Positions 1 through 61,350 of a stretch of 61,350 nt of DNA are shown here, piece by piece; the stretch's first letter is position 1, and each line of letters begins with the position of its first letter. The translations under genes were made by a program, and so were the position numbers. Origin of the DNA: Alphaproteobacteria bacterium (lineage in GTDB: Bacteria; Pseudomonadota; Alphaproteobacteria; Acetobacterales; Acetobacteraceae); contig VGDL01000016.1 of the NCBI GenBank assembly GCA_016869735.1, positions 1-61,350 of the forward strand, given 5' to 3'. The notes below the pieces were generated by a model. That model ran no database searches. It saw nothing but the letters and a program-made list of their open reading frames with translations, and had not been told where the DNA came from.

Positions 1-179
1 CGAGCCGGCTTGAGGCTGCGGTGCGACGCGCTGTTGAGAACGCTGAAGTGAAGGAGCGGCTGGCCAGCGCCGGCATTACCAATTGGCCCGGTACTGCTGC
101 CGAATTGCGTGAGACGCTGGTGCGCGAAACCGAGACTTGGGGAAATATCATTCGCAAGCAGAACATAACGGTGGGTTAA
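1..179 (+). CDS. Bug/TctC-type solute receptor, C-terminal fragment
   Basis: Only the last 58 codons are inside the window; the reading frame is open from the first base and stops with TAA at 177-179. The translated tail ends in 'RKQNITVG' and has the amphipathic pattern seen at the C-terminus of Bug-family receptors ('W..I.R..NI...'), which matches the ends of the five complete Bug proteins further along this window. Such periplasmic proteins bind carboxylates for tripartite tricarboxylate transporters. Family assignment rests on a short fragment, so it is probable rather than certain. The gene marks the left limit of the accessory segment that follows. Confidence 0.6.
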   Translation, partial: SRLEAAVRRAVENAEVKERLASAGITNWPGTAAELRETLVRETETWGNIIRKQNITVG

Positions 180-268
180 CGCCAGATCGCCCTGACCCAA
201 ACGGGGCCGATTAATCGACGAAGGGCGCTGCTGCTTGGCAGTCTTGCACGGCATTGGCAGTTTTGGGG

Positions 269-485
269 TCGGGCCAGTCGGACCAGTCGGAACAACCGAG
301 GAGAACTGTGGGTTTGCGCCGGTCCGACAGCTTACATGCCACTCGGAACAGTCGGGCCAAGCCGGATGCCACCCGCAACTAGGGCGCAGGGTTGTTCCGA
401 CATGGCCCGACCTTGAAAGGGGTACTCGGGCCAGCAAAAACGGCTGAATTGCGCCATTATTCCGACTGGCCCGAGAGTTCCGACC
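269..485. repeat. Cluster of short TCGGGCCA / TCGGAACA repeats
   Basis: The 305-base gene-free stretch 180-484 contains repeated copies of two octamers, TCGGGCCA and TCGGAACA, in both orientations: 269-282, 282-297, 343-359, inverted 393-412, 424-434, inverted 460-474 and 478-485. Several copies are paired head to tail, for example TCGGAACAGTCGGGCCA at 343-359. The cluster lies immediately downstream of the DUF927 ATPase gene. It may be a set of binding sites or an iteron-like origin; that role is inference. A 70-codon plus-strand frame across it has no family signature. Confidence 0.55.
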
Positions 486-2419
486 TATTCCTCAAAGATA
501 CTGGGACGGATCGTGTAGAACCGCTGCTTGCTGCTGCTGCCAGGGATGCCGTGTTTGACAGCTAAGTTGTTGCCGTCGCCACGCACTAGGTGTCCCTTAT
601 CAGCAAGACTGCGTGCGACGCTCTTGGCATTCAGGCCAGCGCAGACTTCGGTTTTCCAGACCTCGGTCGAGATCAGGTAAAGCCAACTGCCGTTTTCCCA
701 ACGCCTATACCCTGCACGCTGAATAGGCATACGCTGCGAGATGTCAGGCTGCCCGATTGGCTTCTCAGCTTCTTCTGCAAGGCTGGGCAGAATGGGAGTA
801 AAGCGGCTTTCCCCGTACTCTTCGAGGAACTTCCGCACCTTTGATAAGCCCTGTGCTTCTTCGCTTGAGCCATCGCCGCCATCACGGTTAGCGCGCCAAT
901 CAGCGAAGCAGGTGGCTGCCGCACGAGTGGCCTCCCCTTCTGGCCAAGGCAGGATGCCGATGCGGGTGGCGATTTCGCCTGCCGCAGCCACCAAGCCGAA
1001 GCGACTGGCAACACGACCGACCTGACCATCGGCGCCCTTGGGCACATTGCTGGCGACGAATGCCTTCACCAGTTCCTTGGCAACGCGGACAACCGCATCA
1101 CGATTGGCGACCAAGTACCGCAGCCATGCCAGCCCAGCGGTCCCGTAGTAACGCTTGGAGGCGTCCGACAGGTGTTCGGCAAGCTGCTTTGGCGTTTCGA
1201 AATCATGGCATGTCTCGAACAAACCAAGCGACCCAACCCCGGCGGGGAAGTCAACGATACGAACCTGCTGGCCAGCCCGCGCAGTATTGTCACCAACACG
1301 CGCGCCAGACATCACCTCGTTGAGGCCAACCTCGCCAGAAGACAGGAAGGTAGCCCGCCATTCAGCCGAAGGTCTTCCGCTACCATCGACATTCGCGCGC
1401 CCCTTACCCTTGCCGTTGGCGAGCATGTAGGCGACCCGCCCAACTGAATTCGGATCGGCTTCCCCCATCTCGTCCAGCGTCATAGGCAGATCGCAATGGG
1501 CTGCGGCATTGGCTTCATGGCTGTTGTCAGTTGCCCGCCAAGTGCCAAGGGCGCCGCGCAATCCACCGCCATAAAAGACTGAGCCATTGGCATACAGGGC
1601 GGTACTTTTGCCGATACTGGACGCCCCCTGCAGATGAAAGCCGCCGCCTTCAGCACCAACCGGGGCTGCCAACGGGGCGCTGAATGCAACCGAAATACTG
1701 AGGGCAAGGCGGCTGTTGTTGATGGCGTAGATGGCGACATTCTCGCCCCAATCCTTCAGCGTGCCAGACTGACGTACTGAAGGATGCGTTGCGGCGCCCC
1801 TAGATTGCAGGAAGACTTCGGGCTTGTCGTCTGCTGTCAGGGTGCGGTCATGCAGTACAAAGCAGTGTTTGCCGCCCGCCTCATGCCAACCACCGCGTTC
1901 CACGGCCTGCAGGCGGCTTTTGGGTTTAGCGTTGGCGATGTACCTTAGAAGACTTCTCTCCGTTGAGCTTCCCATTGCCAGGTGAAGGCCGCCATCCAAC
2001 AAACGCCCACTTATTTCGGAAGGAGCGCCAGCAAGAAGGCTGCTGGGCATGTTCCACCGATGGGCCTTATTGTCGGGGTCCTGCCATTCCAAGCGGCGTC
2101 CCCAGCCTTCACTATCCGCATTGCGCGTCACTGCTGTTATTTTCAGCGGACCCGAGATGTATCGTGCATCCTGCTCGTCGTCTTTGTTAAGGGCGAACAG
2201 CCCTTTGGGTGTAAGGCAAAAGTCTTCGGGGACGGCGCTGGTGGCGCTTTCGATAGGGGTTACCGAGACAGGCGTTTCCTGCCCATCGGTAAGGTCCGCT
2301 TGCGGCAAAGTGGCGAGCATGTACGCCAATTGCGTTTCGCGGCTTTCCGGGGATGCCATTACAGAATCCTCCGGCGTTGCGGCGCCCATGGGGGCCGCTG
2401 AATTGTTGTCGATACTCAT
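485..2419 (-). CDS. DUF927-domain P-loop ATPase (primase/helicase-like, mobile element)
   Basis: The 644-residue protein has an N-terminal half typical of DUF927 proteins ('KGLFALN...', 'EGWGRRLEW'), a Walker A loop 'GASSIGKST' near residues 265-273 and a Walker B-like 'LDEMGEAD' near 315-322. The family is found in phages, plasmids and integrated satellites, where it is thought to act as a helicase or primase-helicase in replication. I chose the ATG at 2419 because GGAGAAG lies four bases upstream; an in-frame ATG at 2497 adds 26 residues but lacks this site. The gene is the second downstream of an AlpA-like gene on the same strand, a common satellite arrangement. Confidence 0.8.
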   Translation of the reverse strand: MSIDNNSAAPMGAATPEDSVMASPESRETQLAYMLATLPQADLTDGQETPVSVTPIESATSAVPEDFCLTPKGLFALNKDDEQDARYISGPLKITAVTRNADSEGWGRRLEWQDPDNKAHRWNMPSSLLAGAPSEISGRLLDGGLHLAMGSSTERSLLRYIANAKPKSRLQAVERGGWHEAGGKHCFVLHDRTLTADDKPEVFLQSRGAATHPSVRQSGTLKDWGENVAIYAINNSRLALSISVAFSAPLAAPVGAEGGGFHLQGASSIGKSTALYANGSVFYGGGLRGALGTWRATDNSHEANAAAHCDLPMTLDEMGEADPNSVGRVAYMLANGKGKGRANVDGSGRPSAEWRATFLSSGEVGLNEVMSGARVGDNTARAGQQVRIVDFPAGVGSLGLFETCHDFETPKQLAEHLSDASKRYYGTAGLAWLRYLVANRDAVVRVAKELVKAFVASNVPKGADGQVGRVASRFGLVAAAGEIATRIGILPWPEGEATRAAATCFADWRANRDGGDGSSEEAQGLSKVRKFLEEYGESRFTPILPSLAEEAEKPIGQPDISQRMPIQRAGYRRWENGSWLYLISTEVWKTEVCAGLNAKSVARSLADKGHLVRGDGNNLAVKHGIPGSSSKQRFYTIRPSIFEE

Positions 2420-2556
2420 GTAGCTTCTCCAGGTGATGCCGGAAGAATTTTCCGCTGGCGGCGACCCGAGAAGCTTGCTACCAAATCTCTTCCACAAGGC
2501 GTGGCAGCAATGCTTCGCGGGGACCCCGTCTGGCGGCTTAGGCTTCCGGCGGGGTT

Positions 2557-2838
2557 TCAGTTTCGAGGGTTGATGTTTGCGGGCTTCAAAGGCTGCTGCC
2601 GGATTTCAGCTTGAGGCAAGCTCGCCAGGTATTCTCGTACGCTGACCATGTCGACCAGTGATGAGCGCCCGTGCTTGAGGAGACGAATGCGCCCGGCAGC
2701 GGCAGCGCGGTACATGCCACTCCTGCTCAGCCCGCTGATTGCGCAAGCCTGCCGGATCGGCGCCGCCATAATCGACACAAGGTCAAGAGTCGGCTTCGTG
2801 CGCTCTGTCGAGTTTTCCGTCGTAGTTGAGATTTGCAT
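2557..2838 (-). CDS. AlpA/excisionase-like DNA-binding protein
   Basis: The 93-residue protein contains a winged helix-turn-helix pattern of the AlpA/MerR-excisionase kind: 'ISGLSRSGMYRAAAAGRI', followed by a wing 'LLKHGRSSLVD' and a recognition segment 'VREYLASLP'. Such proteins act as excision factors or activators in integrated elements. The start is the ATG at 2838, preceded by AAGGAGAAG six bases upstream; a TTG one codon further out is also possible. It lies upstream of the DUF927 gene with a gap of about 140 bases and could control it. Confidence 0.75.
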   Translation of the reverse strand: MQISTTTENSTERTKPTLDLVSIMAAPIRQACAISGLSRSGMYRAAAAGRIRLLKHGRSSLVDMVSVREYLASLPQAEIRQQPLKPANINPRN

Positions 2839-2938
2839 CAATCGCTTCTCCTTTCGTGGATTGATGCCCCCTCATTACGCGGGCACCCCACGAGGGCCGA
2901 AGACAAAATCGGACAAAACCGGACAAAACTACTGGCCG

Positions 2939-4144
2939 TCATTCCGCGTAGACGGCTTCGATAACTAGCTTATCTATCTCACGTTCGATTGATTTATCGC
3001 TGGGCGGCGTTTCTCCCATATTCGCATCAGCCCATTCCTTCATATATCTTCTTGTCTTTGTTCGACTCGGAGCGGCCTCCTCAACGACCAAGTACCGAAT
3101 TAACTCTTGATGAAACTGCTTCCAGTCTTCGCGAGGAGGGCGCCCGAGGCCATTTAGTGGCGGCTTTTGTTTCTCCTGTCTGGGCAGAGAATACTCTACC
3201 TTAACGGAATCGTCGTCCGGGATTGGTTTTATTTTCAATACATCAAATGAATCACAAAGAACGCCCGACCAAAGAACCTCAGGCGTACCAAAGCCTCCAT
3301 CCCCAAGTGCGAATGAAAGCAGTCCGCGCCCAGTTATGGTTATCGGGGCCGCAAATAGATCATCAGGGATGCGTTCGCGAAGGGGGAGCGGCTTGTGCTG
3401 ATCGCTGAAATCGGGGCCGTGTCCGCGCCAGCCAAACGCCTTGATGTCCCCTTTGGCGATGGCTCGTCGCAGCGTCTCAGAGGCGTTCCAAAGGGCGGAC
3501 TGCTTGGACGTGGCTTCGGGCAGGTCTGTTTCAAGCTCTTCTAACAGTTCAGAGGCGGCTTCCCTCACATACACTGTCTTGACCCCAGGCAGGGATATTC
3601 TGGCGGCTATCTTCGGATCTCCAGCAGCTTCCGCCTTAGCCTTCTCTTCAGCGTTCTTCTTTTTAGCCTCAGCTAACGCGGTCTGGTAACTCGCTGTTCG
3701 CGCTGCCCTACTCATCACCCCACCTTCAAGTTCCAGCAACTCTGGATAGGCAGGATCGTAAGCGAACTCTCCAGTTTCTTTGATTTCGGCGAGCCATTCC
3801 ACGATGTGGTCTGGATTAGCGGCATGCCAAATCGATGCGCCGAAATAGTACGCTGTATCCAAGTCGGTTTCAGCAGAACCGAAAGCCAGCCACGCAAGGA
3901 TTGGATCGACCGGCATCCAAAAGGCTGGAATGATACGAGTCTGGCCTACCCTGGCGGCACTTTCAGGCACCCCGGCTGTCTCTGACGCTGGCGAGCTTTT
4001 TGCGCTCAAGGGATCGGTTCCTTTACGTATTGGCCTCCTCTCGCTGAAGTATCGAAAGCATCGGGACAGCCGACCAACAGAAGCACCACTTTGAAAAATC
4101 CTGGGCCGTGATGCTTGCCTTAGGCTTCCATAAGGGAGCGGCAC
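2939..4144 (-). CDS. Hypothetical protein of the island
   Basis: I do not recognise this 401-residue protein. The middle (about residues 145-175) is rich in Ala, Lys and Glu and is likely helical or coiled coil. The C-terminal part has 'GLGRPPREDWKQFHQELIRYL' followed by 'SDKSIEREIDKLV', which resembles the helical DNA-binding tails of phage or plasmid proteins, but this is weak. The start is uncertain: the GTG at 4144 has no ribosome site and the first 45 residues are arginine-rich and unlike a real N-terminus. A TTG at 4009 with AAAGGA nine bases upstream is an alternative that gives 356 residues. Base composition is AT-richer than the core genes. Confidence 0.5.
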   Translation of the reverse strand: MPLPYGSLRQASRPRIFQSGASVGRLSRCFRYFSERRPIRKGTDPLSAKSSPASETAGVPESAARVGQTRIIPAFWMPVDPILAWLAFGSAETDLDTAYYFGASIWHAANPDHIVEWLAEIKETGEFAYDPAYPELLELEGGVMSRAARTASYQTALAEAKKKNAEEKAKAEAAGDPKIAARISLPGVKTVYVREAASELLEELETDLPEATSKQSALWNASETLRRAIAKGDIKAFGWRGHGPDFSDQHKPLPLRERIPDDLFAAPITITGRGLLSFALGDGGFGTPEVLWSGVLCDSFDVLKIKPIPDDDSVKVEYSLPRQEKQKPPLNGLGRPPREDWKQFHQELIRYLVVEEAAPSRTKTRRYMKEWADANMGETPPSDKSIEREIDKLVIEAVYAE

Positions 4145-4352
4145 TGATCAAGAACGATATTAGGCGCACAGGCCCAGCCGACAGCCGTTCACCATCTATC
4201 CAATGATGGATAGCTCGCCATCACAGTCGTGCTTGGGGGGGGGTGGACGATTGTCCCAGGGAAGCGCAGCCAACTTGGCACCATAGTGGCACCACAGAGT
4301 GAAAAGACGTGTTTTGTAGGGGGCTCGGCAACCGCCAAATCTTTGATTTCAT

Positions 4353-4428
<76 letters not shown>

Positions 4429-4498
4429 GGTGGCGGAGGCAAGCCCCCGCAACACCAAGGCGCGCTTCATAGCGCCCGTGGCGGTTTTGTCCAGCCCC

Positions 4499-4999
4499 TC
4501 AACCGGCTGAGGCCATCAGGCGCCGGCCGTGAATAAACCCGTAGGTTGGGAAATATGTGCCCCCGAAATCATCCGATGGCGGATACCAAACCCGAACCAG
4601 GGACCAATCCCCGCGCGGGGAGACATCCATCACCGGCTGATCGCGCGCGATCTGCCCCCGCGCCCGCCCGCTTGACCAATTGGCGTGATCCACCCTGATT
4701 TCGCGCGCGGAAACCACGCGGGAAACCACGGCCACATGGCCCTGGGGATTGCGACTGGTGCGTTGAAAAACCAGCACGCTGCCGGGCTGTGGCCTTCTGG
4801 ATCTTTCATATTGCCCAGCCGCCGCCTGCCACCATTGCCAGGCATCGCCACTGATAGGCAGCCCCGAACGTTCCCGCGCATAAGGCACGCAGGATAAATC
4901 CCCGCCCGAATAGCCCGGCACACCAGAACGCGCGCCCATGCGCCCGGAAGCGCAGCCGGCGAGTGCGAATAACAGCCCCATCGTGACCATGCGCCGCAT
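4499..4999 (-). CDS. CHAP-domain lipoprotein (cell-wall amidase/peptidase-like)
   Basis: The 166-residue product begins with a lipoprotein signal, 'MRRMVTMGLLFALAGCASG', with a lipobox at LAGC. The rest matches a CHAP domain: the catalytic cysteine region 'LSCVPYAR', the histidine in 'GHVAVV' and the downstream 'VDHANW'. CHAP proteins cleave peptidoglycan peptides, and this one would sit on the periplasmic face of a membrane. The ATG at 4999 is chosen because it leaves a proper signal peptide; the same frame extends to 5077 without a better start. It stands alone between the tRNA gene and the terminator of the neighbouring operon. Confidence 0.8.
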   Translation of the reverse strand: MRRMVTMGLLFALAGCASGRMGARSGVPGYSGGDLSCVPYARERSGLPISGDAWQWWQAAAGQYERSRRPQPGSVLVFQRTSRNPQGHVAVVSRVVSAREIRVDHANWSSGRARGQIARDQPVMDVSPRGDWSLVRVWYPPSDDFGGTYFPTYGFIHGRRLMASAG

Positions 5000-5075
5000 G
5001 ATCGCGAACCCCCTTAATTCCCCTGAGGGTAATGTTAGCAAAAAGGCTCCCGCTTTGCATCGGGAAAACCGCAAC

Positions 5076-5109
5076 AAAAAAGGGCGCCCCGCGAAACGGG
5101 ACGCCCTTT
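5076..5109 (-). terminator. Rho-independent terminator of the bad/ali operon
   Basis: On the minus strand a GC-rich stem (AGGGCGTCCCG and CGGGGCGCCCT, loop TTTCG) is followed by six T residues. It lies about 80 bases past the last gene of the operon that ends at 5191. Confidence 0.85.
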
Positions 5110-5128
5110 CGTCAAATCCTGGCGCAGG

Positions 5129-5187
5129 TCACGTTCAGATCGAATCATCTGAACGTGAGAAGATGATCGAAAAACAACACGCTCTAG
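5129..5187. repeat. Palindromic intergenic repeat, copy 1
   Basis: A perfect inverted repeat with 12-base arms (TCACGTTCAGAT at 5129-5140, ATCTGAACGTGA at 5147-5158) surrounds a GAATC-containing loop and is followed by AGATGATCGAAAAACA and CGCTCTAG. A related arrangement occurs on the other strand at 30373-30471. It looks like a dispersed REP-type element; it is not followed by a T-run, so it is not a classic terminator. Confidence 0.5.
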
Positions 5188-5190
5188 CCA

Positions 5191-5589
5191 TCAGGCCGGG
5201 GTGAACATGAAGGCCGGCGGTCCATCCCCCTGGGTCGGCTTGAAGACCAGCTTCACCTTCTGGCCGATCTTCAGACTGTCCAAATCGCAATCCACGATAT
5301 TGGTGAAAACCCGGATGCCTTCATCCAATTCCACGTAAGCGACGCAATAGGGTTCCTTGGTGCGCATCACCGTGAAGGTATAGATGCTGCCCGTGCCCTT
5401 GGCTTCCACCAATTCGATATTGTTTGAAAGCGTGAAGGGCGAACAGCCGCGCGGATACCAGAAGAACTTGCCGGTATCATTGCATTTGCCGATCAGCAGC
5501 TTGCCGGCGCGCGCACCATCAAAAAAGGGCTGATTGGTCGGGTCCGTCTTGATTTCCGGCAGGGCCCTGTTGAATGCCATGGTGGCCAT
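5191..5589 (-). CDS. DUF35 / OB-fold acyl-CoA-associated protein, thiolase partner
   Basis: The 132-residue protein has the DUF35 layout: a short N-terminal helix ('QPFFDGARAGKLLIGKC'), a rubredoxin-like knuckle and an OB-fold ('GTGSIYTFTVMR', 'YVELDEGIRVFTNI', 'IGQKVKLVF'). Such proteins form complexes with thiolases and feed or bind CoA substrates. The knuckle normally has two CxxC pairs; here only C in 'GKCNDT' and C in 'RGCSPF' remain, so zinc binding is probably lost. It is the last gene of the bad/ali operon, five bases after the thiolase gene. The start follows GGGAGT seven bases upstream. Confidence 0.85.
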   Translation of the reverse strand: MATMAFNRALPEIKTDPTNQPFFDGARAGKLLIGKCNDTGKFFWYPRGCSPFTLSNNIELVEAKGTGSIYTFTVMRTKEPYCVAYVELDEGIRVFTNIVDCDLDSLKIGQKVKLVFKPTQGDGPPAFMFTPA

Positions 5590-5594
5590 TGTGC

Positions 5595-6767
5595 TTACTC
5601 CCTTTCCAGAATGACGGTGGCACTGCCATGGCGCGTGCCAAGCAAGCCGCCCGTGCCATGTGCCAACGCCAATGTGCAGCCAGGCACCTGCACCTTGGGG
5701 TGCGCTTCATGGCGCAATTGCCGCACCGCTTCGATCACCTTGGTCATGCCGCCGCGATTGGCCGGGTGGTTGTTGCAAAGCCCGCCGCCATCGGTGTTGA
5801 AGGGCAGCTTGCCCACGCCGGAAATCAGATTGCCATCGGCGACAAACTTCCCGCCTTCGCCCTTTTTGCAGAAGCCAAGGTCTTCCAACTGAATCAGCAC
5901 CGTGATCGTGAAGCTGTCATAGATGGAAGCGTATTGAATATCCTTGGGCGTCACGCCGGCTTCTTCAAAAGCACGCGGGCCGGACCAGACGGCGCCGGAA
6001 TAGGTCAAATCCGTATAGCCGGCATTCTGGTTCTTGGTTGCCTCCCCATGGCCTTTCACCTTCACCAAAGGCCGCTTGAGGGATTTGGCGATTTCCGGGC
6101 TTGTGACAATCAAGGCGCCGCCGCCATCGGAAATGACGCAGCAATCCAGCCGGTGCAGCGGGTCTGACACCATGGGCGAATTCACCACATCTTCCACTGT
6201 CACCACCTTGGGCAACATGGCATGCGGGTTGTGCTGCGCATGATGCGAAGCCGCAACCTTGATCCAGGCGAGTTGTTCAGACGTGGTGCCGTATTCATGC
6301 ATGTGGCGCATGGCACACATGGCATAGGCATTGGCGACGGTGCGGCCATAGACAATTTCAAACGGATCATCCGGCACATTCACGCCCCAGGAACGCGGCG
6401 CGGTGCCGGTGGCCATGGCTTCAGCGCGCGGGCGGCCCGCCAGGGTGATCAGCGCGATATTGCACTTGCCAAGCGCAATCGCTTCCACCGCATGGCCGAC
6501 ATGCATCACATAAGAACAGCCGCCCATATCGGTGGAATCGAGGTGCTTGAGCTTCGTTAGCCCCAGATAATCCGCCATATTAAGCGGGCCGAGCCCCGGC
6601 GCGGCGCCGGTGCAGAAAAACCCGTCCACATCATCCTTGGAAAGCCCGGCATCCTGCAGCGCGCCATAGGCGACTTCGGCATGAAGTTGGGCGACGGATG
6701 TATTGTCGGCCTTGCGGGTCGGGTGCTCAAAGGCGCCCACGATATAGCCCTTGCCATTGGTACTCAT
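5595..6767 (-). CDS. Thiolase family protein (SCP2/acetyl-CoA acetyltransferase-like)
   Basis: The 390-residue protein matches the SCP2-type thiolase superfamily, with the substrate-binding glycine loops 'NTDGGGLCNNHPANRGG' and 'LALAHGTGGLLGTRHGSA' near the C-terminus. Cys84 in 'DMGGCSY' sits where the nucleophile is expected; related proteins often have Ser there. Paired with the adjacent DUF35 protein it resembles two-component thiolases such as BbsAB. In this operon it may act on CoA esters from ring cleavage, but the substrate is inferred. GAGGAGG lies twelve bases upstream of the start, a rather long spacing. Confidence 0.85.
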   Translation of the reverse strand: MSTNGKGYIVGAFEHPTRKADNTSVAQLHAEVAYGALQDAGLSKDDVDGFFCTGAAPGLGPLNMADYLGLTKLKHLDSTDMGGCSYVMHVGHAVEAIALGKCNIALITLAGRPRAEAMATGTAPRSWGVNVPDDPFEIVYGRTVANAYAMCAMRHMHEYGTTSEQLAWIKVAASHHAQHNPHAMLPKVVTVEDVVNSPMVSDPLHRLDCCVISDGGGALIVTSPEIAKSLKRPLVKVKGHGEATKNQNAGYTDLTYSGAVWSGPRAFEEAGVTPKDIQYASIYDSFTITVLIQLEDLGFCKKGEGGKFVADGNLISGVGKLPFNTDGGGLCNNHPANRGGMTKVIEAVRQLRHEAHPKVQVPGCTLALAHGTGGLLGTRHGSATVILERE

Positions 6768-6855
6768 GAGTGGCGTTTATCCTCCTCGATATTGGTAGCG
6801 GGATGGAAGCAGCGCCGGAGCGGTTTGTCACCCCCTGGCGCCCGGAAATTTTGGT

Positions 6856-7650
6856 TTAGCGCGGCGCGGCCATCACAGGCACGGCAATGCCAAGCCCATC
6901 ACGCGGTAGGCGCACGCTGGCGCGGCGGAGCTCGACCTCGGCAGCGCGGATCTGCCGCGCGGTTTCTTCCTGGGTCAGGTGTGAAACACGTTCCTTCAAC
7001 AGCGCATGACCGCGGGCGATATCGGCCAGCACCGTTTGGTAATTCCGTATCGCGGCAGCGCGATTGGCGGCAGCGGCTTCATGCAGCGCCGAAAGGTCGC
7101 GCAGGATTTGCCGGCTTGGCTCATCACGCGCTTCGCGCAGCAGGCGCTGATAGCGCGCGCGCGCCTGATCGGCGGCGGCTGCCTCATTCGGTGCAAGCGC
7201 CGCGATGGCTTCCTGCATGGCAGCAATCAGTGCTTGCAGCGGCGCATCTGCTTCGCGGATGGTGGCGCGTAGCTGCGGCGCGCGCGCCAAGGAACGCCCG
7301 CGGTCACGCAGCAATGCACCAAGCGCCTGGATTGCCTCAGCGCCTTTTGGGTTGCTGGGCGCAACGCGCGGCGCATAAGCGGCCAGCGAGTCCTCGCGGA
7401 TCATCAACAGCCCATCGGCGGCGAGTGTATCAAGCGCTTGCAGATAGGCGGCCAGTGCTTGCTGCATGGCGTTGATCGCGTCAGCGGCTGGTGAAACAGC
7501 AGGCGCCACGCCCGCGCGCGTCACCAGTTCGGGATAGATGGCCGCATTGCCCGCCACATTCGCCCAATCGCGCACCGGTGTGTAATCCGGCGGGCCGCAG
7601 CTGATCAGCGCGGCGAGTGGCAGCGCAAGAACGCCGTGCCGCAATTTCAT
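6856..7650 (-). CDS. Hypothetical lipoprotein, helical
   Basis: The 264-residue product begins 'MKLRHGVLALPLAALISCG', a lipoprotein signal with Cys in the lipobox. The mature part is Ala-, Arg- and Leu-rich and predicted to be almost entirely helical, with coiled-coil stretches in 'AADQARARYQRLLREARDE' and the C-terminal third. I do not recognise a named family. The ATG at 7650 overlaps the stop of the MBL hydrolase gene by four bases (ATGA), so the two are translationally coupled; a second ATG lies at 7662. Its place within a catabolic operon suggests an envelope role linked to substrate handling, which is only inference. Confidence 0.65.
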   Translation of the reverse strand: MKLRHGVLALPLAALISCGPPDYTPVRDWANVAGNAAIYPELVTRAGVAPAVSPAADAINAMQQALAAYLQALDTLAADGLLMIREDSLAAYAPRVAPSNPKGAEAIQALGALLRDRGRSLARAPQLRATIREADAPLQALIAAMQEAIAALAPNEAAAADQARARYQRLLREARDEPSRQILRDLSALHEAAAANRAAAIRNYQTVLADIARGHALLKERVSHLTQEETARQIRAAEVELRRASVRLPRDGLGIAVPVMAAPR

Positions 7651-8534
7651 GAACCGACCCATACGCCGGCTTCCCGCCGCACTGCGCCTTCCGCCGCCAG
7701 CTTGATCAAATGCGCGGTCAGGCTGCGTGCCGCTGCCGGGATGAGCCTGGCATCAAGCGCTGCACCATAAACCGGCGGGACCAATTCTTCCGCCCGCGCG
7801 CGCCCGGCGCGGCGGAGTTCTTCCAGAACACGCGCCTCTCTCTCCCGCCGATGCGCGGCAAGCGCGGTGACGAAGGGGAGGGGATTGGGTAGCGGCGGCC
7901 CATGGCCCGGCAGATAAAGCTCATCCATACGCGTTTGGATTTTGGCGAGAGAATTCATATAGGCCGCCATATCGCCATCCGGCGGGCTGACCACGCTGGT
8001 GGACCAGGACATGACATGATCCGCGCTGAACAGCGTGCGGTTCGTGCTGGCATTTTCCAAGGCAAAGCACAGGTGATTCGCGCAATGGCCGGGTGTGTGC
8101 AGCGCCGTCACGCGCCAATCGCTGCCCGCCACAATGGCGCTATCCGCCAGCGTCACATCCGGGCGGAAATCATGATCGCCGCCTTCGCCGCCCTGTTCCG
8201 GTGGCGTCATATGCGGGCCGAAACCATAGCTCTGCGCGCCGGTTGCGGCCTTCAGCGCCGCGACACCCGGCGAATGATCCCGATGCGTGTGGGAGACCAG
8301 GATATGCGTGACGCGCTCACCCTTGGTTGCCGCAAGTAGCGCCGCCAAATGCGCCGCATCCAACGGGCCAGGGTCCAGGATGGCCACCGAATTTCCCTGG
8401 CCAATGATCCAGCTATTCGTGCCGCGAAAGGTGAAGGGGCCAGGATTATTGCAGAGCACACGCCGCACGCCTGGCGCGGTCTGTTCCACCGCGCCCGGGG
8501 CCAGGCTGTCATTTTTCAGGAAGGGGATGCTCAT
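7647..8534 (-). CDS. MBL-fold metallo-hydrolase (LACTB2-like)
   Basis: The protein has the metallo-beta-lactamase fold with the zinc motif 'SHTHRDHS', later 'TPGHCANHLC', 'FSADHVM' and 'YLPGHGPP', and a C-terminal winged-helix segment, as in LACTB2-type hydrolases. In catabolic operons such enzymes often act as thioesterases or lactonases, but the substrate is not shown here. The ATG at 8534 is preferred because related proteins begin 'MSIPFL' and GAGG lies eight bases upstream. An in-frame ATG at 8609 overlaps the CoA-ligase stop (ATGA) and would add 25 residues. Confidence 0.85.
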   Translation of the reverse strand: MSIPFLKNDSLAPGAVEQTAPGVRRVLCNNPGPFTFRGTNSWIIGQGNSVAILDPGPLDAAHLAALLAATKGERVTHILVSHTHRDHSPGVAALKAATGAQSYGFGPHMTPPEQGGEGGDHDFRPDVTLADSAIVAGSDWRVTALHTPGHCANHLCFALENASTNRTLFSADHVMSWSTSVVSPPDGDMAAYMNSLAKIQTRMDELYLPGHGPPLPNPLPFVTALAAHRREREARVLEELRRAGRARAEELVPPVYGAALDARLIPAAARSLTAHLIKLAAEGAVRREAGVWVGS

Positions 8535-8605
8535 CTTTGGCGCCTCATTGCTTTGCATAAGGTGCTGCCAGGGCGCGCGTGCTGCAAGCCCCGCTGCTCC
8601 ACCCG

Positions 8606-10237
8606 TCATCCCTGCTCAAAGGTGCGCGCGATATCCCGCAGCTTGAATTTCTGGATTTTGCCGCTTGGCGTGCGCGGCAACTCGGGCAGAATCTCAAGGC
8701 GTTCCGGCATATATTGCCGCGCCATACGCTGCGTTTCCAGATAGGCGGTGGCCTCTAGCAGCGTCAGGCTTGCGCCATCACGCAGGCGCACAAAGGCGCA
8801 GGCGCGCTCACCAAGCCGTGCATCGGGAAAGCCGACAATCGCCACTTCCGCCACGGCGGGATGACGGAACAGCAGCCCCTCAACCTCCACCACCGGAATG
8901 TTTTCACCGCCACGAATGATGATGTCCTTTGAACGCCCGGCGATGCGGATATAGCCATCGGCATCCATGTGGGCGAGGTCGCCGGTGTCAAACCAACCCT
9001 CCGGATCATTGGGGTTGAGTTCCGGGCGCTTCAGATAGCCGATGAAATTGGAGCAGCCGCGCACCTGCAATTGCCCGTCCTGACCGGTGGGTACGCGCGC
9101 ACCTTCAGCATCCACAATGCGAAGTTCAATGCCCGGCAGCGTGCAGCCATCGGTGGTGGTGGCCTTTTCCTCACCATCATCCAGTTTCGTGGTGGTGACG
9201 GCGCCGTTTTCCGACATGCCCCAAGCGGAGATGACCGCAGCGCCAAGCGTCTGGCGCGCCTTTGCCACCAGCGCGCGCGGAATCGGCGCGCCGGCTGAGA
9301 CGAAAACGCGCAGGCTCGGCGTACCCTGACCTGATGACGCGACATGTTCGGTCAGATCATTCAGGAAGGGCGTCGCACCCATGGTGAAACTGGCACCTTC
9401 ATCGCGGATTTGCCGCGCCATTTCGGGTGCCGAGAAAACGTCCTGCAAAATCGCCGTGCCACCGAGCATGATCGGCAGCACGATCCCATACATGAAGCCA
9501 AGCTGATGCGCCAAAGGGGAGGGCATGTGGATCACATCATCCACGCCAAGCCCAAGCCTTTTGGCGAAATATTCCAGATTGGACAGCATGGTGTTGGAAC
9601 TATGCATGACCCCCTTGGGCTCACCCGTGGTACCGCTGGTGTAAAGCAGCTGGATCACCTCATCAGGGCCGGGACCACCTGCTGGCGCAAAGGGCGTGGC
9701 TGGCGCGGGCTGTTCCAGCAGGTGCGCAAAACCATCAGGGCCATCGCGCCCGACCACAAAAACATGCGCGAGCTTGGGCAGGTGTTCGCGCAGATTGGCC
9801 GCCATGGCAGCGTAATCAAAGCCGCGGAAACTGGCCGGCACCACCAGAATCTTGCTTTCCGCCAAGTCCAGCATAAAGCGCAATTCGCGTTCACGGAAAA
9901 TCACCATCAACGGATTGCTGATGGCGCCAAGCTTCAGGCAGGCCAAATGCAGGATGGAAAACTCCCACCAATTCGGCAGCTGAAAGGAAACCACATCACC
10001 GCGCCCGATGCCAAGCGCGCGCAAGGCAGCGGCCAAGCGGCTCGATAGATCATCAATCTGCCGATAGGAAAGCCGCGTTTCCGTGCCGAGATCCGACCGG
10101 CAGGCGACAATCGCGGTCTTGTCAGGGCTGCGCGCCACGGCGCGCGCCAAATGATGCAACAGCGTCTCATCGCGCCAAAAGCCTTGGGCGCGCATGGCGG
10201 GGCCACGAATGGCGATATCATTGCCCTGGACGGTCAT
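8606..10237 (-). CDS. aliA: Acyl-CoA synthetase, probable cyclohexanecarboxylate-CoA ligase
   Basis: The 543-residue protein is an AMP-forming acyl-CoA ligase. It has the P-loop 'TSGTTGEPKG' at residues 200-209, the 'GWFDTGD' and 'GRSKDIIIRGGENI' core motifs and the C-terminal lysine motif 'PSGKIQ'. Its place behind badH, badI and an acyl-CoA dehydrogenase gene makes it the likely AliA that activates cyclohexanecarboxylate with ATP and CoA. The start is well supported by AGGAGG five bases upstream. The sequence alone does not prove substrate specificity; a benzoate or other carboxylate ligase is the alternative. Confidence 0.85.
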   Translation of the reverse strand: MTVQGNDIAIRGPAMRAQGFWRDETLLHHLARAVARSPDKTAIVACRSDLGTETRLSYRQIDDLSSRLAAALRALGIGRGDVVSFQLPNWWEFSILHLACLKLGAISNPLMVIFRERELRFMLDLAESKILVVPASFRGFDYAAMAANLREHLPKLAHVFVVGRDGPDGFAHLLEQPAPATPFAPAGGPGPDEVIQLLYTSGTTGEPKGVMHSSNTMLSNLEYFAKRLGLGVDDVIHMPSPLAHQLGFMYGIVLPIMLGGTAILQDVFSAPEMARQIRDEGASFTMGATPFLNDLTEHVASSGQGTPSLRVFVSAGAPIPRALVAKARQTLGAAVISAWGMSENGAVTTTKLDDGEEKATTTDGCTLPGIELRIVDAEGARVPTGQDGQLQVRGCSNFIGYLKRPELNPNDPEGWFDTGDLAHMDADGYIRIAGRSKDIIIRGGENIPVVEVEGLLFRHPAVAEVAIVGFPDARLGERACAFVRLRDGASLTLLEATAYLETQRMARQYMPERLEILPELPRTPSGKIQKFKLRDIARTFEQG

Positions 10238-10281
10238 GGTTTCCTCCTGAGTTTTAAGCGGGCGTCTTTGCGCCCTTTGCT

Positions 10282-11448
10282 TTACCCCTTGCGGGCGTAT
10301 TGAACGGCAAGGCGCCCGGCCTTTTCGCGCGCCACGATCAGCTTCATGATTTGCGCCGTGCCATCGCCAATCTCAAGCCCCATCACATCGCGCAAGCGCT
10401 GCTGATGCGGCAGTTCAAGCGACCAGCCATAATGCCCATGCGTCAACAGGCATTGATGGATCACATCCACTGCCGTCTTGGGGCCGAGCCATTTGCACAT
10501 GGCGGCCTCAGACGTATGCGCCTCATCAGCGTCACGCAACCGAAGCGTATGATAGGAAAGCTGGCGAATGGCGGCGATTAGGCCTTCACCTTCGGCCAGC
10601 GGGAACGTTACCCCCTGATACTGCGCAAGCGGCGCACCGAAGGCCTGGCGTTCCGTGATATATGCCCAGCTTTCATCGAGCGAGGCTTGCGCCGCCGCAC
10701 AGCATTGCAGGCCGATCAGCGCACGGCTGTAATCGAAACCCTGCATCACCTGCACAAAACCCAAACCTTCTTCACCCAGCAGATGGCTCGCGGGGATACG
10801 CACGTCATCAAAGAAGATCGAACCGCGCCCAATGGCGTGGCTGCCCAAATCGTTGAAGCGCGTGGTGCTGATGCCTGGCGTATTCATGGGCACCAGAAAG
10901 GCCGAAACACCGCGCGCGCCGGCTTCAACCGGCCCGGTGCGGGCGAAGACCACGGCGGCATCAGCCTGATCTGCCATGCTGATCGAGGATTTTTCGCCCT
11001 TGACCACATAGAAATCACCATCGCGCCGCGCCGAAAGCGCCAGATTGGCAGCATCAGATCCGCCGCGCGGTTCGGTCAGTGCAATGCAGAACAAAGCCTC
11101 ACCGGAGACAATGCGCGGAATCCAATGCCCGGCCAATTCGGGCGAGGCATGGTGCGCAATGATCTGCCCATTGAGCGAAGCCAATAACGGCACATAGGAC
11201 ACATTGATGTCACCATAGGCGAGCGCTTCAATCGCAAGCCCTGCCGTGACACTCGGTTCGCCAAGTCCGCCATAGCGTTCCGGCAAATCAGCACCAATCA
11301 GGCCAAGCGCGCCCATTTCCAGCAGCAGGGCACGATCCAGCCGCGCCTCAGTCTCGCGCTTCATATAATGCGGTGCAATTTTTTCGCGTGTGAAGCGCTG
11401 CGCGGTTTCCTGAAAGGCGCGTTGATCATCTGTTAAAGGGCGGGTCAT
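10282..11448 (-). CDS. aliB: Acyl-CoA dehydrogenase, probable cyclohexanecarboxyl-CoA dehydrogenase
   Basis: The 388-residue protein has the full acyl-CoA dehydrogenase layout: an N-terminal helical domain ('PLTDDQRAFQETAQRF'), the FAD-binding middle domain ('FCIALTEPRGGSD', 'EKSSISMADQAD') and a C-terminal helical domain ending in 'GDGTAQIMKLIVAREKAG'. In this operon it would introduce the ring double bond next to the CoA ester, as AliB does. The ATG at 11448 is chosen over an upstream frame to 11616, which would overlap badI; the resulting gap to badI is seven bases. Specificity is inferred from context. Confidence 0.85.
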   Translation of the reverse strand: MTRPLTDDQRAFQETAQRFTREKIAPHYMKRETEARLDRALLLEMGALGLIGADLPERYGGLGEPSVTAGLAIEALAYGDINVSYVPLLASLNGQIIAHHASPELAGHWIPRIVSGEALFCIALTEPRGGSDAANLALSARRDGDFYVVKGEKSSISMADQADAAVVFARTGPVEAGARGVSAFLVPMNTPGISTTRFNDLGSHAIGRGSIFFDDVRIPASHLLGEEGLGFVQVMQGFDYSRALIGLQCCAAAQASLDESWAYITERQAFGAPLAQYQGVTFPLAEGEGLIAAIRQLSYHTLRLRDADEAHTSEAAMCKWLGPKTAVDVIHQCLLTHGHYGWSLELPHQQRLRDVMGLEIGDGTAQIMKLIVAREKAGRLAVQYARKG

Positions 11449-11455
11449 GGCGTGG

Positions 11456-12238
11456 CTATTTCTGATGTTTGCGGAAATCGGGTTTGCGCTTTTCATTGAA
11501 GGCGCGGACACCTTCCTTTGATTCCTCGGTATCGTAATACATGGAAAGCGCCTGCATCCCCATATTGCCGATGCCGCGAATATTCTCGCTATCCGCGTTG
11601 AAGGAACGTTTGGCAATCGCTATCGCGGTTGGGCTCCGTTCCAGAATCTCCGCGCACCAGCGCGCCACTTCCGCGTCCAATTGGTCATGCGGCACGACAA
11701 CATTCACAAGGCCCATGCGCTCAGCCTCGGTGGCGGTGTAGCGGCGGCAGAGATACCAAATCTCGCGCGCCTTTTTCTCACCCACAATGCGGGCCAGATA
11801 GGCGGTGCCAAAGCCCGGATCAACGGAACCCACCTTTGGCCCCACCTGACCGAATTGCGCTTTTTCCGATGCGATGGTCAGGTCACACAATGTCGCCAGC
11901 ACATTGCCTCCGCCAATGGCATAGCCTTGCACGCGCGCAATCACGGGCTTTGGCACATCGCGTATCAGGCTTTGCAATTCTTCAACCGGCAGGCCGATCA
12001 TGCCGCGGCCATCATATTGTCCATCATGCGCGCTTTGATCGCCGCCGGTGCAAAAGGCACGATCCCCCGCGCCGGCCAGCACAATCACGCCAATGGCCTT
12101 GTCCCACCCCGCGCGGTTCAGCGCATGGATCAATTCTTCGCAGGTCTGGCCGCGAAACGCGTTCATCACCTGCGGGCGATTGATGGTGATGGTCGCAACA
12201 CCATCCCGCGCCTCGAACAGAATATCCTGATAGGTCAT
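11456..12238 (-). CDS. badI: 2-ketocyclohexanecarboxyl-CoA hydrolase
   Basis: The 260-residue crotonase-fold protein strongly resembles BadI of Rhodopseudomonas palustris along its whole length. Shared stretches include 'VIVLAGAGDRAFCTGGDQS', 'RDVPKPVIARVQGYAIGGGN' and 'GQVGPKVGSVDPGFGTA'. Asp140 in the last stretch matches the conserved Asp of the MenB/BadI branch. BadI hydrolyses 2-ketocyclohexanecarboxyl-CoA to pimelyl-CoA by C-C bond cleavage, opening the ring. The gene lies between badH (11 bases upstream) and the aliB-like gene. MenB (naphthoyl-CoA synthase) is the main alternative, but the BadI-specific stretches and neighbours argue against it. Confidence 0.92.
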   Translation of the reverse strand: MTYQDILFEARDGVATITINRPQVMNAFRGQTCEELIHALNRAGWDKAIGVIVLAGAGDRAFCTGGDQSAHDGQYDGRGMIGLPVEELQSLIRDVPKPVIARVQGYAIGGGNVLATLCDLTIASEKAQFGQVGPKVGSVDPGFGTAYLARIVGEKKAREIWYLCRRYTATEAERMGLVNVVVPHDQLDAEVARWCAEILERSPTAIAIAKRSFNADSENIRGIGNMGMQALSMYYDTEESKEGVRAFNEKRKPDFRKHQK

Positions 12239-12249
12239 GATGCGTCCCT

Positions 12250-13017
12250 TCAGCCCGCCATGGTCAGGCCGCCCGAGACACTCAGCACCTGGCCAGTGAC
12301 ATAGGCGGCATCATCGCTCGCGAAAAACAGGATGGCGCCGGGCAGGTCTTCCGGTTCGCCGATGCGACCCAACGGCGTGGCGCGGCGGAAGGCTTCTTCC
12401 AGCTTTTCCGGATTGCCCGCGCCCCTTTTGTAATCAGCGAAAAGCGCGGTGTTGGTGGCGCCGGGGCAGACCACATTCACGGTAATGCCATGGCGCGCAT
12501 GTTCGCGTGCGATGGTCTTGGAAAAGCCCACCAAGCCCGCCTTGCAGGCGGCATAAACCGCTTCACCAGATGAACCGACACGCGCGGCATCGGATGCGAT
12601 ATTCACAATCCGCCCCTGGCGGCGTTCCAGCATTCCCGGCAGCACCGCGTGATGCATATTGAGCGCGCCGGTCAGGTTGATGGCGATCAGTTTCTGCCAA
12701 TCATCGGGCGTCGTATCCTTGAACAGCCGAAACACATCCCAGCCCGCATTATTCACCAGAATGCCGATGGGGCCGAGCGCGGCTTCCGCCGCCGCAACGG
12801 CAGCTTTGACACCTTCATGATCCGTGATGTCGCAGCGAAACGCCTGCGCGACGCCGCCCGCCTTGGTGATATCAGCCGCGGTCTGCTCGGCGCTTTCCAT
12901 GTTGATATCAAACACCGCCACGCGGCTGCCCGCTTCCCCGAAGCGCCGGCAAGTGGCCCCACCGATGCCGCCGCCGCCACCTGTGACGATGACCGTTTTG
13001 TTCTGAAGGCCGCGCAT
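12250..13017 (-). CDS. badH: 2-hydroxycyclohexanecarboxyl-CoA dehydrogenase (SDR)
   Basis: The 255-residue short-chain dehydrogenase has the NAD loop 'TGGGGGIG' at residues 12-19, 'NNAG' at 89-92 and the catalytic set Ser142, Tyr155, Lys159. It closely resembles BadH: 'MHHAVLPGML', 'IVNIASDAARVGSSGEAVYA' and the C-terminal 'VTGQVLSVSGGLTM' are nearly the same. BadH oxidises 2-hydroxycyclohexanecarboxyl-CoA to the 2-keto form with NAD. It is the first gene of the operon; the ATG at 13017 is preceded by AGGGGG. An in-frame start at 13071 would run into the control region. Confidence 0.93.
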   Translation of the reverse strand: MRGLQNKTVIVTGGGGGIGGATCRRFGEAGSRVAVFDINMESAEQTAADITKAGGVAQAFRCDITDHEGVKAAVAAAEAALGPIGILVNNAGWDVFRLFKDTTPDDWQKLIAINLTGALNMHHAVLPGMLERRQGRIVNIASDAARVGSSGEAVYAACKAGLVGFSKTIAREHARHGITVNVVCPGATNTALFADYKRGAGNPEKLEEAFRRATPLGRIGEPEDLPGAILFFASDDAAYVTGQVLSVSGGLTMAG

Positions 13018-13108
13018 GTTTCCCCCTGGTTTTCCTCGAGCGAGATTTGACTGGTAGGACCAGAATAGCAATACTATGATATATTAAATTTGAAGTGGCA
13101 ATCTATTG
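13018..13108. promoter_or_regulatory. badH-badR divergent control region with palindrome
   Basis: This 91-base gap separates the divergent badH and badR genes and becomes strongly AT-rich toward badR. A palindrome CTGGT-AGG-ACCAG lies at 13051-13063, a plausible MarR-family operator. On the plus strand TTGACT (13047-13052) and TACTAT (13072-13077) could form a promoter with a long 19-base spacer that overlaps the palindrome. Operator and promoter roles are inference. Confidence 0.45.
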
Positions 13109-13618
13109 ATGCAAAATGCTGCCGGTAGCCCTGAAGGTCAGCCCCTCCGCGATGATGACGCGGCCCGCCTTGATGTGGCCAATCGGCTTTTTCTCCGGCT
13201 TTATCAGGCGTCTAACCTGCTGCACAAAACCGGCACACGGGCCGTTGCCGGCTTTGGCGCCACCACCCAGCAATGGGCGGTGATGGGGGCGCTGGCCCGC
13301 CCGGCCAGTCGGGAATCGGGGCTTACTGTGAAGGAATTGATCGCCTTTCTGATGGTCAGTCGGCAGAATCTGACCGCGGTGATAGATCGGCTGGTGGCGG
13401 CTGGCCTGGTCGAAAGGCTGCGCGCGGGCGGCGATGGCAGGCTCAGGCATGTGCGCCTGACGGAAGAAGGCAATCGCCAATGGGCGGCGATGGGTCCGGC
13501 CATCCGCGCCTATTACCAAGCGGCACTTGCTGATTTCTCGACCGAAGAAGCTGTGCAGCTTTTTCGCTTATTGGATCGGCTGCGGGGCAGCCTCAACCGG
13601 ATTGCGGAGCCGGAATAG
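13109..13618 (+). CDS. badR: MarR-family regulator, probable BadR
   Basis: The 169-residue protein has the MarR winged-helix layout: an N-terminal dimerisation helix ('LDVANRLFLRLYQASNLL'), a helix-turn-helix ('LTVKELIAFLMVSRQNLTAVID'), a wing ('ERLRAGGDGRLRHVRLTEEG') and a C-terminal dimer helix. It is divergent from badH, as is BadR, which represses the cyclohexanecarboxylate genes of R. palustris until a CoA intermediate is present. The ATG at 13109 is used; the TTG one codon earlier is also in frame. Identity as BadR rests mainly on position and fold. Confidence 0.8.
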   Translation: MQNAAGSPEGQPLRDDDAARLDVANRLFLRLYQASNLLHKTGTRAVAGFGATTQQWAVMGALARPASRESGLTVKELIAFLMVSRQNLTAVIDRLVAAGLVERLRAGGDGRLRHVRLTEEGNRQWAAMGPAIRAYYQAALADFSTEEAVQLFRLLDRLRGSLNRIAEPE

Positions 13619-13716
13619 CCTTCCCTGGCCAATCCACGCCCCCCGATTTCACGCAGCCGCAAACTGCTCTATTAGCCCCTTCCGAAACCCCCTAACCGCG
13701 TCAGGTCCCCCGCCTC

Positions 13717-15396
13717 ATGGCTGCCTATCAATACGTCTATGTCATGAAGAACCTCACCAAGTCCTATCCGGGCGGGCGAGAGGTCTTCAAGGGCATCACG
13801 CTGTCCTTCCTGCCCACCGCCAAGATCGGTGTGCTGGGGCCGAATGGCGCGGGCAAATCCACCCTTATGCGCATCATGTCCGGGCAGGATAAGGATTTCG
13901 GCGGTGAGGCATGGGCCGCAGAAGGCGCCAAGGTTGGCTATCTGCCGCAGGAACCGCAGCTCGATCCCAATCTGACGGTCGGTGAGAATGTGCGCGCGGC
14001 CTTTGCCGAGCTTTCCGCGCACCTCGCGCGCTTCAATGAAATCTCCGAAAAATTCGCCGAGGAAATGAGCGAGGATGAGATGAACACTCTGCTGGCCGAA
14101 CAGGCGGATTTGCAGGAGAAGATTGATGCGGTGAATGGCTGGGAAATTGACCGGCAGGTGGATATTGCGCTGGACGCGCTGCGCTGCCCGCCCGCTGATC
14201 TGGCCGTGACGCATCTTTCAGGCGGTGAACGCCGCCGTGTGGCACTTTGCCGCCTACTGCTTGAAAAGCCTGACCTGCTGCTGCTTGACGAACCAACCAA
14301 CCATTTGGATGCGGAAAGCGTCGCCTGGCTTGAAAAGACCTTGCGCGAATATCAGGGCGCGGTGCTGATCGTGACCCATGATCGCTACTTCCTGGACAAT
14401 GTCACAAGCTGGATTCTGGAAGTGGATCGTGGCCGCGGCATTCCATATGAGGGGAACTACTCCGCCTATCTGGAAGCCAAGCGCAAGCGCCTGTCGCAGG
14501 AAGAACGCGAAGAAACCGCGCGCCAGCGTCAATTGGCCGAAGAACAGGAATGGATTGGGCGTTCACCCGCAGCACGACAGGCGAAATCCAAGGCGCGTAT
14601 CGCGGCCTATGAGGATCTGCTCCGCCGCAGCCAGGATAAGGCGCCGGACCCGACCGAAATCAGCATCCCGCCCGCGCCTAGGCTCGGCAATACCGTCATT
14701 GTTGCCGCAAATCTCTCCAAGGGTTTTGGCGATCGGCTGCTGATTGACAATCTTTCCTTCAAGCTGCCGCCTGGTGGCATTGTTGGCGTGATCGGTCCCA
14801 ATGGCGCGGGCAAATCCACGCTGTTCAAGATGATCACGGGCGGCGAAACGCCCGATGCCGGCAGCCTGGTGGTGGGTGACAGTGTCCAACTTGGCTATGT
14901 GGATCAAAGCCGCGACAGCCTGAATGATACGCGCAGCGTCTGGGAAGAAATCTCGGATGGGCTTGATATGATCACGATTGGCAAGCGAAGCGTCCCGTCA
15001 CGCGCCTATGTTGCTGCCTTCAACTTCAAGGGTGGTGATCAGCAAAAGCGCGTTGGCGTGCTTTCCGGTGGTGAACGAAATCGTGTGCATTTGGCGAAGA
15101 TGCTGAAGCGCGAACATAACGTCATTCTGCTTGACGAACCGACCAATGATTTGGATGTGGATACGCTGCGTTCCTTGGAAGAAGCGCTGATGGATTTTGC
15201 CGGTTGTGCGGTGATCATCAGCCACGATCGCTTCTTTCTGGACCGGCTTGCCACGCATATCCTGGCCTTTGAAGGCGATAGCCATGTGGAATGGTTCGAA
15301 GGCAATTTCCAAGCCTATGAAGAAGACAAGCGCCGGCGGCTTGGTGCGGATGCGACGGAACCGCATCGCATCAAGTACCGGCCCTTGCAGCGGTGA
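13717..15396 (+). CDS. ettA: ABC-F translational factor EttA
   Basis: The 559-residue protein has two ABC ATPase domains without membrane segments. The first Walker A 'GPNGAGKST' is at residues 41-49 with signature 'LSGGERRRVALCRLLL' and 'LLLLDEPTNHLD'; the second repeats the set ('GPNGAGKSTLFKMI', 'LSGGERNRVHLAKML'). The linker rich in charged residues and the length match EttA, which binds the ribosomal E site and gates entry into elongation according to the ATP/ADP ratio. It is followed by a GNAT gene whose GTG start overlaps its stop by four bases. Confidence 0.92.
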   Translation: MAAYQYVYVMKNLTKSYPGGREVFKGITLSFLPTAKIGVLGPNGAGKSTLMRIMSGQDKDFGGEAWAAEGAKVGYLPQEPQLDPNLTVGENVRAAFAELSAHLARFNEISEKFAEEMSEDEMNTLLAEQADLQEKIDAVNGWEIDRQVDIALDALRCPPADLAVTHLSGGERRRVALCRLLLEKPDLLLLDEPTNHLDAESVAWLEKTLREYQGAVLIVTHDRYFLDNVTSWILEVDRGRGIPYEGNYSAYLEAKRKRLSQEEREETARQRQLAEEQEWIGRSPAARQAKSKARIAAYEDLLRRSQDKAPDPTEISIPPAPRLGNTVIVAANLSKGFGDRLLIDNLSFKLPPGGIVGVIGPNGAGKSTLFKMITGGETPDAGSLVVGDSVQLGYVDQSRDSLNDTRSVWEEISDGLDMITIGKRSVPSRAYVAAFNFKGGDQQKRVGVLSGGERNRVHLAKMLKREHNVILLDEPTNDLDVDTLRSLEEALMDFAGCAVIISHDRFFLDRLATHILAFEGDSHVEWFEGNFQAYEEDKRRRLGADATEPHRIKYRPLQR

Positions 15397-15920
15397 ACCA
15401 ATTGCTCGGCGCATTGCATTCGCCGCGCGGGATTACCACCGCGCGGCTATCCCTGCTGCCGCCAGCGCCCGAGCAATTGCCTGATCTGATCCGTCTGAAA
15501 GCGGATGAACGCGTCTTTGGCTTCATGCTGCATGGAACCCGCAGCGCCGAACGCACGCGGGAAGAATTGGAAGATGATATCGATTTCTGGGCGGTGCGCG
15601 GCTATGGCACCTGGTCTGTCTTTGTGCGTGGCAGTGGCGAATTTCTGGGTATTTGCGGGCTGATGGAACGCCCCGATGGGCGCGGTGTGGCGTTGCGTTA
15701 TGCGCTTTGGCCGGAATGTCGCGGCAAGGGCTATGCGCGGGAAGCGGCGCGCGCCGCGCTTGATTTCGGCCATGCGGCGGGTTTGCCGCGCATTATTGCC
15801 GTGGCGCGTGAAACGAATGAAGCCTCTCGGCAGGTGATGGAAGATATCGCCATGCGCCCTGCCGGCGGCTTTACCCATAAGGGCCATGCCATGGTGGTTT
15901 ATGAAAGCCTGAAGGCTTGA
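15393..15920 (+). CDS. GNAT-family N-acetyltransferase (RimJ/RimL-like)
   Basis: The 175-residue protein has the GNAT fold of the RimJ/RimL type: 'TARLSLLPPAPEQLPDL' at the N-terminus, 'FLGICGLMERPDGRGVALRYALWPECRGKGYAREA' spanning the acetyl-CoA loop, and 'IIAVARETNEASRQVMEDI' near the end. Such enzymes acetylate protein N-termini or small amines; the target is unknown. The GTG start at 15393 overlaps the ettA stop (GTGA), which implies coupling. The gene converges with mlaC four bases downstream. Confidence 0.8.
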   Translation: MNQLLGALHSPRGITTARLSLLPPAPEQLPDLIRLKADERVFGFMLHGTRSAERTREELEDDIDFWAVRGYGTWSVFVRGSGEFLGICGLMERPDGRGVALRYALWPECRGKGYAREAARAALDFGHAAGLPRIIAVARETNEASRQVMEDIAMRPAGGFTHKGHAMVVYESLKA

Positions 15921-15924
15921 AGAT

Positions 15925-16557
15925 TTAGCCGCCTTCGCGTGCCGCCAATTGGGCGATCTGCCCGCGCATTGCATCCAGCAAGGACGCCACGCGGCCCCCA
16001 TTGCGTTGAATGACGGCGGCGTATTCGCTGCGGGTCGTCAGGCGTAGTGATGTGCCTTCCGCAATCACATCCACCACCCTTGGCTGGCCATTGATCTCCG
16101 CCACGCGCCAATCAAGCGTGAAGGCGGGATTATTCGGGCGTTCGACCAGCGTGCTGACCAGCGCATCCTCTTCGGTGCGCTGTTGCGAACGGCCAAGCGA
16201 GAATCTTACGCCGCGATACTCCCCGAAGCGGGCGGAGAGATTGCGGATAATGATTTCATCGAACAGCTTCAGGTAATCCTGCAATTCAGCAGGCGATGCC
16301 TGGCGAACATGACGGCCAAGGATAAAGCGGCCAGTGCCTTCAATATCAATCGCGCTGCGCAGAATGCCGGCCACCTTGTCGCGCCTTTGGGCCTGGTTCA
16401 GGCGCGGGTCATTGATGGCATTCACCAAATCCTGCCCTGCCTTATCCACAAAGGCAGTAGCGCGGGTGATGTCCATTTGCTGTGCTTGCGCCTTGGTGCC
16501 AGCCAGGCCGATCAAGCCCGCAAGCAGAAGGCGCCGAGAAAGCTTAAATTCACGCAT
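15925..16557 (-). CDS. mlaC: Periplasmic phospholipid-binding protein MlaC
   Basis: The 210-residue protein has an N-terminal signal ('LSRRLLLAGLIGLAGTKAQA') and a domain of the MlaC/Ttg2D type: 'GRFILGRHVRQASPAELQDY', 'LFDEIIIRNLSARF' and 'VDVIAEGTSLRLTTRSEY'. MlaC shuttles phospholipids between the outer-membrane MlaA complex and the inner-membrane ABC transporter, keeping outer-membrane asymmetry. Its ATG overlaps the mlaA stop by one base (TAATG), so the two are coupled. The ABC components MlaBDEF are not in the window. Confidence 0.88.
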   Translation of the reverse strand: MREFKLSRRLLLAGLIGLAGTKAQAQQMDITRATAFVDKAGQDLVNAINDPRLNQAQRRDKVAGILRSAIDIEGTGRFILGRHVRQASPAELQDYLKLFDEIIIRNLSARFGEYRGVRFSLGRSQQRTEEDALVSTLVERPNNPAFTLDWRVAEINGQPRVVDVIAEGTSLRLTTRSEYAAVIQRNGGRVASLLDAMRGQIAQLAAREGG

Positions 16558-17354
16558 TACTGAGGCTCCATAACGCTCTGGCCAAAGCCAACACCACCCG
16601 CTGGCGCCACGGCACCGCCGGGGCCATCCTTGTTCAGGATTTCAAAGCTACGGCGCTGGCGATAGGCGGATCTGAGGGTCGCATAGGGATCAAGAGAGGT
16701 CTTGCGCACCATATCAAAGGGTTCCAGCAGGGCTTCACGCGTATCCACAACGGTCATGCCAATGCGCGTGTAGTTCCAGGCATCAAGGGCATAGCCCTGG
16801 CCGATTAGGGATTGTGGGTTGGTATAGACATCAATCGCAAAGCCAGTCAGGTCGCGTGCGGTGGTCGGGCCAAGCAGTGGCACAAACATGTAGAAACCTT
16901 CGCCCATGCCCCATACGGCGAAGGTCTGGCCCATATCCTCGGAATGGCCATGCACATCATAGCGTCGCCCCACATCCACTATGCCGCCAATTCCGATGGT
17001 GGAATTGACAATGAAGCGTCCGGTGGTTTCGCGCGCGCGGGTCATATTGCCCTGCAACAGATCGCCGATCAGGATGGTCGGCGTGCGCAGATTGCCGAGC
17101 ACATTGCGGATACCCGAACGCACAGGCTTCGGCAGCAAATCCCGATAGGCTTCAGCGATGGGCTGCAATACGGCCTTGTCTATCGCCTCATTCACTTCGA
17201 AAAGGGCGCGGTTGGCGGGTTCAAACGGGTCGTTGTTTTCGCGGAATTCCTGCAATGCTTCCGGGTCATCGGCAGGCGGGCGCGTGGCGCAACCCGCCAA
17301 AAGCAGCAGGACAAGCGCGGCGGGGCCGAAGATGCGGGACAGGGGAGGGTTCAT
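16557..17354 (-). CDS. mlaA: Outer-membrane lipoprotein MlaA (VacJ family)
   Basis: The 265-residue protein starts 'MNPPLSRIFGPAALVLLLLAGCATR', a lipoprotein signal with lipobox LAGC. The VacJ core follows: 'NDPFEPANRALFEVNEAID', 'RSGIRNVLGNLRTPTILIGDLLQGN', 'GIGGIVDVG', 'GEGFYMFVPLLGPTTARD'. MlaA removes mislocalised phospholipids from the outer leaflet and passes them to MlaC, encoded immediately downstream. The same frame extends to 17645 but that part has no signal peptide and would overlap the divergent metF upstream region, so 17354 is preferred. Confidence 0.92.
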   Translation of the reverse strand: MNPPLSRIFGPAALVLLLLAGCATRPPADDPEALQEFRENNDPFEPANRALFEVNEAIDKAVLQPIAEAYRDLLPKPVRSGIRNVLGNLRTPTILIGDLLQGNMTRARETTGRFIVNSTIGIGGIVDVGRRYDVHGHSEDMGQTFAVWGMGEGFYMFVPLLGPTTARDLTGFAIDVYTNPQSLIGQGYALDAWNYTRIGMTVVDTREALLEPFDMVRKTSLDPYATLRSAYRQRRSFEILNKDGPGGAVAPAGGVGFGQSVMEPQ

Positions 17355-17490
17355 CAAAAGGGTCTTAGCGCAAAAACCTGTGGATGAGGAACCGCTTAAC
17401 CCACGCGGCGCGCCCTTGCCAAGATGGGCGTGATGGGCAAAAGGGGCGCGGTTGCGAAAGGCCAAAGGCCGCACCATTTCGGGAATTGTC

Positions 17491-18423
17491 ATGAACAACA
17501 TCACCCCTGGCCCCCTGGCCCGCTGGCTGACCGGCCCGCGCTTCAGCGCCTTGCCGGCCCCGGCTGCCCTGCCGGCGCCCCGGCTTTCCTTTGAATTTTT
17601 CCCGCCCAAGACGGACAAGCTGGAAGAACAGCTTTGGGCCTGCATTCGGCGCCTGGAACCGCTGGGGCCGCGTTTTGTCTCGGTGACCTATGGCGCCGGG
17701 GGCAGCACGCAGGAACGCACCCATGCCACGGTTTCCCGCCTGGTCGCGGAAACCAGCCTGACGCCCGCGGCGCATCTGACCTGCGTTGGGGCAACGCGCG
17801 AGGAGGTGGATGACGTTGCGCGGCGTTATTGGGCTGCCGGTGTCCGCCATATCGTGGCGCTGCGGGGCGATCCGCCGGCGGGGGCTTCGGAATACGTGCC
17901 GCATCCGGGCGGTTATGCCCAGGCCGAGGATTTGGTGCGCGGCCTGAAGCGCATTGGCGATTTTGAGATCAGTGTCGGCGCCTATCCGGAAACCCATCCG
18001 GCCGCGCTTTCGGCCGATGCGGATTTGGATTTCCTGAAGCGCAAGATTGATGCGGGCGCGACGCGCGCCATTACGCAGTATTTCTTTGAAGGTGAGACTT
18101 TCCTCCGTTTCATTGATCGCTGCCATGCCAAGGGGATCAATGTACCGATCGTGCCGGGGATTTTGCCGGTCTCAAACTTCCAGCAGGTGGTGAAGTTCTC
18201 CGCCATGTGCGGCGCGTCTGTCCCCGCTTGGATGGGCCAGTTGTTTGAGGCGCTGGAGGAAGATGTGGAGACACGGCGCATGGTGGCTGCCGTGGTGGCG
18301 GCCGAGCAGGTGCGGCTATTGCAGGCCAATGGTGTGGATGAATTCCACTTCTACACGCTGAACCGCCCTGATCTGACCTACGCCATCGCGCATATCCTGG
18401 GCGCCCGTCCCCAGAAAATTTGA
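17491..18423 (+). CDS. metF: Methylenetetrahydrofolate reductase
   Basis: The 310-residue TIM-barrel protein matches MetF: 'RLSFEFFPPKTDKLEEQLW', 'FVSVTYGAGGSTQERT', 'AAHLTCVGATREEVD', 'IVALRGDPP' and 'ITQYFFEGETFLRF' are the family's FAD- and folate-binding stretches. The enzyme reduces 5,10-methylene-THF to 5-methyl-THF for methionine synthesis. The ATG at 17491 is used; an in-frame TTG at 17452 is also possible. It is divergent from mlaA and stands alone, about 70 bases before glcF. Confidence 0.93.
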   Translation: MNNITPGPLARWLTGPRFSALPAPAALPAPRLSFEFFPPKTDKLEEQLWACIRRLEPLGPRFVSVTYGAGGSTQERTHATVSRLVAETSLTPAAHLTCVGATREEVDDVARRYWAAGVRHIVALRGDPPAGASEYVPHPGGYAQAEDLVRGLKRIGDFEISVGAYPETHPAALSADADLDFLKRKIDAGATRAITQYFFEGETFLRFIDRCHAKGINVPIVPGILPVSNFQQVVKFSAMCGASVPAWMGQLFEALEEDVETRRMVAAVVAAEQVRLLQANGVDEFHFYTLNRPDLTYAIAHILGARPQKI

Positions 18424-18491
18424 TCCGGCCTCGGCGGGGGCAGGGCCCTCGCCGCTGCCCATGAATTGCTTTCTGGTCTATAGTTTGCGTC

Positions 18492-19814
18492 ATGCAGACC
18501 CTTTTCTCCCCCGCCCAATTGGCCGATCCGGATATTGCGGAGAGCAACCGCATCCTGCGGAGCTGCGTCCATTGCGGCATGTGCACCGCGACTTGCCCCA
18601 CGTTTTTGTTACGCGGTGATGAATTGGATTCGCCGCGCGGGCGGATTTATCTGATCAAGGACATGCTGGAATCGGGCCGCCCGGCGAGTGAGCTTGAAGT
18701 GCGGCATATTGATCGCTGCCTGTCCTGCCTGTCCTGCATGACGACCTGCCCTTCCGGGGTGCATTACATGCATCTGGTGGATCATGCGCGCGCTTACATT
18801 GAAAAGACCTATCAGCGCCCGGCGGCGGAACGTTTTCTGCGGCGTTTGCTGTCCTTCGTGTTGCCCTATCCGTTCCGGTTTCGGGTGGCTTTGGTGGGCG
18901 CCAGTCTGGCGCGGCCATTTGCGCGTTTGGTGCCTGGCGAGTCCATGATGGCAGCGCGCCTGCGCGCGATGCTGCGGCTGGCGCCGGCGCGTGTGCCATC
19001 GCCTTCCGCGACTGAACGCCGGGGTGTTTTCCCAGCGCAGGGTGAAAGGCGCGGGCGGGTTGGCTTGCTGACCGGTTGCGCGCAGCAGGTGCTGGCCCCT
19101 TCGATCAATGAGGCAACGATCCGCCTGCTGACGCGCATGGGCATTGAGGTGGTGGTGACCAAGCGCCAGGGCTGCTGCGGCGCGCTTGATCATCACATGG
19201 GCCATCATGATCCGGCGATGCGCCTGGCGCGGGCGAATATAGCGGCCTGGAGCGCCGAGATTGAGGGTGAAGGGCTGGATGCGATTGTGGTGAATGCATC
19301 AGGATGCGGCACCACGCTCAAGGATTACGGCTTCATGTTCCGTGATGAAGCGGCGCCCTGGCGGGAGAAGGCCGAGAAGGTCGCGGGCTTGGCGGCGGAT
19401 ATCTCTGAGGTGCTGACGCGTTTTGGCTATGCGCCAAGCCGGCCAGCGCAGGGGCTGGCGGTGGCCTATCACGCCGCCTGTTCGCTGCAACATGGGCAGA
19501 AGATCACGGCGGAACCCAAGACGCTGCTGGCCAAGGCGGGTTTTACCGTGAAGGAACCGGCGGAAGGGCATATCTGCTGTGGTTCGGCGGGGACCTATAA
19601 TCTGATGCAGCCGGAAATTGCGGGGCAGTTGAAGGAACGCAAGCTCGGCAATTTGGAACGCACCGGGGCCGCAGTGATTGCCGCGGGGAATATCGGCTGT
19701 CTGACGCAGCTTGGTGATGGCGCGATGCCCGCGATCCATACGGTGGAATTGCTCGATTGGATGGCGGGCGGGCCGGAGCCGGAAGGCATTGCGAAGACAC
19801 GCGCGTTGACATGA
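18492..19814 (+). CDS. glcF: Glycolate oxidase iron-sulfur subunit
   Basis: The 440-residue protein has two ferredoxin-type clusters, 'CVHCGMCTATCP' and 'CLSCLSCMTTCPSG', followed by two CCG-type domains ('GCCGALDHHMGHH', 'CCGSAGTYNLMQPE'). This is the GlcF subunit of glycolate oxidase, which passes electrons from the GlcD/GlcE flavin subunits. glcD and glcE are not adjacent, which is unusual; the gene upstream is metF. A related lactate or glycerol-3-phosphate dehydrogenase subunit is possible, but the GlcF N-terminus 'QTLFSPAQLADPDIAESNRI' is characteristic. The stop overlaps the next gene. Confidence 0.88.
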   Translation: MQTLFSPAQLADPDIAESNRILRSCVHCGMCTATCPTFLLRGDELDSPRGRIYLIKDMLESGRPASELEVRHIDRCLSCLSCMTTCPSGVHYMHLVDHARAYIEKTYQRPAAERFLRRLLSFVLPYPFRFRVALVGASLARPFARLVPGESMMAARLRAMLRLAPARVPSPSATERRGVFPAQGERRGRVGLLTGCAQQVLAPSINEATIRLLTRMGIEVVVTKRQGCCGALDHHMGHHDPAMRLARANIAAWSAEIEGEGLDAIVVNASGCGTTLKDYGFMFRDEAAPWREKAEKVAGLAADISEVLTRFGYAPSRPAQGLAVAYHAACSLQHGQKITAEPKTLLAKAGFTVKEPAEGHICCGSAGTYNLMQPEIAGQLKERKLGNLERTGAAVIAAGNIGCLTQLGDGAMPAIHTVELLDWMAGGPEPEGIAKTRALT

Positions 19815-20365
19815 TGACGCGCCGCGCCGCCCTGCTGCTGGGCTTGGCGCTGCCGGGATTGGCGCTGGCGCAGGGCACGCCACGCGCGGCGGAATTGGAT
19901 CAGCTTTTCGCTGTGCTGCGCGACAGCCGGGATGCGGCGCAGCTTGCCTTGGCAGAAGCGCGCATTCGGCAATTATGGCTGGAAGCGGCATCGCCCGCCG
20001 CGCGGCTATTGATGCAGCGCGGCACACGCAATTTGAATGCGCGACTGCCGGAAGAAGCGATTGAGGATTTTGACGCGGCGCTGACGCTTGCCCCCAATGC
20101 AGCGAGTGCGTGGCATTTGCGCGCGGAAGCCTTGGCGGCGCTGGGGCAGACACGTGACGCCGCGCGTGATTTGGCCGAGGCGTTGCGGCTGGAACCGCGC
20201 CATTTCATCGCCTTGCAAAGCCTGTCACGTTTGCAGCAGGAAGCAGGCGATGCAGCGGGCGCCTTGCGCAGCATGGAAGCGGCGCTTGCGCTTTACCCCG
20301 CGCTGCCTGGCGGGGCCGAGGCGCTCAGGCGCTTGAAGGCGGCGGCGGAAGGTGAGGCGCTGTAG
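19811..20365 (+). CDS. TPR-repeat protein with signal peptide
   Basis: The 184-residue protein begins with an export signal ('MMTRRAALLLGLALPGLALAQG') and then carries tetratricopeptide repeats: 'LNARLPEEAIEDFDAALTLAPNAASAWHLRAEALAALGQTRDAARDLAEALRLEP' gives two units and a third follows. It is probably periplasmic and involved in protein contacts; the partner is unknown. The ATG at 19811 overlaps the glcF stop (ATGA), which suggests coupled translation. It converges with the acyl-CoA ligase gene three bases downstream. Confidence 0.75.
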   Translation: MMTRRAALLLGLALPGLALAQGTPRAAELDQLFAVLRDSRDAAQLALAEARIRQLWLEAASPAARLLMQRGTRNLNARLPEEAIEDFDAALTLAPNAASAWHLRAEALAALGQTRDAARDLAEALRLEPRHFIALQSLSRLQQEAGDAAGALRSMEAALALYPALPGGAEALRRLKAAAEGEAL

Positions 20366-20368
20366 AGA

Positions 20369-21997
20369 TCACCGTTTTGGGCGATGATCCTTGAAGGTTT
20401 CGCGCAGCTTCGTCTTTAATATCTTGCCTGTCGCCGTATGGGGAATTTCATCCACCACCACCAAATCATCCGGCAGCCACCATTTGGCGACCTTATCGGC
20501 CAGGAAGGCATTGATGGCGGCCAAATCAGGCGCGGCCGCACCCGGCTTCATGACCAGGATCATCAGCGGGCGTTCATCCCATTTCGGGTCATGCATGGCG
20601 ACAACGGCGGCTTCCGCCACACCAGGATAACCAACAGCGGCGTTTTCCAGCGCGATGGAAGAAATCCACTCGCCACCGGATTTGATGACATCCTTGGATC
20701 GGTCGGTCACTTCCATGAAGCCATGGGCGTCAATTGTCGCTACATCGCCAGTATCGAAAAAGCCATCTTCATCCAACACGGCTTCATCATCACGGCGGAA
20801 GTAATTGCGCGTAATGGCCGGGCCGCGCACTTTCAGGCGACCAAAGACCTCCCCATTCCAGGGCAAGTCCTTACCAGTATCATCGGTGATTTTCATCTCA
20901 ACCGTGAAGGGCGGGCAGCCTTGCTTGGCTTGCAGCGCAAGGGCGGTTTCTGCATCAAGCCCGCTGATTTCTGGCTTGCGCTGATAGGTGGTGCCAACCG
21001 GCGACATTTCCGTCATGCCCCAAGCATGGATCACACGGACACCATATTTTTCCTGATAGGTTTGCGTAATGGCGGCAGGGCAGGCGGAACCGCCGATGAT
21101 AACGCGCTTCAGCGTATCAATGCGCGCCCCCGTCGCTTCCATGTGCTGCAGCAGCATCATCCAAACCGTAGGCACGGCGGCGGAAAAATTCACCTGCGCT
21201 TCCGTGATGATTTCATGCACCGAAGCGCCATCCAGCTTGGCGCCGGGCAGGATCAGCGCGGCGCCAACCATGGGCGCTGAAATCGGCAAGGACCAGCCAT
21301 TGGCATGGAACATCGGCACCACCGGCATAACGCGGTCTGCCACGCCAAGCCCCAGGCAATCCACCTGATTGCAGGCCAGCGCATGCAGGATGTTGGAACG
21401 ATGCGAATAAAGCACGCCCTTCGGATCGCCCGTAGTGCCTGACGTATAGCAAAGCCCGGCGGCGGTTCTTTCATCAAAGCTCGCCCAGGTGAAATCGCCA
21501 TCGGCTTCCGCCAGCCAATCCTCATAGGCGACAGCATTGTGGAGCCCCGTCTCAGGCAGATGCGCGCCATCGGTCAGGATGATGAAGCGTTCGATGTGTT
21601 CAAGCTTCGGGGCCAATTGCTGGATCAGCGGGATGAAGGTCAGGTCCAGCATCAGCACGCGCGAACCGGCATGGTTCAGGATCCAAGCGATCTGATCCGG
21701 AAAAAGCCGCGGATTGACGGTGTGGTAGATGGCACCAATGCCGGTGATGCCATACCAGGCTTCGACATGCCGCCAGGTATTCCAGGCAAGCGTCGCCACC
21801 CGATCCCCAAGCTTGATGCCATCGCGCTGCAAGCGCTGCGAAACGCGGAGTGCGCGCAACCGCACATCATGGTAATTCGTGCGTTGAAAAGGGCCTTCGA
21901 CCGAACGGCTGATAATCTCCCGCCCCGGATGCTGGATGGCGGCGTGATCCAGCACCTTATGCATCAGCAAGGGCCAATCCTGCATCAGTCCCAACAT
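20369..21997 (-). CDS. AMP-forming acyl-CoA ligase (DmdB/FadD-like)
   Basis: The 542-residue protein is an acyl-CoA synthetase with the P-loop '[19 protein letters not shown]', '[12 protein letters not shown]', '[12 protein letters not shown]' and the C-terminal '[13 protein letters not shown]'. The N-terminus ('[20 protein letters not shown]', '[17 protein letters not shown]') resembles the DmdB / medium- to long-chain ligase branch, which includes 3-methylmercaptopropionyl-CoA ligases. The substrate cannot be fixed from sequence. The ATG at 21997 is preferred because GGGGGAAG precedes it and matches family N-termini; the frame stays open to 22570 but that part overlaps the divergent rhodanese gene. 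Confidence 0.88.
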
Positions 21998-22108
21998 GGC
22001 TTCCCCCTTGGCCAGGCCGCCTTGCCCAGCCTTTTCTGATGAAACCCTACACGCAAAGCCCCAGCCTGTGGCAAGATGGGGGGCGAAGACCAAGCAGGAG
22101 AAGAAGCC

Positions 22109-22525
22109 ATGCCCCCCGTGCCCGACATCACCCCCAAGGATACCTGGGCGGCTTTGGCCGCCGATAAGGATGCCGTGTTGATTGATGTGCGTACCGATGC
22201 GGAATGGAATTTCGTCGGCCTGCCGGATTTGATTTCCCTGGGCAAGCAGGTGGTGCTGATCCCCTGGCAGATTTACCCCTCCATGCAGGTGAGTGGCGGC
22301 TTTGCTGAGGATTTGCAGGCGGCGGGGCTGACGCCGGGGCAGAAGCTTTATTTCATCTGCCGGTCCGGCGCGCGATCCCAATCGGCGGGGCAGGCTGCAC
22401 AGGCGGCGGGCTTTGCCCATGCCTTCAATGTGGCGGATGGGTTTGAAGGCCCGGTGGATGGGGCAGGGCATCGCGGAAGCGCTGCCGGGTGGAAGGCATC
22501 CGGCCTGCCTTGGCGGCAGCGCTGA
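22109..22525 (+). CDS. Rhodanese-like domain protein
   Basis: The 138-residue single-domain rhodanese has the usual 'AVLIDVRTDAEWNFVGLPD' and an active-site loop 'FICRSGARS' containing the catalytic Cys, followed by 'AGFAHAFNVADGFEG'. It would transfer sulfane sulfur or act in redox or sulfur relay in the cytoplasm. The ATG at 22109 has AGGAG upstream. It is divergent from the acyl-CoA ligase gene and 35 bases ahead of a DUF3237 gene on the same strand. Confidence 0.88.
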   Translation: MPPVPDITPKDTWAALAADKDAVLIDVRTDAEWNFVGLPDLISLGKQVVLIPWQIYPSMQVSGGFAEDLQAAGLTPGQKLYFICRSGARSQSAGQAAQAAGFAHAFNVADGFEGPVDGAGHRGSAAGWKASGLPWRQR

Positions 22526-22560
22526 GGCGGGCCATGCTGGCAGGATAAGGAGAAATGCCC

Positions 22561-23028
22561 ATGACCCCATTGCCTTTGCAATCCGAATACCTGTTCCGCA
22601 TGACCCTTGGCGTCGGCACGCCGCAAATGATCGGCGCCACGCGCAACGGGGAACTCCGCATTGTTCCTGTCACGGGCGGCACCGTCGCAGGCCCGAAGCT
22701 GAATGGCGAAATCATGCCGGGGTCGGCCGCGGATTGGCTGCGGGTGGATCCGGATGGATCGGCGCAGATTGACGTGCGGCTGACCATTCGCGCGGCCTCC
22801 GGCAGCATGGTCTTCCTCGCCTATAATGGCATTCGCCATGGCTCATCGGCCGCGGTGGCGAAGCTCGCCGCCGGCGAGACGGTTGATCCATCAGAGATCT
22901 ATTTCCGCACGCTGATCCGCTTTGAAACCGGCGCGGCTGATCTTGCCTGGATGAACAAGATCATCGCTGTCGGCGTGGGCCAAAGACCGCCGAGCGGGCC
23001 ATGCTATGATGTCTATGCGGTGAAGTAA
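22561..23028 (+). CDS. DUF3237 family protein
   Basis: The 155-residue protein matches DUF3237: 'LGVGTPQMIGATRNGELRIVPVTGGTVAGPKLNGE' is the family's opening signature and 'YFRTLIRFETGAADLAWMN' its closing one. The family forms small beta-barrels of unknown function, often beside catabolic genes. The ATG at 22561 is preferred because AAGGAG lies eight bases upstream; the ATG at 22555 is too close to that site. A hairpin terminator follows at 23051. Confidence 0.75.
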   Translation: MTPLPLQSEYLFRMTLGVGTPQMIGATRNGELRIVPVTGGTVAGPKLNGEIMPGSAADWLRVDPDGSAQIDVRLTIRAASGSMVFLAYNGIRHGSSAAVAKLAAGETVDPSEIYFRTLIRFETGAADLAWMNKIIAVGVGQRPPSGPCYDVYAVK

Positions 23029-23050
23029 GGCGCCCTAACGCAAGGCAAGG

Positions 23051-23076
23051 GGCAGGGCCTTACAGCCCTGCCTTTT
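23051..23076 (+). terminator. Rho-independent terminator after the DUF3237 gene
   Basis: An eight-base stem GGCAGGGC / GCCCTGCC with a six-base loop is followed by TTTT. It overlaps the 3' end of the convergent M20 peptidase gene. Confidence 0.6.
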
Positions 23077-24238
23077 CCAGCCGCATGATCGCGCGCGCCA
23101 TGGCCTGGGCGCGCGGGACCATGCTGTTGATTTCCAGATATTCCTCGGGGCTATGCGCCTTGCCGCCCACGGGGCCAACGGCGCAAATGGTGGGCGCGCC
23201 AATTGCCGCGGTAAACCCACTATCGGCGCAGCCACCGGAAAATTCCCCCGCCACCTTCAGGCCGCTATCCGCTGCCGCGCCCTGGTAAAGTGCGAAGACA
23301 CGCTCACTGGCCGGTGTTGCATTCAAGGGCAGGAATTCGCCCTTGATGACCAGCTTCGCCTTGGTGCCTGGCACGAAGGATTTCGCGACAATGTCATGCA
23401 GCTTGCCCACAACCTCATCACGATCGGCCAATTCAACGTAACGCAGATCAATCTGGAATTGGCAGGCGGGGGCCACGGTATTCACGCTCTGCCCGCCACT
23501 CACCAAACCGACATTCAGCGAAATGCCGCGCTTGAGGTCGGTCAGCGCGTGAATGGCGACAATCTTTTGCGCCGCTTCGCCAATGGCGCTGATGCCCGCT
23601 TCAAAATTACCGCCGGAATGTGCCGCCTTGCCTTCAATATCCACCACGGAAAACACGCCGCCCTTGCGGCCTGTCACCACATTGCCGGAAGGCCGGCCCG
23701 GTTCGCTATTGAAGACCACGCGCGCGCTGCGCGCTTCATTTTCAATCACCGGGCGGCCTTCGGGGCTGCCGATTTCCTCATCACCGGTGAAAAGCCCAAC
23801 CAAGGGGCCGGGCGCGCCGCCGAATTTATGGAAGGCGGCCAGGACAAACATATTCATCACAATGCCAGCCTTCATATCGGCCACACCCGGCCCATAGGCG
23901 ATATTGCCCTGAATGGTGAAAGGCCGGCGTTCCGGTTCGCCCTTCGGGAACACCGTGTCCCGATGCCCCATCAGCACGATATTTTTCTGCTGATTGCCGG
24001 AAGCGATTTCATGCGCGCCGGGCACAATGCCGCGCAGGCAATCGCCGTGTTTTTCGCGCGGCACCACCTCCACCGCGATTCCATGGCCTTCAAGAAAGCG
24101 CTTCACCTGGGCGCCGGTGCGATCCACGCCCGGTTTGTCATAGGAACCACCATCGGTATTCACCATTTCCTTAAGCTCAGCGAGCATGGCGTCCTGCTGC
24201 GTGGCAAGCCAGGCAGTGATTTGCGCTTCTGTGGTCAT
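23060..24238 (-). CDS. M20 family metallopeptidase (glutamate carboxypeptidase-like)
   Basis: The 392-residue protein has the M20 metal motifs: 'LMGHRDTVFPKGE', 'GPGVADMKAGIV', 'FTGDEEIGSPEG' and a late 'KAHSPEEYLEI'. The dimerisation domain ('GRKGGVFSVVDIEGKAAHSG') is intact. It is most like carboxypeptidase G2 and related amidohydrolases that remove glutamate or acyl groups. It is the last gene of a four-gene operon with a Bug receptor, an FAH-family enzyme and an amidase, which suggests joint use of an amide-linked substrate. The ATG at 24238 follows GAGG. Confidence 0.88.
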   Translation of the reverse strand: MTTEAQITAWLATQQDAMLAELKEMVNTDGGSYDKPGVDRTGAQVKRFLEGHGIAVEVVPREKHGDCLRGIVPGAHEIASGNQQKNIVLMGHRDTVFPKGEPERRPFTIQGNIAYGPGVADMKAGIVMNMFVLAAFHKFGGAPGPLVGLFTGDEEIGSPEGRPVIENEARSARVVFNSEPGRPSGNVVTGRKGGVFSVVDIEGKAAHSGGNFEAGISAIGEAAQKIVAIHALTDLKRGISLNVGLVSGGQSVNTVAPACQFQIDLRYVELADRDEVVGKLHDIVAKSFVPGTKAKLVIKGEFLPLNATPASERVFALYQGAAADSGLKVAGEFSGGCADSGFTAAIGAPTICAVGPVGGKAHSPEEYLEINSMVPRAQAMARAIMRLEKAGL

Positions 24239-24303
24239 GGTGTCCTCGAATATGTCAAAACCAGACGAAAGCCTGCGCCAGCGATGCAGCGCAGGCAAGG
24301 GCG

Positions 24304-25275
24304 CTATTCAATCTTACCCAGCGCCCGGATCACACGCAGCAACCTTCCCGCATCCTCATCGTAAAAGCGCTTGAAGGCATCGCCATCGCGGTAATCGAGC
24401 GTATTGCCGCTGCCCGCCATGATGCGGATGAAATCGGCATCCTGCGTGACTTGCCGCGCGGCATCGCGAATGCGGTCAATGATCGCGGGCGGCGTGCCGG
24501 TTGGCGCGAAAATTCCAACCCAGATATAGAACTCCACATCGGTGAAGCCCTTTTCAATCAGCGTTGGCACATCCTCAAAACCCTTGAGCCTTTGTCGGCC
24601 CCAGGTGGCCAAAGCGCGCAGCCGCCCATCGCGCACATGCTGCGCAACGGGGCCGGGGCCAGAGGAAAGCGCCTGCACCTGCCCGCTCAAAATCGCGGTC
24701 AGCGCCGGCCCGCCACCCTGGAAGGGCACATGAAGCATCTGCAAGCCTGCCGCTTGAGACAGCATCGCCATCGGCACATGCAAAGCTGAGTAATTCCCTG
24801 CCGAGGAATAGGCGATCTGGCCGGGCTTGGCTTTTACGTCGGCGATGAATTCCTCAATGGTGCGAATGGGGCTTGAAGCCGGCACCACCAATACGGTCGG
24901 ATCGGCAGAGAATAGCGCAATCGGCGTCAGCATCTCAGGCGTATAGGCCGGCGTGCGGCCATTGATGCGCGCGGCTTCCGGAATATAGGTGAGCGATGAA
25001 AGCCCCATCAGCAGCGTATAGCCATCGGGCGTGCTGCGCGCGACGAAGCCATTGCCAATCTCGCCGGCTGCACCGCCGCGATTGGTGATCGGCACGGGCT
25101 GGCGCCAGATTTTTTCGAGCGTGGCGGCCACGGGCCTGCCCACCACATCGGCCTGGCCCCCGGGCGGGAAGGCCACAATCATGGAAACGGCGCGCGAAGG
25201 ATAGGCTTCCTGCGCCAGCGCGGATGCGCCGAAAGGCAGCGCCGTGGCCCCGGCCAAAAGAGTGCGTCTTTGCAT
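24304..25275 (-). CDS. Bug/TctC-type tricarboxylate-transporter receptor
   Basis: The 323-residue protein has a Tat- or Sec-like signal ('MQRRTLLAGATALPFGASALAQ') and the Bug motifs 'VSMIVAFPPGGQADVVGRPVA', 'NRGGAAGEIGNGFVA' and 'MLHVPFQGGGPALTAILSGQV'. Bug proteins bind carboxylates in the periplasm with a Venus-flytrap fold. No TctA or TctB membrane subunit is encoded nearby. The start is supported by AGGGAGG. Its operon partners (amidase, FAH enzyme, M20 peptidase) suggest a carboxylated amide or peptide-like ligand; that is inference. Confidence 0.9.
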   Translation of the reverse strand: MQRRTLLAGATALPFGASALAQEAYPSRAVSMIVAFPPGGQADVVGRPVAATLEKIWRQPVPITNRGGAAGEIGNGFVARSTPDGYTLLMGLSSLTYIPEAARINGRTPAYTPEMLTPIALFSADPTVLVVPASSPIRTIEEFIADVKAKPGQIAYSSAGNYSALHVPMAMLSQAAGLQMLHVPFQGGGPALTAILSGQVQALSSGPGPVAQHVRDGRLRALATWGRQRLKGFEDVPTLIEKGFTDVEFYIWVGIFAPTGTPPAIIDRIRDAARQVTQDADFIRIMAGSGNTLDYRDGDAFKRFYDEDAGRLLRVIRALGKIE

Positions 25276-25305
25276 GTTTGATCCTCCCTATTTTTGTTGG
25301 TTGTT

Positions 25306-26181
25306 TCAGGCGACTGGGTTTTCGAGCATACCAATCCCGCTGATTTCAATCCGCACGACATCACCCTTTTGCAGGAATTTCGGCGGGGTGAAGCCAATGC
25401 CAACGCCAACCGGCGTGCCGGTCGCGATCACATCGCCGGGTTCCAGCGTAATGGCGGCGCTGATCGCTTCGATCAGCGTCGGCACGTCAAAGATCAAATC
25501 CGCGACCAGCGCATCCTGGCGCTTTTCGCCATTCACGTGCGTGGTGAGGCGAAGTTTTGCGGGGTCGGGCGCTTCATCCGCCGTCAGGATGGCAGGGCCC
25601 ATGGGGCAGAAACTATCCAAGCCCTTGCCGAGCACCCATTGGCTATGGCGCTTTTGCAAATGCCGCGCGGTCACGTCATTGATAATGGTATAGCCGAATA
25701 CATGGGAAAGCGCGGCGGCTTTGGAAATGCCACGCCCGCCCTGGCCGATCACAATCGCCAATTCGCCTTCGTAATCGAGCCCGCCGGTGGGGTCCAAATG
25801 GCTCAGGATCGGTTCGCCCGTGGCGATGATGGCGGTATGCGGTTTGGAAAACACAACGGGGTAGGGCGGCACCACATCCTTCGCCCCGCCATCAAAGCCC
25901 GATCCCGCGAATTCCTTGGCATGTTCATGGTAGTTCTTTCCGACGCAGAACACGTTCTTCGGCGGGCGCGGAATGGGGGCGAGGATTTTTGCACCCGTCA
26001 CCACCGGTGCCTTGCCCAGCGCATCGCGCGCCGCCGCCAGCGCTGCTGCGCCCGCCGCAATCAGGCCAAGGATATCCCGCGGCAGCGATGGCGCGGCAGC
26101 GCCGATATCGCGCACGGCACCTGCCGCGTCCAGCGCGCCAATACGTGTGCCCGAACCATCCGAAAAAGTGACCAAACGCAT
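25306..26181 (-). CDS. Fumarylacetoacetate hydrolase family protein
   Basis: The 291-residue protein has an N-terminal cap and the FAH core: 'NVFCVGKNYHEHAKEF', the metal-binding 'GLDYEGELAIVIG', 'VFGYTIINDVTARHLQ', 'GKGLDSFCPMGPAI' and 'GDVIATGTPVGVG'. These enzymes hydrolyse or decarboxylate beta-diketo acids, as fumarylpyruvate hydrolase or 2-hydroxyhepta-diene-dioate isomerase. The exact substrate is unclear. It is second in the operon, 28 bases after the amidase and 30 before the Bug gene; GAGG precedes the ATG at 26181. Confidence 0.88.
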   Translation of the reverse strand: MRLVTFSDGSGTRIGALDAAGAVRDIGAAAPSLPRDILGLIAAGAAALAAARDALGKAPVVTGAKILAPIPRPPKNVFCVGKNYHEHAKEFAGSGFDGGAKDVVPPYPVVFSKPHTAIIATGEPILSHLDPTGGLDYEGELAIVIGQGGRGISKAAALSHVFGYTIINDVTARHLQKRHSQWVLGKGLDSFCPMGPAILTADEAPDPAKLRLTTHVNGEKRQDALVADLIFDVPTLIEAISAAITLEPGDVIATGTPVGVGIGFTPPKFLQKGDVVRIEISGIGMLENPVA

Positions 26182-26209
26182 TACTTCATCCTCACTGTCA
26201 TCCAGCGTC

Positions 26210-27616
26210 TCAGGTAGCGCTTTCCGCAGGATTCGCCAGGGGCAGGCTGGCCGCGCGTTCCAAGGCCCGCGCGCCGCGCAGCGCCAGATCGTCGCGGTAA
26301 AGCGGTGCCACCATTTGCACCGCACGCGGCACGCCTTCCCCATCCAAAGCCACCGGCACGGAAATCGCCGGTTGGCGCGTCAGGTTGAAGGCGAAGGTCC
26401 AGGGCGCCCAATCGCGCCAGAGCGATTCCGCCGGGCGGATGGTTGGCTGATCCGCAGCAAAAGCAGCCGTCGGCGTGCAGGCAGTCAGCACCAGATCATA
26501 GCGCTGATGAAACCGCGCCATGGCATGGGCGGCTTCCAGGCGCATTGCCTCGGCGGCCAAATAATCCACCGCGAGCATTTCACCTTCGCGCGCTGCCACC
26601 TCGGCAATGCCGGCATCGAGCAAGTCGCGCTTATCCTCAGGCGTGGTAGCGATAATGCGCGCCAAAGCGACACCCCAGACGCGGCCGAAAATGGCGCGGG
26701 TATCGGGCAGGCCGGGATCGGCTTCCTCTACAATTGCGCCTTGTTCTTCCAAAAGCCGCGCGGCGGCGGCCAGTGCTTCTTCGCCGTCCGCATCCAAGGG
26801 TGGCGCAAAGCCCATGCGGCGCACCACCGCGACACGCAGCCCCGCCACGCCATCTTCTATGCCATCCAGCCAATCGCGCGGATCATCCGGCAGCGCATAG
26901 GGGTCGCGCAGATCATGCCGCGCCATGGCGCCAAACATCAGCGCGGCGTCGCGCACCGTCCGCGTCATGGGGCCGGCCACGGCGACATGGCCAAAGGCGC
27001 CAAGCGGCCATTGCGGAATGCGCCCGAAGGACGGCTTCATCCCGACCAGCCCGCAAAACGCGGCTGGGATGCGAATGGAACCGCCTGCATCGGTGCCGAT
27101 ATGGAGCGGCCCGAAACAGGCCGCGCCTGCCGCCCCAGCACCGGAAGAAGACCCCCCTGGCGTGCGCTTGGGGTTCCAGGGATTGCGCGTGATGCCATGC
27201 AAGGGGCAATCGCCTGGCGATTTCCAGCCGAATTCCGTCGTGGTGGTCTTGCCGATGATCACTGCACCGGCTTGCTTCAGCCCAAGAACGGCGGGGGCGT
27301 CTTCAGTGGCGGGTGTCGTATCCGTACTGCGGCTGCCACGCCGTGTCGGGAAGCCCGCCATGTAAAGCAAATCCTTCACCGTGGCGGGCACGCCATCCAA
27401 GGCACCCATGGGCCTGCCGGCCTGCCAGCGCGCTTCCGATTCACCTGCGGCCTGCAAGGCGCGCGGGTTCATCGCCGCAAAGGCATTTACCCAAGGATTA
27501 TAGCGCGCGACGCGTTCCATCACGGCCTTCAGCGCCTCCACCGGCGAAAGCCGCCGGCGCGCGTAAAGGCCAAGCAGGGTCTCGGCAGACATCAGGGCGG
27601 GATCGGTATCACTCAT
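26210..27616 (-). CDS. Amidase (amidase-signature family)
   Basis: The 468-residue protein carries the amidase triad: Lys81 in 'ATVKDL', the cis-Ser156 in 'GGSSSG' and the nucleophile Ser180 in 'GTDAGGSIR', with the usual 24-residue spacing. It hydrolyses a carboxamide to the acid and ammonia. It heads the operon with FAH, Bug and M20 genes. An aliphatic or aryl amidase could also take the product of the nitrile hydratase-like protein encoded about 3 kb away, though they are not co-transcribed. The ATG at 27616 gives the standard family N-terminus; the longer frame to 27700 runs into the divergent gene. Confidence 0.9.
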   Translation of the reverse strand: MSDTDPALMSAETLLGLYARRRLSPVEALKAVMERVARYNPWVNAFAAMNPRALQAAGESEARWQAGRPMGALDGVPATVKDLLYMAGFPTRRGSRSTDTTPATEDAPAVLGLKQAGAVIIGKTTTTEFGWKSPGDCPLHGITRNPWNPKRTPGGSSSGAGAAGAACFGPLHIGTDAGGSIRIPAAFCGLVGMKPSFGRIPQWPLGAFGHVAVAGPMTRTVRDAALMFGAMARHDLRDPYALPDDPRDWLDGIEDGVAGLRVAVVRRMGFAPPLDADGEEALAAAARLLEEQGAIVEEADPGLPDTRAIFGRVWGVALARIIATTPEDKRDLLDAGIAEVAAREGEMLAVDYLAAEAMRLEAAHAMARFHQRYDLVLTACTPTAAFAADQPTIRPAESLWRDWAPWTFAFNLTRQPAISVPVALDGEGVPRAVQMVAPLYRDDLALRGARALERAASLPLANPAESAT

Positions 27617-27680
27617 GGGGGTTCCGGTATCCTGGCTATGGGTGCAGCATGCCGTCTGATTGCAGGCAGGAGAACCCCTG

Positions 27681-28589
27681 ATGAATGACAAACCCGCCAA
27701 ACCCTGGGAATGGCCCGAAGCGCAATGGCGCGAGATTGTGGGCCGCGCCCGCGCCGGGCGGTCACTGGCGCCGGCTTCCTGGCCGAATGGGGCGCGCTGT
27801 TGTGTTTCGCTTTCCTTCGACGCGGATCACGAAACCATTCCGCTGCGCGATGCCGATGAAAGCCCCATGCGCATCAGCCAGGGGCAATACGGTGCTCGGC
27901 AAGGTGTGCCGCGCATTCGCGCCCTGCTTGCCCGCCATGACATCAAGGCAAGCTTCTTCTACCCCGCAGTCTCCGCGCTTTTGCACCCGGAGGAGGTGCG
28001 CGGTGTCGCGGATGAAGGCCATGAGATTGGCATCCATTCCTGGATCCATGAGGCCAATACGCAATTGCCGCCGGGTGTGGAACGGGACCTTACTTTCCGC
28101 GCTGCCGATACTCTGGAAAAGCTGACAGGCCGGCGCCCGGTTGGCATTCGCACCGCATCCTGGGATTTTTCGGTGGACACGCTTTCCATCATCCGCGAAT
28201 TGGGTTTGCTTTATGATTCATCGCTGATGGCCGATGATGATGCCTATGAATTGCTCGACAAGGGTGAGCCCACCGGCATTGTCGAATTGCCACCGGAATG
28301 GATCCGCGATGATGCGGTTTACTTCAATATGCTGCGCTTTTCGGCACTCCGCCCCTATACGCCCCCTTCAAGCGTGGAGGAGGTGTTCACCGCCGAATTC
28401 GAAGGCGCCTATCGCGAAGGGGGTTTGTTCCTGCTCACCATGCACCCGCATGTGATCGGCCACCGCAGCCGCATCGCGCTGCTTGATCGGTTGGTGCAGC
28501 ATATGAAAAGTTTTGGCGATGTCTGGTTCGCGACGCATGAGGAGGTGGCGCGCTGGTGCAAGACACAGGCGGGGCTTAGTCCGCCTTGA
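27681..28589 (+). CDS. Polysaccharide deacetylase family protein (peptidoglycan/allantoinase-like)
   Basis: The 302-residue protein has the NodB-homology layout: the metal-site 'LSFDADHET', 'ASFFYPAVSALLHPEEV', 'EIGIHSWIHE' (HxxxH-like) and a late 'LLTMHPHVIGHRSR'. The form with 'DADHET' and the C-terminal 'FATHEEVARW' resembles the PuuE / HpPgdA branch, which includes allantoinases and peptidoglycan deacetylases. It probably acts on an amide or N-acetyl group in the cytoplasm, since no signal peptide is visible. It is divergent from the amidase, and its end overlaps the convergent Bug gene by 14 bases. Confidence 0.87.
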   Translation: MNDKPAKPWEWPEAQWREIVGRARAGRSLAPASWPNGARCCVSLSFDADHETIPLRDADESPMRISQGQYGARQGVPRIRALLARHDIKASFFYPAVSALLHPEEVRGVADEGHEIGIHSWIHEANTQLPPGVERDLTFRAADTLEKLTGRRPVGIRTASWDFSVDTLSIIRELGLLYDSSLMADDDAYELLDKGEPTGIVELPPEWIRDDAVYFNMLRFSALRPYTPPSSVEEVFTAEFEGAYREGGLFLLTMHPHVIGHRSRIALLDRLVQHMKSFGDVWFATHEEVARWCKTQAGLSPP

Positions 28590-29532
28590 TCCCCGCGTCG
28601 CGCACAATCTGCGCCCAGCGCTTCATGTCGGCTTCCACCAGGGCGGTGAAGGCAGCGCGGTCCAGCCGATTGGGGGCAGCGCCCAATTCACCCAGGCGTT
28701 CGGTGATGGCGGGCGCGGCCAGGCTTTCTACCAGCGCGGCATTGAGCCGATCCGCAATCGGCGCCGGAATGCCCGCCGGGCCGCTGATGCCGAACCAATT
28801 CGCCGCCACCAATTGCCCGAGGCCAAGCTCCGCCACGGATGGCACATCCGGCCAGCGCGGCAGGCGTTCCGGCGTGGTCATGGCAAGCAAGCGCAGCCTT
28901 TCATTGCGCCCAACATCGGGAATGGCCGCGATCAGCCCATCAATATTGCCGGCAATCACATCAGTCGCCGCCGGCGCCGCGCCGCGATAGGGCACATGGG
29001 TAATGTCAACGCCGGCCAGCCGCTTCAGGATTTCAAGCTTGGCGTGGGATGATGTACCATTGCCATTGGACCCGAAGCGAATGCTGCCCGGTTTTTCGCG
29101 TGCGGCGGCAATCAGCGCGGGCAGGCTCTGCCAGGGGCCGGTGGCTGAAACCGCAATCGCACTCGGCACCGCGGCGAGCAGCCCGATATGCGTGAAATCG
29201 CGCAGCACATCATAGGGCATGGTGGGCAGGATGGCCGGGGCGATGCCTTGGGAGGCGATGTTGGACAGCAAAATGGTCGTGCCATCAGAGGCGCTTTTGG
29301 CGACCGAATCACTGCCCACAACGCCACCCGCACCAGCGCGGTTTTCGACCACCACCGGCGCGCCAAGCCGCGCTTCCATTTCGCGTGCCACCAGGCGCGC
29401 CAGCAAATCTGCCGTGCCACCGGGCGGGAAGGGAACAATGAAGCGGATGGGCCGCGCGGTTTGCGCGCCCGCTGCCAGGGCAGGGGTTGCAAGCATGGCG
29501 GCCAGCACGGCACGACGATGGGAGATTTTCAT
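28576..29532 (-). CDS. Bug/TctC-type tricarboxylate-transporter receptor
   Basis: The 318-residue protein has a signal peptide ('MKISHRRAVLAAMLATPALAAGA') and Bug motifs 'IRFIVPFPPGGTADLLARLVA', 'VVENRAGAGGVVGSD' and 'ITHVPYRGAAPAATDVIAGNI'. It would bind a small carboxylate in the periplasm. It is transcribed divergently from a racemase/decarboxylase-like gene with about 75 bases between starts, so the two may share a promoter region. No transporter membrane subunit is near. Confidence 0.9.
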   Translation of the reverse strand: MKISHRRAVLAAMLATPALAAGAQTARPIRFIVPFPPGGTADLLARLVAREMEARLGAPVVVENRAGAGGVVGSDSVAKSASDGTTILLSNIASQGIAPAILPTMPYDVLRDFTHIGLLAAVPSAIAVSATGPWQSLPALIAAAREKPGSIRFGSNGNGTSSHAKLEILKRLAGVDITHVPYRGAAPAATDVIAGNIDGLIAAIPDVGRNERLRLLAMTTPERLPRWPDVPSVAELGLGQLVAANWFGISGPAGIPAPIADRLNAALVESLAAPAITERLGELGAAPNRLDRAAFTALVEADMKRWAQIVRDAGIKAD

Positions 29533-29608
29533 GGCGTGATTCCTCGGGAATTAAGGCGTTCCATAGACCGGAACCCCCGGCCATGTCTTCATGGCGGCGG
29601 AGGATACC

Positions 29609-30373
29609 ATGTCGCTTGCCTATGCCCGCAACGGCCTGCTTGGGGTGCTGACGCCGCAGGCCAATACCACGGTGGAGCCGGAGTTTTCCCTGCTGCTGCC
29701 ACCCGCGACCGCGATGCTGACCGCGCGCCTGGTCAGCACCAAGCCCAGCCTGAATGACCGGCTGCGCGATTATGTCGCGGGGCTGGATGCCACCTGCGCG
29801 CAATTCGCCAATGCGCCGCTTGGCGCCATTGCCTTTGCCTGCACGGGTTCATCCTATCTGGTGGGGCCGGAGGCCGAGGATGCCGCCATCGCCCGCCTTT
29901 CCACCCGCGCGCCCTTCATCACTGCGGGCCGCGCGGTGTGTGATGCCTTTGCTGCGCTGGGCGCCAAACGCATCGGCCTGGTTTCACCCTATCCGCCGGA
30001 TTTGACCGAAGCCTCGGTGGGGTATTGGAAGGCGCGGGGGTTTGAGGTGGCGCGGGTTGTCGCCATGGCGACGCCGGGCGCGGCCTTCCACCCGATCTAT
30101 GCCCTGGCCGAGGGCGATGCCAGCGCCGCACTTGCCGCCATGCGGGGTGCGGGCGTTCAGGCGATTATTCTGCTGGGCACCGGCATGCCCACCCTCGGCG
30201 CCATTCTGGCGCAGCCGGAAGTGGAGGGCGCGCCGGTGATTTCCTGCAATCTGGCGCTGATGTGGCGCGCGATGGCGGCGCTGAGTGGTGAGGCCGCCGA
30301 TGCGGCTTCACTCAAGCGCTGGATCAGCGGGGCGGATTGGCGGGGGCGATACGCTGAAAGGCTTGGCTTTTAG
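29609..30373 (+). CDS. Asp/Glu racemase superfamily protein (maleate isomerase / AMDase-like)
   Basis: The 254-residue protein fits the Asp/Glu racemase superfamily: 'GVLTPQANTTVEPEFSLLLP' at the start, Cys78 in 'IAFACTGSSYL', and a second Rossmann-like half with 'RIGLVSPYP'. Maleate isomerases and racemases usually have a second catalytic Cys in the C-terminal half; here the matching place reads 'ILLGTGMPT' with Gly190. So it may be a one-cysteine decarboxylase-like enzyme or use a different acid. The ATG at 29609 has GGAGG seven bases upstream. The family makes a carboxylate ligand for the divergent Bug receptor plausible. Confidence 0.8.
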   Translation: MSLAYARNGLLGVLTPQANTTVEPEFSLLLPPATAMLTARLVSTKPSLNDRLRDYVAGLDATCAQFANAPLGAIAFACTGSSYLVGPEAEDAAIARLSTRAPFITAGRAVCDAFAALGAKRIGLVSPYPPDLTEASVGYWKARGFEVARVVAMATPGAAFHPIYALAEGDASAALAAMRGAGVQAIILLGTGMPTLGAILAQPEVEGAPVISCNLALMWRAMAALSGEAADAASLKRWISGADWRGRYAERLGF

Positions 30374-30471
30374 AGCGTCTCCCGTTCACCTTCGGTCACG
30401 GGAGACGCTCCAAATGTTTCTTTGATCGCATTTTCCGAGTCGCCAAGTGATTCCACTTGGCTTGAAAATGC
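30373..30471. repeat. Palindromic intergenic repeat, copy 2 (double hairpin)
   Basis: The gap after the racemase-like gene is filled by two inverted repeats: 13-base arms at 30373-30385 and 30398-30410, then nested arms GCATTTTC/GAAAATGC (30428-30435, 30464-30471) and GCCAAGTG/CACTTGGC (30442-30449, 30454-30461). The minus-strand reading shares a GAAT-centred palindrome and a following GATCAAAGAAACA...GAGCG tract with copy 1 at 5129. No T-run follows the stems. Confidence 0.5.
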
Positions 30472-30476
30472 TTCAA

Positions 30477-31490
30477 TCACGGCTGCCGCGCTTCCGTCAC
30501 CCCAATCATCGCATCGCGCGTGACAAGCTGCTCCAGCTTCGCCGCATCCCACCCTTCGGTGCCCGCAGGCCGGCGCGGTACGACCAGATAGCGCAGCTCC
30601 GCATTGCTATCATGCACGCGAATGCTGGTGCCTTCCGGCAGATGCGTGCCGAATTCCGCCAGCACCCCGCGCGGGTCCCGCACTGCGCGGGCGCGATAGG
30701 CGCGGCTTTTATACCAGGCGGGCGGGCGGCCCAGCACGCTGCGCGGATAACAGGAACAAAGCGTGCAGACGACAAGGTTATGCACATCCGGCGTGTTGAA
30801 GAGCGCCGTCAGCACAGTCTCCCCCCGCGAAAGCCCCAATTCTTCCACCGCCGCGCCGGCATCTTCGGCAAGCCGCGCGGCAAAGCCGGGATCAGTCCAG
30901 GCGCGCACGACAACCCGAGCGCCGAGATGCTCACCCCGACTATCCATCGCCTCAATCTGCGTGCGGATTTCAGCCGCGGTCAGAATGCCGCGCGCGATCA
31001 GCAAATTACGCACCGCCCGCCCGCGCAATTGCAGAGGTGACAGCACGGCAACCCCCGCATCATCATCTTCCTGATAGGGGTGGTCATCATGATCATGGTC
31101 GTGGTCGTGGTCGTGGTCGTGATCATGATGGTGGTGGTGATGGCCGCCGGGCGGGTCTTCCACCTTGTCTTCACCGGCGGCGCGCAGCCGCGCTTCTTCC
31201 GTCACCAAAGCAGCTTCCTGAAGCACGCCCTTTTCCTTGAGCAAGCTCGAAAAACCGTGAATCCAGCGCTCATAATAGGGCAGCTTCCAATAGGTCTCGG
31301 CGTCCAGCGCTTCCTGCACGCGCCGGCTTTCATCGGTGGTGAAAATCTGGCGCTTCTTGTCGGCCAGCAGCAGGCGGATCGCGTCGGCCTCCTTCTCCCA
31401 ATGGGTGGGTTCATGCGCGCTTTGGTCAATCGGCGCGGCGAAGCGCCCCGCGACATCATGGGTCGGCAAGGTTTCGGGTTTTTCGGTCAT
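30477..31490 (-). CDS. Fused nitrile hydratase: beta N-half + His/Asp linker + alpha subunit
   Basis: This 337-residue protein joins three parts. Residues 28-90 resemble the N-terminal half of nitrile hydratase beta subunits or thiocyanate hydrolase ScnB ('TTDESRRVQE', 'YWKLPYYERW', 'LLKEKGVL'); Arg56 falls where the beta Arg that contacts the metal claw is found. Residues 117-137 are almost only His and Asp. Residues 150-330 are an alpha subunit with the claw motif 'CTLCSC' (Cys242, Cys245, Cys247), of the cobalt type. The C-terminal SH3-like half of beta is missing and not encoded nearby. It would hydrate nitriles to amides (or act on thiocyanate), with cobalt bound post-translationally; amidase genes lie in the same window. 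The protein is longer than a plain alpha subunit (about 200). Confidence 0.87.
   Translation of the reverse strand: MTEKPETLPTHDVAGRFAAPIDQSAHEPTHWEKEADAIRLLLADKKRQIFTTDESRRVQEALDAETYWKLPYYERWIHGFSSLLKEKGVLQEAALVTEEARLRAAGEDKVEDPPGGHHHHHHDHDHDHDHDHDHDDHPYQEDDDAGVAVLSPLQLRGRAVRNLLIARGILTAAEIRTQIEAMDSRGEHLGARVVVRAWTDPGFAARLAEDAGAAVEELGLSRGETVLTALFNTPDVHNLVVCTLCSCYPRSVLGRPPAWYKSRAYRARAVRDPRGVLAEFGTHLPEGTSIRVHDSNAELRYLVVPRRPAGTEGWDAAKLEQLVTRDAMIGVTEARQP
31080..31142 (-). repeat. In-frame hexanucleotide repeat coding His-Asp linker
   Basis: A GTGGTC/GATCAT-type hexamer tract encodes residues 117-137 of the nitrile hydratase fusion (13 His, the rest Asp). Six-base units keep the frame, so the linker length could vary by slippage. 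Confidence 0.8.
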
Positions 31491-31573
31491 GCGGGGTGCT
31501 CCATCACTGCCATCTTGCCAGGGGCGGCAATTCAGGCAAAGCCTTGCGTCAACCGGGAAGGAGCTTTCACCTC

Positions 31574-32563
31574 ATGACAATGATCACACGCCGCACCACC
31601 ATCGCCGCCGCTGCCGGGCTGCTCGCTGCCCCCGCGCTTCGCGCGCAGGCCGCCTGGCCCAACAAGGATTTGCGCCTGATCTGCCCCTTCCCGCCGGGGG
31701 GAACCACGGATGTCGTGGCGCGGCTGATCGCCGGCGCCATGCGTGAAAGGCTCGGCCGCAATGTCGTTGTCGAAAACCAGCCAGGTGCGGGCAGCACACT
31801 TGCCGCCGGGCGCTTTGCGCGCGAAGCCGATGATCACGCCCTGTTCTTGAGCCAGATTGCCTCTCACGCCATTGGCCCGGCGCTTTATCGGAACCTTGCT
31901 TATGATCCGGAAGCCGATTTCCGCGCTGTGACGCTCGTGGTGACAGTGCCCAATGTCTGGGTCGCCAATCCGCGCCGCGTTCCGGGGGGCGATTTGCGCG
32001 CCTTTTTGCGCGATGCCAAGGCGAAGCCCGGGGAACGCAATTTCGCCTCGGCCGGCAATGGCACCTCAACCCATCTGACCGGGGAGGTGATCAACCAATT
32101 GGCGGGCGTGCGCGTGCAGCATGTGCCCTATCGCGGCGCTGGCCCGGCCATGACCGCGGTGATCGGCGGCGAGGTGGATAGCCTGATAGACAATCTGCCA
32201 ACCGCGCTGCCGCAAATCCAGAATGGCAATGTGCTGGCACTCGCCGTGACATCGCGCGAACGCCTGCCCGCTTTGCCCAATGTGCCTGCCGTTTCCGAAT
32301 TGGGCGCCGAGTTCAACCTTGTGGGGTTTGAGGCTGAGGCCTGGTTTGGCCTGCATGCGCATAAATCGGCATCAGACGCTGTGGTGGCGCGTATGGCGGA
32401 AGTGGCGCAGGCCGCGCTGAATGACCCGGCGGTGCGCCAGCAATTGGCCGCGCGCGGCACCACCCCGCGCGGCGGCCCGCCCGCCGATTACGCGGCGCTG
32501 GTCGCGAGTGAGCGCAAGCGCTGGTTTGAGGTGGTGCGGCAGGGGAATGTGCAGGCGGATTGA
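31574..32563 (+). CDS. Bug/TctC-type tricarboxylate-transporter receptor
   Basis: The 329-residue protein has a signal peptide ('TRRTTIAAAAGLLAAPALRAQ') and the Bug motifs 'LRLICPFPPGGTTDVVARLIA', 'VVENQPGAGSTLAAG' and 'VQHVPYRGAGPAMTAVIGGEV'. It is the first gene of a five-gene plus-strand operon with RraA-like, thioesterase, hydroxyisobutyrate dehydrogenase-like and Fe-alcohol dehydrogenase genes, which suggests uptake of their substrate. The ATG at 31574 is preferred over 31496 because it leaves a proper signal and follows AAGGAG. Confidence 0.9.
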   Translation: MTMITRRTTIAAAAGLLAAPALRAQAAWPNKDLRLICPFPPGGTTDVVARLIAGAMRERLGRNVVVENQPGAGSTLAAGRFAREADDHALFLSQIASHAIGPALYRNLAYDPEADFRAVTLVVTVPNVWVANPRRVPGGDLRAFLRDAKAKPGERNFASAGNGTSTHLTGEVINQLAGVRVQHVPYRGAGPAMTAVIGGEVDSLIDNLPTALPQIQNGNVLALAVTSRERLPALPNVPAVSELGAEFNLVGFEAEAWFGLHAHKSASDAVVARMAEVAQAALNDPAVRQQLAARGTTPRGGPPADYAALVASERKRWFEVVRQGNVQAD

Positions 32564-32621
32564 TGGGGTTTGACCGGAAGCGCCGTCCGCCCGATGCTGC
32601 GCCCAAGGAGGAAACCTTGAC

Positions 32622-33329
32622 ATGAGCAAATACCCCTTTACCGCCGCCGACCTTGAAGCGCTGCGCGCCTGGGATACGCCCACCATCTGCAATGCGCTGG
32701 AAGTGGTCGCACCCCATCGGCGCAATTACGGCTTCACCGTGCGCCCCTTTGTGGCGGTGGACCGCAAACTCCCGCCGATTTGCGGCCTGGCGCGCACCGG
32801 CACGCAGCGCGCCGCCTTCCCATCCGGCCGCAGCAAGGATGCCGATAAGGCCATGCGCATTGGCTGGTATGAATATGTCGCCGATGCCGCACTGCCGACA
32901 ATCGTTTGCTTGCAGGATTTGGACGACACCCCAGGTGTTGGCGCCTTTTGGGGTGAAGTGAATAGCGCGGTGCATAAGGGCCTTGGCGCGCTTGGCGTGG
33001 TGACCAATGGTTCGGTGCGCGACCTTGAGATGTTTGCGCCGGGCTTTCAGGGCATTGCCGGGGTGGTAAACCCCTCGCATTCCTATGTCCATATCGTCGC
33101 GCTGAAATGCGAAGTGACCATCCATGGTATGCAGGTATCCCACGATGATGTGATCCATGCCGACCATCACGGCGCGGTGGTGATCCCGCATGATGTGGTG
33201 ACGAAAATCCCGGCGGCGATTGATCTTGGCGCGCGAAAGGAAGCCGTGATCCTGGATATGGCGCGCGCCTCTGGCTTCAATATCGCCAAGCTGCGCGAAG
33301 CTTTGGCGAAATCCGAAGACATCCACTGA
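32622..33329 (+). CDS. RraA-family protein (HMG/CHA aldolase-like)
   Basis: The 235-residue protein belongs to the RraA family: 'DTPTICNALEVV' at the start, 'GVGAFWGEVNSAVHKGLGALGVVTNGSVRDLE' with the conserved Arg-Asp pair, and 'HADHHGAVVIPHDVV'. Members with these features are metal-dependent aldolases on 4-hydroxy-4-methyl-2-oxoglutarate-like acids, while RraA proper inhibits RNase E; the catabolic neighbours favour an aldolase or decarboxylase. A good AAGGAGG site precedes the start. Second gene of the operon. Confidence 0.82.
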   Translation: MSKYPFTAADLEALRAWDTPTICNALEVVAPHRRNYGFTVRPFVAVDRKLPPICGLARTGTQRAAFPSGRSKDADKAMRIGWYEYVADAALPTIVCLQDLDDTPGVGAFWGEVNSAVHKGLGALGVVTNGSVRDLEMFAPGFQGIAGVVNPSHSYVHIVALKCEVTIHGMQVSHDDVIHADHHGAVVIPHDVVTKIPAAIDLGARKEAVILDMARASGFNIAKLREALAKSEDIH

Positions 33330-33368
33330 ACGGGGTGGGGGCGGGCAACCGCCCCCAGACCTCCGCCC

Positions 33369-33818
33369 ATGACCGAACGCCCGATCCTAACTGAGGTTAA
33401 GCCCGCCTGGGTGGATCACTACGGCCATATGAATCTGGCCTATTACCTTGTTGTCTTCGACATGGCTTGCGATGTGCAGTGGCTCGATCTCGGTTTCGGG
33501 CCTGAGTATCGCGCGCGCGGCATGGGCACTTTCGCCGCTGAAAGCTGGCAGGCCTATATCCGCGAAGTGCGCGAAGGCGCGCCACTCGCCTGTGAAAGCA
33601 TCGTCCTGGATTATGATGATAAGCGCCTGCTCTGCCGGCATGTGATGTACCATGCGAAGGAAGGCTGGCAGGTTGCGGAGAATGAGGTGCTGTACCTAAG
33701 TATTGATTTGACCAAGCGGCGCGTGGCGCCCTGGCCGCAAGATATCCTGGCGCGCCTGGCCGCGCGCCGTTCTGGTGAGGCTGCCAAGCGGCTCTCGCTC
33801 AAGCCCAAAACCCGTTGA
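33369..33818 (+). CDS. Hotdog-fold acyl-CoA thioesterase
   Basis: The 149-residue protein has the hotdog fold of the 4-hydroxybenzoyl-CoA thioesterase type: 'WVDHYGHMNLAYYLVVFDMA' carries the catalytic Asp-His region, followed by 'SWQAYIREVREGAPLACES' and 'RHVMYHAKEGWQVAENEVLYLSIDL'. It resembles the thioesterase domains near carnitine dehydrogenase genes. It would release a CoA ester within this operon. It lies 39 bases after the RraA-like gene and 23 before the next gene. Confidence 0.82.
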   Translation: MTERPILTEVKPAWVDHYGHMNLAYYLVVFDMACDVQWLDLGFGPEYRARGMGTFAAESWQAYIREVREGAPLACESIVLDYDDKRLLCRHVMYHAKEGWQVAENEVLYLSIDLTKRRVAPWPQDILARLAARRSGEAAKRLSLKPKTR

Positions 33819-33841
33819 ATTTTAAGGAAAGGAAGCAAGCC

Positions 33842-34729
33842 ATGGCACGCATCGGCTTTGTTGGTCTTGGCAATATGGGCGCGCATATGGTGCGCAACCT
33901 GCTGAAGGCGGGGCATGAGGTCACGGTGTTTGACATCGTGCCCGCCACCATTGCCTCGGTCACGCCCAATGGCGCCAAGGCGGCAGCCAATGCTGCCGAT
34001 GCGGCGCGCGGGGCGGAGATTGTCATCACCATGCTGCCGGCGGGCCAGCATGTGCGCGATGCCTGGCTTGGCGCGGGTGGCATGGCGGCGGCCAGCGCGC
34101 CGGATGCGCTACTGATTGATTGCTCCACCATTGATGTTGCAACCGCACGCGATGTTGCGACGAAATCTGGCCGCGCCTTTGTGGATGCGCCGGTCTCTGG
34201 CGGGACCATGGGCGCGGAAGCCGGCACGCTGACCTTCATGGTGGGCGGCACGGCAGAGCATTTCGCACGTGCCGAGCCGATCCTGAAGCAGATGGGGCGC
34301 AATGTCATTCATTGCGGCGCGGCGGGCGCGGGGCAGGGCGTGAAGCTCTGCAATAACATGATGCTGGCAGCGAGCATGATCGTCACTTCGGAAGCCTTTG
34401 TGCTGGCAGAAAAGCTTGGGCTTTCGCATCAGGCGCTATTTGACGTGTGTTCCACCTCCACCAGCAATTCCTGGGCGCTTTCCAGCTATTGCCCGGTGCC
34501 GGGGCCGGTGCCGGCCAGCCCTGCCAATCGGGATTACAAGCCCGGCTTTGCGGCGGCACTCATGGCCAAAGATTTGGGCCTCGCGCAGGAAGCGGTGGAA
34601 CAGGTGGGCACCGCATCGCCGATTGGCGCCCATGCGCTTTCGCTGTTCCGGCAATATCTGGAACGCGGCGGCGGGGATAAGGATTTCTCCGGCATTATCA
34701 ATATGATCCGCGAAGGGGGCGTGCAGTGA
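33842..34729 (+). CDS. 3-hydroxyisobutyrate dehydrogenase-family oxidoreductase
   Basis: The 295-residue protein has the beta-hydroxyacid dehydrogenase signature: 'RIGFVGLGNMGAHMVRNLLKAGHEVTVFD' (NAD loop), 'FVDAPVSGGTMGAEAGTLTFMVGG' and the catalytic Lys in 'GAGQGVKLCNNMML'. It is closest in layout to MmsB, which oxidises 3-hydroxyisobutyrate in valine breakdown, but the substrate may be another 3-hydroxy acid. The ATG at 33842 follows a purine-rich AAGGAAAGGAAG. Its stop overlaps the GTG of the next gene. Confidence 0.86.
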   Translation: MARIGFVGLGNMGAHMVRNLLKAGHEVTVFDIVPATIASVTPNGAKAAANAADAARGAEIVITMLPAGQHVRDAWLGAGGMAAASAPDALLIDCSTIDVATARDVATKSGRAFVDAPVSGGTMGAEAGTLTFMVGGTAEHFARAEPILKQMGRNVIHCGAAGAGQGVKLCNNMMLAASMIVTSEAFVLAEKLGLSHQALFDVCSTSTSNSWALSSYCPVPGPVPASPANRDYKPGFAAALMAKDLGLAQEAVEQVGTASPIGAHALSLFRQYLERGGGDKDFSGIINMIREGGVQ

Positions 34730-35895
34730 TCACGAATTTTGTCTCCCCACGCTTGTTGGTGATGGGCGGCGGCTCCCTTGCCCAGGCGGCTTCCGTGCTG
34801 GCGCAATTTGGCCTGTCGCGCCCGCTGGTGGTGACCGATCCCTGGATGGTGTCTTCCGGCACGGTTGAAAAACTGCTCGCACCTTTGAAGGCGGCGGGCA
34901 TCAGCTATGGCGTCTTCAGCGATACCGTGCCGGACCCGACTGATACCGTCATCGCCACCGGTGTCACTGCCATGCAGGGGCGCGATTATGATTGCCTGAT
35001 CGGTTTTGGTGGCGGCAGCCCGATGGATACCGCCAAGGCCATGACCATCCTGGCCGCCGCGCCAGCAGGTGCCAAGATGCGCGACTTCAAGGTGCCGGCC
35101 CAGGCCAATAAGGCGGCGCTACCGGTGATTTGCATCCCAACCACGGCGGGGACGGGCAGTGAGGCCACGCGCTTCACCGTCATCACCGATACCGAAACCG
35201 ATGAGAAGATGCTGATCGCGGGGCTTGGCGCGCTGCCCTTGGCCGCGATTGTGGATTACGAACTGACCTTCAGCGTGCCGCCGCGCACCACCGCCGATAC
35301 CGGCATTGATAGCCTGACCCATGCGCTGGAAGCCCTGGTGTCCCGCCGCGCCAATCCGGAATCGGATGAATATGCTTTACGCGCCATGCGCCTGATCGGG
35401 CCCAATCTGCGCACCGTTTATCAGGACCCGAAGAATGCCGCGGCGCGCGAAGCCATGATGAAGGGGGCCACACTCGCGGGGCTTGCCTTCAGCAATAGCT
35501 CGGTCGCGTTGGTACATGGCATGTCGCGCCCGATCGGGGCGCATTTCCATGTGCCGCATGGGCTTTCCAACGCCATGCTTTTGCCTGCTGTCACGGCCTA
35601 TTCGCTCAATGCCGCGCTTCCCCGTTACGCCGAGGCGGCGCGGGCCATTGGCGTCGCAGGCCGGGATGAGGGTGATCAAAGCGCAGGGGCAAAACTGCTT
35701 GAGGAGCTTTCGGCGCTCAACCGCGAATTGGCGGTGCCGACCCCGGCAGCTTACGGCATTGATGCGGCGAAATGGGATGGGCTGCTGCCCACCATGGCAG
35801 CGCAGGCTTTGGCTTCAGGCAGCCCGGCCAATAACCCGGCGGTGCCGGATGCCGAAGCGATCATGGCGCTCTACCGCCGCGCCTGGCAGGGCTGA
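34726..35895 (+). CDS. Iron-containing (group III) alcohol dehydrogenase
   Basis: The 389-residue protein has the group III pattern: 'LIGFGGGSPMDTAKAMTILAA', 'ICIPTTAGTGSEATRFTVITD', and the metal-binding 'DSLTHALEAL' and 'HGMSRPIGAHFHVPHGLSNAMLLP'. It oxidises or reduces a primary alcohol/aldehyde or a keto acid with NAD(H). The GTG start at 34726 overlaps the preceding stop (GTGA), so the two dehydrogenases are coupled. The 3' end overlaps the convergent EAL gene by 35 bases. Confidence 0.88.
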   Translation: MITNFVSPRLLVMGGGSLAQAASVLAQFGLSRPLVVTDPWMVSSGTVEKLLAPLKAAGISYGVFSDTVPDPTDTVIATGVTAMQGRDYDCLIGFGGGSPMDTAKAMTILAAAPAGAKMRDFKVPAQANKAALPVICIPTTAGTGSEATRFTVITDTETDEKMLIAGLGALPLAAIVDYELTFSVPPRTTADTGIDSLTHALEALVSRRANPESDEYALRAMRLIGPNLRTVYQDPKNAAAREAMMKGATLAGLAFSNSSVALVHGMSRPIGAHFHVPHGLSNAMLLPAVTAYSLNAALPRYAEAARAIGVAGRDEGDQSAGAKLLEELSALNRELAVPTPAAYGIDAAKWDGLLPTMAAQALASGSPANNPAVPDAEAIMALYRRAWQG

Positions 35896-36757
35896 GGCGC
35901 GTCTGGCCGCCGCGGTTTTGCTGCGGCGGTTCTGGCTGGCCAAGCAGAAAGCCTTGGGCGAAATCCACGCCGAGCGCGCGTGTGGCGCGGCGGAGAAGGG
36001 GGGTTGAAACGCCCTCGGCAATCACATAGCGGCCCTTGGCGTGGGAATCGGTCAGGATACGGCGCAGGAAATGCCGGGCGCGCATCTGATGCGGCAGCGC
36101 CTCGGTCACGCTGCGGTCCAGTTTCACGCCGGCAAAAGGCAGGCTTGCAAGCCGCCAGCGATGATCACCAAGCGTCACATCATCCAGCAACACCGACACG
36201 CCAAGCCGCTTCAGGCGAAGCAACGCACGGCGTAGGCGCGCTCGATCAAGAATGGCCTCGGTTTCGGTCAATTCCAGCAGCAAAGGCCCACGCCGCGCGC
36301 CATGTTGTTTGAGCATGGCGGCCAAGAGCGCGGGCATTTCTGGCAGCAACATGACACTGAGCGGCATATTCACCGCAAGCCCACCCTTTGGGGAAGGCGT
36401 CTGCTGCCAATCATGCGCCACGCGTTCCAGCACGGCATGGGTCAGGTCAAGCGCCAAGCCGAGCTTTTCCGCCAAAGGCACGAAGGCGCCCGCCTGCAAT
36501 AGGGCTTCCTGGCGCGGCCAGCGCACCAGGCCTTCAAGCGCAGCTACATGGCCATTACGTAGGCGAATGATGGGCTGATAGCGCAGCAGCAAGGCGCGCC
36601 CGGCAAGTGCTGCGCGCAATTCCTGCTCCCGTTCCGCCAGGGCGGTTCTTGAGGTGCGCGGCATTGCACGGCTTGTCCCGTTACCCTGATCCGCTTTGTT
36701 CTTGCGCTCTACCACGCGCCCCAACCCCTGGATGACTTTGCTGAAGTGTAACAGCAT
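35861..36757 (-). CDS. EAL-domain protein with altered loop 6, no GGDEF
   Basis: The 298-residue protein is an EAL (c-di-GMP phosphodiesterase) domain with no sensory or GGDEF part. The signature Glu is in 'EGLVRW' (Glu75) rather than EAL. Other expected residues are present: Asn130, Glu162, Asp192-Asp193, Lys212, Glu248 ('AEGV') and Gln268 ('QGF'). The dimer loop 6, normally DDFGTG, reads 'DDVTLGD'. It could be a weak enzyme or a c-di-GMP sensor. Start is uncertain: the ATG at 36757 gives the full length, and 36664 gives 267 residues. It is alone and overlaps the alcohol dehydrogenase gene at its 3' end. Confidence 0.78.
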   Translation of the reverse strand: MLLHFSKVIQGLGRVVERKNKADQGNGTSRAMPRTSRTALAEREQELRAALAGRALLLRYQPIIRLRNGHVAALEGLVRWPRQEALLQAGAFVPLAEKLGLALDLTHAVLERVAHDWQQTPSPKGGLAVNMPLSVMLLPEMPALLAAMLKQHGARRGPLLLELTETEAILDRARLRRALLRLKRLGVSVLLDDVTLGDHRWRLASLPFAGVKLDRSVTEALPHQMRARHFLRRILTDSHAKGRYVIAEGVSTPLLRRATRALGVDFAQGFLLGQPEPPQQNRGGQTRLSPARRGGRAP

Positions 36758-36778
36758 CCTTGGGGTTGGGAATTGGTT

Positions 36779-39349
36779 TTATCTGGTGGCGGTGGCCTCG
36801 GCCTTATCCGAAAGCGCCGCATCCGGCATGCGAAGCCTGTTGCGCCCGGTGAACAGCACGATGGGCGCTGCGATAAAGACCGATGAGCCCGCCGAAATCA
36901 CAATGCCGACCACCATGACCCAAGCAAAGCCAGACAGCGTATCGCCGCCAAACAGCGCCAAAGGCAGGGCGGAAAGCAGCAAGGTCATGGATGTGCCGAG
37001 TGAGCGGTTCATGGTTTCATTGATCGAAAGATCAACCAATTGGTCCAGCGGCATGGCTTTGAACTTGCGCAAATTCTCCCGCATGCGGTCGAATACCACG
37101 ACCTTGTCATTCGCCGAAAAGCCGATGATGGTCAGGATCGCAGCAACCGTTGTCAGATTGAACTCAACGCCGAACAGCACCATGAAGCCGATGGTTTTTG
37201 TGGCATCCAGGATCAGCGTGGTGATGGCGGCGATGCCGAACTGCCATTCAAACCTGATCCAGATATAGATCAGCATGGCAAGAAAACTGAGGCCAAGCGC
37301 CATCAACCCGCCCAGGAAAAGCTCATCCGACACACGATTGCCAACCGCTTCAACGCGGAGAATGCGCGTACCGGGGGCGGCCTTTTCAAAAGCCTCTCGC
37401 ACCGCAGTGACCGCCCTTTGCACGCCGCCTTCGTCACCTTGCGCGGGCAGGCGAAGGGCGAAGGTGGAAGGGTCGCCGAATTGCAGAAGTGTTGCATCCC
37501 CAAGCCCAAGACCGCCAACCGCGCCGCGCAAGACGCTGATATCGCCAGGACCGGGGGTGCGGATTTCCATCTCAACGCCGCCCTTGAAATCAATCCCTTT
37601 CTCTAGCCCTGGGTGGAAGGCAATGGCCACCGATAGTGTTGAAAGCACAGCAGAGATAATGAGCCCCATCTTGGCGCCGCGCATGAAGGGAATGCGCGTG
37701 CCATCAGGGAAGATGCGAAACAGCGGGCGGCGCAGCCGCTCGAGCAGCGAAAGACCCGGGCGCTGGAAGACCGGCAATTCCTTGGGCCGTGTGGCGCGAT
37801 ACCACCAGGAAGCGAAAAGCCGTGTCAGCACGGTTGCGGTCCACATTTGCACGATGGTCCCGATGGCGACCGTGACGGCAAAACCCTTCACCGGGCCCGA
37901 GCCAAAACCATACAAGCAGGCCATGGCGATCAGGTTTGTCAGGTTGGAATCAAGGATGGTGCCGGATGCTTTGGTATAGCCCGCTTCCAACGCATTGATC
38001 GGCGTTCGGCCGTTTTTCACTTCTTCCCGTATGCGTTCATTGATCAGGATATTCGCGTCCAACGCCGTGCCAAGCGTCAGCACAATCCCGGCAATGCCAG
38101 GCAAGGTCAAAGTGGCGCCCAGAACGGTAAGCCCCGCCATCAGCAGCACGATATTGAATGCGAGCGCGATATTGGCGAACCAGCCCAAAATCCCATAGGC
38201 AAAGCCCATATAGAGGAAGACGAAAAGCGTCCCGAAGGCGAGTGAGATCATACCCGCGCGAATGGCATCCGCACCCAATTCCGGGCCAACCGTGCGTTCT
38301 TCCACAATCGTGAGCGGTGCCGGCAGCGCGCCGGCGCGCAGCAGCACGGCAAGATCATTCGCCGTGCGCACACTGAAGGAACCGCTGATCTGACCCTGGC
38401 CACCGGTGATGGGCTCACGGATCACCGGCGCGCTGATCACCTTGTCATCCAGCACAATGGCAAAGGGGCGCCCGACATTGGCGCGGGTGATATCGGCAAA
38501 GCGCCTGGTGCCGGTGCCATCAAAGGTGAAATTCACCACCCATTCGCCAGTGCGCGAATCCTGACCCGCACGCGCATTGGTCAGGTTCTTGCCATCCACC
38601 GCGACACTGCGGCGCACCGCCACACGTTCGCCGGGGCGTTCACTCGGCAGGAACATGACGCCTGGCGGCGGGCTGCCGGCCAGATTGGCGCCTTCATCCA
38701 CCAAATGGAAGGTCATGCGCGCGGTGCGGCCCAGCAAATCCTTGATCCGATTCGGGTCTTCCACGCCGGGCAGCGTCACCAGAATGCGCGACTGGCCTTG
38801 GCGGGCGATCAGCGCCTCAGCGACGCCGGTTTCGTCCACGCGGCGGCGGATGATTTCGATGGATTGCTCGACCGCCGCACTCGCCTTGGCGCGCAGCCCG
38901 GCTTCGCTGAGTGTGGCCGTGACGGTGCCATCGGGGGCGGTGGTGACCTCAATATCCGGGACATTCTGCCCGGTGGGCAAAGTCACGGGTTCGGCCAATT
39001 CACGCAAAGCCGCCGCCGCGGCGCTGGCTTGCGCTGAGTCCAGCACACGGAAACCCATGCGGCGATTGGGCGCATCGGCGGCCAGGTTCACATAGCGGAT
39101 ATTCGCAGTGCGGAGCTTGCCGCGCACGCCATCCACCGCGGATTCCAGCCTTTCCCGCACGACAGTATTCAAATCCACTTCCAGCAGCAGATAAGACCCG
39201 CCACGCAAATCCAGCCCCAAGCTGATCTGGCGGGGTTCCATCCAGGATGGAAAGGCCGAACGCGGCATGAGGTTGGGCAGGCAAAGCACCACCCCGAGCA
39301 GACAAACGCCGAGAATGACAGCCTGTTTCCAGCGCGCGAAATGTAGCAT
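36779..39349 (-). CDS. secDF: Fused protein translocase subunit SecDF
   Basis: The 856-residue membrane protein joins SecD and SecF. The SecD part has 'ISLGLDLRGGSYLLLEVD', a large periplasmic domain (about residues 60-370) and 'GIVLTLGTALDANILINERIREE'. The SecF part begins with 'GLEKGIDFKGGVEMEI' and has 'IIGFSANDKVVVFDRMREN'. There are two sets of six membrane segments. SecDF uses the proton gradient to pull proteins through SecYEG. The ATG at 39349 gives the natural N-terminus. Fused SecDF is common in several alphaproteobacterial groups. No yajC is seen next to it; the upstream gene is divergent. Confidence 0.94.
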   Translation of the reverse strand: MLHFARWKQAVILGVCLLGVVLCLPNLMPRSAFPSWMEPRQISLGLDLRGGSYLLLEVDLNTVVRERLESAVDGVRGKLRTANIRYVNLAADAPNRRMGFRVLDSAQASAAAAALRELAEPVTLPTGQNVPDIEVTTAPDGTVTATLSEAGLRAKASAAVEQSIEIIRRRVDETGVAEALIARQGQSRILVTLPGVEDPNRIKDLLGRTARMTFHLVDEGANLAGSPPPGVMFLPSERPGERVAVRRSVAVDGKNLTNARAGQDSRTGEWVVNFTFDGTGTRRFADITRANVGRPFAIVLDDKVISAPVIREPITGGQGQISGSFSVRTANDLAVLLRAGALPAPLTIVEERTVGPELGADAIRAGMISLAFGTLFVFLYMGFAYGILGWFANIALAFNIVLLMAGLTVLGATLTLPGIAGIVLTLGTALDANILINERIREEVKNGRTPINALEAGYTKASGTILDSNLTNLIAMACLYGFGSGPVKGFAVTVAIGTIVQMWTATVLTRLFASWWYRATRPKELPVFQRPGLSLLERLRRPLFRIFPDGTRIPFMRGAKMGLIISAVLSTLSVAIAFHPGLEKGIDFKGGVEMEIRTPGPGDISVLRGAVGGLGLGDATLLQFGDPSTFALRLPAQGDEGGVQRAVTAVREAFEKAAPGTRILRVEAVGNRVSDELFLGGLMALGLSFLAMLIYIWIRFEWQFGIAAITTLILDATKTIGFMVLFGVEFNLTTVAAILTIIGFSANDKVVVFDRMRENLRKFKAMPLDQLVDLSINETMNRSLGTSMTLLLSALPLALFGGDTLSGFAWVMVVGIVISAGSSVFIAAPIVLFTGRNRLRMPDAALSDKAEATATR

Positions 39350-39440
39350 GGGCGGGTGGAATCCCCTGGTTGAGCGGGCGGACAATGGCGAGGCACCCAA
39401 GGGGATGCAAGCCCGCCCCGGTTAGGTGTAGCTTTCCCGC

Positions 39441-40397
39441 ATGAATGTGAACCCCGCAAAACTGCGCCTGGGCATTTTAGGGGTCGGTCATTTCGGCCGA
39501 TTCCATGCGCTCAAGGCCGCCGCCAACCCCGCAATCCACCTGATTGGCCTGCATGATGCCTCGGCTGACCGGGCCGCCCAGATCGCCGGGGAGGTGGGCG
39601 CCCCGGCCCTGACGCCGGGGGACGTGATCGCGGCGGCCGAGGCGGTAATCATCGCCGCGCCTACGCGCTTCCATTACGCGCTGGCCGAACAGGCGCTTCA
39701 GGCGGGGCGGCATGTCTTTATCGAAAAACCCATCGCGGCCAGCCTTGATCAGGCGGATCGGCTGATCGCGCTGGCCGCCAAGCAGGGGCGGTTGCTGCAA
39801 GTCGGCCATATTGAACGGTTTTCGACGGCTTTCCGCACCGTGATGGGGGCACCCTCTGGCGGGCGGGCGCTATCTTTTGAGGCCGTGCGCGCCGCGCCCT
39901 TCCGCCCGCGCAGCCTGGATGTCTCCGTGGTTTTGGACCTGATGATCCATGATTTAGACTTGGTCATGGAATTGGCCGGGGGCGAGCCTGAGGCGGTGGA
40001 GGCGGTGGGGGCTGCCATTGCTTCCGATCATCCGGATTTCGCCGTGGCGCGGCTCAGGTTTTCCGGCGGGCGGGCGGCGTCCATCACGGCTTCCCGCGTT
40101 TCGCTGGCCATGGAAAGGCGGCTTCGTGTGCTGGGGACCGAAGGCGAATTGGCGGTGGATTTCCTGACGCGCTCACTCGCCGTGCTGCGCCGGGGCGGGG
40201 CGGAACCAGTCGAGACCATGCCGGGCCATGGCGTGGATCGCGCCACTTGGACGGATCATGACAGTCTGGAAGCGGAACAGGCGGCCTTCATTGCGGCCTG
40301 CCAGGGACAGGGGCCAGTGGTGGTGGATGGCGACGCCGGGCGGCGCGCGTTGAAATGGGCGCTTGCGATTGAGGACGCGATCAAGGCGCAACACTGA
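39441..40397 (+). CDS. Gfo/Idh/MocA-family oxidoreductase
   Basis: The 318-residue protein has the Gfo/Idh/MocA pattern: a Rossmann start 'RLGILGVGHFGRFHALKAA', 'VIIAAPTRFHYALAEQALQAG' and 'HVFIEKPIA' (catalytic Lys-Pro), then a C-terminal sheet domain with 'VVLDLMIHDLDLVMELAGG'. It dehydrogenates a sugar or sugar nucleotide; GnnA-type UDP-GlcNAc dehydrogenases of lipid A synthesis look similar, but no lpx genes flank it here. It is divergent from secDF and followed by a PanE-like gene. Confidence 0.85.
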   Translation: MNVNPAKLRLGILGVGHFGRFHALKAAANPAIHLIGLHDASADRAAQIAGEVGAPALTPGDVIAAAEAVIIAAPTRFHYALAEQALQAGRHVFIEKPIAASLDQADRLIALAAKQGRLLQVGHIERFSTAFRTVMGAPSGGRALSFEAVRAAPFRPRSLDVSVVLDLMIHDLDLVMELAGGEPEAVEAVGAAIASDHPDFAVARLRFSGGRAASITASRVSLAMERRLRVLGTEGELAVDFLTRSLAVLRRGGAEPVETMPGHGVDRATWTDHDSLEAEQAAFIAACQGQGPVVVDGDAGRRALKWALAIEDAIKAQH

Positions 40398-40460
40398 CCC
40401 CCTCTTGCCGCCGGGCGATTCCGGGCGGAGCATCCCCCGCGTATTGGTTGGGGAAACGCG

Positions 40461-41525
40461 ATGAAGCCAAGAATAGCGATTTTCGGTGCGGGCGCGGTTG
40501 GCGGCTATGCCGGCGCGCATATGGTCCAGGCGGGGGAGGATGTGACCTTCATTGACCCCTGGCCTGAGCATGTGGAGGCAATGCGCAAGACCGGCCTTCG
40601 CATCACGCATTTGCGCGATGTGCCGGAATTTACCGTGATGCCGCGCGCGCTGCATTTGACGGAAGTGCAGGCGCTGGCAAAGGAAAAGCCGATAGACATC
40701 GCCTTCATGTGCATGAAATCATATGACACGGCCTGGGCGACGACGATGATCGCGCAGTATCTTTCGCCCAATGGCTATGTGGTATCCTTGCAAAATTGCA
40801 TCAATGAGGAAGTGATCGCGGGCATTGTCGGCTGGGGCCGCGTGCTGGGGGCGATTGCGAGCCTGATCACGGTGGAATTGGCCGAACCAGGCCATGTGCG
40901 GCGCGCGGCGGGCAAAAGCGGAACAGCGCATACGGTGTTTCGCGTGGGCGAACCGCATGGGCGGATTTCGCCGCGCGCGGAACACATCACGAAGCTGGTG
41001 GGGCTGACCGATAGTGCTTTGACCACAAGCAATCTTTGGGGCGAACGCTGGTCCAAACTGGTGGCCAATGTCATGGGCAATGGGCTTTCCGCCTGCACGG
41101 GGCTTACAACGCGCGATATGGTGGCGGATGATGCCATTCGCGGCTTTGCGGCGCGCTTGGGGTCTGAAGCGATCCGCATTGGTCAGGCGCTGGGTTATGA
41201 TCTGGAGGAGGTTTTCCACCTTGACCCTGAGATCATCGCCCGCGCCGGTGAGGGCGATGCGGCAGCGCGCCAAACCTATGATGAGCATCGCCTGGCTGAA
41301 ACATCCAAGGGTGGCGGCGGCGCGCATCGGCCTTCCATGGGCCAGGATATGGTGAAGGGGCGGCGGACAGAGATTGAATATCTGAACGGCTTTGTCGTGG
41401 AAAAGGGTGCGACCATCGGCATTGATGCGCCGGCCAATGCGGCGCTGACCGATATTGTGAAGCGCGTTGAACGCGGGGACGCCAAGCCAAGCCCTGACTT
41501 GATCCGTGGCTTGCGGTTGAACTAA
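40461..41525 (+). CDS. 2-dehydropantoate 2-reductase family protein (PanE/ApbA-like)
   Basis: The 354-residue protein has the N-terminal NADP loop 'RIAIFGAGAVGGYAGAHMVQAG', 'IDIAFMCMKSYDTAWA', the substrate-binding 'LWGERWSKLVANVMGNGLSACTG' with the catalytic Lys, and 'GGGGAHRPSMGQDMVKGRRTEIEYLNG'. It is longer than housekeeping PanE (about 300), so it may reduce another 2-keto acid. It lies 43 bases before an SDR gene on the same strand. Confidence 0.85.
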   Translation: MKPRIAIFGAGAVGGYAGAHMVQAGEDVTFIDPWPEHVEAMRKTGLRITHLRDVPEFTVMPRALHLTEVQALAKEKPIDIAFMCMKSYDTAWATTMIAQYLSPNGYVVSLQNCINEEVIAGIVGWGRVLGAIASLITVELAEPGHVRRAAGKSGTAHTVFRVGEPHGRISPRAEHITKLVGLTDSALTTSNLWGERWSKLVANVMGNGLSACTGLTTRDMVADDAIRGFAARLGSEAIRIGQALGYDLEEVFHLDPEIIARAGEGDAAARQTYDEHRLAETSKGGGGAHRPSMGQDMVKGRRTEIEYLNGFVVEKGATIGIDAPANAALTDIVKRVERGDAKPSPDLIRGLRLN

Positions 41526-41567
41526 CAAGCAATTCTTGCAGATGAAACAAGGAAGGAAACGAATACG

Positions 41568-42338
41568 ATGAATCCGATGGCGCTGACAGGCAGAACCATC
41601 ATCGTAACCGGCGCGGGGCAGGGGATTGGCCGCGCCATTGCCGAATTGGTGCTGGGGCTTGGCGGCAATCTGGTAATGGTGGAACGCAATCGCGAAACCC
41701 TGATGCTGGTGGCCGAAGCGCTTGCCGGCGACCGCACCATGGCTTTGGAAGGCGATGTGGCGGAAGAAGAATTTGGCCCGCAATGCGTGGCGGATGCGGT
41801 GGCGCGTTTCGGTGCTGTGCATGGCTTGGTGAATTGCGCCGGCATCACGCGCCCCGCGATGATCGAGAAAATGACGCTCCACCAATGGCAGGAAGTGATC
41901 AATGTGAACTTGACCGGCTGCCATTTGATGCAGCAGGCCGTCGGCAAGCACATGATCGAACGCGCGCGCGCCGGGGAAGAAAGGCCGGGGGCGATTGTGA
42001 ATATCTCCTCCACTGCCGGGAAAAGGGGCAGCATTGGGCAGGTGAATTATTCCGCAGCCAAGGCTGGTCTTTTCGGCATCACCATGACCGCGGCGGGCGA
42101 ATGGGCGCGTTATGGCATTCGCGTGAATAGCGTTGGCTTCGGCACGGTGGAAACACCAATGACCGAGGTGATCCGTTCAGAACGCTTCCGTGAACGCACC
42201 CTGGCGCGCATTCCGCTTAATCGCGTGGCGCAGCCATCGGAAGTCGCACCCTTGATCTGCTTCCTGCTGTCCGAAGGCGCTTCCTTCATTACCGGGCAGA
42301 ATTGGGTGCAGTGTGGTGGGGCGCATATGCAGCCCTGA
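41568..42338 (+). CDS. Short-chain dehydrogenase/reductase (FabG-like)
   Basis: The 256-residue classical SDR has 'IIVTGAGQGIGRAIAELVL', 'LVNCAGITRPAMIEKMTL', and the catalytic Ser-Tyr-Lys in 'IVNISSTAGKRGSIGQVNYSAAKAG'. The C-terminal 'ASFITGQNWVQCGG' is typical for sugar or hydroxyacyl SDRs. It likely forms an operon with the PanE-like gene. A clear purine-rich AAGGAAGGAAA precedes the ATG. The substrate is unknown. Confidence 0.87.
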   Translation: MNPMALTGRTIIVTGAGQGIGRAIAELVLGLGGNLVMVERNRETLMLVAEALAGDRTMALEGDVAEEEFGPQCVADAVARFGAVHGLVNCAGITRPAMIEKMTLHQWQEVINVNLTGCHLMQQAVGKHMIERARAGEERPGAIVNISSTAGKRGSIGQVNYSAAKAGLFGITMTAAGEWARYGIRVNSVGFGTVETPMTEVIRSERFRERTLARIPLNRVAQPSEVAPLICFLLSEGASFITGQNWVQCGGAHMQP

Positions 42339-42386
42339 CGCGTTTCATGGCCCGGAAAGCTTGGCGTTGCGGGCCCCCGCGGCGCC

Positions 42387-42581
42387 TCAGCTTTTCAACA
42401 GCACAAGCAGAATAACGAACAGCCCAACCGCGATGAATTGGAAAATGATGCGCCAGCGCATCAGCCAATTGGCGGTTTTGGGGTTCGCCTTGCCGCCGGC
42501 CATGCCCAGAATCCCGGCAAAGAGCACGCCAACCGTGGCCAGCATGGCAAACGCAACCAGAATGGTGAGTATTGTAATCAT
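42387..42581 (-). CDS. HIG1-domain small membrane protein
   Basis: The 64-residue protein has two membrane segments ('ILTILVAFAMLATVGVLFAG' and 'IIFQFIAVGLFVILLVLL') joined by a basic loop 'KTANWLMRWRI'. This is the HIG_1 (hypoxia-induced) domain found as a short subunit-like protein in alphaproteobacteria, linked to cytochrome oxidase supercomplexes. It lies between the SDR gene (convergent) and the MFS gene on the same strand. Confidence 0.82.
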   Translation of the reverse strand: MITILTILVAFAMLATVGVLFAGILGMAGGKANPKTANWLMRWRIIFQFIAVGLFVILLVLLKS

Positions 42582-42600
42582 GGCTTGACTTTACACGCTT

Positions 42601-43815
42601 TCACGCGCGGGAGACAGCCCCGCCCCGCACCGACCAGGCGAGCGCTGAGCCGATCAGCGCGGTGATGACGCAAAGTGCAAATCCGGCCTCATAACCGCCG
42701 CTGAGGTCCACCAGCAGGGAAAAGAAGGGCGGTGCCACCAGCATGGAAAGGCCAAAGACGAAACCCGCCGCCGCCGTGGTGCCGCCGACCTGCCCCGCCG
42801 GCGCCAACCGCGCCATTTCGGCCAGAAATACGCCATTCCAGCCAATGGCCGTTGCGCCCATCAGCATGCCGGCCAGGATGATGAAGAAGCCCGGCCAGCC
42901 CGGCCCGGCCAGCAATAGCGCCAGCCCGGCCACCGCCGCGCCTATGCCAAGCCCAGCGAAGACCGGGGCGGCGCCGGTGCGGTCCGCCACCACGCCCCAG
43001 AGCACGCGGCCAACCACCCCCGCCGCCTGAGCCAGGGCAAGGCGCATGCCTGCCTCGGTCAGCGATGTCCCCAGGCTTGCCACCTGAAACACCACGAAAA
43101 AGGTCGAAAAACAGAATTGGGAAACGCCATAAAGCGCCGACATAATGGTCATGCGGCGCAGCACCGGAAATTGGCGGAGCAAACCAAGGCTTGAAGCCGC
43201 TGCCCCCCAAATCTGCGCGAGGCCCCGGATCGCGGCCTTGGGATTGCGTTCCGCGTCCAAAGCGGTGCGCAGCGGTTGCAGGCACAGCGCCGAAATCGCC
43301 AAAAAAACCACCACCGCCAGCACGCCCTGGCGCCAGCCGGTGGCTACCGCAATGGGCGGCACCGCAGCGGCAATCAGCATGGCACCCGCTGGCACGCCGC
43401 ATTGCTTCAGGCTGAAGATCAAGCCCCGGCGCCGTGCCGGGGTGCGGGCGGCAAGTAAATGGCTGCCCGCTGGCGTGACCGGCCCATGGCCCAGCCCGGC
43501 AATAACGGCTGAGGCGAGAAGCGCCACCGGATGGCCGAGCATGGCAAGCGATATGCCAAAGGCCGAAATCAGCATGCCCACCTGCAAGACCCGAATGCCG
43601 CCAAAGCGATGGATAAAGGCCCCCGCCAAAGGCCCCGACACCATGGCCCCCAGATAGACCAGCGCGGTATGCACCCCGGCAAGCGATGCGGCGATGCCGA
43701 GTTCAGCAGCAATGGCGGGGGCCAGCACCGGCACGGTGAGGAAAACGCCCATCCCCGCCAGATGCGTCCCCAAAAGGGCGATCATGACGGTCCAAACGGA
43801 AGGTGCGGCAAGCAT
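42601..43815 (-). CDS. MFS transporter
   Basis: The 404-residue protein has about twelve hydrophobic membrane segments and the MFS loop 'GPLAGAFIHRFGGIRVLQVG' between segments 2 and 3, repeated as 'GRVLWGVVADRTGAAPVF' in the second half. It belongs to the YbfB/OFA-like branch of small-molecule carriers; substrate unknown. The ATG at 43815 gives a normal first membrane segment ('VWTVMIALLGTHLAGMGVF'); the frame reaches 44013 but would overlap the divergent mechanosensitive channel gene. Confidence 0.87.
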   Translation of the reverse strand: MLAAPSVWTVMIALLGTHLAGMGVFLTVPVLAPAIAAELGIAASLAGVHTALVYLGAMVSGPLAGAFIHRFGGIRVLQVGMLISAFGISLAMLGHPVALLASAVIAGLGHGPVTPAGSHLLAARTPARRRGLIFSLKQCGVPAGAMLIAAAVPPIAVATGWRQGVLAVVVFLAISALCLQPLRTALDAERNPKAAIRGLAQIWGAAASSLGLLRQFPVLRRMTIMSALYGVSQFCFSTFFVVFQVASLGTSLTEAGMRLALAQAAGVVGRVLWGVVADRTGAAPVFAGLGIGAAVAGLALLLAGPGWPGFFIILAGMLMGATAIGWNGVFLAEMARLAPAGQVGGTTAAAGFVFGLSMLVAPPFFSLLVDLSGGYEAGFALCVITALIGSALAWSVRGGAVSRA

Positions 43816-43904
43816 GGGCGCGGTGTAACGGCGCCGTCGCCCGCCGGCAATTGGGATGATGGAAAGACTTGACCCGCGCCCGGCAATAGGCTCCCAAGTC
43901 TGCC

Positions 43905-46133
43905 ATGAGCATCTTCCAGATAATGCAGCGTTTCGTGTTGGTGCTGGGTTTCGCATTGCTGGCGGGCCAGGCGAAGGCGCAGCCGGAACCAGGCAATCCC
44001 GTCGCGCAACCATCTGCCGCCAGCACGGCGGCAGGTGCGGTTGTCTCGCCAGAGATCGAGGCGCTGCTCAAGGTGCTGCAGGATGATGCGCGCAGGGCTG
44101 AATTGATCCGCGCACTCCGCGCTGCCGCACCCGAGGGGCAGGAAGCGCCACCTAGCCCCACGGATGCGACCGAACCTGCTTTGCTCGCGCCCAATACGCT
44201 TGGCGCGCAGTTGCTGCAGGGGGCGTCGCAACGGCTCGCGGGATTGTCGGATCAACTTGTGGCCACCGTGCAGGCCATTGCCGATTTGCCGGCGGTGCTA
44301 GGCTGGCTCACCTCCCTCATGCAGGACCCGATTACACAGTGGCGCGTATTGGATGCGTCTTGGAAATTGGTCTTGGTGCTTGGGCTTGGATTGCTGGCGG
44401 AATGGGGGGCGATGCGCGCCCTGCGGCGGCCAAAAGATTGGCTGGATGCGCAAGCGCCAGCTGAGACTATCGGCTGGGCGCGTTTGAAGCGCGTGCCGCT
44501 GGTGCTGGGGCGGCTTGGGCTGGATTTGGTACCGATTGCCGTCTTTGCCCTGGTTTCCTATGGGCTGATCGGCGCCGTGCGACCCCTGCCAACGACGCAG
44601 CTTGTGATGCTGACGGCCAATAACGCGTATATCGCTTCTCGCGCCATTATGGCTGCGGCGCGCATGTTGTTTTCACCAGCATCCAGCCATTTGCGGCTGC
44701 TGCCCGTGACGGATGAAACGGCAGCCTATGCCACCATCTGGCTAAGGCGCATTGTGGTGGTGTTGATCACAAGCTACGCGGTGGCGGAAGCGGGGCTTCA
44801 ATTCGGGCTGCCCTGGTCCGCCTATGACACCTTCCTGCGTATCGCGCTTTTGCTGGTTACGCTTTTTCTGGTGATCATCATTCTGCAGAACCGCCAGTCG
44901 GCATCGGATTTTCTGCGCGCGCCGGAATTGTTGGAAGGGGAAGATCCGGACCGCGCCAGGCGGTTTTTCCGTATGCTGCGCGACCGCGCCGCCGATATCT
45001 GGCATTTGGTGGCGATTGCCTGGTTGATCGCGGCATGGGGTGTCTGGGCGCTTGAAATCCAGTATGGATTCTGGCGATTGCTCAAGGTTTCCTTCAGTAC
45101 CATTCTGATCCTGTCGGTCGCCAAAATCGCCGATATGGGAATGCGCCGCTTGGTGAAGCGCGCCTTCCGCATCACGCCCGAATTATCCGCGCGCTATCCG
45201 GGGTTGGAGGCGCGGGCCAATCGCTATCTGCCCATGCTGAAAGGCAGCGCGAGCCTTGCCATTGGGGGTATGGCCTTTTTGTTCCTGCTGGAGAGCTGGG
45301 ACTTGGAGGCTTTTGCCTGGTTTGGTCAGGGCAAGCTTGGCAATCGGCTGGTATCTTCCCTGGTATCCATTGGGCTTACGATCACGCTGGCTTTGGTGAT
45401 CTGGGAGGGGATCAATGCCGCGATCCAGCGGCATCTTGATAAGCTGTCACGCGATGCAAAGGCCGCGCAAAGTGCACGGGTGCGGACGTTGCTGCCCATG
45501 TTGCGGACGGCGTTGATGGCGATGATCCTGATCTTTGTTGTGCTTTCGATGCTGACCGAAATCGGCGTCAATGTCGCACCTTTGATCGCCGGCGCCGGCG
45601 TGGTTGGCATCGCGGTTGGTTTTGGTTCCCAACGCTTGGTGCAGGATGTGATCACCGGGATTTTCCTGCTGTTTGAAGATGCGGTAGCCGTGGGTGATGT
45701 GGTGCAATTGGGTGGGTTGAATGGCGTGGTGGAACAGCTTTCCATCCGTTCCATCAAGCTACGCGCGGTGGATGGCAGCCTGCACATCATCCCCTTCAGC
45801 GCCGTGACGAGTGTGACGAACCAGACGCGCGACTTTGCCTTTGCTGTGGTGGACGTCAATGTCGATTATCGTGAGGACACGGACAAGGTTTCCGAAACGC
45901 TGCGCGAGATTGCCAGCGAAATGCGCCAGGATCCGCGCTGGCGCCCTGTGATCCGCGATGATCTGGATGTGATGGGGGTGGATCGCTTGGGCGATTCAGG
46001 CGTGGTGATACGCGTGCGGCTGAAGACCGAACCATCCCAGCGCTGGGCAATTGCGCGTGAGATGAACCGGCGGATCAAGCGCCGTTTTGATGAGCTTGGG
46101 ATTGAAATTCCCTATCCGCATAAGAACTGGTGA
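43905..46133 (+). CDS. MscS-family mechanosensitive channel (large, YbiO-like)
   Basis: The 742-residue protein begins with a signal peptide ('FVLVLGFALLAGQAKAQ'), has a periplasmic/helical part and about nine membrane segments, and ends with the MscS core: pore helix 'PLIAGAGVVGIAVGFGSQRLVQDVITGIFLLFEDAVAVGD' and a cytoplasmic beta/alpha vestibule ('IRSIKLRAVDGSLHIIPFSAVTSVTN'). It would open under membrane tension to release solutes in osmotic downshock. It is monocistronic, divergent from the MFS gene and followed by a likely terminator at 46302. Confidence 0.92.
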   Translation: MSIFQIMQRFVLVLGFALLAGQAKAQPEPGNPVAQPSAASTAAGAVVSPEIEALLKVLQDDARRAELIRALRAAAPEGQEAPPSPTDATEPALLAPNTLGAQLLQGASQRLAGLSDQLVATVQAIADLPAVLGWLTSLMQDPITQWRVLDASWKLVLVLGLGLLAEWGAMRALRRPKDWLDAQAPAETIGWARLKRVPLVLGRLGLDLVPIAVFALVSYGLIGAVRPLPTTQLVMLTANNAYIASRAIMAAARMLFSPASSHLRLLPVTDETAAYATIWLRRIVVVLITSYAVAEAGLQFGLPWSAYDTFLRIALLLVTLFLVIIILQNRQSASDFLRAPELLEGEDPDRARRFFRMLRDRAADIWHLVAIAWLIAAWGVWALEIQYGFWRLLKVSFSTILILSVAKIADMGMRRLVKRAFRITPELSARYPGLEARANRYLPMLKGSASLAIGGMAFLFLLESWDLEAFAWFGQGKLGNRLVSSLVSIGLTITLALVIWEGINAAIQRHLDKLSRDAKAAQSARVRTLLPMLRTALMAMILIFVVLSMLTEIGVNVAPLIAGAGVVGIAVGFGSQRLVQDVITGIFLLFEDAVAVGDVVQLGGLNGVVEQLSIRSIKLRAVDGSLHIIPFSAVTSVTNQTRDFAFAVVDVNVDYREDTDKVSETLREIASEMRQDPRWRPVIRDDLDVMGVDRLGDSGVVIRVRLKTEPSQRWAIAREMNRRIKRRFDELGIEIPYPHKNW

Positions 46134-46485
46134 TGGAGCAAAAGCACCCGGTGCAAGCAGCCGGCGGACCGGAAAACCCAGCTGCGGCTTCGTGACGCGC
46201 GGCCGTGTGTTGGCGTGCTGAACACATGGCTGGTTGAAGCACGAGCCAGACATAATCCGGCTTTCCTGCACGGGCGTTGTTATGGTCAATTTTCTTTGGT
46301 CATCCAGACAGACGCGTCTATCTGGATTTTTCTTAAACACCCAATGTGAAACTACGATAGTTTCATTGATGCATTTTCAATTTATGGTTGAGCTGACTGG
46401 CTGATGCTGGGTTGTTGTTTATTTTCCTTTGATCCAAGACGCAAATTTCACAGATCGTTAAGCTAATTTCCCGTAAATTTTCGGC
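46134..46485. other. AT-rich intergenic region upstream of the RTX gene
   Basis: This 352-base stretch holds a hairpin terminator at 46302-46332 and then an increasingly AT-rich tract that leads into the RTX gene. No gene with a family signature is seen. The promoter of the RTX gene must lie in 46335-46480, but I could not pick a clear -35/-10 pair. Confidence 0.6.
46302..46332 (+). terminator. Rho-independent terminator after the MscS gene
   Basis: A stem ATCCAGA / TCTGGAT, extended inward by AGAC / GTCT past one mismatch, is followed by TTTTTC. It lies 170 bases past the channel gene stop. Confidence 0.6.
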
Positions 46486-48663
46486 ATGAAAGTGATCCAG
46501 GGGACGGTCGCCTCCGAAACGCTCTACAGCGGAGATTTCTCAGATACCCTTCTGGGATTTGACGGCAATGATTGTCTGTTGGGTGATAGCGTCAGCAATT
46601 TCCTTTCCGCTGGTCTTGGTAATGATACGGTTTTGGCTGGCGCGGGCAATGATACGGCCTCGGGCGGGTTTGACGCTGACTGGCTTGACGGTGGGGTTGG
46701 CGTTGATCTGCTGAGCTATCCGGACCTCAACGCAGCAAGCCAGGGCGTGACCGTAGATCTTTTGCTTGCGCGGGTTTTTGGTGCGGCTGGGAATGATACC
46801 TTTAATGGTTTTGAGGGCATAGTATCAGGGGCGGGCAGTGACTGCCTGCTTGGCGATGGGCTCGCGAATTTCCTGTCTGCGGGACTTGGAAATGACACGA
46901 TCTTGGCCGGCGCTGGCGATGATACCATTATCGCGGGCTTGGGTGCCGATAGGGTGGATGGTGGCGCCGGCAATGATCATTTGGATTATGCTGATGTCTT
47001 ATCTGCCACGCAGGGAATTACGATTGACCTCGCGAATGGCAGGATCATCAGCGCTGATGGGATGGGTGCAGTCGCCGCCATTGAAAATATTACTGCAGGC
47101 GCGGGCAATGATTGCCTTATTGGCGACGGTTTCGCGAATATGATTCTGGCCGGCGGGGGCGAAGACACCATTTCCGCCGGCGACGGCAATGATACCATCA
47201 TCACTGAGTTTTCAGCAGACAGGATTGACGGCGGCACTGGCATTGATTTGCTGAACTATGCCGCGCTTTCAACGGCGTATCATGCGGTCACCATTGATCT
47301 AGTGGCGCAGAGCGCGGCTGGCGCCGCGGGCAACGACACGATCATTGGCATTGAAAACCTGATTACCGGTGCGGGTAGTGACAGCATCTTCGGTAATGGT
47401 CTTGCCAATACAATCTCCTCCGGCGCGGGAAGTGATACAATTCTGGCAGGGGCTGGCGATGACAGCCTGGATGGTGGCGCTGGCACTGATTGGCTGAGCT
47501 ATACTGATTTCGTGAGCGCGAGCCACAGCATGACCGTTGATCTCAGCACGCGCCGGACCATGGGCGCTGCCGGAGCGGATAGCTTCGCCGGGATTGAGAA
47601 TGTGGTCACTGGCGCGGGTCATGACTGGCTGATCGGAGATACACCCGCGAATATCCTCTCCGGGGCGCAAGGGAATGACACCATCCTGGGTGATATCGGC
47701 AATGACTCACTGATGGGCGGCCTTGGGGATGATTCCATTCATGGCGGCACCGGTCTTGATCTTTTGAGTTATGCCGATTTGACCGCGACGACCCAAGCCA
47801 TGATCATTGATATGGTGAGCATGCGCGTGACGGGTGCGGCGGCTAATGATTCCTTCGCGGGTATCGAAAATGTCATGGCTGGCGGCGGGCATGACAGTCT
47901 TTTGGGCGATGGTTTGGCCAATTTGCTTTCGTCCGGCTGGGGTAATGATACGATCAGCGGCGGTGCAGGTGCGGATAGCATTGATGGCGGTGGCGGCACG
48001 GATCTTCTCAGCTACGCTTATCTTCTCGCGACGACCCAAGGCGTTACGGTTGATCTTTTGGCACGAAGATCTTCGGGGGCCGAAGGCAATGATTCGATCT
48101 TGGGGATCGAAAATGTGGTCTCCGGCGCAGGGAATGACTGCCTGGTCGGTGATGGGCTTGCCAATCTGCTGTCATCAGCTGCGGGCAATGATACGCTTTC
48201 TGGCGGTGATGGCAGAGACAGCTTGACTGGCGGTGATGGCAATGACCGCATCCTTGGGGGCGCGGCTGCGGATTCCCTCATGGGAAATGCCGGCGACGAT
48301 ACGCTTGCGGGCGGCGCCGCGGCAGATACGCTGATTGGTGATTCAGGAAGCGATTACTTCATATTCGATGCTGCAATCGGCCCCGGGGAGATTGACCTTA
48401 TTACTGGTTACAGTGTCGCCGAGGATACCATATTGCTTGAGGATGCCATTTTTACCGGCATAGGTACGGCTGGCATTTTGACGGCTGGCGCGTTTCGTGT
48501 GGGCGCAGCTGCTGCTGATGCGGATGATCGCATCATTTTCAATAGCGCGACTGGTGCGCTGCTTTATGATGCTGACGGAAACGGCACTGGCGCCGCCATA
48601 CAATTTGCGACCATCACATCACTGGTGGGTACGATCAAACACGCGGAATTCCTGGTAGTGTGA
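46486..48663 (+). CDS. RTX calcium-binding repeat protein, likely type I-secreted
   Basis: The 725-residue protein consists almost entirely of glycine/aspartate-rich RTX nonapeptides (GxGNDTxxG) arranged in a longer super-repeat. Six units (90, 90, 90, 81, 90, 81 residues, from residue 25 to 546) each contain RTX repeats, a 'LLSYADL' segment, a 'VTVDL' strand and 'GIENV'. A final RTX block is followed by a non-repeat C-terminus ('FATITSLVGTIKHAEFLVV') of the kind recognised by type I secretion. There is no N-terminal signal peptide and no enzymatic domain. It probably folds as a calcium-bound beta roll and works as a surface or extracellular protein. No type I exporter genes are adjacent. The upstream region is AT-rich and no strong ribosome site is seen. 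Confidence 0.87.
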   Translation: MKVIQGTVASETLYSGDFSDTLLGFDGNDCLLGDSVSNFLSAGLGNDTVLAGAGNDTASGGFDADWLDGGVGVDLLSYPDLNAASQGVTVDLLLARVFGAAGNDTFNGFEGIVSGAGSDCLLGDGLANFLSAGLGNDTILAGAGDDTIIAGLGADRVDGGAGNDHLDYADVLSATQGITIDLANGRIISADGMGAVAAIENITAGAGNDCLIGDGFANMILAGGGEDTISAGDGNDTIITEFSADRIDGGTGIDLLNYAALSTAYHAVTIDLVAQSAAGAAGNDTIIGIENLITGAGSDSIFGNGLANTISSGAGSDTILAGAGDDSLDGGAGTDWLSYTDFVSASHSMTVDLSTRRTMGAAGADSFAGIENVVTGAGHDWLIGDTPANILSGAQGNDTILGDIGNDSLMGGLGDDSIHGGTGLDLLSYADLTATTQAMIIDMVSMRVTGAAANDSFAGIENVMAGGGHDSLLGDGLANLLSSGWGNDTISGGAGADSIDGGGGTDLLSYAYLLATTQGVTVDLLARRSSGAEGNDSILGIENVVSGAGNDCLVGDGLANLLSSAAGNDTLSGGDGRDSLTGGDGNDRILGGAAADSLMGNAGDDTLAGGAAADTLIGDSGSDYFIFDAAIGPGEIDLITGYSVAEDTILLEDAIFTGIGTAGILTAGAFRVGAAAADADDRIIFNSATGALLYDADGNGTGAAIQFATITSLVGTIKHAEFLVV
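46558..48123 (+). repeat. Six-unit RTX super-repeat (270/243 bp)
   Basis: Units run 46558-46827, 46828-47097, 47098-47367, 47368-47610, 47611-47880 and 47881-48123. Unit lengths differ by exactly 27 bases, one nonapeptide, so units 4 and 6 lack one RTX turn. The copies are diverged at the DNA level. Confidence 0.8.
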
Positions 48664-48701
48664 TCCGCCCAAGCGATCCACCCTTGCGCTCTCTGGCCGG
48701 G

Positions 48702-49451
48702 CTACAACCGCCAGCCGCTATGCATGGCGACAATGCCGCCCGATAGATTCCGGTAGGAAACACGCTCCAGCCCCGCGTGGCGCATCATGCCCGCCAGCTT
48801 TTCCTGGTCCGGGAACATGCGAATGCTCTCGGCCAAATACTCATAGGAAGCGCGGTCCTTCGCGACATATTCACCGATGACGGGCAGCGCCTTGAAGGAC
48901 CAGGCATCGTAAACTGCATCCAGCGCCGCGACCTCAACCCTGGAGAATTCCAGGCAGTGAAAGCGCCCACCGGGGCGGAGCACGCGCCGTGCCTCGGCCA
49001 GCACCGCATCCTTATCGGTGCAATTGCGGAGCCCGAAGGCAATCGAAACGCGTTCCACGCTGCGATCCGGCAGCGGAATGCGTTCCGCATCCACGCACAT
49101 GAAGGAAAGCCCGTTGACCAACCCGCGTGACAAGGCGCGGCCTTGCGCCACTTCCAGCATGGCGGGGTTCACATCGGTCAGGATCACCCGCCCCGCACCA
49201 CGTTCCATGGCAAGGAAGGAGATATCGCCCGTGCCCCCCGCAAGGTCGAGCAAGGTATCATGCGGCCCGACGCCGATGGCATTGACAAAGATGCGTTTCC
49301 AGACCCGATGCACGCCAAGCGACATCAAATCATTCATCACGTCATATTTGGGGGCGACGCTTTCAAACACGGCGCGCACCATCCCGGCCTTTTCGGCCTT
49401 GGGGATTTTGCGGTAACCGAAATCAGTCTCTGGGGCGGCGGTGTCAGTCAT
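48702..49451 (-). CDS. ubiE: Ubiquinone/menaquinone C-methyltransferase UbiE
   Basis: The 249-residue protein matches UbiE: '[26 protein letters not shown]', the SAM-binding '[15 protein letters not shown]', '[31 protein letters not shown]' and the C-terminal '[16 protein letters not shown]'. It methylates demethylmenaquinol and the ubiquinone precursor. The ATG at 49451 gives the standard length; the same frame continues to 49913 through mutM and is not coding. It is divergent from mutM with about 40 bases between starts, a conserved ubiE-mutM pairing in alphaproteobacteria. Confidence 0.95.
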
Positions 49452-49492
49452 GGCGGCATCATAGGCGCCAATTGGGGGAAAGGGGAGGGGCC

Positions 49493-50389
49493 ATGCCTGA
49501 ATTGCCGGAGGTGGAAACCGTGATGCGCGGCCTTCAGGCCGTGCTGGAAGGTGAACGCATCGCCTGGGCCGAAACCCGGCGGGATGGCATGCGCTTTCCC
49601 TTCCCGGCCAGGCTTGCGGAACGGTTGCGCGGGCGGCGGGTGATGGGCTTTCGCCGCCGAGCGAAATACATCCTGATGCGGCTTGAAGGGGGCGAAAGCC
49701 TGCTGATCCATCTGGGCATGTCAGGGCGCATGGTGGCGCGGCGGGAAGGGGCGGCCCCGGTGCCGCGCCAGGGCAAGCAGGGCGTATTCTCGGACGCGCG
49801 CGGCCATAACGCCCCGCCAGAAGCGCATGAACATTTGGCCTTTGGCACTGAAAGTGGCTGGCATATCGGCTTTGTGGACCCGCGCCGCTTCGGCAGTGTT
49901 GATCTGGTGGCAACGGATGCCGAGGATCACCACAAGCTGCTGGCTGACCTTGGCCCGGAACCGCTGGGGCCGGAAATCACGCCCGCCTGGCTTTCCAAGG
50001 CGCTGGCGGGCAAGCGCACGCCAATCAAATCTGCCCTGCTGGATCAGCGCGTGATCGCGGGGCTTGGCAATATTTATGTCTGTGAGGCGCTGTATCGCGC
50101 CGGCCTCTCCCCCCGCCGTTCCGCCCATATGGTCGCGGGGGCGCGGGCCGAAAAATTGGCGCCGGCTATCAAGGCGGTGCTGACCGAAGCCATTGCCGCT
50201 GGCGGGTCGAGTCTCCGCGATTACGTCCAGGCCGATGGTGAGGTGGGGCGCTTTCAGGAGAGTTTCGCGGTTTATGGCCGGGAAGGGGAAGCCTGCCCGG
50301 CCTGCCCCGGCCAGCCGGAATGCCCGGGGATCAAGCGCATTGTGCAATCCGGACGTTCAAGCTTTTTCTGCCCGCTTCGGCAGCGCTGA
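49493..50389 (+). CDS. mutM: Formamidopyrimidine-DNA glycosylase (Fpg/MutM), atypical zinc finger
   Basis: The 298-residue protein starts '[14 protein letters not shown]', giving the catalytic Pro after Met removal and the conserved Glu. It has '[11 protein letters not shown]', the H2TH region '[23 protein letters not shown]' and an end '[12 protein letters not shown]'. It removes 8-oxoguanine and cuts the strand. The C-terminal zinc finger is unusual: Cys268, Cys271 and Cys293 fit, the fourth ligand place (296) is Arg, the spacing between pairs is 21 instead of about 16, and an extra Cys277 is present. Metal binding may be rearranged. The ATG at 49493 is fixed by the N-terminal catalytic residue. 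Confidence 0.93.
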
Positions 50390-50436
50390 GCCTGTGCTAA
50401 GACCCTATTCGCAACAACAGATGAAGGAGAACCGCC

Positions 50437-51213
50437 ATGGCGCCTGAAATGATCCTGGTTGAAACCCACGGCAAGACCGGGCTGATCCGGTTGAACCGGC
50501 CGCAGGCGCTGAATGCGCTCTGTGATCAATTGATGATCGAACTCGGCACTGCCTTGCGCGCTTTTGACAAGGACCCCGCTATTGCGGCCATTGTCATTAC
50601 CGGCAGCGAAAAGGCTTTCGCGGCGGGGGCTGACATCAAGGAAATGAAGGATCGCAATTTCCCGGACGTCTATTTCAATGATTTCATCGGCGCCAATTGG
50701 GAAACCGTGCTGGAAATCCAAAAGCCCGTGATCGCTGCCGTATCCGGCTTTGCGCTTGGTGGTGGCTGCGAATTGGCCATGATGTGTGACCTGATTATCG
50801 CGGCTGACACGGCAAAATTCGGCCAGCCGGAAATCAACCTTGGCATCATCCCTGGCGCGGGCGGCACGCAGCGGCTGACACGCGCCATCGGCAAGTCCAA
50901 GGCCATGGAAATGATCCTGACCGCGCGCATGATGAATGCCGAGGAAGCGGAGCGCGCCAATCTGGTTTGCCGCGTGGTGCCGGCAGCGGAATTGATCGCG
51001 GAAGCGCTGAAGATTGGTGAGAAGATCGCCGCCCTTTCCGGGCCTTCGGTCGCCATGGCGAAGGAAGCGGTCAATGCTGCCTTTGAAAGCAGCCTGACCG
51101 AGGGTGTGCGCACGGAACGGCGCCTCTTCCTGTCCCTGTTTGCAACGGCGGATCAGGAGGAAGGCATGGCGGCCTTCGCGGAAAAGCGGAAGGCCGCGTT
51201 CACGAATCGGTAG
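50437..51213 (+). CDS. Enoyl-CoA hydratase (crotonase)
   Basis: The 258-residue crotonase has both catalytic Glu regions: '[15 protein letters not shown]' and '[18 protein letters not shown]', and the CoA-binding '[11 protein letters not shown]'. This is the pattern of short-chain enoyl-CoA hydratase, which adds water to trans-2-enoyl-CoA in beta-oxidation. It could serve as the missing ring-enoyl hydratase (BadK role) for the alicyclic acid operon, but that is a guess. AAGGAG precedes the ATG. It follows mutM by 47 bases. Confidence 0.9.
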
Positions 51214-51443
51214 CCGTATTTGCCCCCAGTGTCGCCCGTGCGGGGCAGGGGGCAAAACCCTTGGTTGAATTGAAATAAAAGCAATTTCATCGAGAGTTTA
51301 TTTAGTAAAAATCCGGCAGAAAAATCCAACTAAAAACAATAACTTCGATAAAAATTTCAGAATTCCTTATTTTTTGCTGAATTTTGCGAGTAATCTTTCT
51401 TAACCTGAATTAGTTTTCGGTTAACAAATCGGAGACTGGAGCG

Positions 51444-51752
51444 ATGAGCGCATCAACCATCACCCTTATCGAAGAACCCAAGGCGGCGGAGCTTTTTGCC
51501 TTCCCCCAGCGCCCGCAGGATCGGCTGCGCATTGCGCTGCATAAGCTGGATGAAGCGCTGCGCGCCCAGGCGCGCGCTACCGCTGATTTCCGCTCTGCCA
51601 TGGGTGAATTGAAGGCCAGGGTCGGCGGCATGCAGGATGGCATGGTGGCCTATCGTGATGCGCTGGATCGTACCGCGACTGAAATTGATCGTGCGGTCCA
51701 GAAAGCCAAGGAATTGCAGGAAACTGCCCAGCGGATGGTGCCGCAGGGCTGA
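51444..51752 (+). CDS. Small coiled-coil protein of unknown function
   Basis: The 102-residue protein has an N-terminal 'STITLIEEPKAAELFAFPQ' tail and then a long helix with heptad pattern ('LHKLDEALRAQARATADF', 'DGMVAYRDALDRTATEIDRA'). There is no signal peptide and no membrane segment. I do not recognise a named family. It is preceded by a strongly AT-rich 180-base stretch, which suggests its own promoter, and GGAG lies close to the ATG. It is convergent with leuD. Confidence 0.6.
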   Translation: MSASTITLIEEPKAAELFAFPQRPQDRLRIALHKLDEALRAQARATADFRSAMGELKARVGGMQDGMVAYRDALDRTATEIDRAVQKAKELQETAQRMVPQG

Positions 51753-51789
51753 AAAGCTTCCGGGCGGGCTTGATGCCCGCCCAAACCTT

Positions 51790-52416
51790 CTACGGCTTCA
51801 CACTTTCCCAGACCCAGCCACGCTTGGCGCGATCCGTCTTTTGCCAGGCTTCGATCTGATCCTTAAGCCGCAGCGTCAGCGCAATATCATCAAGCCCTTC
51901 CAGCAGCGCATCACGCTTGCGCGCGTCAATGCTGAAGGGGATTTCCGCGCCTTCCGGTGTAATCACCACCTGGCGCACCAGATCAATGGCGGTGTGGCGC
52001 GCAACTTGGCTTGCTTCCGTCTCGGCGGCGATTTGCTTCACCACTTCCTCGGGCAGTGCAATCGGCAGCAGGCCGTTCTGAAAGCAGTTATTGTGGTAGA
52101 TATCGCCGAAGCTTGGCGCGATCACGCAGCGAATGCCCGCCCCCATCAGCGCCCAAACCGCACCTTCGCGCGATGATCCGCAGCCGAAATTGGCCCCCGC
52201 GAGCAGAATGGGCGCTTCCCGATAGGGCGCCTTGTTCAGCACGAAATCTGGGTTTTCCGAACCATCCGGCAGAAAGCGTAGATTCTCGAAGGCATAAGGC
52301 CCAAGCCCGGTGCGCCCGGTGCCGACCAGGCGTTGGATGCGAATGATCAAATCCGTATCCACATTGGCGCGCATCAGCGGTGCGGCAGGGCCAGCAAGTT
52401 TGGTGAATTTTTCCAT
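51790..52416 (-). CDS. leuD: 3-isopropylmalate dehydratase small subunit
   Basis: The 208-residue protein matches LeuD: 'MRANVDTDLIIRIQRL', 'ILLAGANFGCGSSREGAVWALMGAGIRCVIAPSFGDIYHNNCFQNGLLPI'. With LeuC it isomerises 2-isopropylmalate to 3-isopropylmalate in leucine synthesis. It lies 15 bases downstream of leuC on the same strand. The start follows a short purine run. Confidence 0.95.
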   Translation of the reverse strand: MEKFTKLAGPAAPLMRANVDTDLIIRIQRLVGTGRTGLGPYAFENLRFLPDGSENPDFVLNKAPYREAPILLAGANFGCGSSREGAVWALMGAGIRCVIAPSFGDIYHNNCFQNGLLPIALPEEVVKQIAAETEASQVARHTAIDLVRQVVITPEGAEIPFSIDARKRDALLEGLDDIALTLRLKDQIEAWQKTDRAKRGWVWESVKP

Positions 52417-52431
52417 GGTTTTGTTCCTGCC

Positions 52432-53835
52432 TTACGCCGCGAATTGCCGCACATCGGCAATGGCGCCCGCCAGCGCCGCCGCCGCCGCCATGGCCGGAGA
52501 TGCCAGATGCGTCCGAGCCCCCGGCCCCTGACGCCCAACAAAATTGCGGTTGGATGTGGAAACGCAGCGCGCGCTAGGCGGCACGGCTTCGCCATTCGCG
52601 GCGACACATAGCGCGCAGCCAGGTTCGCGCCATTCGAAGCCGGCGGCGGTGAAGGCGGCGTCTAGCCCTTCCGCTTCGGCTTCCTTCTTCACGCGCTCTG
52701 ATCCCGGCACCACCCAGGCCGTGACATGCGGCGCCACTTTGCGCCCGCGCAGCACGGCGGCGGCGGCGCGCAAATCCTCGATCCGCGAATTGGTGCAGGA
52801 ACCGATGAAGACCCAATCAATCTTGGTGCCTGCAATCGGCTGACCGGGCTTCAGGTCCATATAGGCCAAGGCGGCTTCATAAGCGGCGCGACGAATGGGA
52901 TCAGGCGCGGATGCTGGATCCGGCACGCGGCCGGTGACGGGCAGCACCTGTTCTGGGCTGGTGCCCCAGGTGATTTGCGGGGCGATATCCGCCATGGAAA
53001 TCATCAGATCGGAATCGAAGACCGCATCCGCATCACTCGGCAGGCTGCGCCAATGGGCGATGGCCGCATCCCAAGCAGCACCCTTGGGCGCGAAGCGCCG
53101 GCTAGCGAGCCATTCGTAAGTCACATCATCAGGCGCCACCATGCCCATCTTGGCGCCCATTTCGATGGATAGGTTACACAGCGTCAGCCGCCCTTCGACG
53201 GAGAGCGTACGCACCGCGGAACCGGCATATTCCACGGCGTAACCTGTGCCCGCACCGGTGCCGAAACGGCCAATGGCATGCAGGATCATATCCTTCGGCG
53301 TAACACCTGCCGGTGCAGCACCTTCAAAGCGAATCCGCATGCGCTTTGGTTTCTTCTGCGGCAGGGTTTGTGTCGCCAGCACATGGCGCAATTCCGATGC
53401 GCCAATGCCAAAGGCCAAGGCGCCAAGCCCGCCATTGGTGCAGGTATGGCTATCGCCACAGACCAGCGTGGTGCCGGGCAGTACAATGCCAAGCTCTGGC
53501 CCCATCACATGCACAATGCCATTGCCATCCTGGCCGAGATCGAAAAGCCTGACCCCGGTTTCGGCGGCGCGCTTGCGCAAGCCCGCGATCAGCTCTCCGC
53601 CCTTTGGGAAAGTTTCCGCCGTGCGCCCAGGTGTTGTGGCAACCGCATGATCCGGCGTGGCAAAGGCAAGTTCTGGATGGGGTATCTCATAGCCCGCTTC
53701 GCCCACTTCACGCAGCGCGCGCCCGCCGGAAAGATCATGCAACAGCACGCGGTCGCAATGCAGCAATGACCAGCCGGAGCCGAGTTCCGCGATCACATGC
53801 GGGTCCCAAATCTTGTCGAATAGCGTCGCGGCCAT
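52432..53835 (-). CDS. leuC: 3-isopropylmalate dehydratase large subunit
   Basis: The 467-residue protein matches LeuC: 'LFDKIWDPHVIAELGSGWSLLHCDRVLLHDL', 'VCGDSHTCTNGGLGALAFGIG' and the [4Fe-4S] ligands in 'IGSCTNSRIEDLRAAA' and 'PGCALCVA'. It carries the iron-sulfur cluster and most of the active site, with leuD downstream. The ATG at 53835 gives the usual N-terminus; the frame continues to 54204 but that part overlaps the divergent Bug gene. Confidence 0.95.
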   Translation of the reverse strand: MAATLFDKIWDPHVIAELGSGWSLLHCDRVLLHDLSGGRALREVGEAGYEIPHPELAFATPDHAVATTPGRTAETFPKGGELIAGLRKRAAETGVRLFDLGQDGNGIVHVMGPELGIVLPGTTLVCGDSHTCTNGGLGALAFGIGASELRHVLATQTLPQKKPKRMRIRFEGAAPAGVTPKDMILHAIGRFGTGAGTGYAVEYAGSAVRTLSVEGRLTLCNLSIEMGAKMGMVAPDDVTYEWLASRRFAPKGAAWDAAIAHWRSLPSDADAVFDSDLMISMADIAPQITWGTSPEQVLPVTGRVPDPASAPDPIRRAAYEAALAYMDLKPGQPIAGTKIDWVFIGSCTNSRIEDLRAAAAVLRGRKVAPHVTAWVVPGSERVKKEAEAEGLDAAFTAAGFEWREPGCALCVAANGEAVPPSARCVSTSNRNFVGRQGPGARTHLASPAMAAAAALAGAIADVRQFAA

Positions 53836-53934
53836 GATGCCCCCCTGATTCTTGACTTGGGCGCCATCCGCGCCGCACCGTCTGCCCCTATCACGCCGCG
53901 TCAAGGATGCGCGGTCAAGCTGGGGAGGGATGAG

Positions 53935-54906
53935 ATGGCACTGATCACGCGGCGCAGTCTGGCAGGCTTGGGATTGGCGGCGCCGTTCCTGGCGCGGCAG
54001 GCTTGGGCGCAGGGCAGCTACCCGGATCGGCCCGTGCGCATGATTGTGCCCTATAGCGCGGGCGGTGTCGCGGATACGATTGCGCGCATCATTCAGCCAA
54101 AAGTGGCGGAACATCTCGGCCAATCTTTCATCATTGAAAACCGCACCGGCGCATCGGGTTCGATTGGCGCCATGGCCGTGGCGCAAAGCCCGGCTGATGG
54201 GCACACCTTCTTGTTTGAAGGAGCCACTTTCGCGACGCTGCCGTTGGTCAGCCGCAGCCTACCGATTGACTACACCTCGGCCTTCATTCCTGTCGTGCAG
54301 GTCACAACCCAGCCCTATATGCTTGGCGTGCGCGCGGGCTTTCCGGCGCGTGACCTGGCTGGGTTTGTCGCAGAAGCCAAGCGCCGCCCCGGAGAGGTTA
54401 CCTATGGCACGCCGGGGGTCGCGCATATCGGCCATTTCATGGGCGAATTGCTGCAATTGATGGCCGGCATCAAGCTGGAACATATCCCCTATCGCGGCGG
54501 TGCCGATGTGGCGCGCGAATTGGCCGGTGGGCGGCTGGATGCGGGTATTATCTCCTATTCCAGCCTGCGGCCCGCAGTGGAACGCGGCACGACTTTGCTG
54601 GCCAGCACGGCGGCTGAGAGGCAAGCGAGCCTGCGCCAGATTCCGGTGATTGCTGAGACCTATCCCGGCTATGAACTGGTGTCCTGGACGGGCTGTTTTG
54701 CCCCGGCCGGCACGCCGGTAGCCGCGCAGAATCGCTTTGTCGCGGCCATTCATCACGCGCTGAAAGACCCTGCCATTCAGGCACGGCTGGAAGCGACCGG
54801 GGCGGACCCGGTGATTTCCTCACCGGCTGCCTACGAGGCGGTGATCGCCAAGGACCGGGAAGTGGCGCGCCGCATTGTGGCCGCGACTGGGCTTTCGATA
54901 TCCTGA
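53935..54906 (+). CDS. Bug/TctC-type tricarboxylate-transporter receptor
   Basis: The 323-residue protein has a signal peptide ('LITRRSLAGLGLAAPFLARQAWAQ') and the Bug motifs 'VRMIVPYSAGGVADTIARI', 'FIIENRTGASGSIGAMAVA' and 'LEHIPYRGGADVARELAGGRL'. It is first in a plus-strand cluster with GST, CMD-family, second Bug and crotonase genes. GGGGAGGG precedes the ATG at 53935. It is divergent from leuC. Two Bug genes in one cluster suggest two related ligands. Confidence 0.9.
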   Translation: MALITRRSLAGLGLAAPFLARQAWAQGSYPDRPVRMIVPYSAGGVADTIARIIQPKVAEHLGQSFIIENRTGASGSIGAMAVAQSPADGHTFLFEGATFATLPLVSRSLPIDYTSAFIPVVQVTTQPYMLGVRAGFPARDLAGFVAEAKRRPGEVTYGTPGVAHIGHFMGELLQLMAGIKLEHIPYRGGADVARELAGGRLDAGIISYSSLRPAVERGTTLLASTAAERQASLRQIPVIAETYPGYELVSWTGCFAPAGTPVAAQNRFVAAIHHALKDPAIQARLEATGADPVISSPAAYEAVIAKDREVARRIVAATGLSIS

Positions 54907-54930
54907 CTGGGCTGGGCTGGGCTGGGCTGG
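54907..54930 (+). repeat. CTGGG pentanucleotide repeat
   Basis: Nearly five head-to-tail copies of CTGGG follow immediately after the Bug gene stop, a short slippage-prone microsatellite in the gap before the GST gene. Confidence 0.85.
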
Positions 54931-54987
54931 ACAGGCGGGGCGTGAAGGCGGAAGCTTTTGCCCGAGGAAACGAACCGGAGCTGCCAA

Positions 54988-55614
54988 ATGGCCACTACCG
55001 GCAAGATGCGACTGCATTGGTCGCCAAGATCACCCTTTGTGCGCAAGGTGATGATTGCGGCGCATGAACTGGGCTTGGCGGATCAGATTGAAACGACACG
55101 CACGCGCGTTGCGACGAACCAGGTTCATAAGGGGCTGCTGAGCGACAATCCGCTGGGCAAGATTCCAACGATGCTTCTGGCTGATGGCACCATCCTGTAT
55201 GATTCGGTGGTGATCTGCGAATATCTGGACAGTATCGCCGCAAAGCCGAAGCTTTTTCCGGCGGCGGGCGCGGCACGGTTCCAGGCGCTGCGCCGCCATG
55301 CACTCGGCGATGGCTATCTTGATATGTTGCTGATGTGGCGCAATGAAGCGGGGCGCGCCGCGCCAAATCCCGGCATGATCGAGGGCTGCGAATTGAAGCA
55401 CGCGGCCACGATCAAGGCGCTGGAAGCCGAGGCACCGGCGCTGGCGCGTGACGATTTCGGCATTGGGCATATCGCGATTGCCTGTGCGCTTTGTTACCTC
55501 GATTTCCGATTTGAGGCATTGCAATGGCGCAAGGGCGCACCGGCGCTGGCTGAATGGCAGGCGGCGGCTGTCGCGCGGCCTTCCTTCCTGGCTACGCCTG
55601 TGGTGGATGATTGA
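54988..55614 (+). CDS. Glutathione S-transferase family protein
   Basis: The 208-residue protein has an N-terminal thioredoxin-like GST domain ('RLHWSPRSPFVRKVMIAAHELGL', 'NPLGKIPTMLLADGTILYDSVVICEYLD') and a C-terminal helical domain with 'DFGIGHIAIACALCYLDFRF'. The Ser in 'SPRSPF' is the likely catalytic residue. It may conjugate or isomerise a substrate of this cluster. The ATG at 54988 is preferred with GGAG upstream; an in-frame TTG at 54958 is less likely. Confidence 0.88.
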   Translation: MATTGKMRLHWSPRSPFVRKVMIAAHELGLADQIETTRTRVATNQVHKGLLSDNPLGKIPTMLLADGTILYDSVVICEYLDSIAAKPKLFPAAGAARFQALRRHALGDGYLDMLLMWRNEAGRAAPNPGMIEGCELKHAATIKALEAEAPALARDDFGIGHIAIACALCYLDFRFEALQWRKGAPALAEWQAAAVARPSFLATPVVDD

Positions 55615-55616
55615 TC

Positions 55617-56228
55617 ATGCCGCGCATTCCGCTGCCCGGCCCCGAGGAAATGAACCCGGCACAGCGGCGTGTGCATGATGCGGTTGTCAGCGGGCCGCGC
55701 GGCACGCTGATTGGGCCCTTGCGTGCAGCCATCCACAACCCTGATCTGGCGGAGCGTTGGTCAGCGCTTGGGGAGATTTTGCGCTTCCGCACATCCCTAC
55801 CCAAGCGCCTTTCCGAATTGGCCATTCTGGTAACAGGGCGGCGCTGGACCAGCCAGGTTGAATGGTGGGTCCATGCCCGCGCCGCAGCCGAGGCAGGGCT
55901 TTCGCCCCAAGCTATTGAGGCCATGCGCCAGGGCAAGGTGCCTGTGTTTGGCCATGATGAGGAAGCGCTGGTCTATCGTTTCGCGCGTGCCTTGCAGCAA
56001 ACCGGCGAAGTGCCGCGCGATGTTTACGATGATGCTGTGGCGCGCTTCGGTGTGGCCGGCGTGGTCGAACTCACGGCGTTGATTGGCTATTACACCATGG
56101 TTTCCATGACGCTGAATGCGCATGAAATTCCATTGCCTGAAGGGGTGAAGGCGCCGCTTGAAGCGCCGGCCCATGGCGGCTTGCATGAATTGCCGGAACT
56201 GAAAACAAAATCGGAGGGACAGTCATGA
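55617..56228 (+). CDS. Carboxymuconolactone decarboxylase family protein
   Basis: The 203-residue protein has the CMD fold: 'PKRLSELAILVTGRRWTSQVEWWVHARAAAEAGLSPQAIEAM', with the Glu...Trp...His pattern of decarboxylase-like members, and 'VVELTALIGYYTMVSMTLNA'. The CxxC of AhpD-type members is absent, so a redox role is unlikely. It starts two bases after the GST stop and overlaps the next Bug gene by four bases (ATGA). The substrate is unknown. Confidence 0.87.
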   Translation: MPRIPLPGPEEMNPAQRRVHDAVVSGPRGTLIGPLRAAIHNPDLAERWSALGEILRFRTSLPKRLSELAILVTGRRWTSQVEWWVHARAAAEAGLSPQAIEAMRQGKVPVFGHDEEALVYRFARALQQTGEVPRDVYDDAVARFGVAGVVELTALIGYYTMVSMTLNAHEIPLPEGVKAPLEAPAHGGLHELPELKTKSEGQS

Positions 56229-57190
56229 AGCTTACTCGCAGAAGCGCGCTTAGCCTTATGGCGGCCATGCCTTTGCCCGCCTTGGCGCAGGCATTTCCGG
56301 ATCAACCCATCAAGCTGATTGTGCCTTTCCCGCCTGGTGGCCCGGCGGATATCATTGGTCGCTTGATTTCGCGGGTCATGGGCGAAAGGCTCGGCAAGCC
56401 GGTGGTGGTGGAAAACCGCTCGGGCGGGGGGGGCCTAGTGGGCATTGAAGCCGTGGCACGGTCACGCCCCGATGGGCTAACAATTGGCCTTGCCAGTTCT
56501 GGCGTGCTGACGGTGCAGCCGCATCTGATGCAGCAAATGCCCTTTGATGCGCTGCGCGATCTGGCGCCGATTGGCATGGTGATTTCCGTGCCGCAAATCC
56601 TGACCGTCAACCCCAACCTGCCGGTGCGTGACCTGCGCGCATTCATTGCCCGCACCAAGGCAGAGCCGGGCAAGCTTTCCTATGCTTCCGCAGGCATTGG
56701 TTCGTCATTGCATATGTCGATGGAATTGCTGAAGCAACTGAGTGGCATTGATGTGGTGCATGTGCCCTATCGTGGTGCGGCACCGGCAGTTACGGATGCG
56801 GTGGCGGGGCGCATTGAAATTCTGATGGCTGATGTGCCGGCCATCCTCTCGCAAATCCGCGCTGGTACCTTGCGCCCGCTTGGCATCAGCGCGGCAAAGC
56901 GGTTGGATATTCTGCCCGATCTGCCAAACCTGGTCGAAGCCGGCCTGCCTGAGATGATTTGTGATACCAGCTACGGGTTGGTGGCACCCGCCGGCACCCC
57001 GGCTGAACGTATCACGCTATTGCGCAATGCGATGGTGGCTGCGTTGAACGATCCTGAAACGCGCCAGGCCTTCGCCGCGCAAGGCGGCACATTGGTTGGC
57101 AGCACGCCGGATGAATTCACCCAAGCCATTCGTGAAGGCAGCGCGCGCTGGGGCCGGGTGGTCCGCGCTGGAAATATCAAGTTGGAGTAG
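56225..57190 (+). CDS. Bug/TctC-type tricarboxylate-transporter receptor
   Basis: The 321-residue protein has a signal peptide ('MKLTRRSALSLMAAMPLPALAQA') and the Bug motifs 'IKLIVPFPPGGPADIIGRLIS', 'VVENRSGGGGLVGIEAVA' and 'VVHVPYRGAAPAVTDAVAGRI'. Its start overlaps the CMD gene stop, and the crotonase gene follows after three bases, so these three genes are tightly linked. The ligand may be the substrate of this small catabolic set. Confidence 0.91.
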   Translation: MKLTRRSALSLMAAMPLPALAQAFPDQPIKLIVPFPPGGPADIIGRLISRVMGERLGKPVVVENRSGGGGLVGIEAVARSRPDGLTIGLASSGVLTVQPHLMQQMPFDALRDLAPIGMVISVPQILTVNPNLPVRDLRAFIARTKAEPGKLSYASAGIGSSLHMSMELLKQLSGIDVVHVPYRGAAPAVTDAVAGRIEILMADVPAILSQIRAGTLRPLGISAAKRLDILPDLPNLVEAGLPEMICDTSYGLVAPAGTPAERITLLRNAMVAALNDPETRQAFAAQGGTLVGSTPDEFTQAIREGSARWGRVVRAGNIKLE

Positions 57191-57193
57191 CCC

Positions 57194-57976
57194 ATGAACC
57201 CCTTTCCTGATTTGCAAGCCTTCAAGGTCAGCATCACCGATCACGTTGCGACGGTGATGATTGCGCGCCCGCCCGTGAATGCGCAAAACAGCGCCTTTCG
57301 CGATGAAATCACGCGCATCTTTGATGCCTTCCACGAAATGCCCGAAGTGCGTGCGGTGGTCTTGACAGGCGAAGGGCGCAATTTCTCTGCCGGGGCGGAT
57401 TTGAAGGACAGGCCGGACGTGACGCGGCAAGGCGCCTTTCCGCGCCATAACCGCCTGGTGCGGGCCGGCTTTGATTGCGTCATGGAATGCGGTAAGCCGG
57501 TGATCGCGGCAGTGAATGGTGCGGCGATTGGCGCGGGCTGCGTGCTGGCCTTGGTCTGCGATATTATCGTGGTAGCCGAAGACAGTTTCATGTCCATGAC
57601 CGAGGTTGAAGTGGGCCTTGCGGGTGGAGTGCGCCATGTGCTGCGCCATTTCGGGCAATCCAATGCGCGGTTGATGCTCTATACCGCGCGGCGTTTTCAT
57701 GGGCCGGATCTTTATCGCATGAATGTCGCTTCCGCCTGTGTGCCGCAGGATCAATTGCTGGCGACGGCGCAGAGGATGGCGGCCGAGATTGCTTCCAAGG
57801 TGCCGCTTGCGGTGGAAGCCGCCAAGCGCGGCTTTACCCTCACGGAATATCTGCCGCTATCTGAAGGCTACCGCTACGAACAGACGCAAACCGCGGCGCT
57901 GTCGCGTACGGAAGATACACGCGAAGCGCAGCGCGCTTTTGCGGAAAAGCGCAAGCCGGTCTTCAAGGGGCGCTAG
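57194..57976 (+). CDS. Enoyl-CoA hydratase/isomerase family protein, one Glu missing
   Basis: The 260-residue crotonase-fold protein has 'FSAGADLKDR' (CoA-binding loop), an oxyanion stretch 'AAIGAGCVLALVCDIIV' and 'MTEVEVGLAGG'. The first catalytic Glu of hydratases (GGGCEL in related enzymes) is Val here; the second Glu region is kept. It could therefore be an isomerase, a retro-aldol/decarboxylase-like enzyme or a hydrolase rather than a hydratase. It follows the Bug gene after three bases and converges with the FliJ-like gene after four. Confidence 0.85.
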   Translation: MNPFPDLQAFKVSITDHVATVMIARPPVNAQNSAFRDEITRIFDAFHEMPEVRAVVLTGEGRNFSAGADLKDRPDVTRQGAFPRHNRLVRAGFDCVMECGKPVIAAVNGAAIGAGCVLALVCDIIVVAEDSFMSMTEVEVGLAGGVRHVLRHFGQSNARLMLYTARRFHGPDLYRMNVASACVPQDQLLATAQRMAAEIASKVPLAVEAAKRGFTLTEYLPLSEGYRYEQTQTAALSRTEDTREAQRAFAEKRKPVFKGR

Positions 57977-57980
57977 CCTG

Positions 57981-58373
57981 TCAGCCAGGCTTGCGCGCTG
58001 CCTCATCCATCACATTCTGTTCGCGGCGCGCTTCTTCGCGCGCTGCCGCCGCGGCGCGGTTTTCGCGAAGCTTTTCCACCACGCGTTCGGCGGCGCGCGC
58101 ATCTGCCAGAATCTGCCGCTGGTGATCGGTTTCCTGCCGCGCGCGTTCCTGCGCTTCCTCGGCCATCGCACGATCATCCAGCGCCTTCTGGATAAAGGCG
58201 CCGAGGTTCGGGTTCCAGCCTTCAGAATGTTCCTGCCGCAGCGCCTGTTCGGCGGCGGCCACCGATTGCTGCGCGGCGGCCTCGGCGGCCAGTTTTTCGG
58301 CTAGCGCACGCCGTTCCGCCTGGGCTTCCAGACGGCGAAGCTTTTGCAGGATTGCCAGGGGGTTTTTCGCCAT
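57981..58373 (-). CDS. FliJ-like coiled-coil protein
   Basis: The 130-residue protein is almost wholly helical and coiled coil ('LQKLRRLEAQAERRALAEKLA' onwards), with a C-terminal 'REEARREQNVMDEAARKPG' that resembles the end of flagellar export chaperone FliJ. Its length is slightly below FliJ (about 147). FliJ escorts export chaperones at the flagellar ATPase FliI. No flagellar genes are nearby, so the name is tentative; a generic helical protein is the alternative. Confidence 0.6.
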   Translation of the reverse strand: MAKNPLAILQKLRRLEAQAERRALAEKLAAEAAAQQSVAAAEQALRQEHSEGWNPNLGAFIQKALDDRAMAEEAQERARQETDHQRQILADARAAERVVEKLRENRAAAAAREEARREQNVMDEAARKPG

Positions 58374-58530
58374 ATCGCCTTAGGTAAAGCGTCACGCCCG
58401 GCCTTCCAAGCCCCCAGAGTGCCATTCGACGCGATGCGCCGCTTGGGGCATGATGATGGTCTATATTGGTCGGAACAAAATCCGCCGCGCCTTAGGGGCT
58501 TGTGCCCTTGGCGGGCTGAGTGGGGGAACC

Positions 58531-59385
58531 ATGCTGGAACATGTCGGCGGCATTGACCATTGCATCGTACTGGTCAGGGATTTGGACAGGGCGGCTGAGA
58601 CTTTCGCACGCGCCGGCTTCACCGTAGCGCCGCGTGGCGTGCATTCCGCCCATATGGGCACCGGCAATAATTGCGTGATGCTTGAGAAGGACTACTTCGA
58701 AATTCTTGGTGTGCTGACACCAACGGAAGCCAACGCCAAATGGCGCGCTGTGCTGGAATCCCGCGAAGGCATGACCGCGATTGCCATGCGCGCGCATGAT
58801 GCCGAGAAAGGCGCGGCTGAGGTCGCGGCACGCGGCATTCCGACCATGCCGGTGATGCGCTTCGGCAGGCCCGTTGATATGCCGGATGGAACGCGCACTG
58901 AAACGCGCTTCAATACCTTTCATCTGGCGGACCCTGTCGCGCCAGGTTTGCGGATGTTTGCCTGCCAGCATCTCACACCGGGTGCCACCTGGGTGCCGGG
59001 CAGCATGACCCATGCCAATACTGCCAAAGGCCTGACGGGGATTGAGGTTTTGGCTGCTGACCCCGCAGGCGTTGCTGTTTCCATCGCCAAATTGCTGGAT
59101 AGCGCACCGGAAGCAATGGGTGATGGATTGCTGCGCGTGGCCACTGGCGCCGCGCCAATCCTGGTGCTGAACCGCGCCGCACTTGCCGCGCGCTATGGTG
59201 CGCTTGATCTGGCCGGCTTGTCTGATTCCGGGCCGGTGACGCTCGGCATTACGGTGGCTGATCTGGCGGCGGCGCAAGCCTGTTTGACCAAGGCGGGTTT
59301 GCCCTTCAGCGCCATCCCGGGCGGCGGTATTGCGGTGCCAGCGGTGGCGGCCCATGGGGTTATCCTGGCGTTCCGCGCTGGATAA
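58531..59385 (+). CDS. VOC/glyoxalase-like domain protein
   Basis: The 284-residue protein has a vicinal-oxygen-chelate fold of the glyoxalase-like PF13468 type: 'GGIDHCIVLVRDLDRAAETFARAGFTVAPRG' with the first metal His, 'YFEILGVL' with the Glu, and a second half ending in 'ADLAAAQACLTKAGLPF'. It may be a dioxygenase- or lyase-like enzyme; the substrate is unknown. The ATG at 58531 is preceded by GGGGG; the frame from 58450 lacks such a site. It is followed by a short open frame and the ltnD-like gene. Confidence 0.82.
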   Translation: MLEHVGGIDHCIVLVRDLDRAAETFARAGFTVAPRGVHSAHMGTGNNCVMLEKDYFEILGVLTPTEANAKWRAVLESREGMTAIAMRAHDAEKGAAEVAARGIPTMPVMRFGRPVDMPDGTRTETRFNTFHLADPVAPGLRMFACQHLTPGATWVPGSMTHANTAKGLTGIEVLAADPAGVAVSIAKLLDSAPEAMGDGLLRVATGAAPILVLNRAALAARYGALDLAGLSDSGPVTLGITVADLAAAQACLTKAGLPFSAIPGGGIAVPAVAAHGVILAFRAG

Positions 59386-59394
59386 GACGTTGCC

Positions 59395-59481
59395 ATGCCT
59401 TCGATGGATAAATTACAGCGTATTGTGCTGGTGCTGATGGTGATCACGGCGCTGGTGCAGGTATTGCGCGCGCTTTTTTAA
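59395..59481 (+). CDS. Candidate 28-residue small membrane protein
   Basis: An ATG-to-TAA frame between the VOC gene and the ltnD-like gene encodes 28 residues: a short polar start 'MPSMDKLQR' followed by a single hydrophobic helix 'IVLVLMVITALVQVLRALF'. This is the look of small membrane proteins, but there is no good ribosome site and no homology can be checked here. It fills nearly all the gap between the neighbours. Confidence 0.3.
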   Translation: MPSMDKLQRIVLVLMVITALVQVLRALF

Positions 59482-59496
59482 AAAGGGAATCTTCTG

Positions 59497-60399
59497 ATGC
59501 GTGTTGGCGTGATTGGTTTGGGCAGCATGGGCATGGGCGCGGCGCTCAGCCTGTTGCGGGCCGGGGTGCAGGTGACGGGCTGCGATCCCCGTGCAGCGGC
59601 GCGCGATGAATTCAGTGCAGCCGGAGGCAGTGCCGTCGCCAAAGCCAGCGATTTGCCGGCGGGGATGGAAGCGCTGGTAGTGCTGGTGGTGAATGCCGCA
59701 CAAACCGAAACCGCAGTTTTTGGCCCTGATGGCGCGGCATCACATATGGCGAAGGGTGCAGTGATTATTTCCTCCGCCACCATGGCGCCAGATGCGGCGC
59801 GCGCACTGGCCGCCAAGGCGGAAGCAGCAGGCTTGCTTTATCTTGATGCGCCGGTCTCGGGCGGTGCGGTCAAGGCGCGTGCGGGTGAAATGACGGTGAT
59901 GGGCGCGGGCAGTGATGCTGCCTTTGCCAAGGCCGCACCTGTGCTTGAGGCTATCGCCACCAAAGTCTGGCGCTTGGGTTCCGAAATTGGCATCGGCGCC
60001 ACGGTGAAGGTGGTGCATCAATTGCTGGCTGGCGTGCATATTGCCGTAGCAGCCGAGGCGATGGCGCTTGGCATTCGCGCCGGCGCCGATCCGCAAGCGC
60101 TTTATGATGTTGTCACCAGCGCGGCAGGCAATTCCTGGATGTTCGAAAACCGCATGGCACGTGTATTGACCGGCGATGATGCACCGCGCAGTGCTGTTGA
60201 TATTTTCGTGAAGGACCTAGGGCTGGTGAATGACATGGCGCGTGGCCTGAATTTCCCGGTGCCCTTGGCCGCGCAAGCGCAGCAGCTTTTCACCGCCGCG
60301 CGCGCCATGGGCCAGGGCAGCGCGGATGATGGCTTTGTCATTCGTGTCTGGCAGGCGCTGACGGGGATTGATCTGCCAGGGGATACCAAAAAAGACTGA
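59497..60399 (+). CDS. ltnD: L-threonate dehydrogenase-like (beta-hydroxyacid dehydrogenase)
   Basis: The 300-residue protein has the NAD loop 'RVGVIGLGSMGMGAALSLLRAG', the substrate loop 'YLDAPVSGGAVKARAGEMTVM' and the catalytic Lys in 'GATVKVVHQLLAGVHIAVAAEAMALG'. The stretches 'SAAGNSWMFENRM' and 'SAVDIFVKDLGLV' are typical for LtnD, which oxidises L-threonate (or related four-carbon acids) to the 2-keto acid. The usual LtnD partners (OtnK, OtnC, OtnI) are not in the window, so the substrate is uncertain. It converges with the cupin gene. Confidence 0.82.
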   Translation: MRVGVIGLGSMGMGAALSLLRAGVQVTGCDPRAAARDEFSAAGGSAVAKASDLPAGMEALVVLVVNAAQTETAVFGPDGAASHMAKGAVIISSATMAPDAARALAAKAEAAGLLYLDAPVSGGAVKARAGEMTVMGAGSDAAFAKAAPVLEAIATKVWRLGSEIGIGATVKVVHQLLAGVHIAVAAEAMALGIRAGADPQALYDVVTSAAGNSWMFENRMARVLTGDDAPRSAVDIFVKDLGLVNDMARGLNFPVPLAAQAQQLFTAARAMGQGSADDGFVIRVWQALTGIDLPGDTKKD

Positions 60400-60407
60400 T
60401 GCGCCTT

Positions 60408-60737
60408 TCACCTCGGCGGCAGATGCACCGCCAGCCAAAGCGTTTCTTGCGCGGGGTCGGTCCGGGCAACGCGATGGCGGCATTGCGCGGGCAATAGCGC
60501 CCAGTCGCCGGGTTTCAATTCCCGCAAGTTGCCATCAGCAAACTCCAAGGCCGCGCTGCCCGCGACAAGCAGTACAAATTCCGGCCAGGCTTGCTGATAC
60601 CATTCGCCATGGGTCACAGCGCGGGAGGCAATGCGTTCCACCCGCGCCCCACCGGCGCGTGCCAATTCCAAGAAGCTTTCGCCGCCCGCAACCGGCGCGG
60701 CGCCGTCATGCAAAGACCCAAAGCGCGGCGCCGTCAC
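60408..60737 (-). CDS. Cupin-domain protein
   Basis: The 109-residue protein is a single cupin barrel: 'ESFLELARAGGARVERIASRAVTHGEWYQQ', 'EFVLLVAGSAALEFADGNLRELKPGDWALLPAQCRHRV'. Histidines in 'THGEWY' and 'CRHRV' may bind a metal. The function is unknown; small cupins next to amidase genes may modify or sense the substrate. Its ATG overlaps the amidase stop by four bases (ATGA), so it is translated with that gene. Confidence 0.8.
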   Translation of the reverse strand: MTAPRFGSLHDGAAPVAGGESFLELARAGGARVERIASRAVTHGEWYQQAWPEFVLLVAGSAALEFADGNLRELKPGDWALLPAQCRHRVARTDPAQETLWLAVHLPPR

Positions 60738-61350
60738 GCCGCCAGCACCGCCTCAACCGCTGCCGAGACCGCAAAAAGATGCTGATCCGCGCCATGCGCG
60801 CCGGTCAGCATCAACCCAACCGGGGCTTCGCCAAGCGCGTGGCAAGGCAGGCTGATCGAGCAGCGATCAAGGAAATTGCCGACACTCGTATTCCGCAGCA
60901 GCATCATATTGATGCGGTTATATTCTTTTTCCTCCTCCACTTCCGCGATGGCGGGCGGCACCAAAGGACATGTCGGGCAGATCAGCGCATCAAACGGCGC
61001 GGTGCGCGGCGCGACACTCGCGATGATTCGCTTGCGGGCATTGACCAGGTCCACATAATCGGCGGCCGACATGCCTTCACCGCGCCGGATGCGCTTCAGG
61101 ATGCGCGGGTCATAGCCATCGGCTTTTTCCGCAATCAGGTGGCGGTGCCAGGCAAAAGCCTCACTGGCGGGAAAGCCGCCGGCGGCCGTCACTTGCGGAA
61201 TTTCGGCCAATTCCGGCAGATCAATTTCAATGATGCGCGCACCGGCGAGTGCAAGTTTACGCAGTGCAGTTTCAAAAGCCGCAGCGACATGGCCATCCAC
61301 GCCATCGGTCAGATAGGTGCCGCGCGGCAGGGCAAAGGTCAGGCTTTGCA
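60734..61350 (-). CDS. Amidase (amidase-signature family), C-terminal part
   Basis: The reading frame is open to the window edge, so the N-terminal part with the catalytic triad is not visible. The visible 205 codons have the amidase C-terminal pattern: 'FDALICPTCPLVPPAIAEVE', 'NTSVGNFLDRCSISLPCHALGEAPVGLMLTGAHGADQHLFAVSAAVE'. It is the upstream partner of the cupin gene in a minus-strand operon. Residues before a GTG at 61300 ('FALPRGTYLTDGVDGHV') also fit the family, so the true start lies beyond 61350. Confidence 0.88.
   Translation of the reverse strand, partial: QSLTFALPRGTYLTDGVDGHVAAAFETALRKLALAGARIIEIDLPELAEIPQVTAAGGFPASEAFAWHRHLIAEKADGYDPRILKRIRRGEGMSAADYVDLVNARKRIIASVAPRTAPFDALICPTCPLVPPAIAEVEEEKEYNRINMMLLRNTSVGNFLDRCSISLPCHALGEAPVGLMLTGAHGADQHLFAVSAAVEAVLAA

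Follow-up and report, generated by a model that had tools for sequence, protein, structure and literature searches.

The window, by which we mean the whole stretch of 61,350 nucleotides analysed here (contig VGDL01000016.1 of assembly GCA_016869735.1, an alphaproteobacterium of the Acetobacteraceae), encodes a protein that joins a nitrile hydratase (NHase) beta-type N-terminal domain to an NHase alpha domain through a run of histidines and aspartates. The features of the locus are the following:

30477..31490, minus strand: betaN-(His/Asp)-alpha fusion ORF, 337 aa from ATG, stop codon included (Pfam and homologues)
31176..31460, minus strand: NHase beta N-terminal domain (beta-N), residues 11-105 (PF21006, 61.9 bits; NCBIfam nitrile_beta 54, nitrile_acc 11.9)
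31323..31325, minus strand: Arg56, matching the NHase beta Arg that contacts the claw (alignment to 3qxe_B; Arg in 56/56 aligned fusions)
31080..31142, minus strand: His/Asp run, residues 117-137, 13 His and 8 Asp, mostly of low confidence in the model
30495..31031, minus strand: NHase alpha domain, residues 154-332 (PF02979, 257 bits)
30750..30767, minus strand: metal claw CTLCSC, residues 242-247, identical in 56/56 aligned fusions
30741..30743, minus strand: Arg250 (CTLCSCYPR), a Trp in most two-gene NHase alphas examined and Arg136 in thiocyanate hydrolase
31574..32563, plus strand: TctC substrate-binding protein, divergent from the fusion (PF03401, 202 bits)
26210..27700, minus strand: amidase, the expected next step (PF01425, 306 bits)

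The first-pass annotation had described a beta-type N-terminal half and a complete alpha subunit with a cobalt-type claw in one chain, joined by 13 His and 8 Asp, and our analysis bears this out. Both Pfam matches lie far above their cut-offs (21.5 for PF21006, NHase_beta_N; 27.2 for PF02979, NHase_alpha), the CxLCSC claw is intact, and the linker of 21 residues, HHHHHHDHDHDHDHDHDHDDH, consists of His and Asp only. The gap-free alignment to a classical beta subunit was also recovered: phmmer matched residues 49-100 to 3qxe_B, the P. putida beta chain, in a single ungapped stretch where Arg56 faces an Arg. Likewise, the C-terminal half of beta (beta-C, PF02211) is absent from the protein by Pfam and from the whole window by a custom beta-C profile, as had been noted. 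In the predicted structure, the beta-N/alpha part is compact and confident without beta-C, and pLDDT falls below 50 at residues 115-125 and 133-141 of the linker region. A chance ORF or a frame artefact is ruled out by the homologue search, where scoring covered the 8000 candidates sharing most words with the protein and 7999 of them passed E 0.001. Among the best 120 homologues listed, 100 carry PF21006 and PF02979 without PF02211, which contradicts the initial impression that a bacterial fusion lacking beta-C is uncommon. The betaN-alpha fusion is a real, conserved and recurrent architecture, common among homologues.

The surroundings of the gene are also recurrent. A TctC-related gene stands beside the fusion in all 13 other loci examined, and an amidase gene lies next to it on the same strand in four genomes (G045, G125, G176 and G197). 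Between positions 25306 and 35895 of the window, the fusion is found among genes resembling a catabolic island: two TctC binding proteins, the amidase, members of the fumarylacetoacetate-hydrolase and polysaccharide deacetylase families, a protein of the arylmalonate decarboxylase/Asp-Glu racemase type, an RraA-like protein, a thioesterase, a hydroxyisobutyrate dehydrogenase and an iron alcohol dehydrogenase.

Since NHase activators are relatives of beta-N, PF21006 by itself does not discriminate between the two, and it also matches the control activator gene of locus L013 with 63.1 bits. This control scores 93.1 bits against TIGR03889 (nitrile_acc, NHase activator), whereas the fusion scores 11.9 bits, below the equivalog cut-off of 46; against NCBIfam nitrile_beta the fusion reaches 54 bits, below the cut-off of 152 that this profile sets for full-length proteins. 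According to PMC4709657, the oxidised cysteines of the claw are salt-bridged to two arginines of beta, and the corresponding arginine is absent from the activator P14K of P. putida. Arg56 is kept in all 56 proteins of our alignment, which comprises the protein of the window plus 55 others, chosen by eye for spread among the 100 betaN+alpha proteins listed, and the L013 activator has another residue there (alignment judged by eye). Because of the low TIGR03889 score and the retained Arg56, we read the N-terminal domain as being of the beta/ScnB type, as first proposed, and not an activator. In the beta-N tree, 17 classical betas, 8 activators and 5 split beta-Ns fall in one branch (100/99) that contains no fusion, in a tree of few columns and many weak forks that is poorly resolved overall. 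Its 20 rows labelled as activators comprise 8 true activators and 12 alpha N-tails.

The half of beta that the chain lacks had been taken as missing; it is nevertheless encoded by this organism, as a distant gene on contig C15:

G000:C15:14236-14529: beta-C gene, 97 aa, the sole PF02211 match in the genome

This gene belongs to the one further NHase alpha locus of the genome (L006 8946-10112, equal to C15:13946-15112), a split set in the order betaN-betaC-alpha with products of 97, 97 and 193 aa, where the stop of beta-N overlaps the start of beta-C. The split alpha scores 239.8 bits against TIGR01323, below the cut-off of 249.85. In contrast to a complete NHase (EC 4.2.1.84), which has alpha and a full beta, the fusion has no beta-C in its own chain or operon. 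The C15 beta-C carries the motif HIRTPHYVRG, so with Arg56 of the fusion the genome encodes both claw-contacting beta arginines. By alignment, we take the beta-C residue concerned to be the arginine within HIR, which corresponds to betaArg141 of Fe-type enzymes. The genome holds two PF21006 matches, the C15 split beta-N and the fusion itself, and no activator was detected in it, the best TIGR03889 score being 14.8 bits against a cut-off of 46. The first-pass annotation had considered that a complete beta and an activator might lie elsewhere in the genome; the beta was found, in two pieces on C15, and the activator was not.

On these grounds, it seems moderately probable that the fusion acts as a catalytic module of NHase type and recruits its beta-C in trans from the split locus. 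Of the three parts that make up a cobalt enzyme of this type, the chain would hold two, beta-N and an alpha preceded by its own His-rich N-tail, and would fold as a beta-N/alpha pair with the claw and one claw-contacting arginine, Arg56. The second arginine, that of HIRTPHYVRG, would come in trans with the beta-C encoded at the split locus, the only beta-C of the genome. Nitriles are the probable substrates of the complex, which would hydrate them upstream of the amidase; in view of Arg250 they may be small or anionic. The TctC-type binding protein would serve uptake. The domains, residues, neighbours and location of beta-C at another locus were computed; trans assembly, cobalt, substrate and order of events are what we infer from them.

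The distribution of both halves is consistent with this model. A draw of 200 family genomes gave 127 with any match to the fusion protein, 122 with beta-C, and 8 with the full fusion among the matches listed; beta-C is present in 8/8 of these fusion genomes against 122/200 as background (p 0.017, kinship ignored). The fusion occurs in 3/3 genomes of genus g46 and in 10/15 of genus g96, where the split alpha is present in 15/15. In a draw of 385 genomes of the class, searched at a threshold of E 1e-30, full fusions among the matches listed were found in the own genome and in three genomes of family f26 (two each in G236 and G367, one in G464). The total comes to 18 fusion genomes and one genome with an unfused pair (G419), each with exactly one beta-C, which is never beside the fusion. 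With the custom profile, beta-C was found neither in the window nor in six further loci (L007-L012, the last four with short flanks on one or both sides) nor in seven regions of 15 kb (L078-L084). The split set accompanies the fusion in 17/18 fusion genomes, and the split alpha of G236 is a fragment at a contig edge. In G419 (L125, G419:C14:624523-625479), beta-N and alpha are neighbours in the same frame with a stop and a few codons, but no beta-C, in between; the pair is an unfused counterpart of the fusion.

The same observations can be read otherwise. Beta-C was never found beside the fusion, and the beta-N/alpha model is compact and confident without it. As 17/18 fusion genomes also have the split set, beta-C might be kept for the split enzyme alone; 122 of the 200 family genomes have it. 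The fusion would then work alone, beta-C being replaced by the linker, by a changed contact between beta-N and alpha or by oligomer formation, and would have its own chemistry or substrate range. We consider this unlikely: one claw-contacting arginine is missing from the chain, beta-C is present in 18/18 fusion genomes, and it is retained in a genome where most of the remaining split set is gone. That genome is G045, of genus g46, a single contig of 3.37 Mb and 98% complete, in which the fusion is the sole full alpha:

L077:7044-7636 (G045:C1, about 205.0-205.6 kb): decayed split locus with open beta-C

The amidase and binding-protein genes on either side of this locus are those found in G125; of its beta-N 38 codons are left, and of its alpha about 40 residues, the claw not among them. 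Beta-C probably starts at a GTG, with which the stop of the residual beta-N still overlaps. The beta-C frame is open, matches PF02211 with 65 bits and keeps its arginine as HFRTPHYVRG. Its dN/dS is 0.18 against G125 and 0.19 against G176, and that of the fusion is 0.19 and 0.21 over the same pairs. G045 constitutes strong but not clean evidence for the trans model, because evolution of beta-C is slower in the intact pair G125-G176 (dN/dS 0.07) and because the claw of its fusion (L024) is CMLCSC instead of CTLCSC. It is also one genome. Further points that weigh against beta-C in trans are the poor resolution of the beta-N tree and a fusion alpha that narrowly misses the threshold of the NCBIfam nitrile hydratase alpha profile.

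More tentatively, the trans model may extend to a mix-and-match arrangement. One beta-C would complete both the split betaN+alpha and the fused betaN-alpha, giving two enzymes with different substrates. This possible arrangement would have arisen several times; G045 would represent its final stage, with both split halves gone and the fusion as the sole reason for retaining beta-C.

Regarding the origin of the chain, we compared 113 alpha segments from the fetched loci after removal of identical ones, classified by script as 70 split, 24 fused, 17 two-gene, one unfused pair and one unclear. After the claw, CYPR is found in 24/24 fused alphas, CYPR or CYPK in 64/70 split alphas (CYPW in five and CYPV in one), and CYPW in 12/17 two-gene alphas, the remainder having CTAF, CTAY or CYPL. 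A further NHase type with the claw CTLCSCTAF or CTLCSCTAY (L062-L065, from G112, G115, G072 and G134) forms a long separate branch. For the alpha tree (126 rows), segments shorter than 150 aa were dropped and 14 proteins were added, all labelled as fused, including P0097, which has beta-C as well. The fusions of the own family and several other fusion proteins share a branch (30 rows, 98/84), which contains the split alpha L034 and has P0097 at its base; the f26 fusions group apart, together with P0099 (100/95). At least four changes of the fused label are required by well-supported branches, so the fusion would have arisen repeatedly, or would have been gained and lost. Most likely, it derives from the three-gene betaN-betaC-alpha lineage, the set being duplicated, one copy losing beta-C and the remainder fusing.

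Some members of the tree deserve mention on their own. P0097, of 533 aa, combines beta-N, beta-C, a His-rich stretch and alpha in a single polypeptide; in the tree its alpha is the sister of the branch of bacterial fusions, and its source is possibly eukaryotic. L034 (G120:C598) is an alpha of split type with beta-C adjacent, on a long branch inside the fusion branch, and may mark a reversal or a transfer. The f26 fusion L127 (G464:C77) has the claw CSLCSC, as in iron NHases, instead of CTLCSC.

His-rich N-tails are found on many free-standing alphas, both split and two-gene, and the fusion linker looks like such a tail of alpha. It had been proposed that the linker could load cobalt in place of the usual activator. 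The split alpha of the own genome (L002) has no His-rich tail. In 7/7 related genomes without the fusion (five of g96 and two of the own genus) the single PF21006 match is the split beta-N, so no activator was detected in them with this profile, and the five g96 split alphas from these genomes (L102-L106) have no His tail. Tail-less alphas in genomes with neither fusion nor detected activator thus leave the His tail unsupported as a general stand-in for the activator. In agreement, the His17 stretch of the Monosiga enzyme is dispensable for metal incorporation according to a review (PMC7193024). The linker may have a buffering or local role with cobalt.

A related proposal gives the whole protein to maturation: the fusion would be a fixed alpha-activator complex, like alpha-e2 or alpha(P14K)2, whose His/Asp run loads cobalt that is passed to the split alpha. 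Activators are related to beta-N and alpha-activator complexes hand cobalt on, as described in PMC4709657; searches of the 18 fusion genomes with PF21006 and of the own genome with TIGR03889 revealed no activator. This proposal is nonetheless improbable. Arg56, conserved in every aligned fusion, is replaced in the L013 activator, and P14K is without it according to PMC4709657. In the beta-N tree, the fusion does not group with the classical betas and activators, four genomes have an amidase next to the fusion, and G045 has no full split alpha to be served. Furthermore, in 5/15 g96 genomes and in both other own-genus genomes examined, the split set occurs where there is no fusion and no activator was detected, which likewise weakens the fusion as an obligate cobalt loader.

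The substrate is suggested by Arg250. From the titles of the paired mutant entries 3vyg (thiocyanate hydrolase R136W) and 3vyh (NHase alpha W116R), we take it to stand at the position of thiocyanate hydrolase Arg136 and NHase alpha Trp116. It is Arg in 55/56 aligned fusions, the residue expected there of a thiocyanate hydrolase. Thiocyanate or small anionic nitriles are plausible substrates by this analogy, because Arg250 in CYPR resembles that Arg136. A stronger version, in which the fusion is a thiocyanate hydrolase or another anionic-nitrile hydrolase and not an organic-nitrile hydratase, appears doubtful. It would account for the arginine, for a beta split in two parts as in thiocyanate hydrolase, for the pair Arg56-Arg57 in 46/56 aligned fusions, and for the free-standing beta-C matching 2dd4_A, the thiocyanate hydrolase alpha, as well as an Fe-type NHase beta (E 8.8e-9 and 8.9e-9). 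However, the fusion scores 245.5 bits against the NHase alpha equivalog TIGR01323, just under the cut-off of 249.85, and clearly less, 184.3 bits, against thiocyanate hydrolase gamma (TIGR03887, cut-off 291.5). The amidase neighbours fit an amide product, and Arg or Lys is common to 64/70 split alphas and may only mark the lineage. The gene order of thiocyanate hydrolase (alpha, beta, gamma, activator, according to PMC7193024) also differs from that of the split set.

Among known systems, the three-subunit thiocyanate hydrolase (PDB 2dd4, 2zzd) is similar in its folds, in having beta in N- and C-parts with a separate alpha, and in the Arg after CYP (gamma Arg136, from PDB titles). In our case beta-N is fused to alpha, beta-C is encoded elsewhere in the genome, and the fusion alpha is under the NCBIfam thiocyanate cut-off and nearer to the nitrile alpha. 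The eukaryotic beta-alpha fusions of Monosiga brevicollis and others share the order beta then alpha and, in the opisthokont members, the His-rich stretch between subunits, and are described with both subunits in PMC2603476 and PMC3323583; the bacterial fusion differs from them in lacking the complete beta. Such fusion genes were reported in PMC3323583 to be absent from the prokaryotic data of the time. Two-gene cobalt NHases with a separate activator, as in P. putida and Pseudonocardia thermophila, differ from our system, where beta-C is unlinked, no activator was found and Arg replaces Trp after the claw. The engineered P. putida fusion also has beta and alpha in one chain, but its beta is complete and it still needs the activator P14K, as reported in PMC4709657.

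In the literature searched, which did not include subscription papers and does not prove absence, we found no description of a bacterial betaN-alpha fusion. The three-gene lineage with CYPR, which stands between NHases and thiocyanate hydrolases, is frequent in the Alphaproteobacteria examined; the same searches showed no study of it. What is new is a third part encoded elsewhere, a repeated origin, an unfused intermediate in G419, and the case of G045.

NHases are industrial catalysts, and cobalt loading in the studied cobalt enzymes needs activators that exchange alpha subunits. With beta-N tied to alpha, beta-C loose and no detected activator, the system described here would allow a direct test of which half of beta each step requires, namely metal loading, oxidation of the claw and catalysis.
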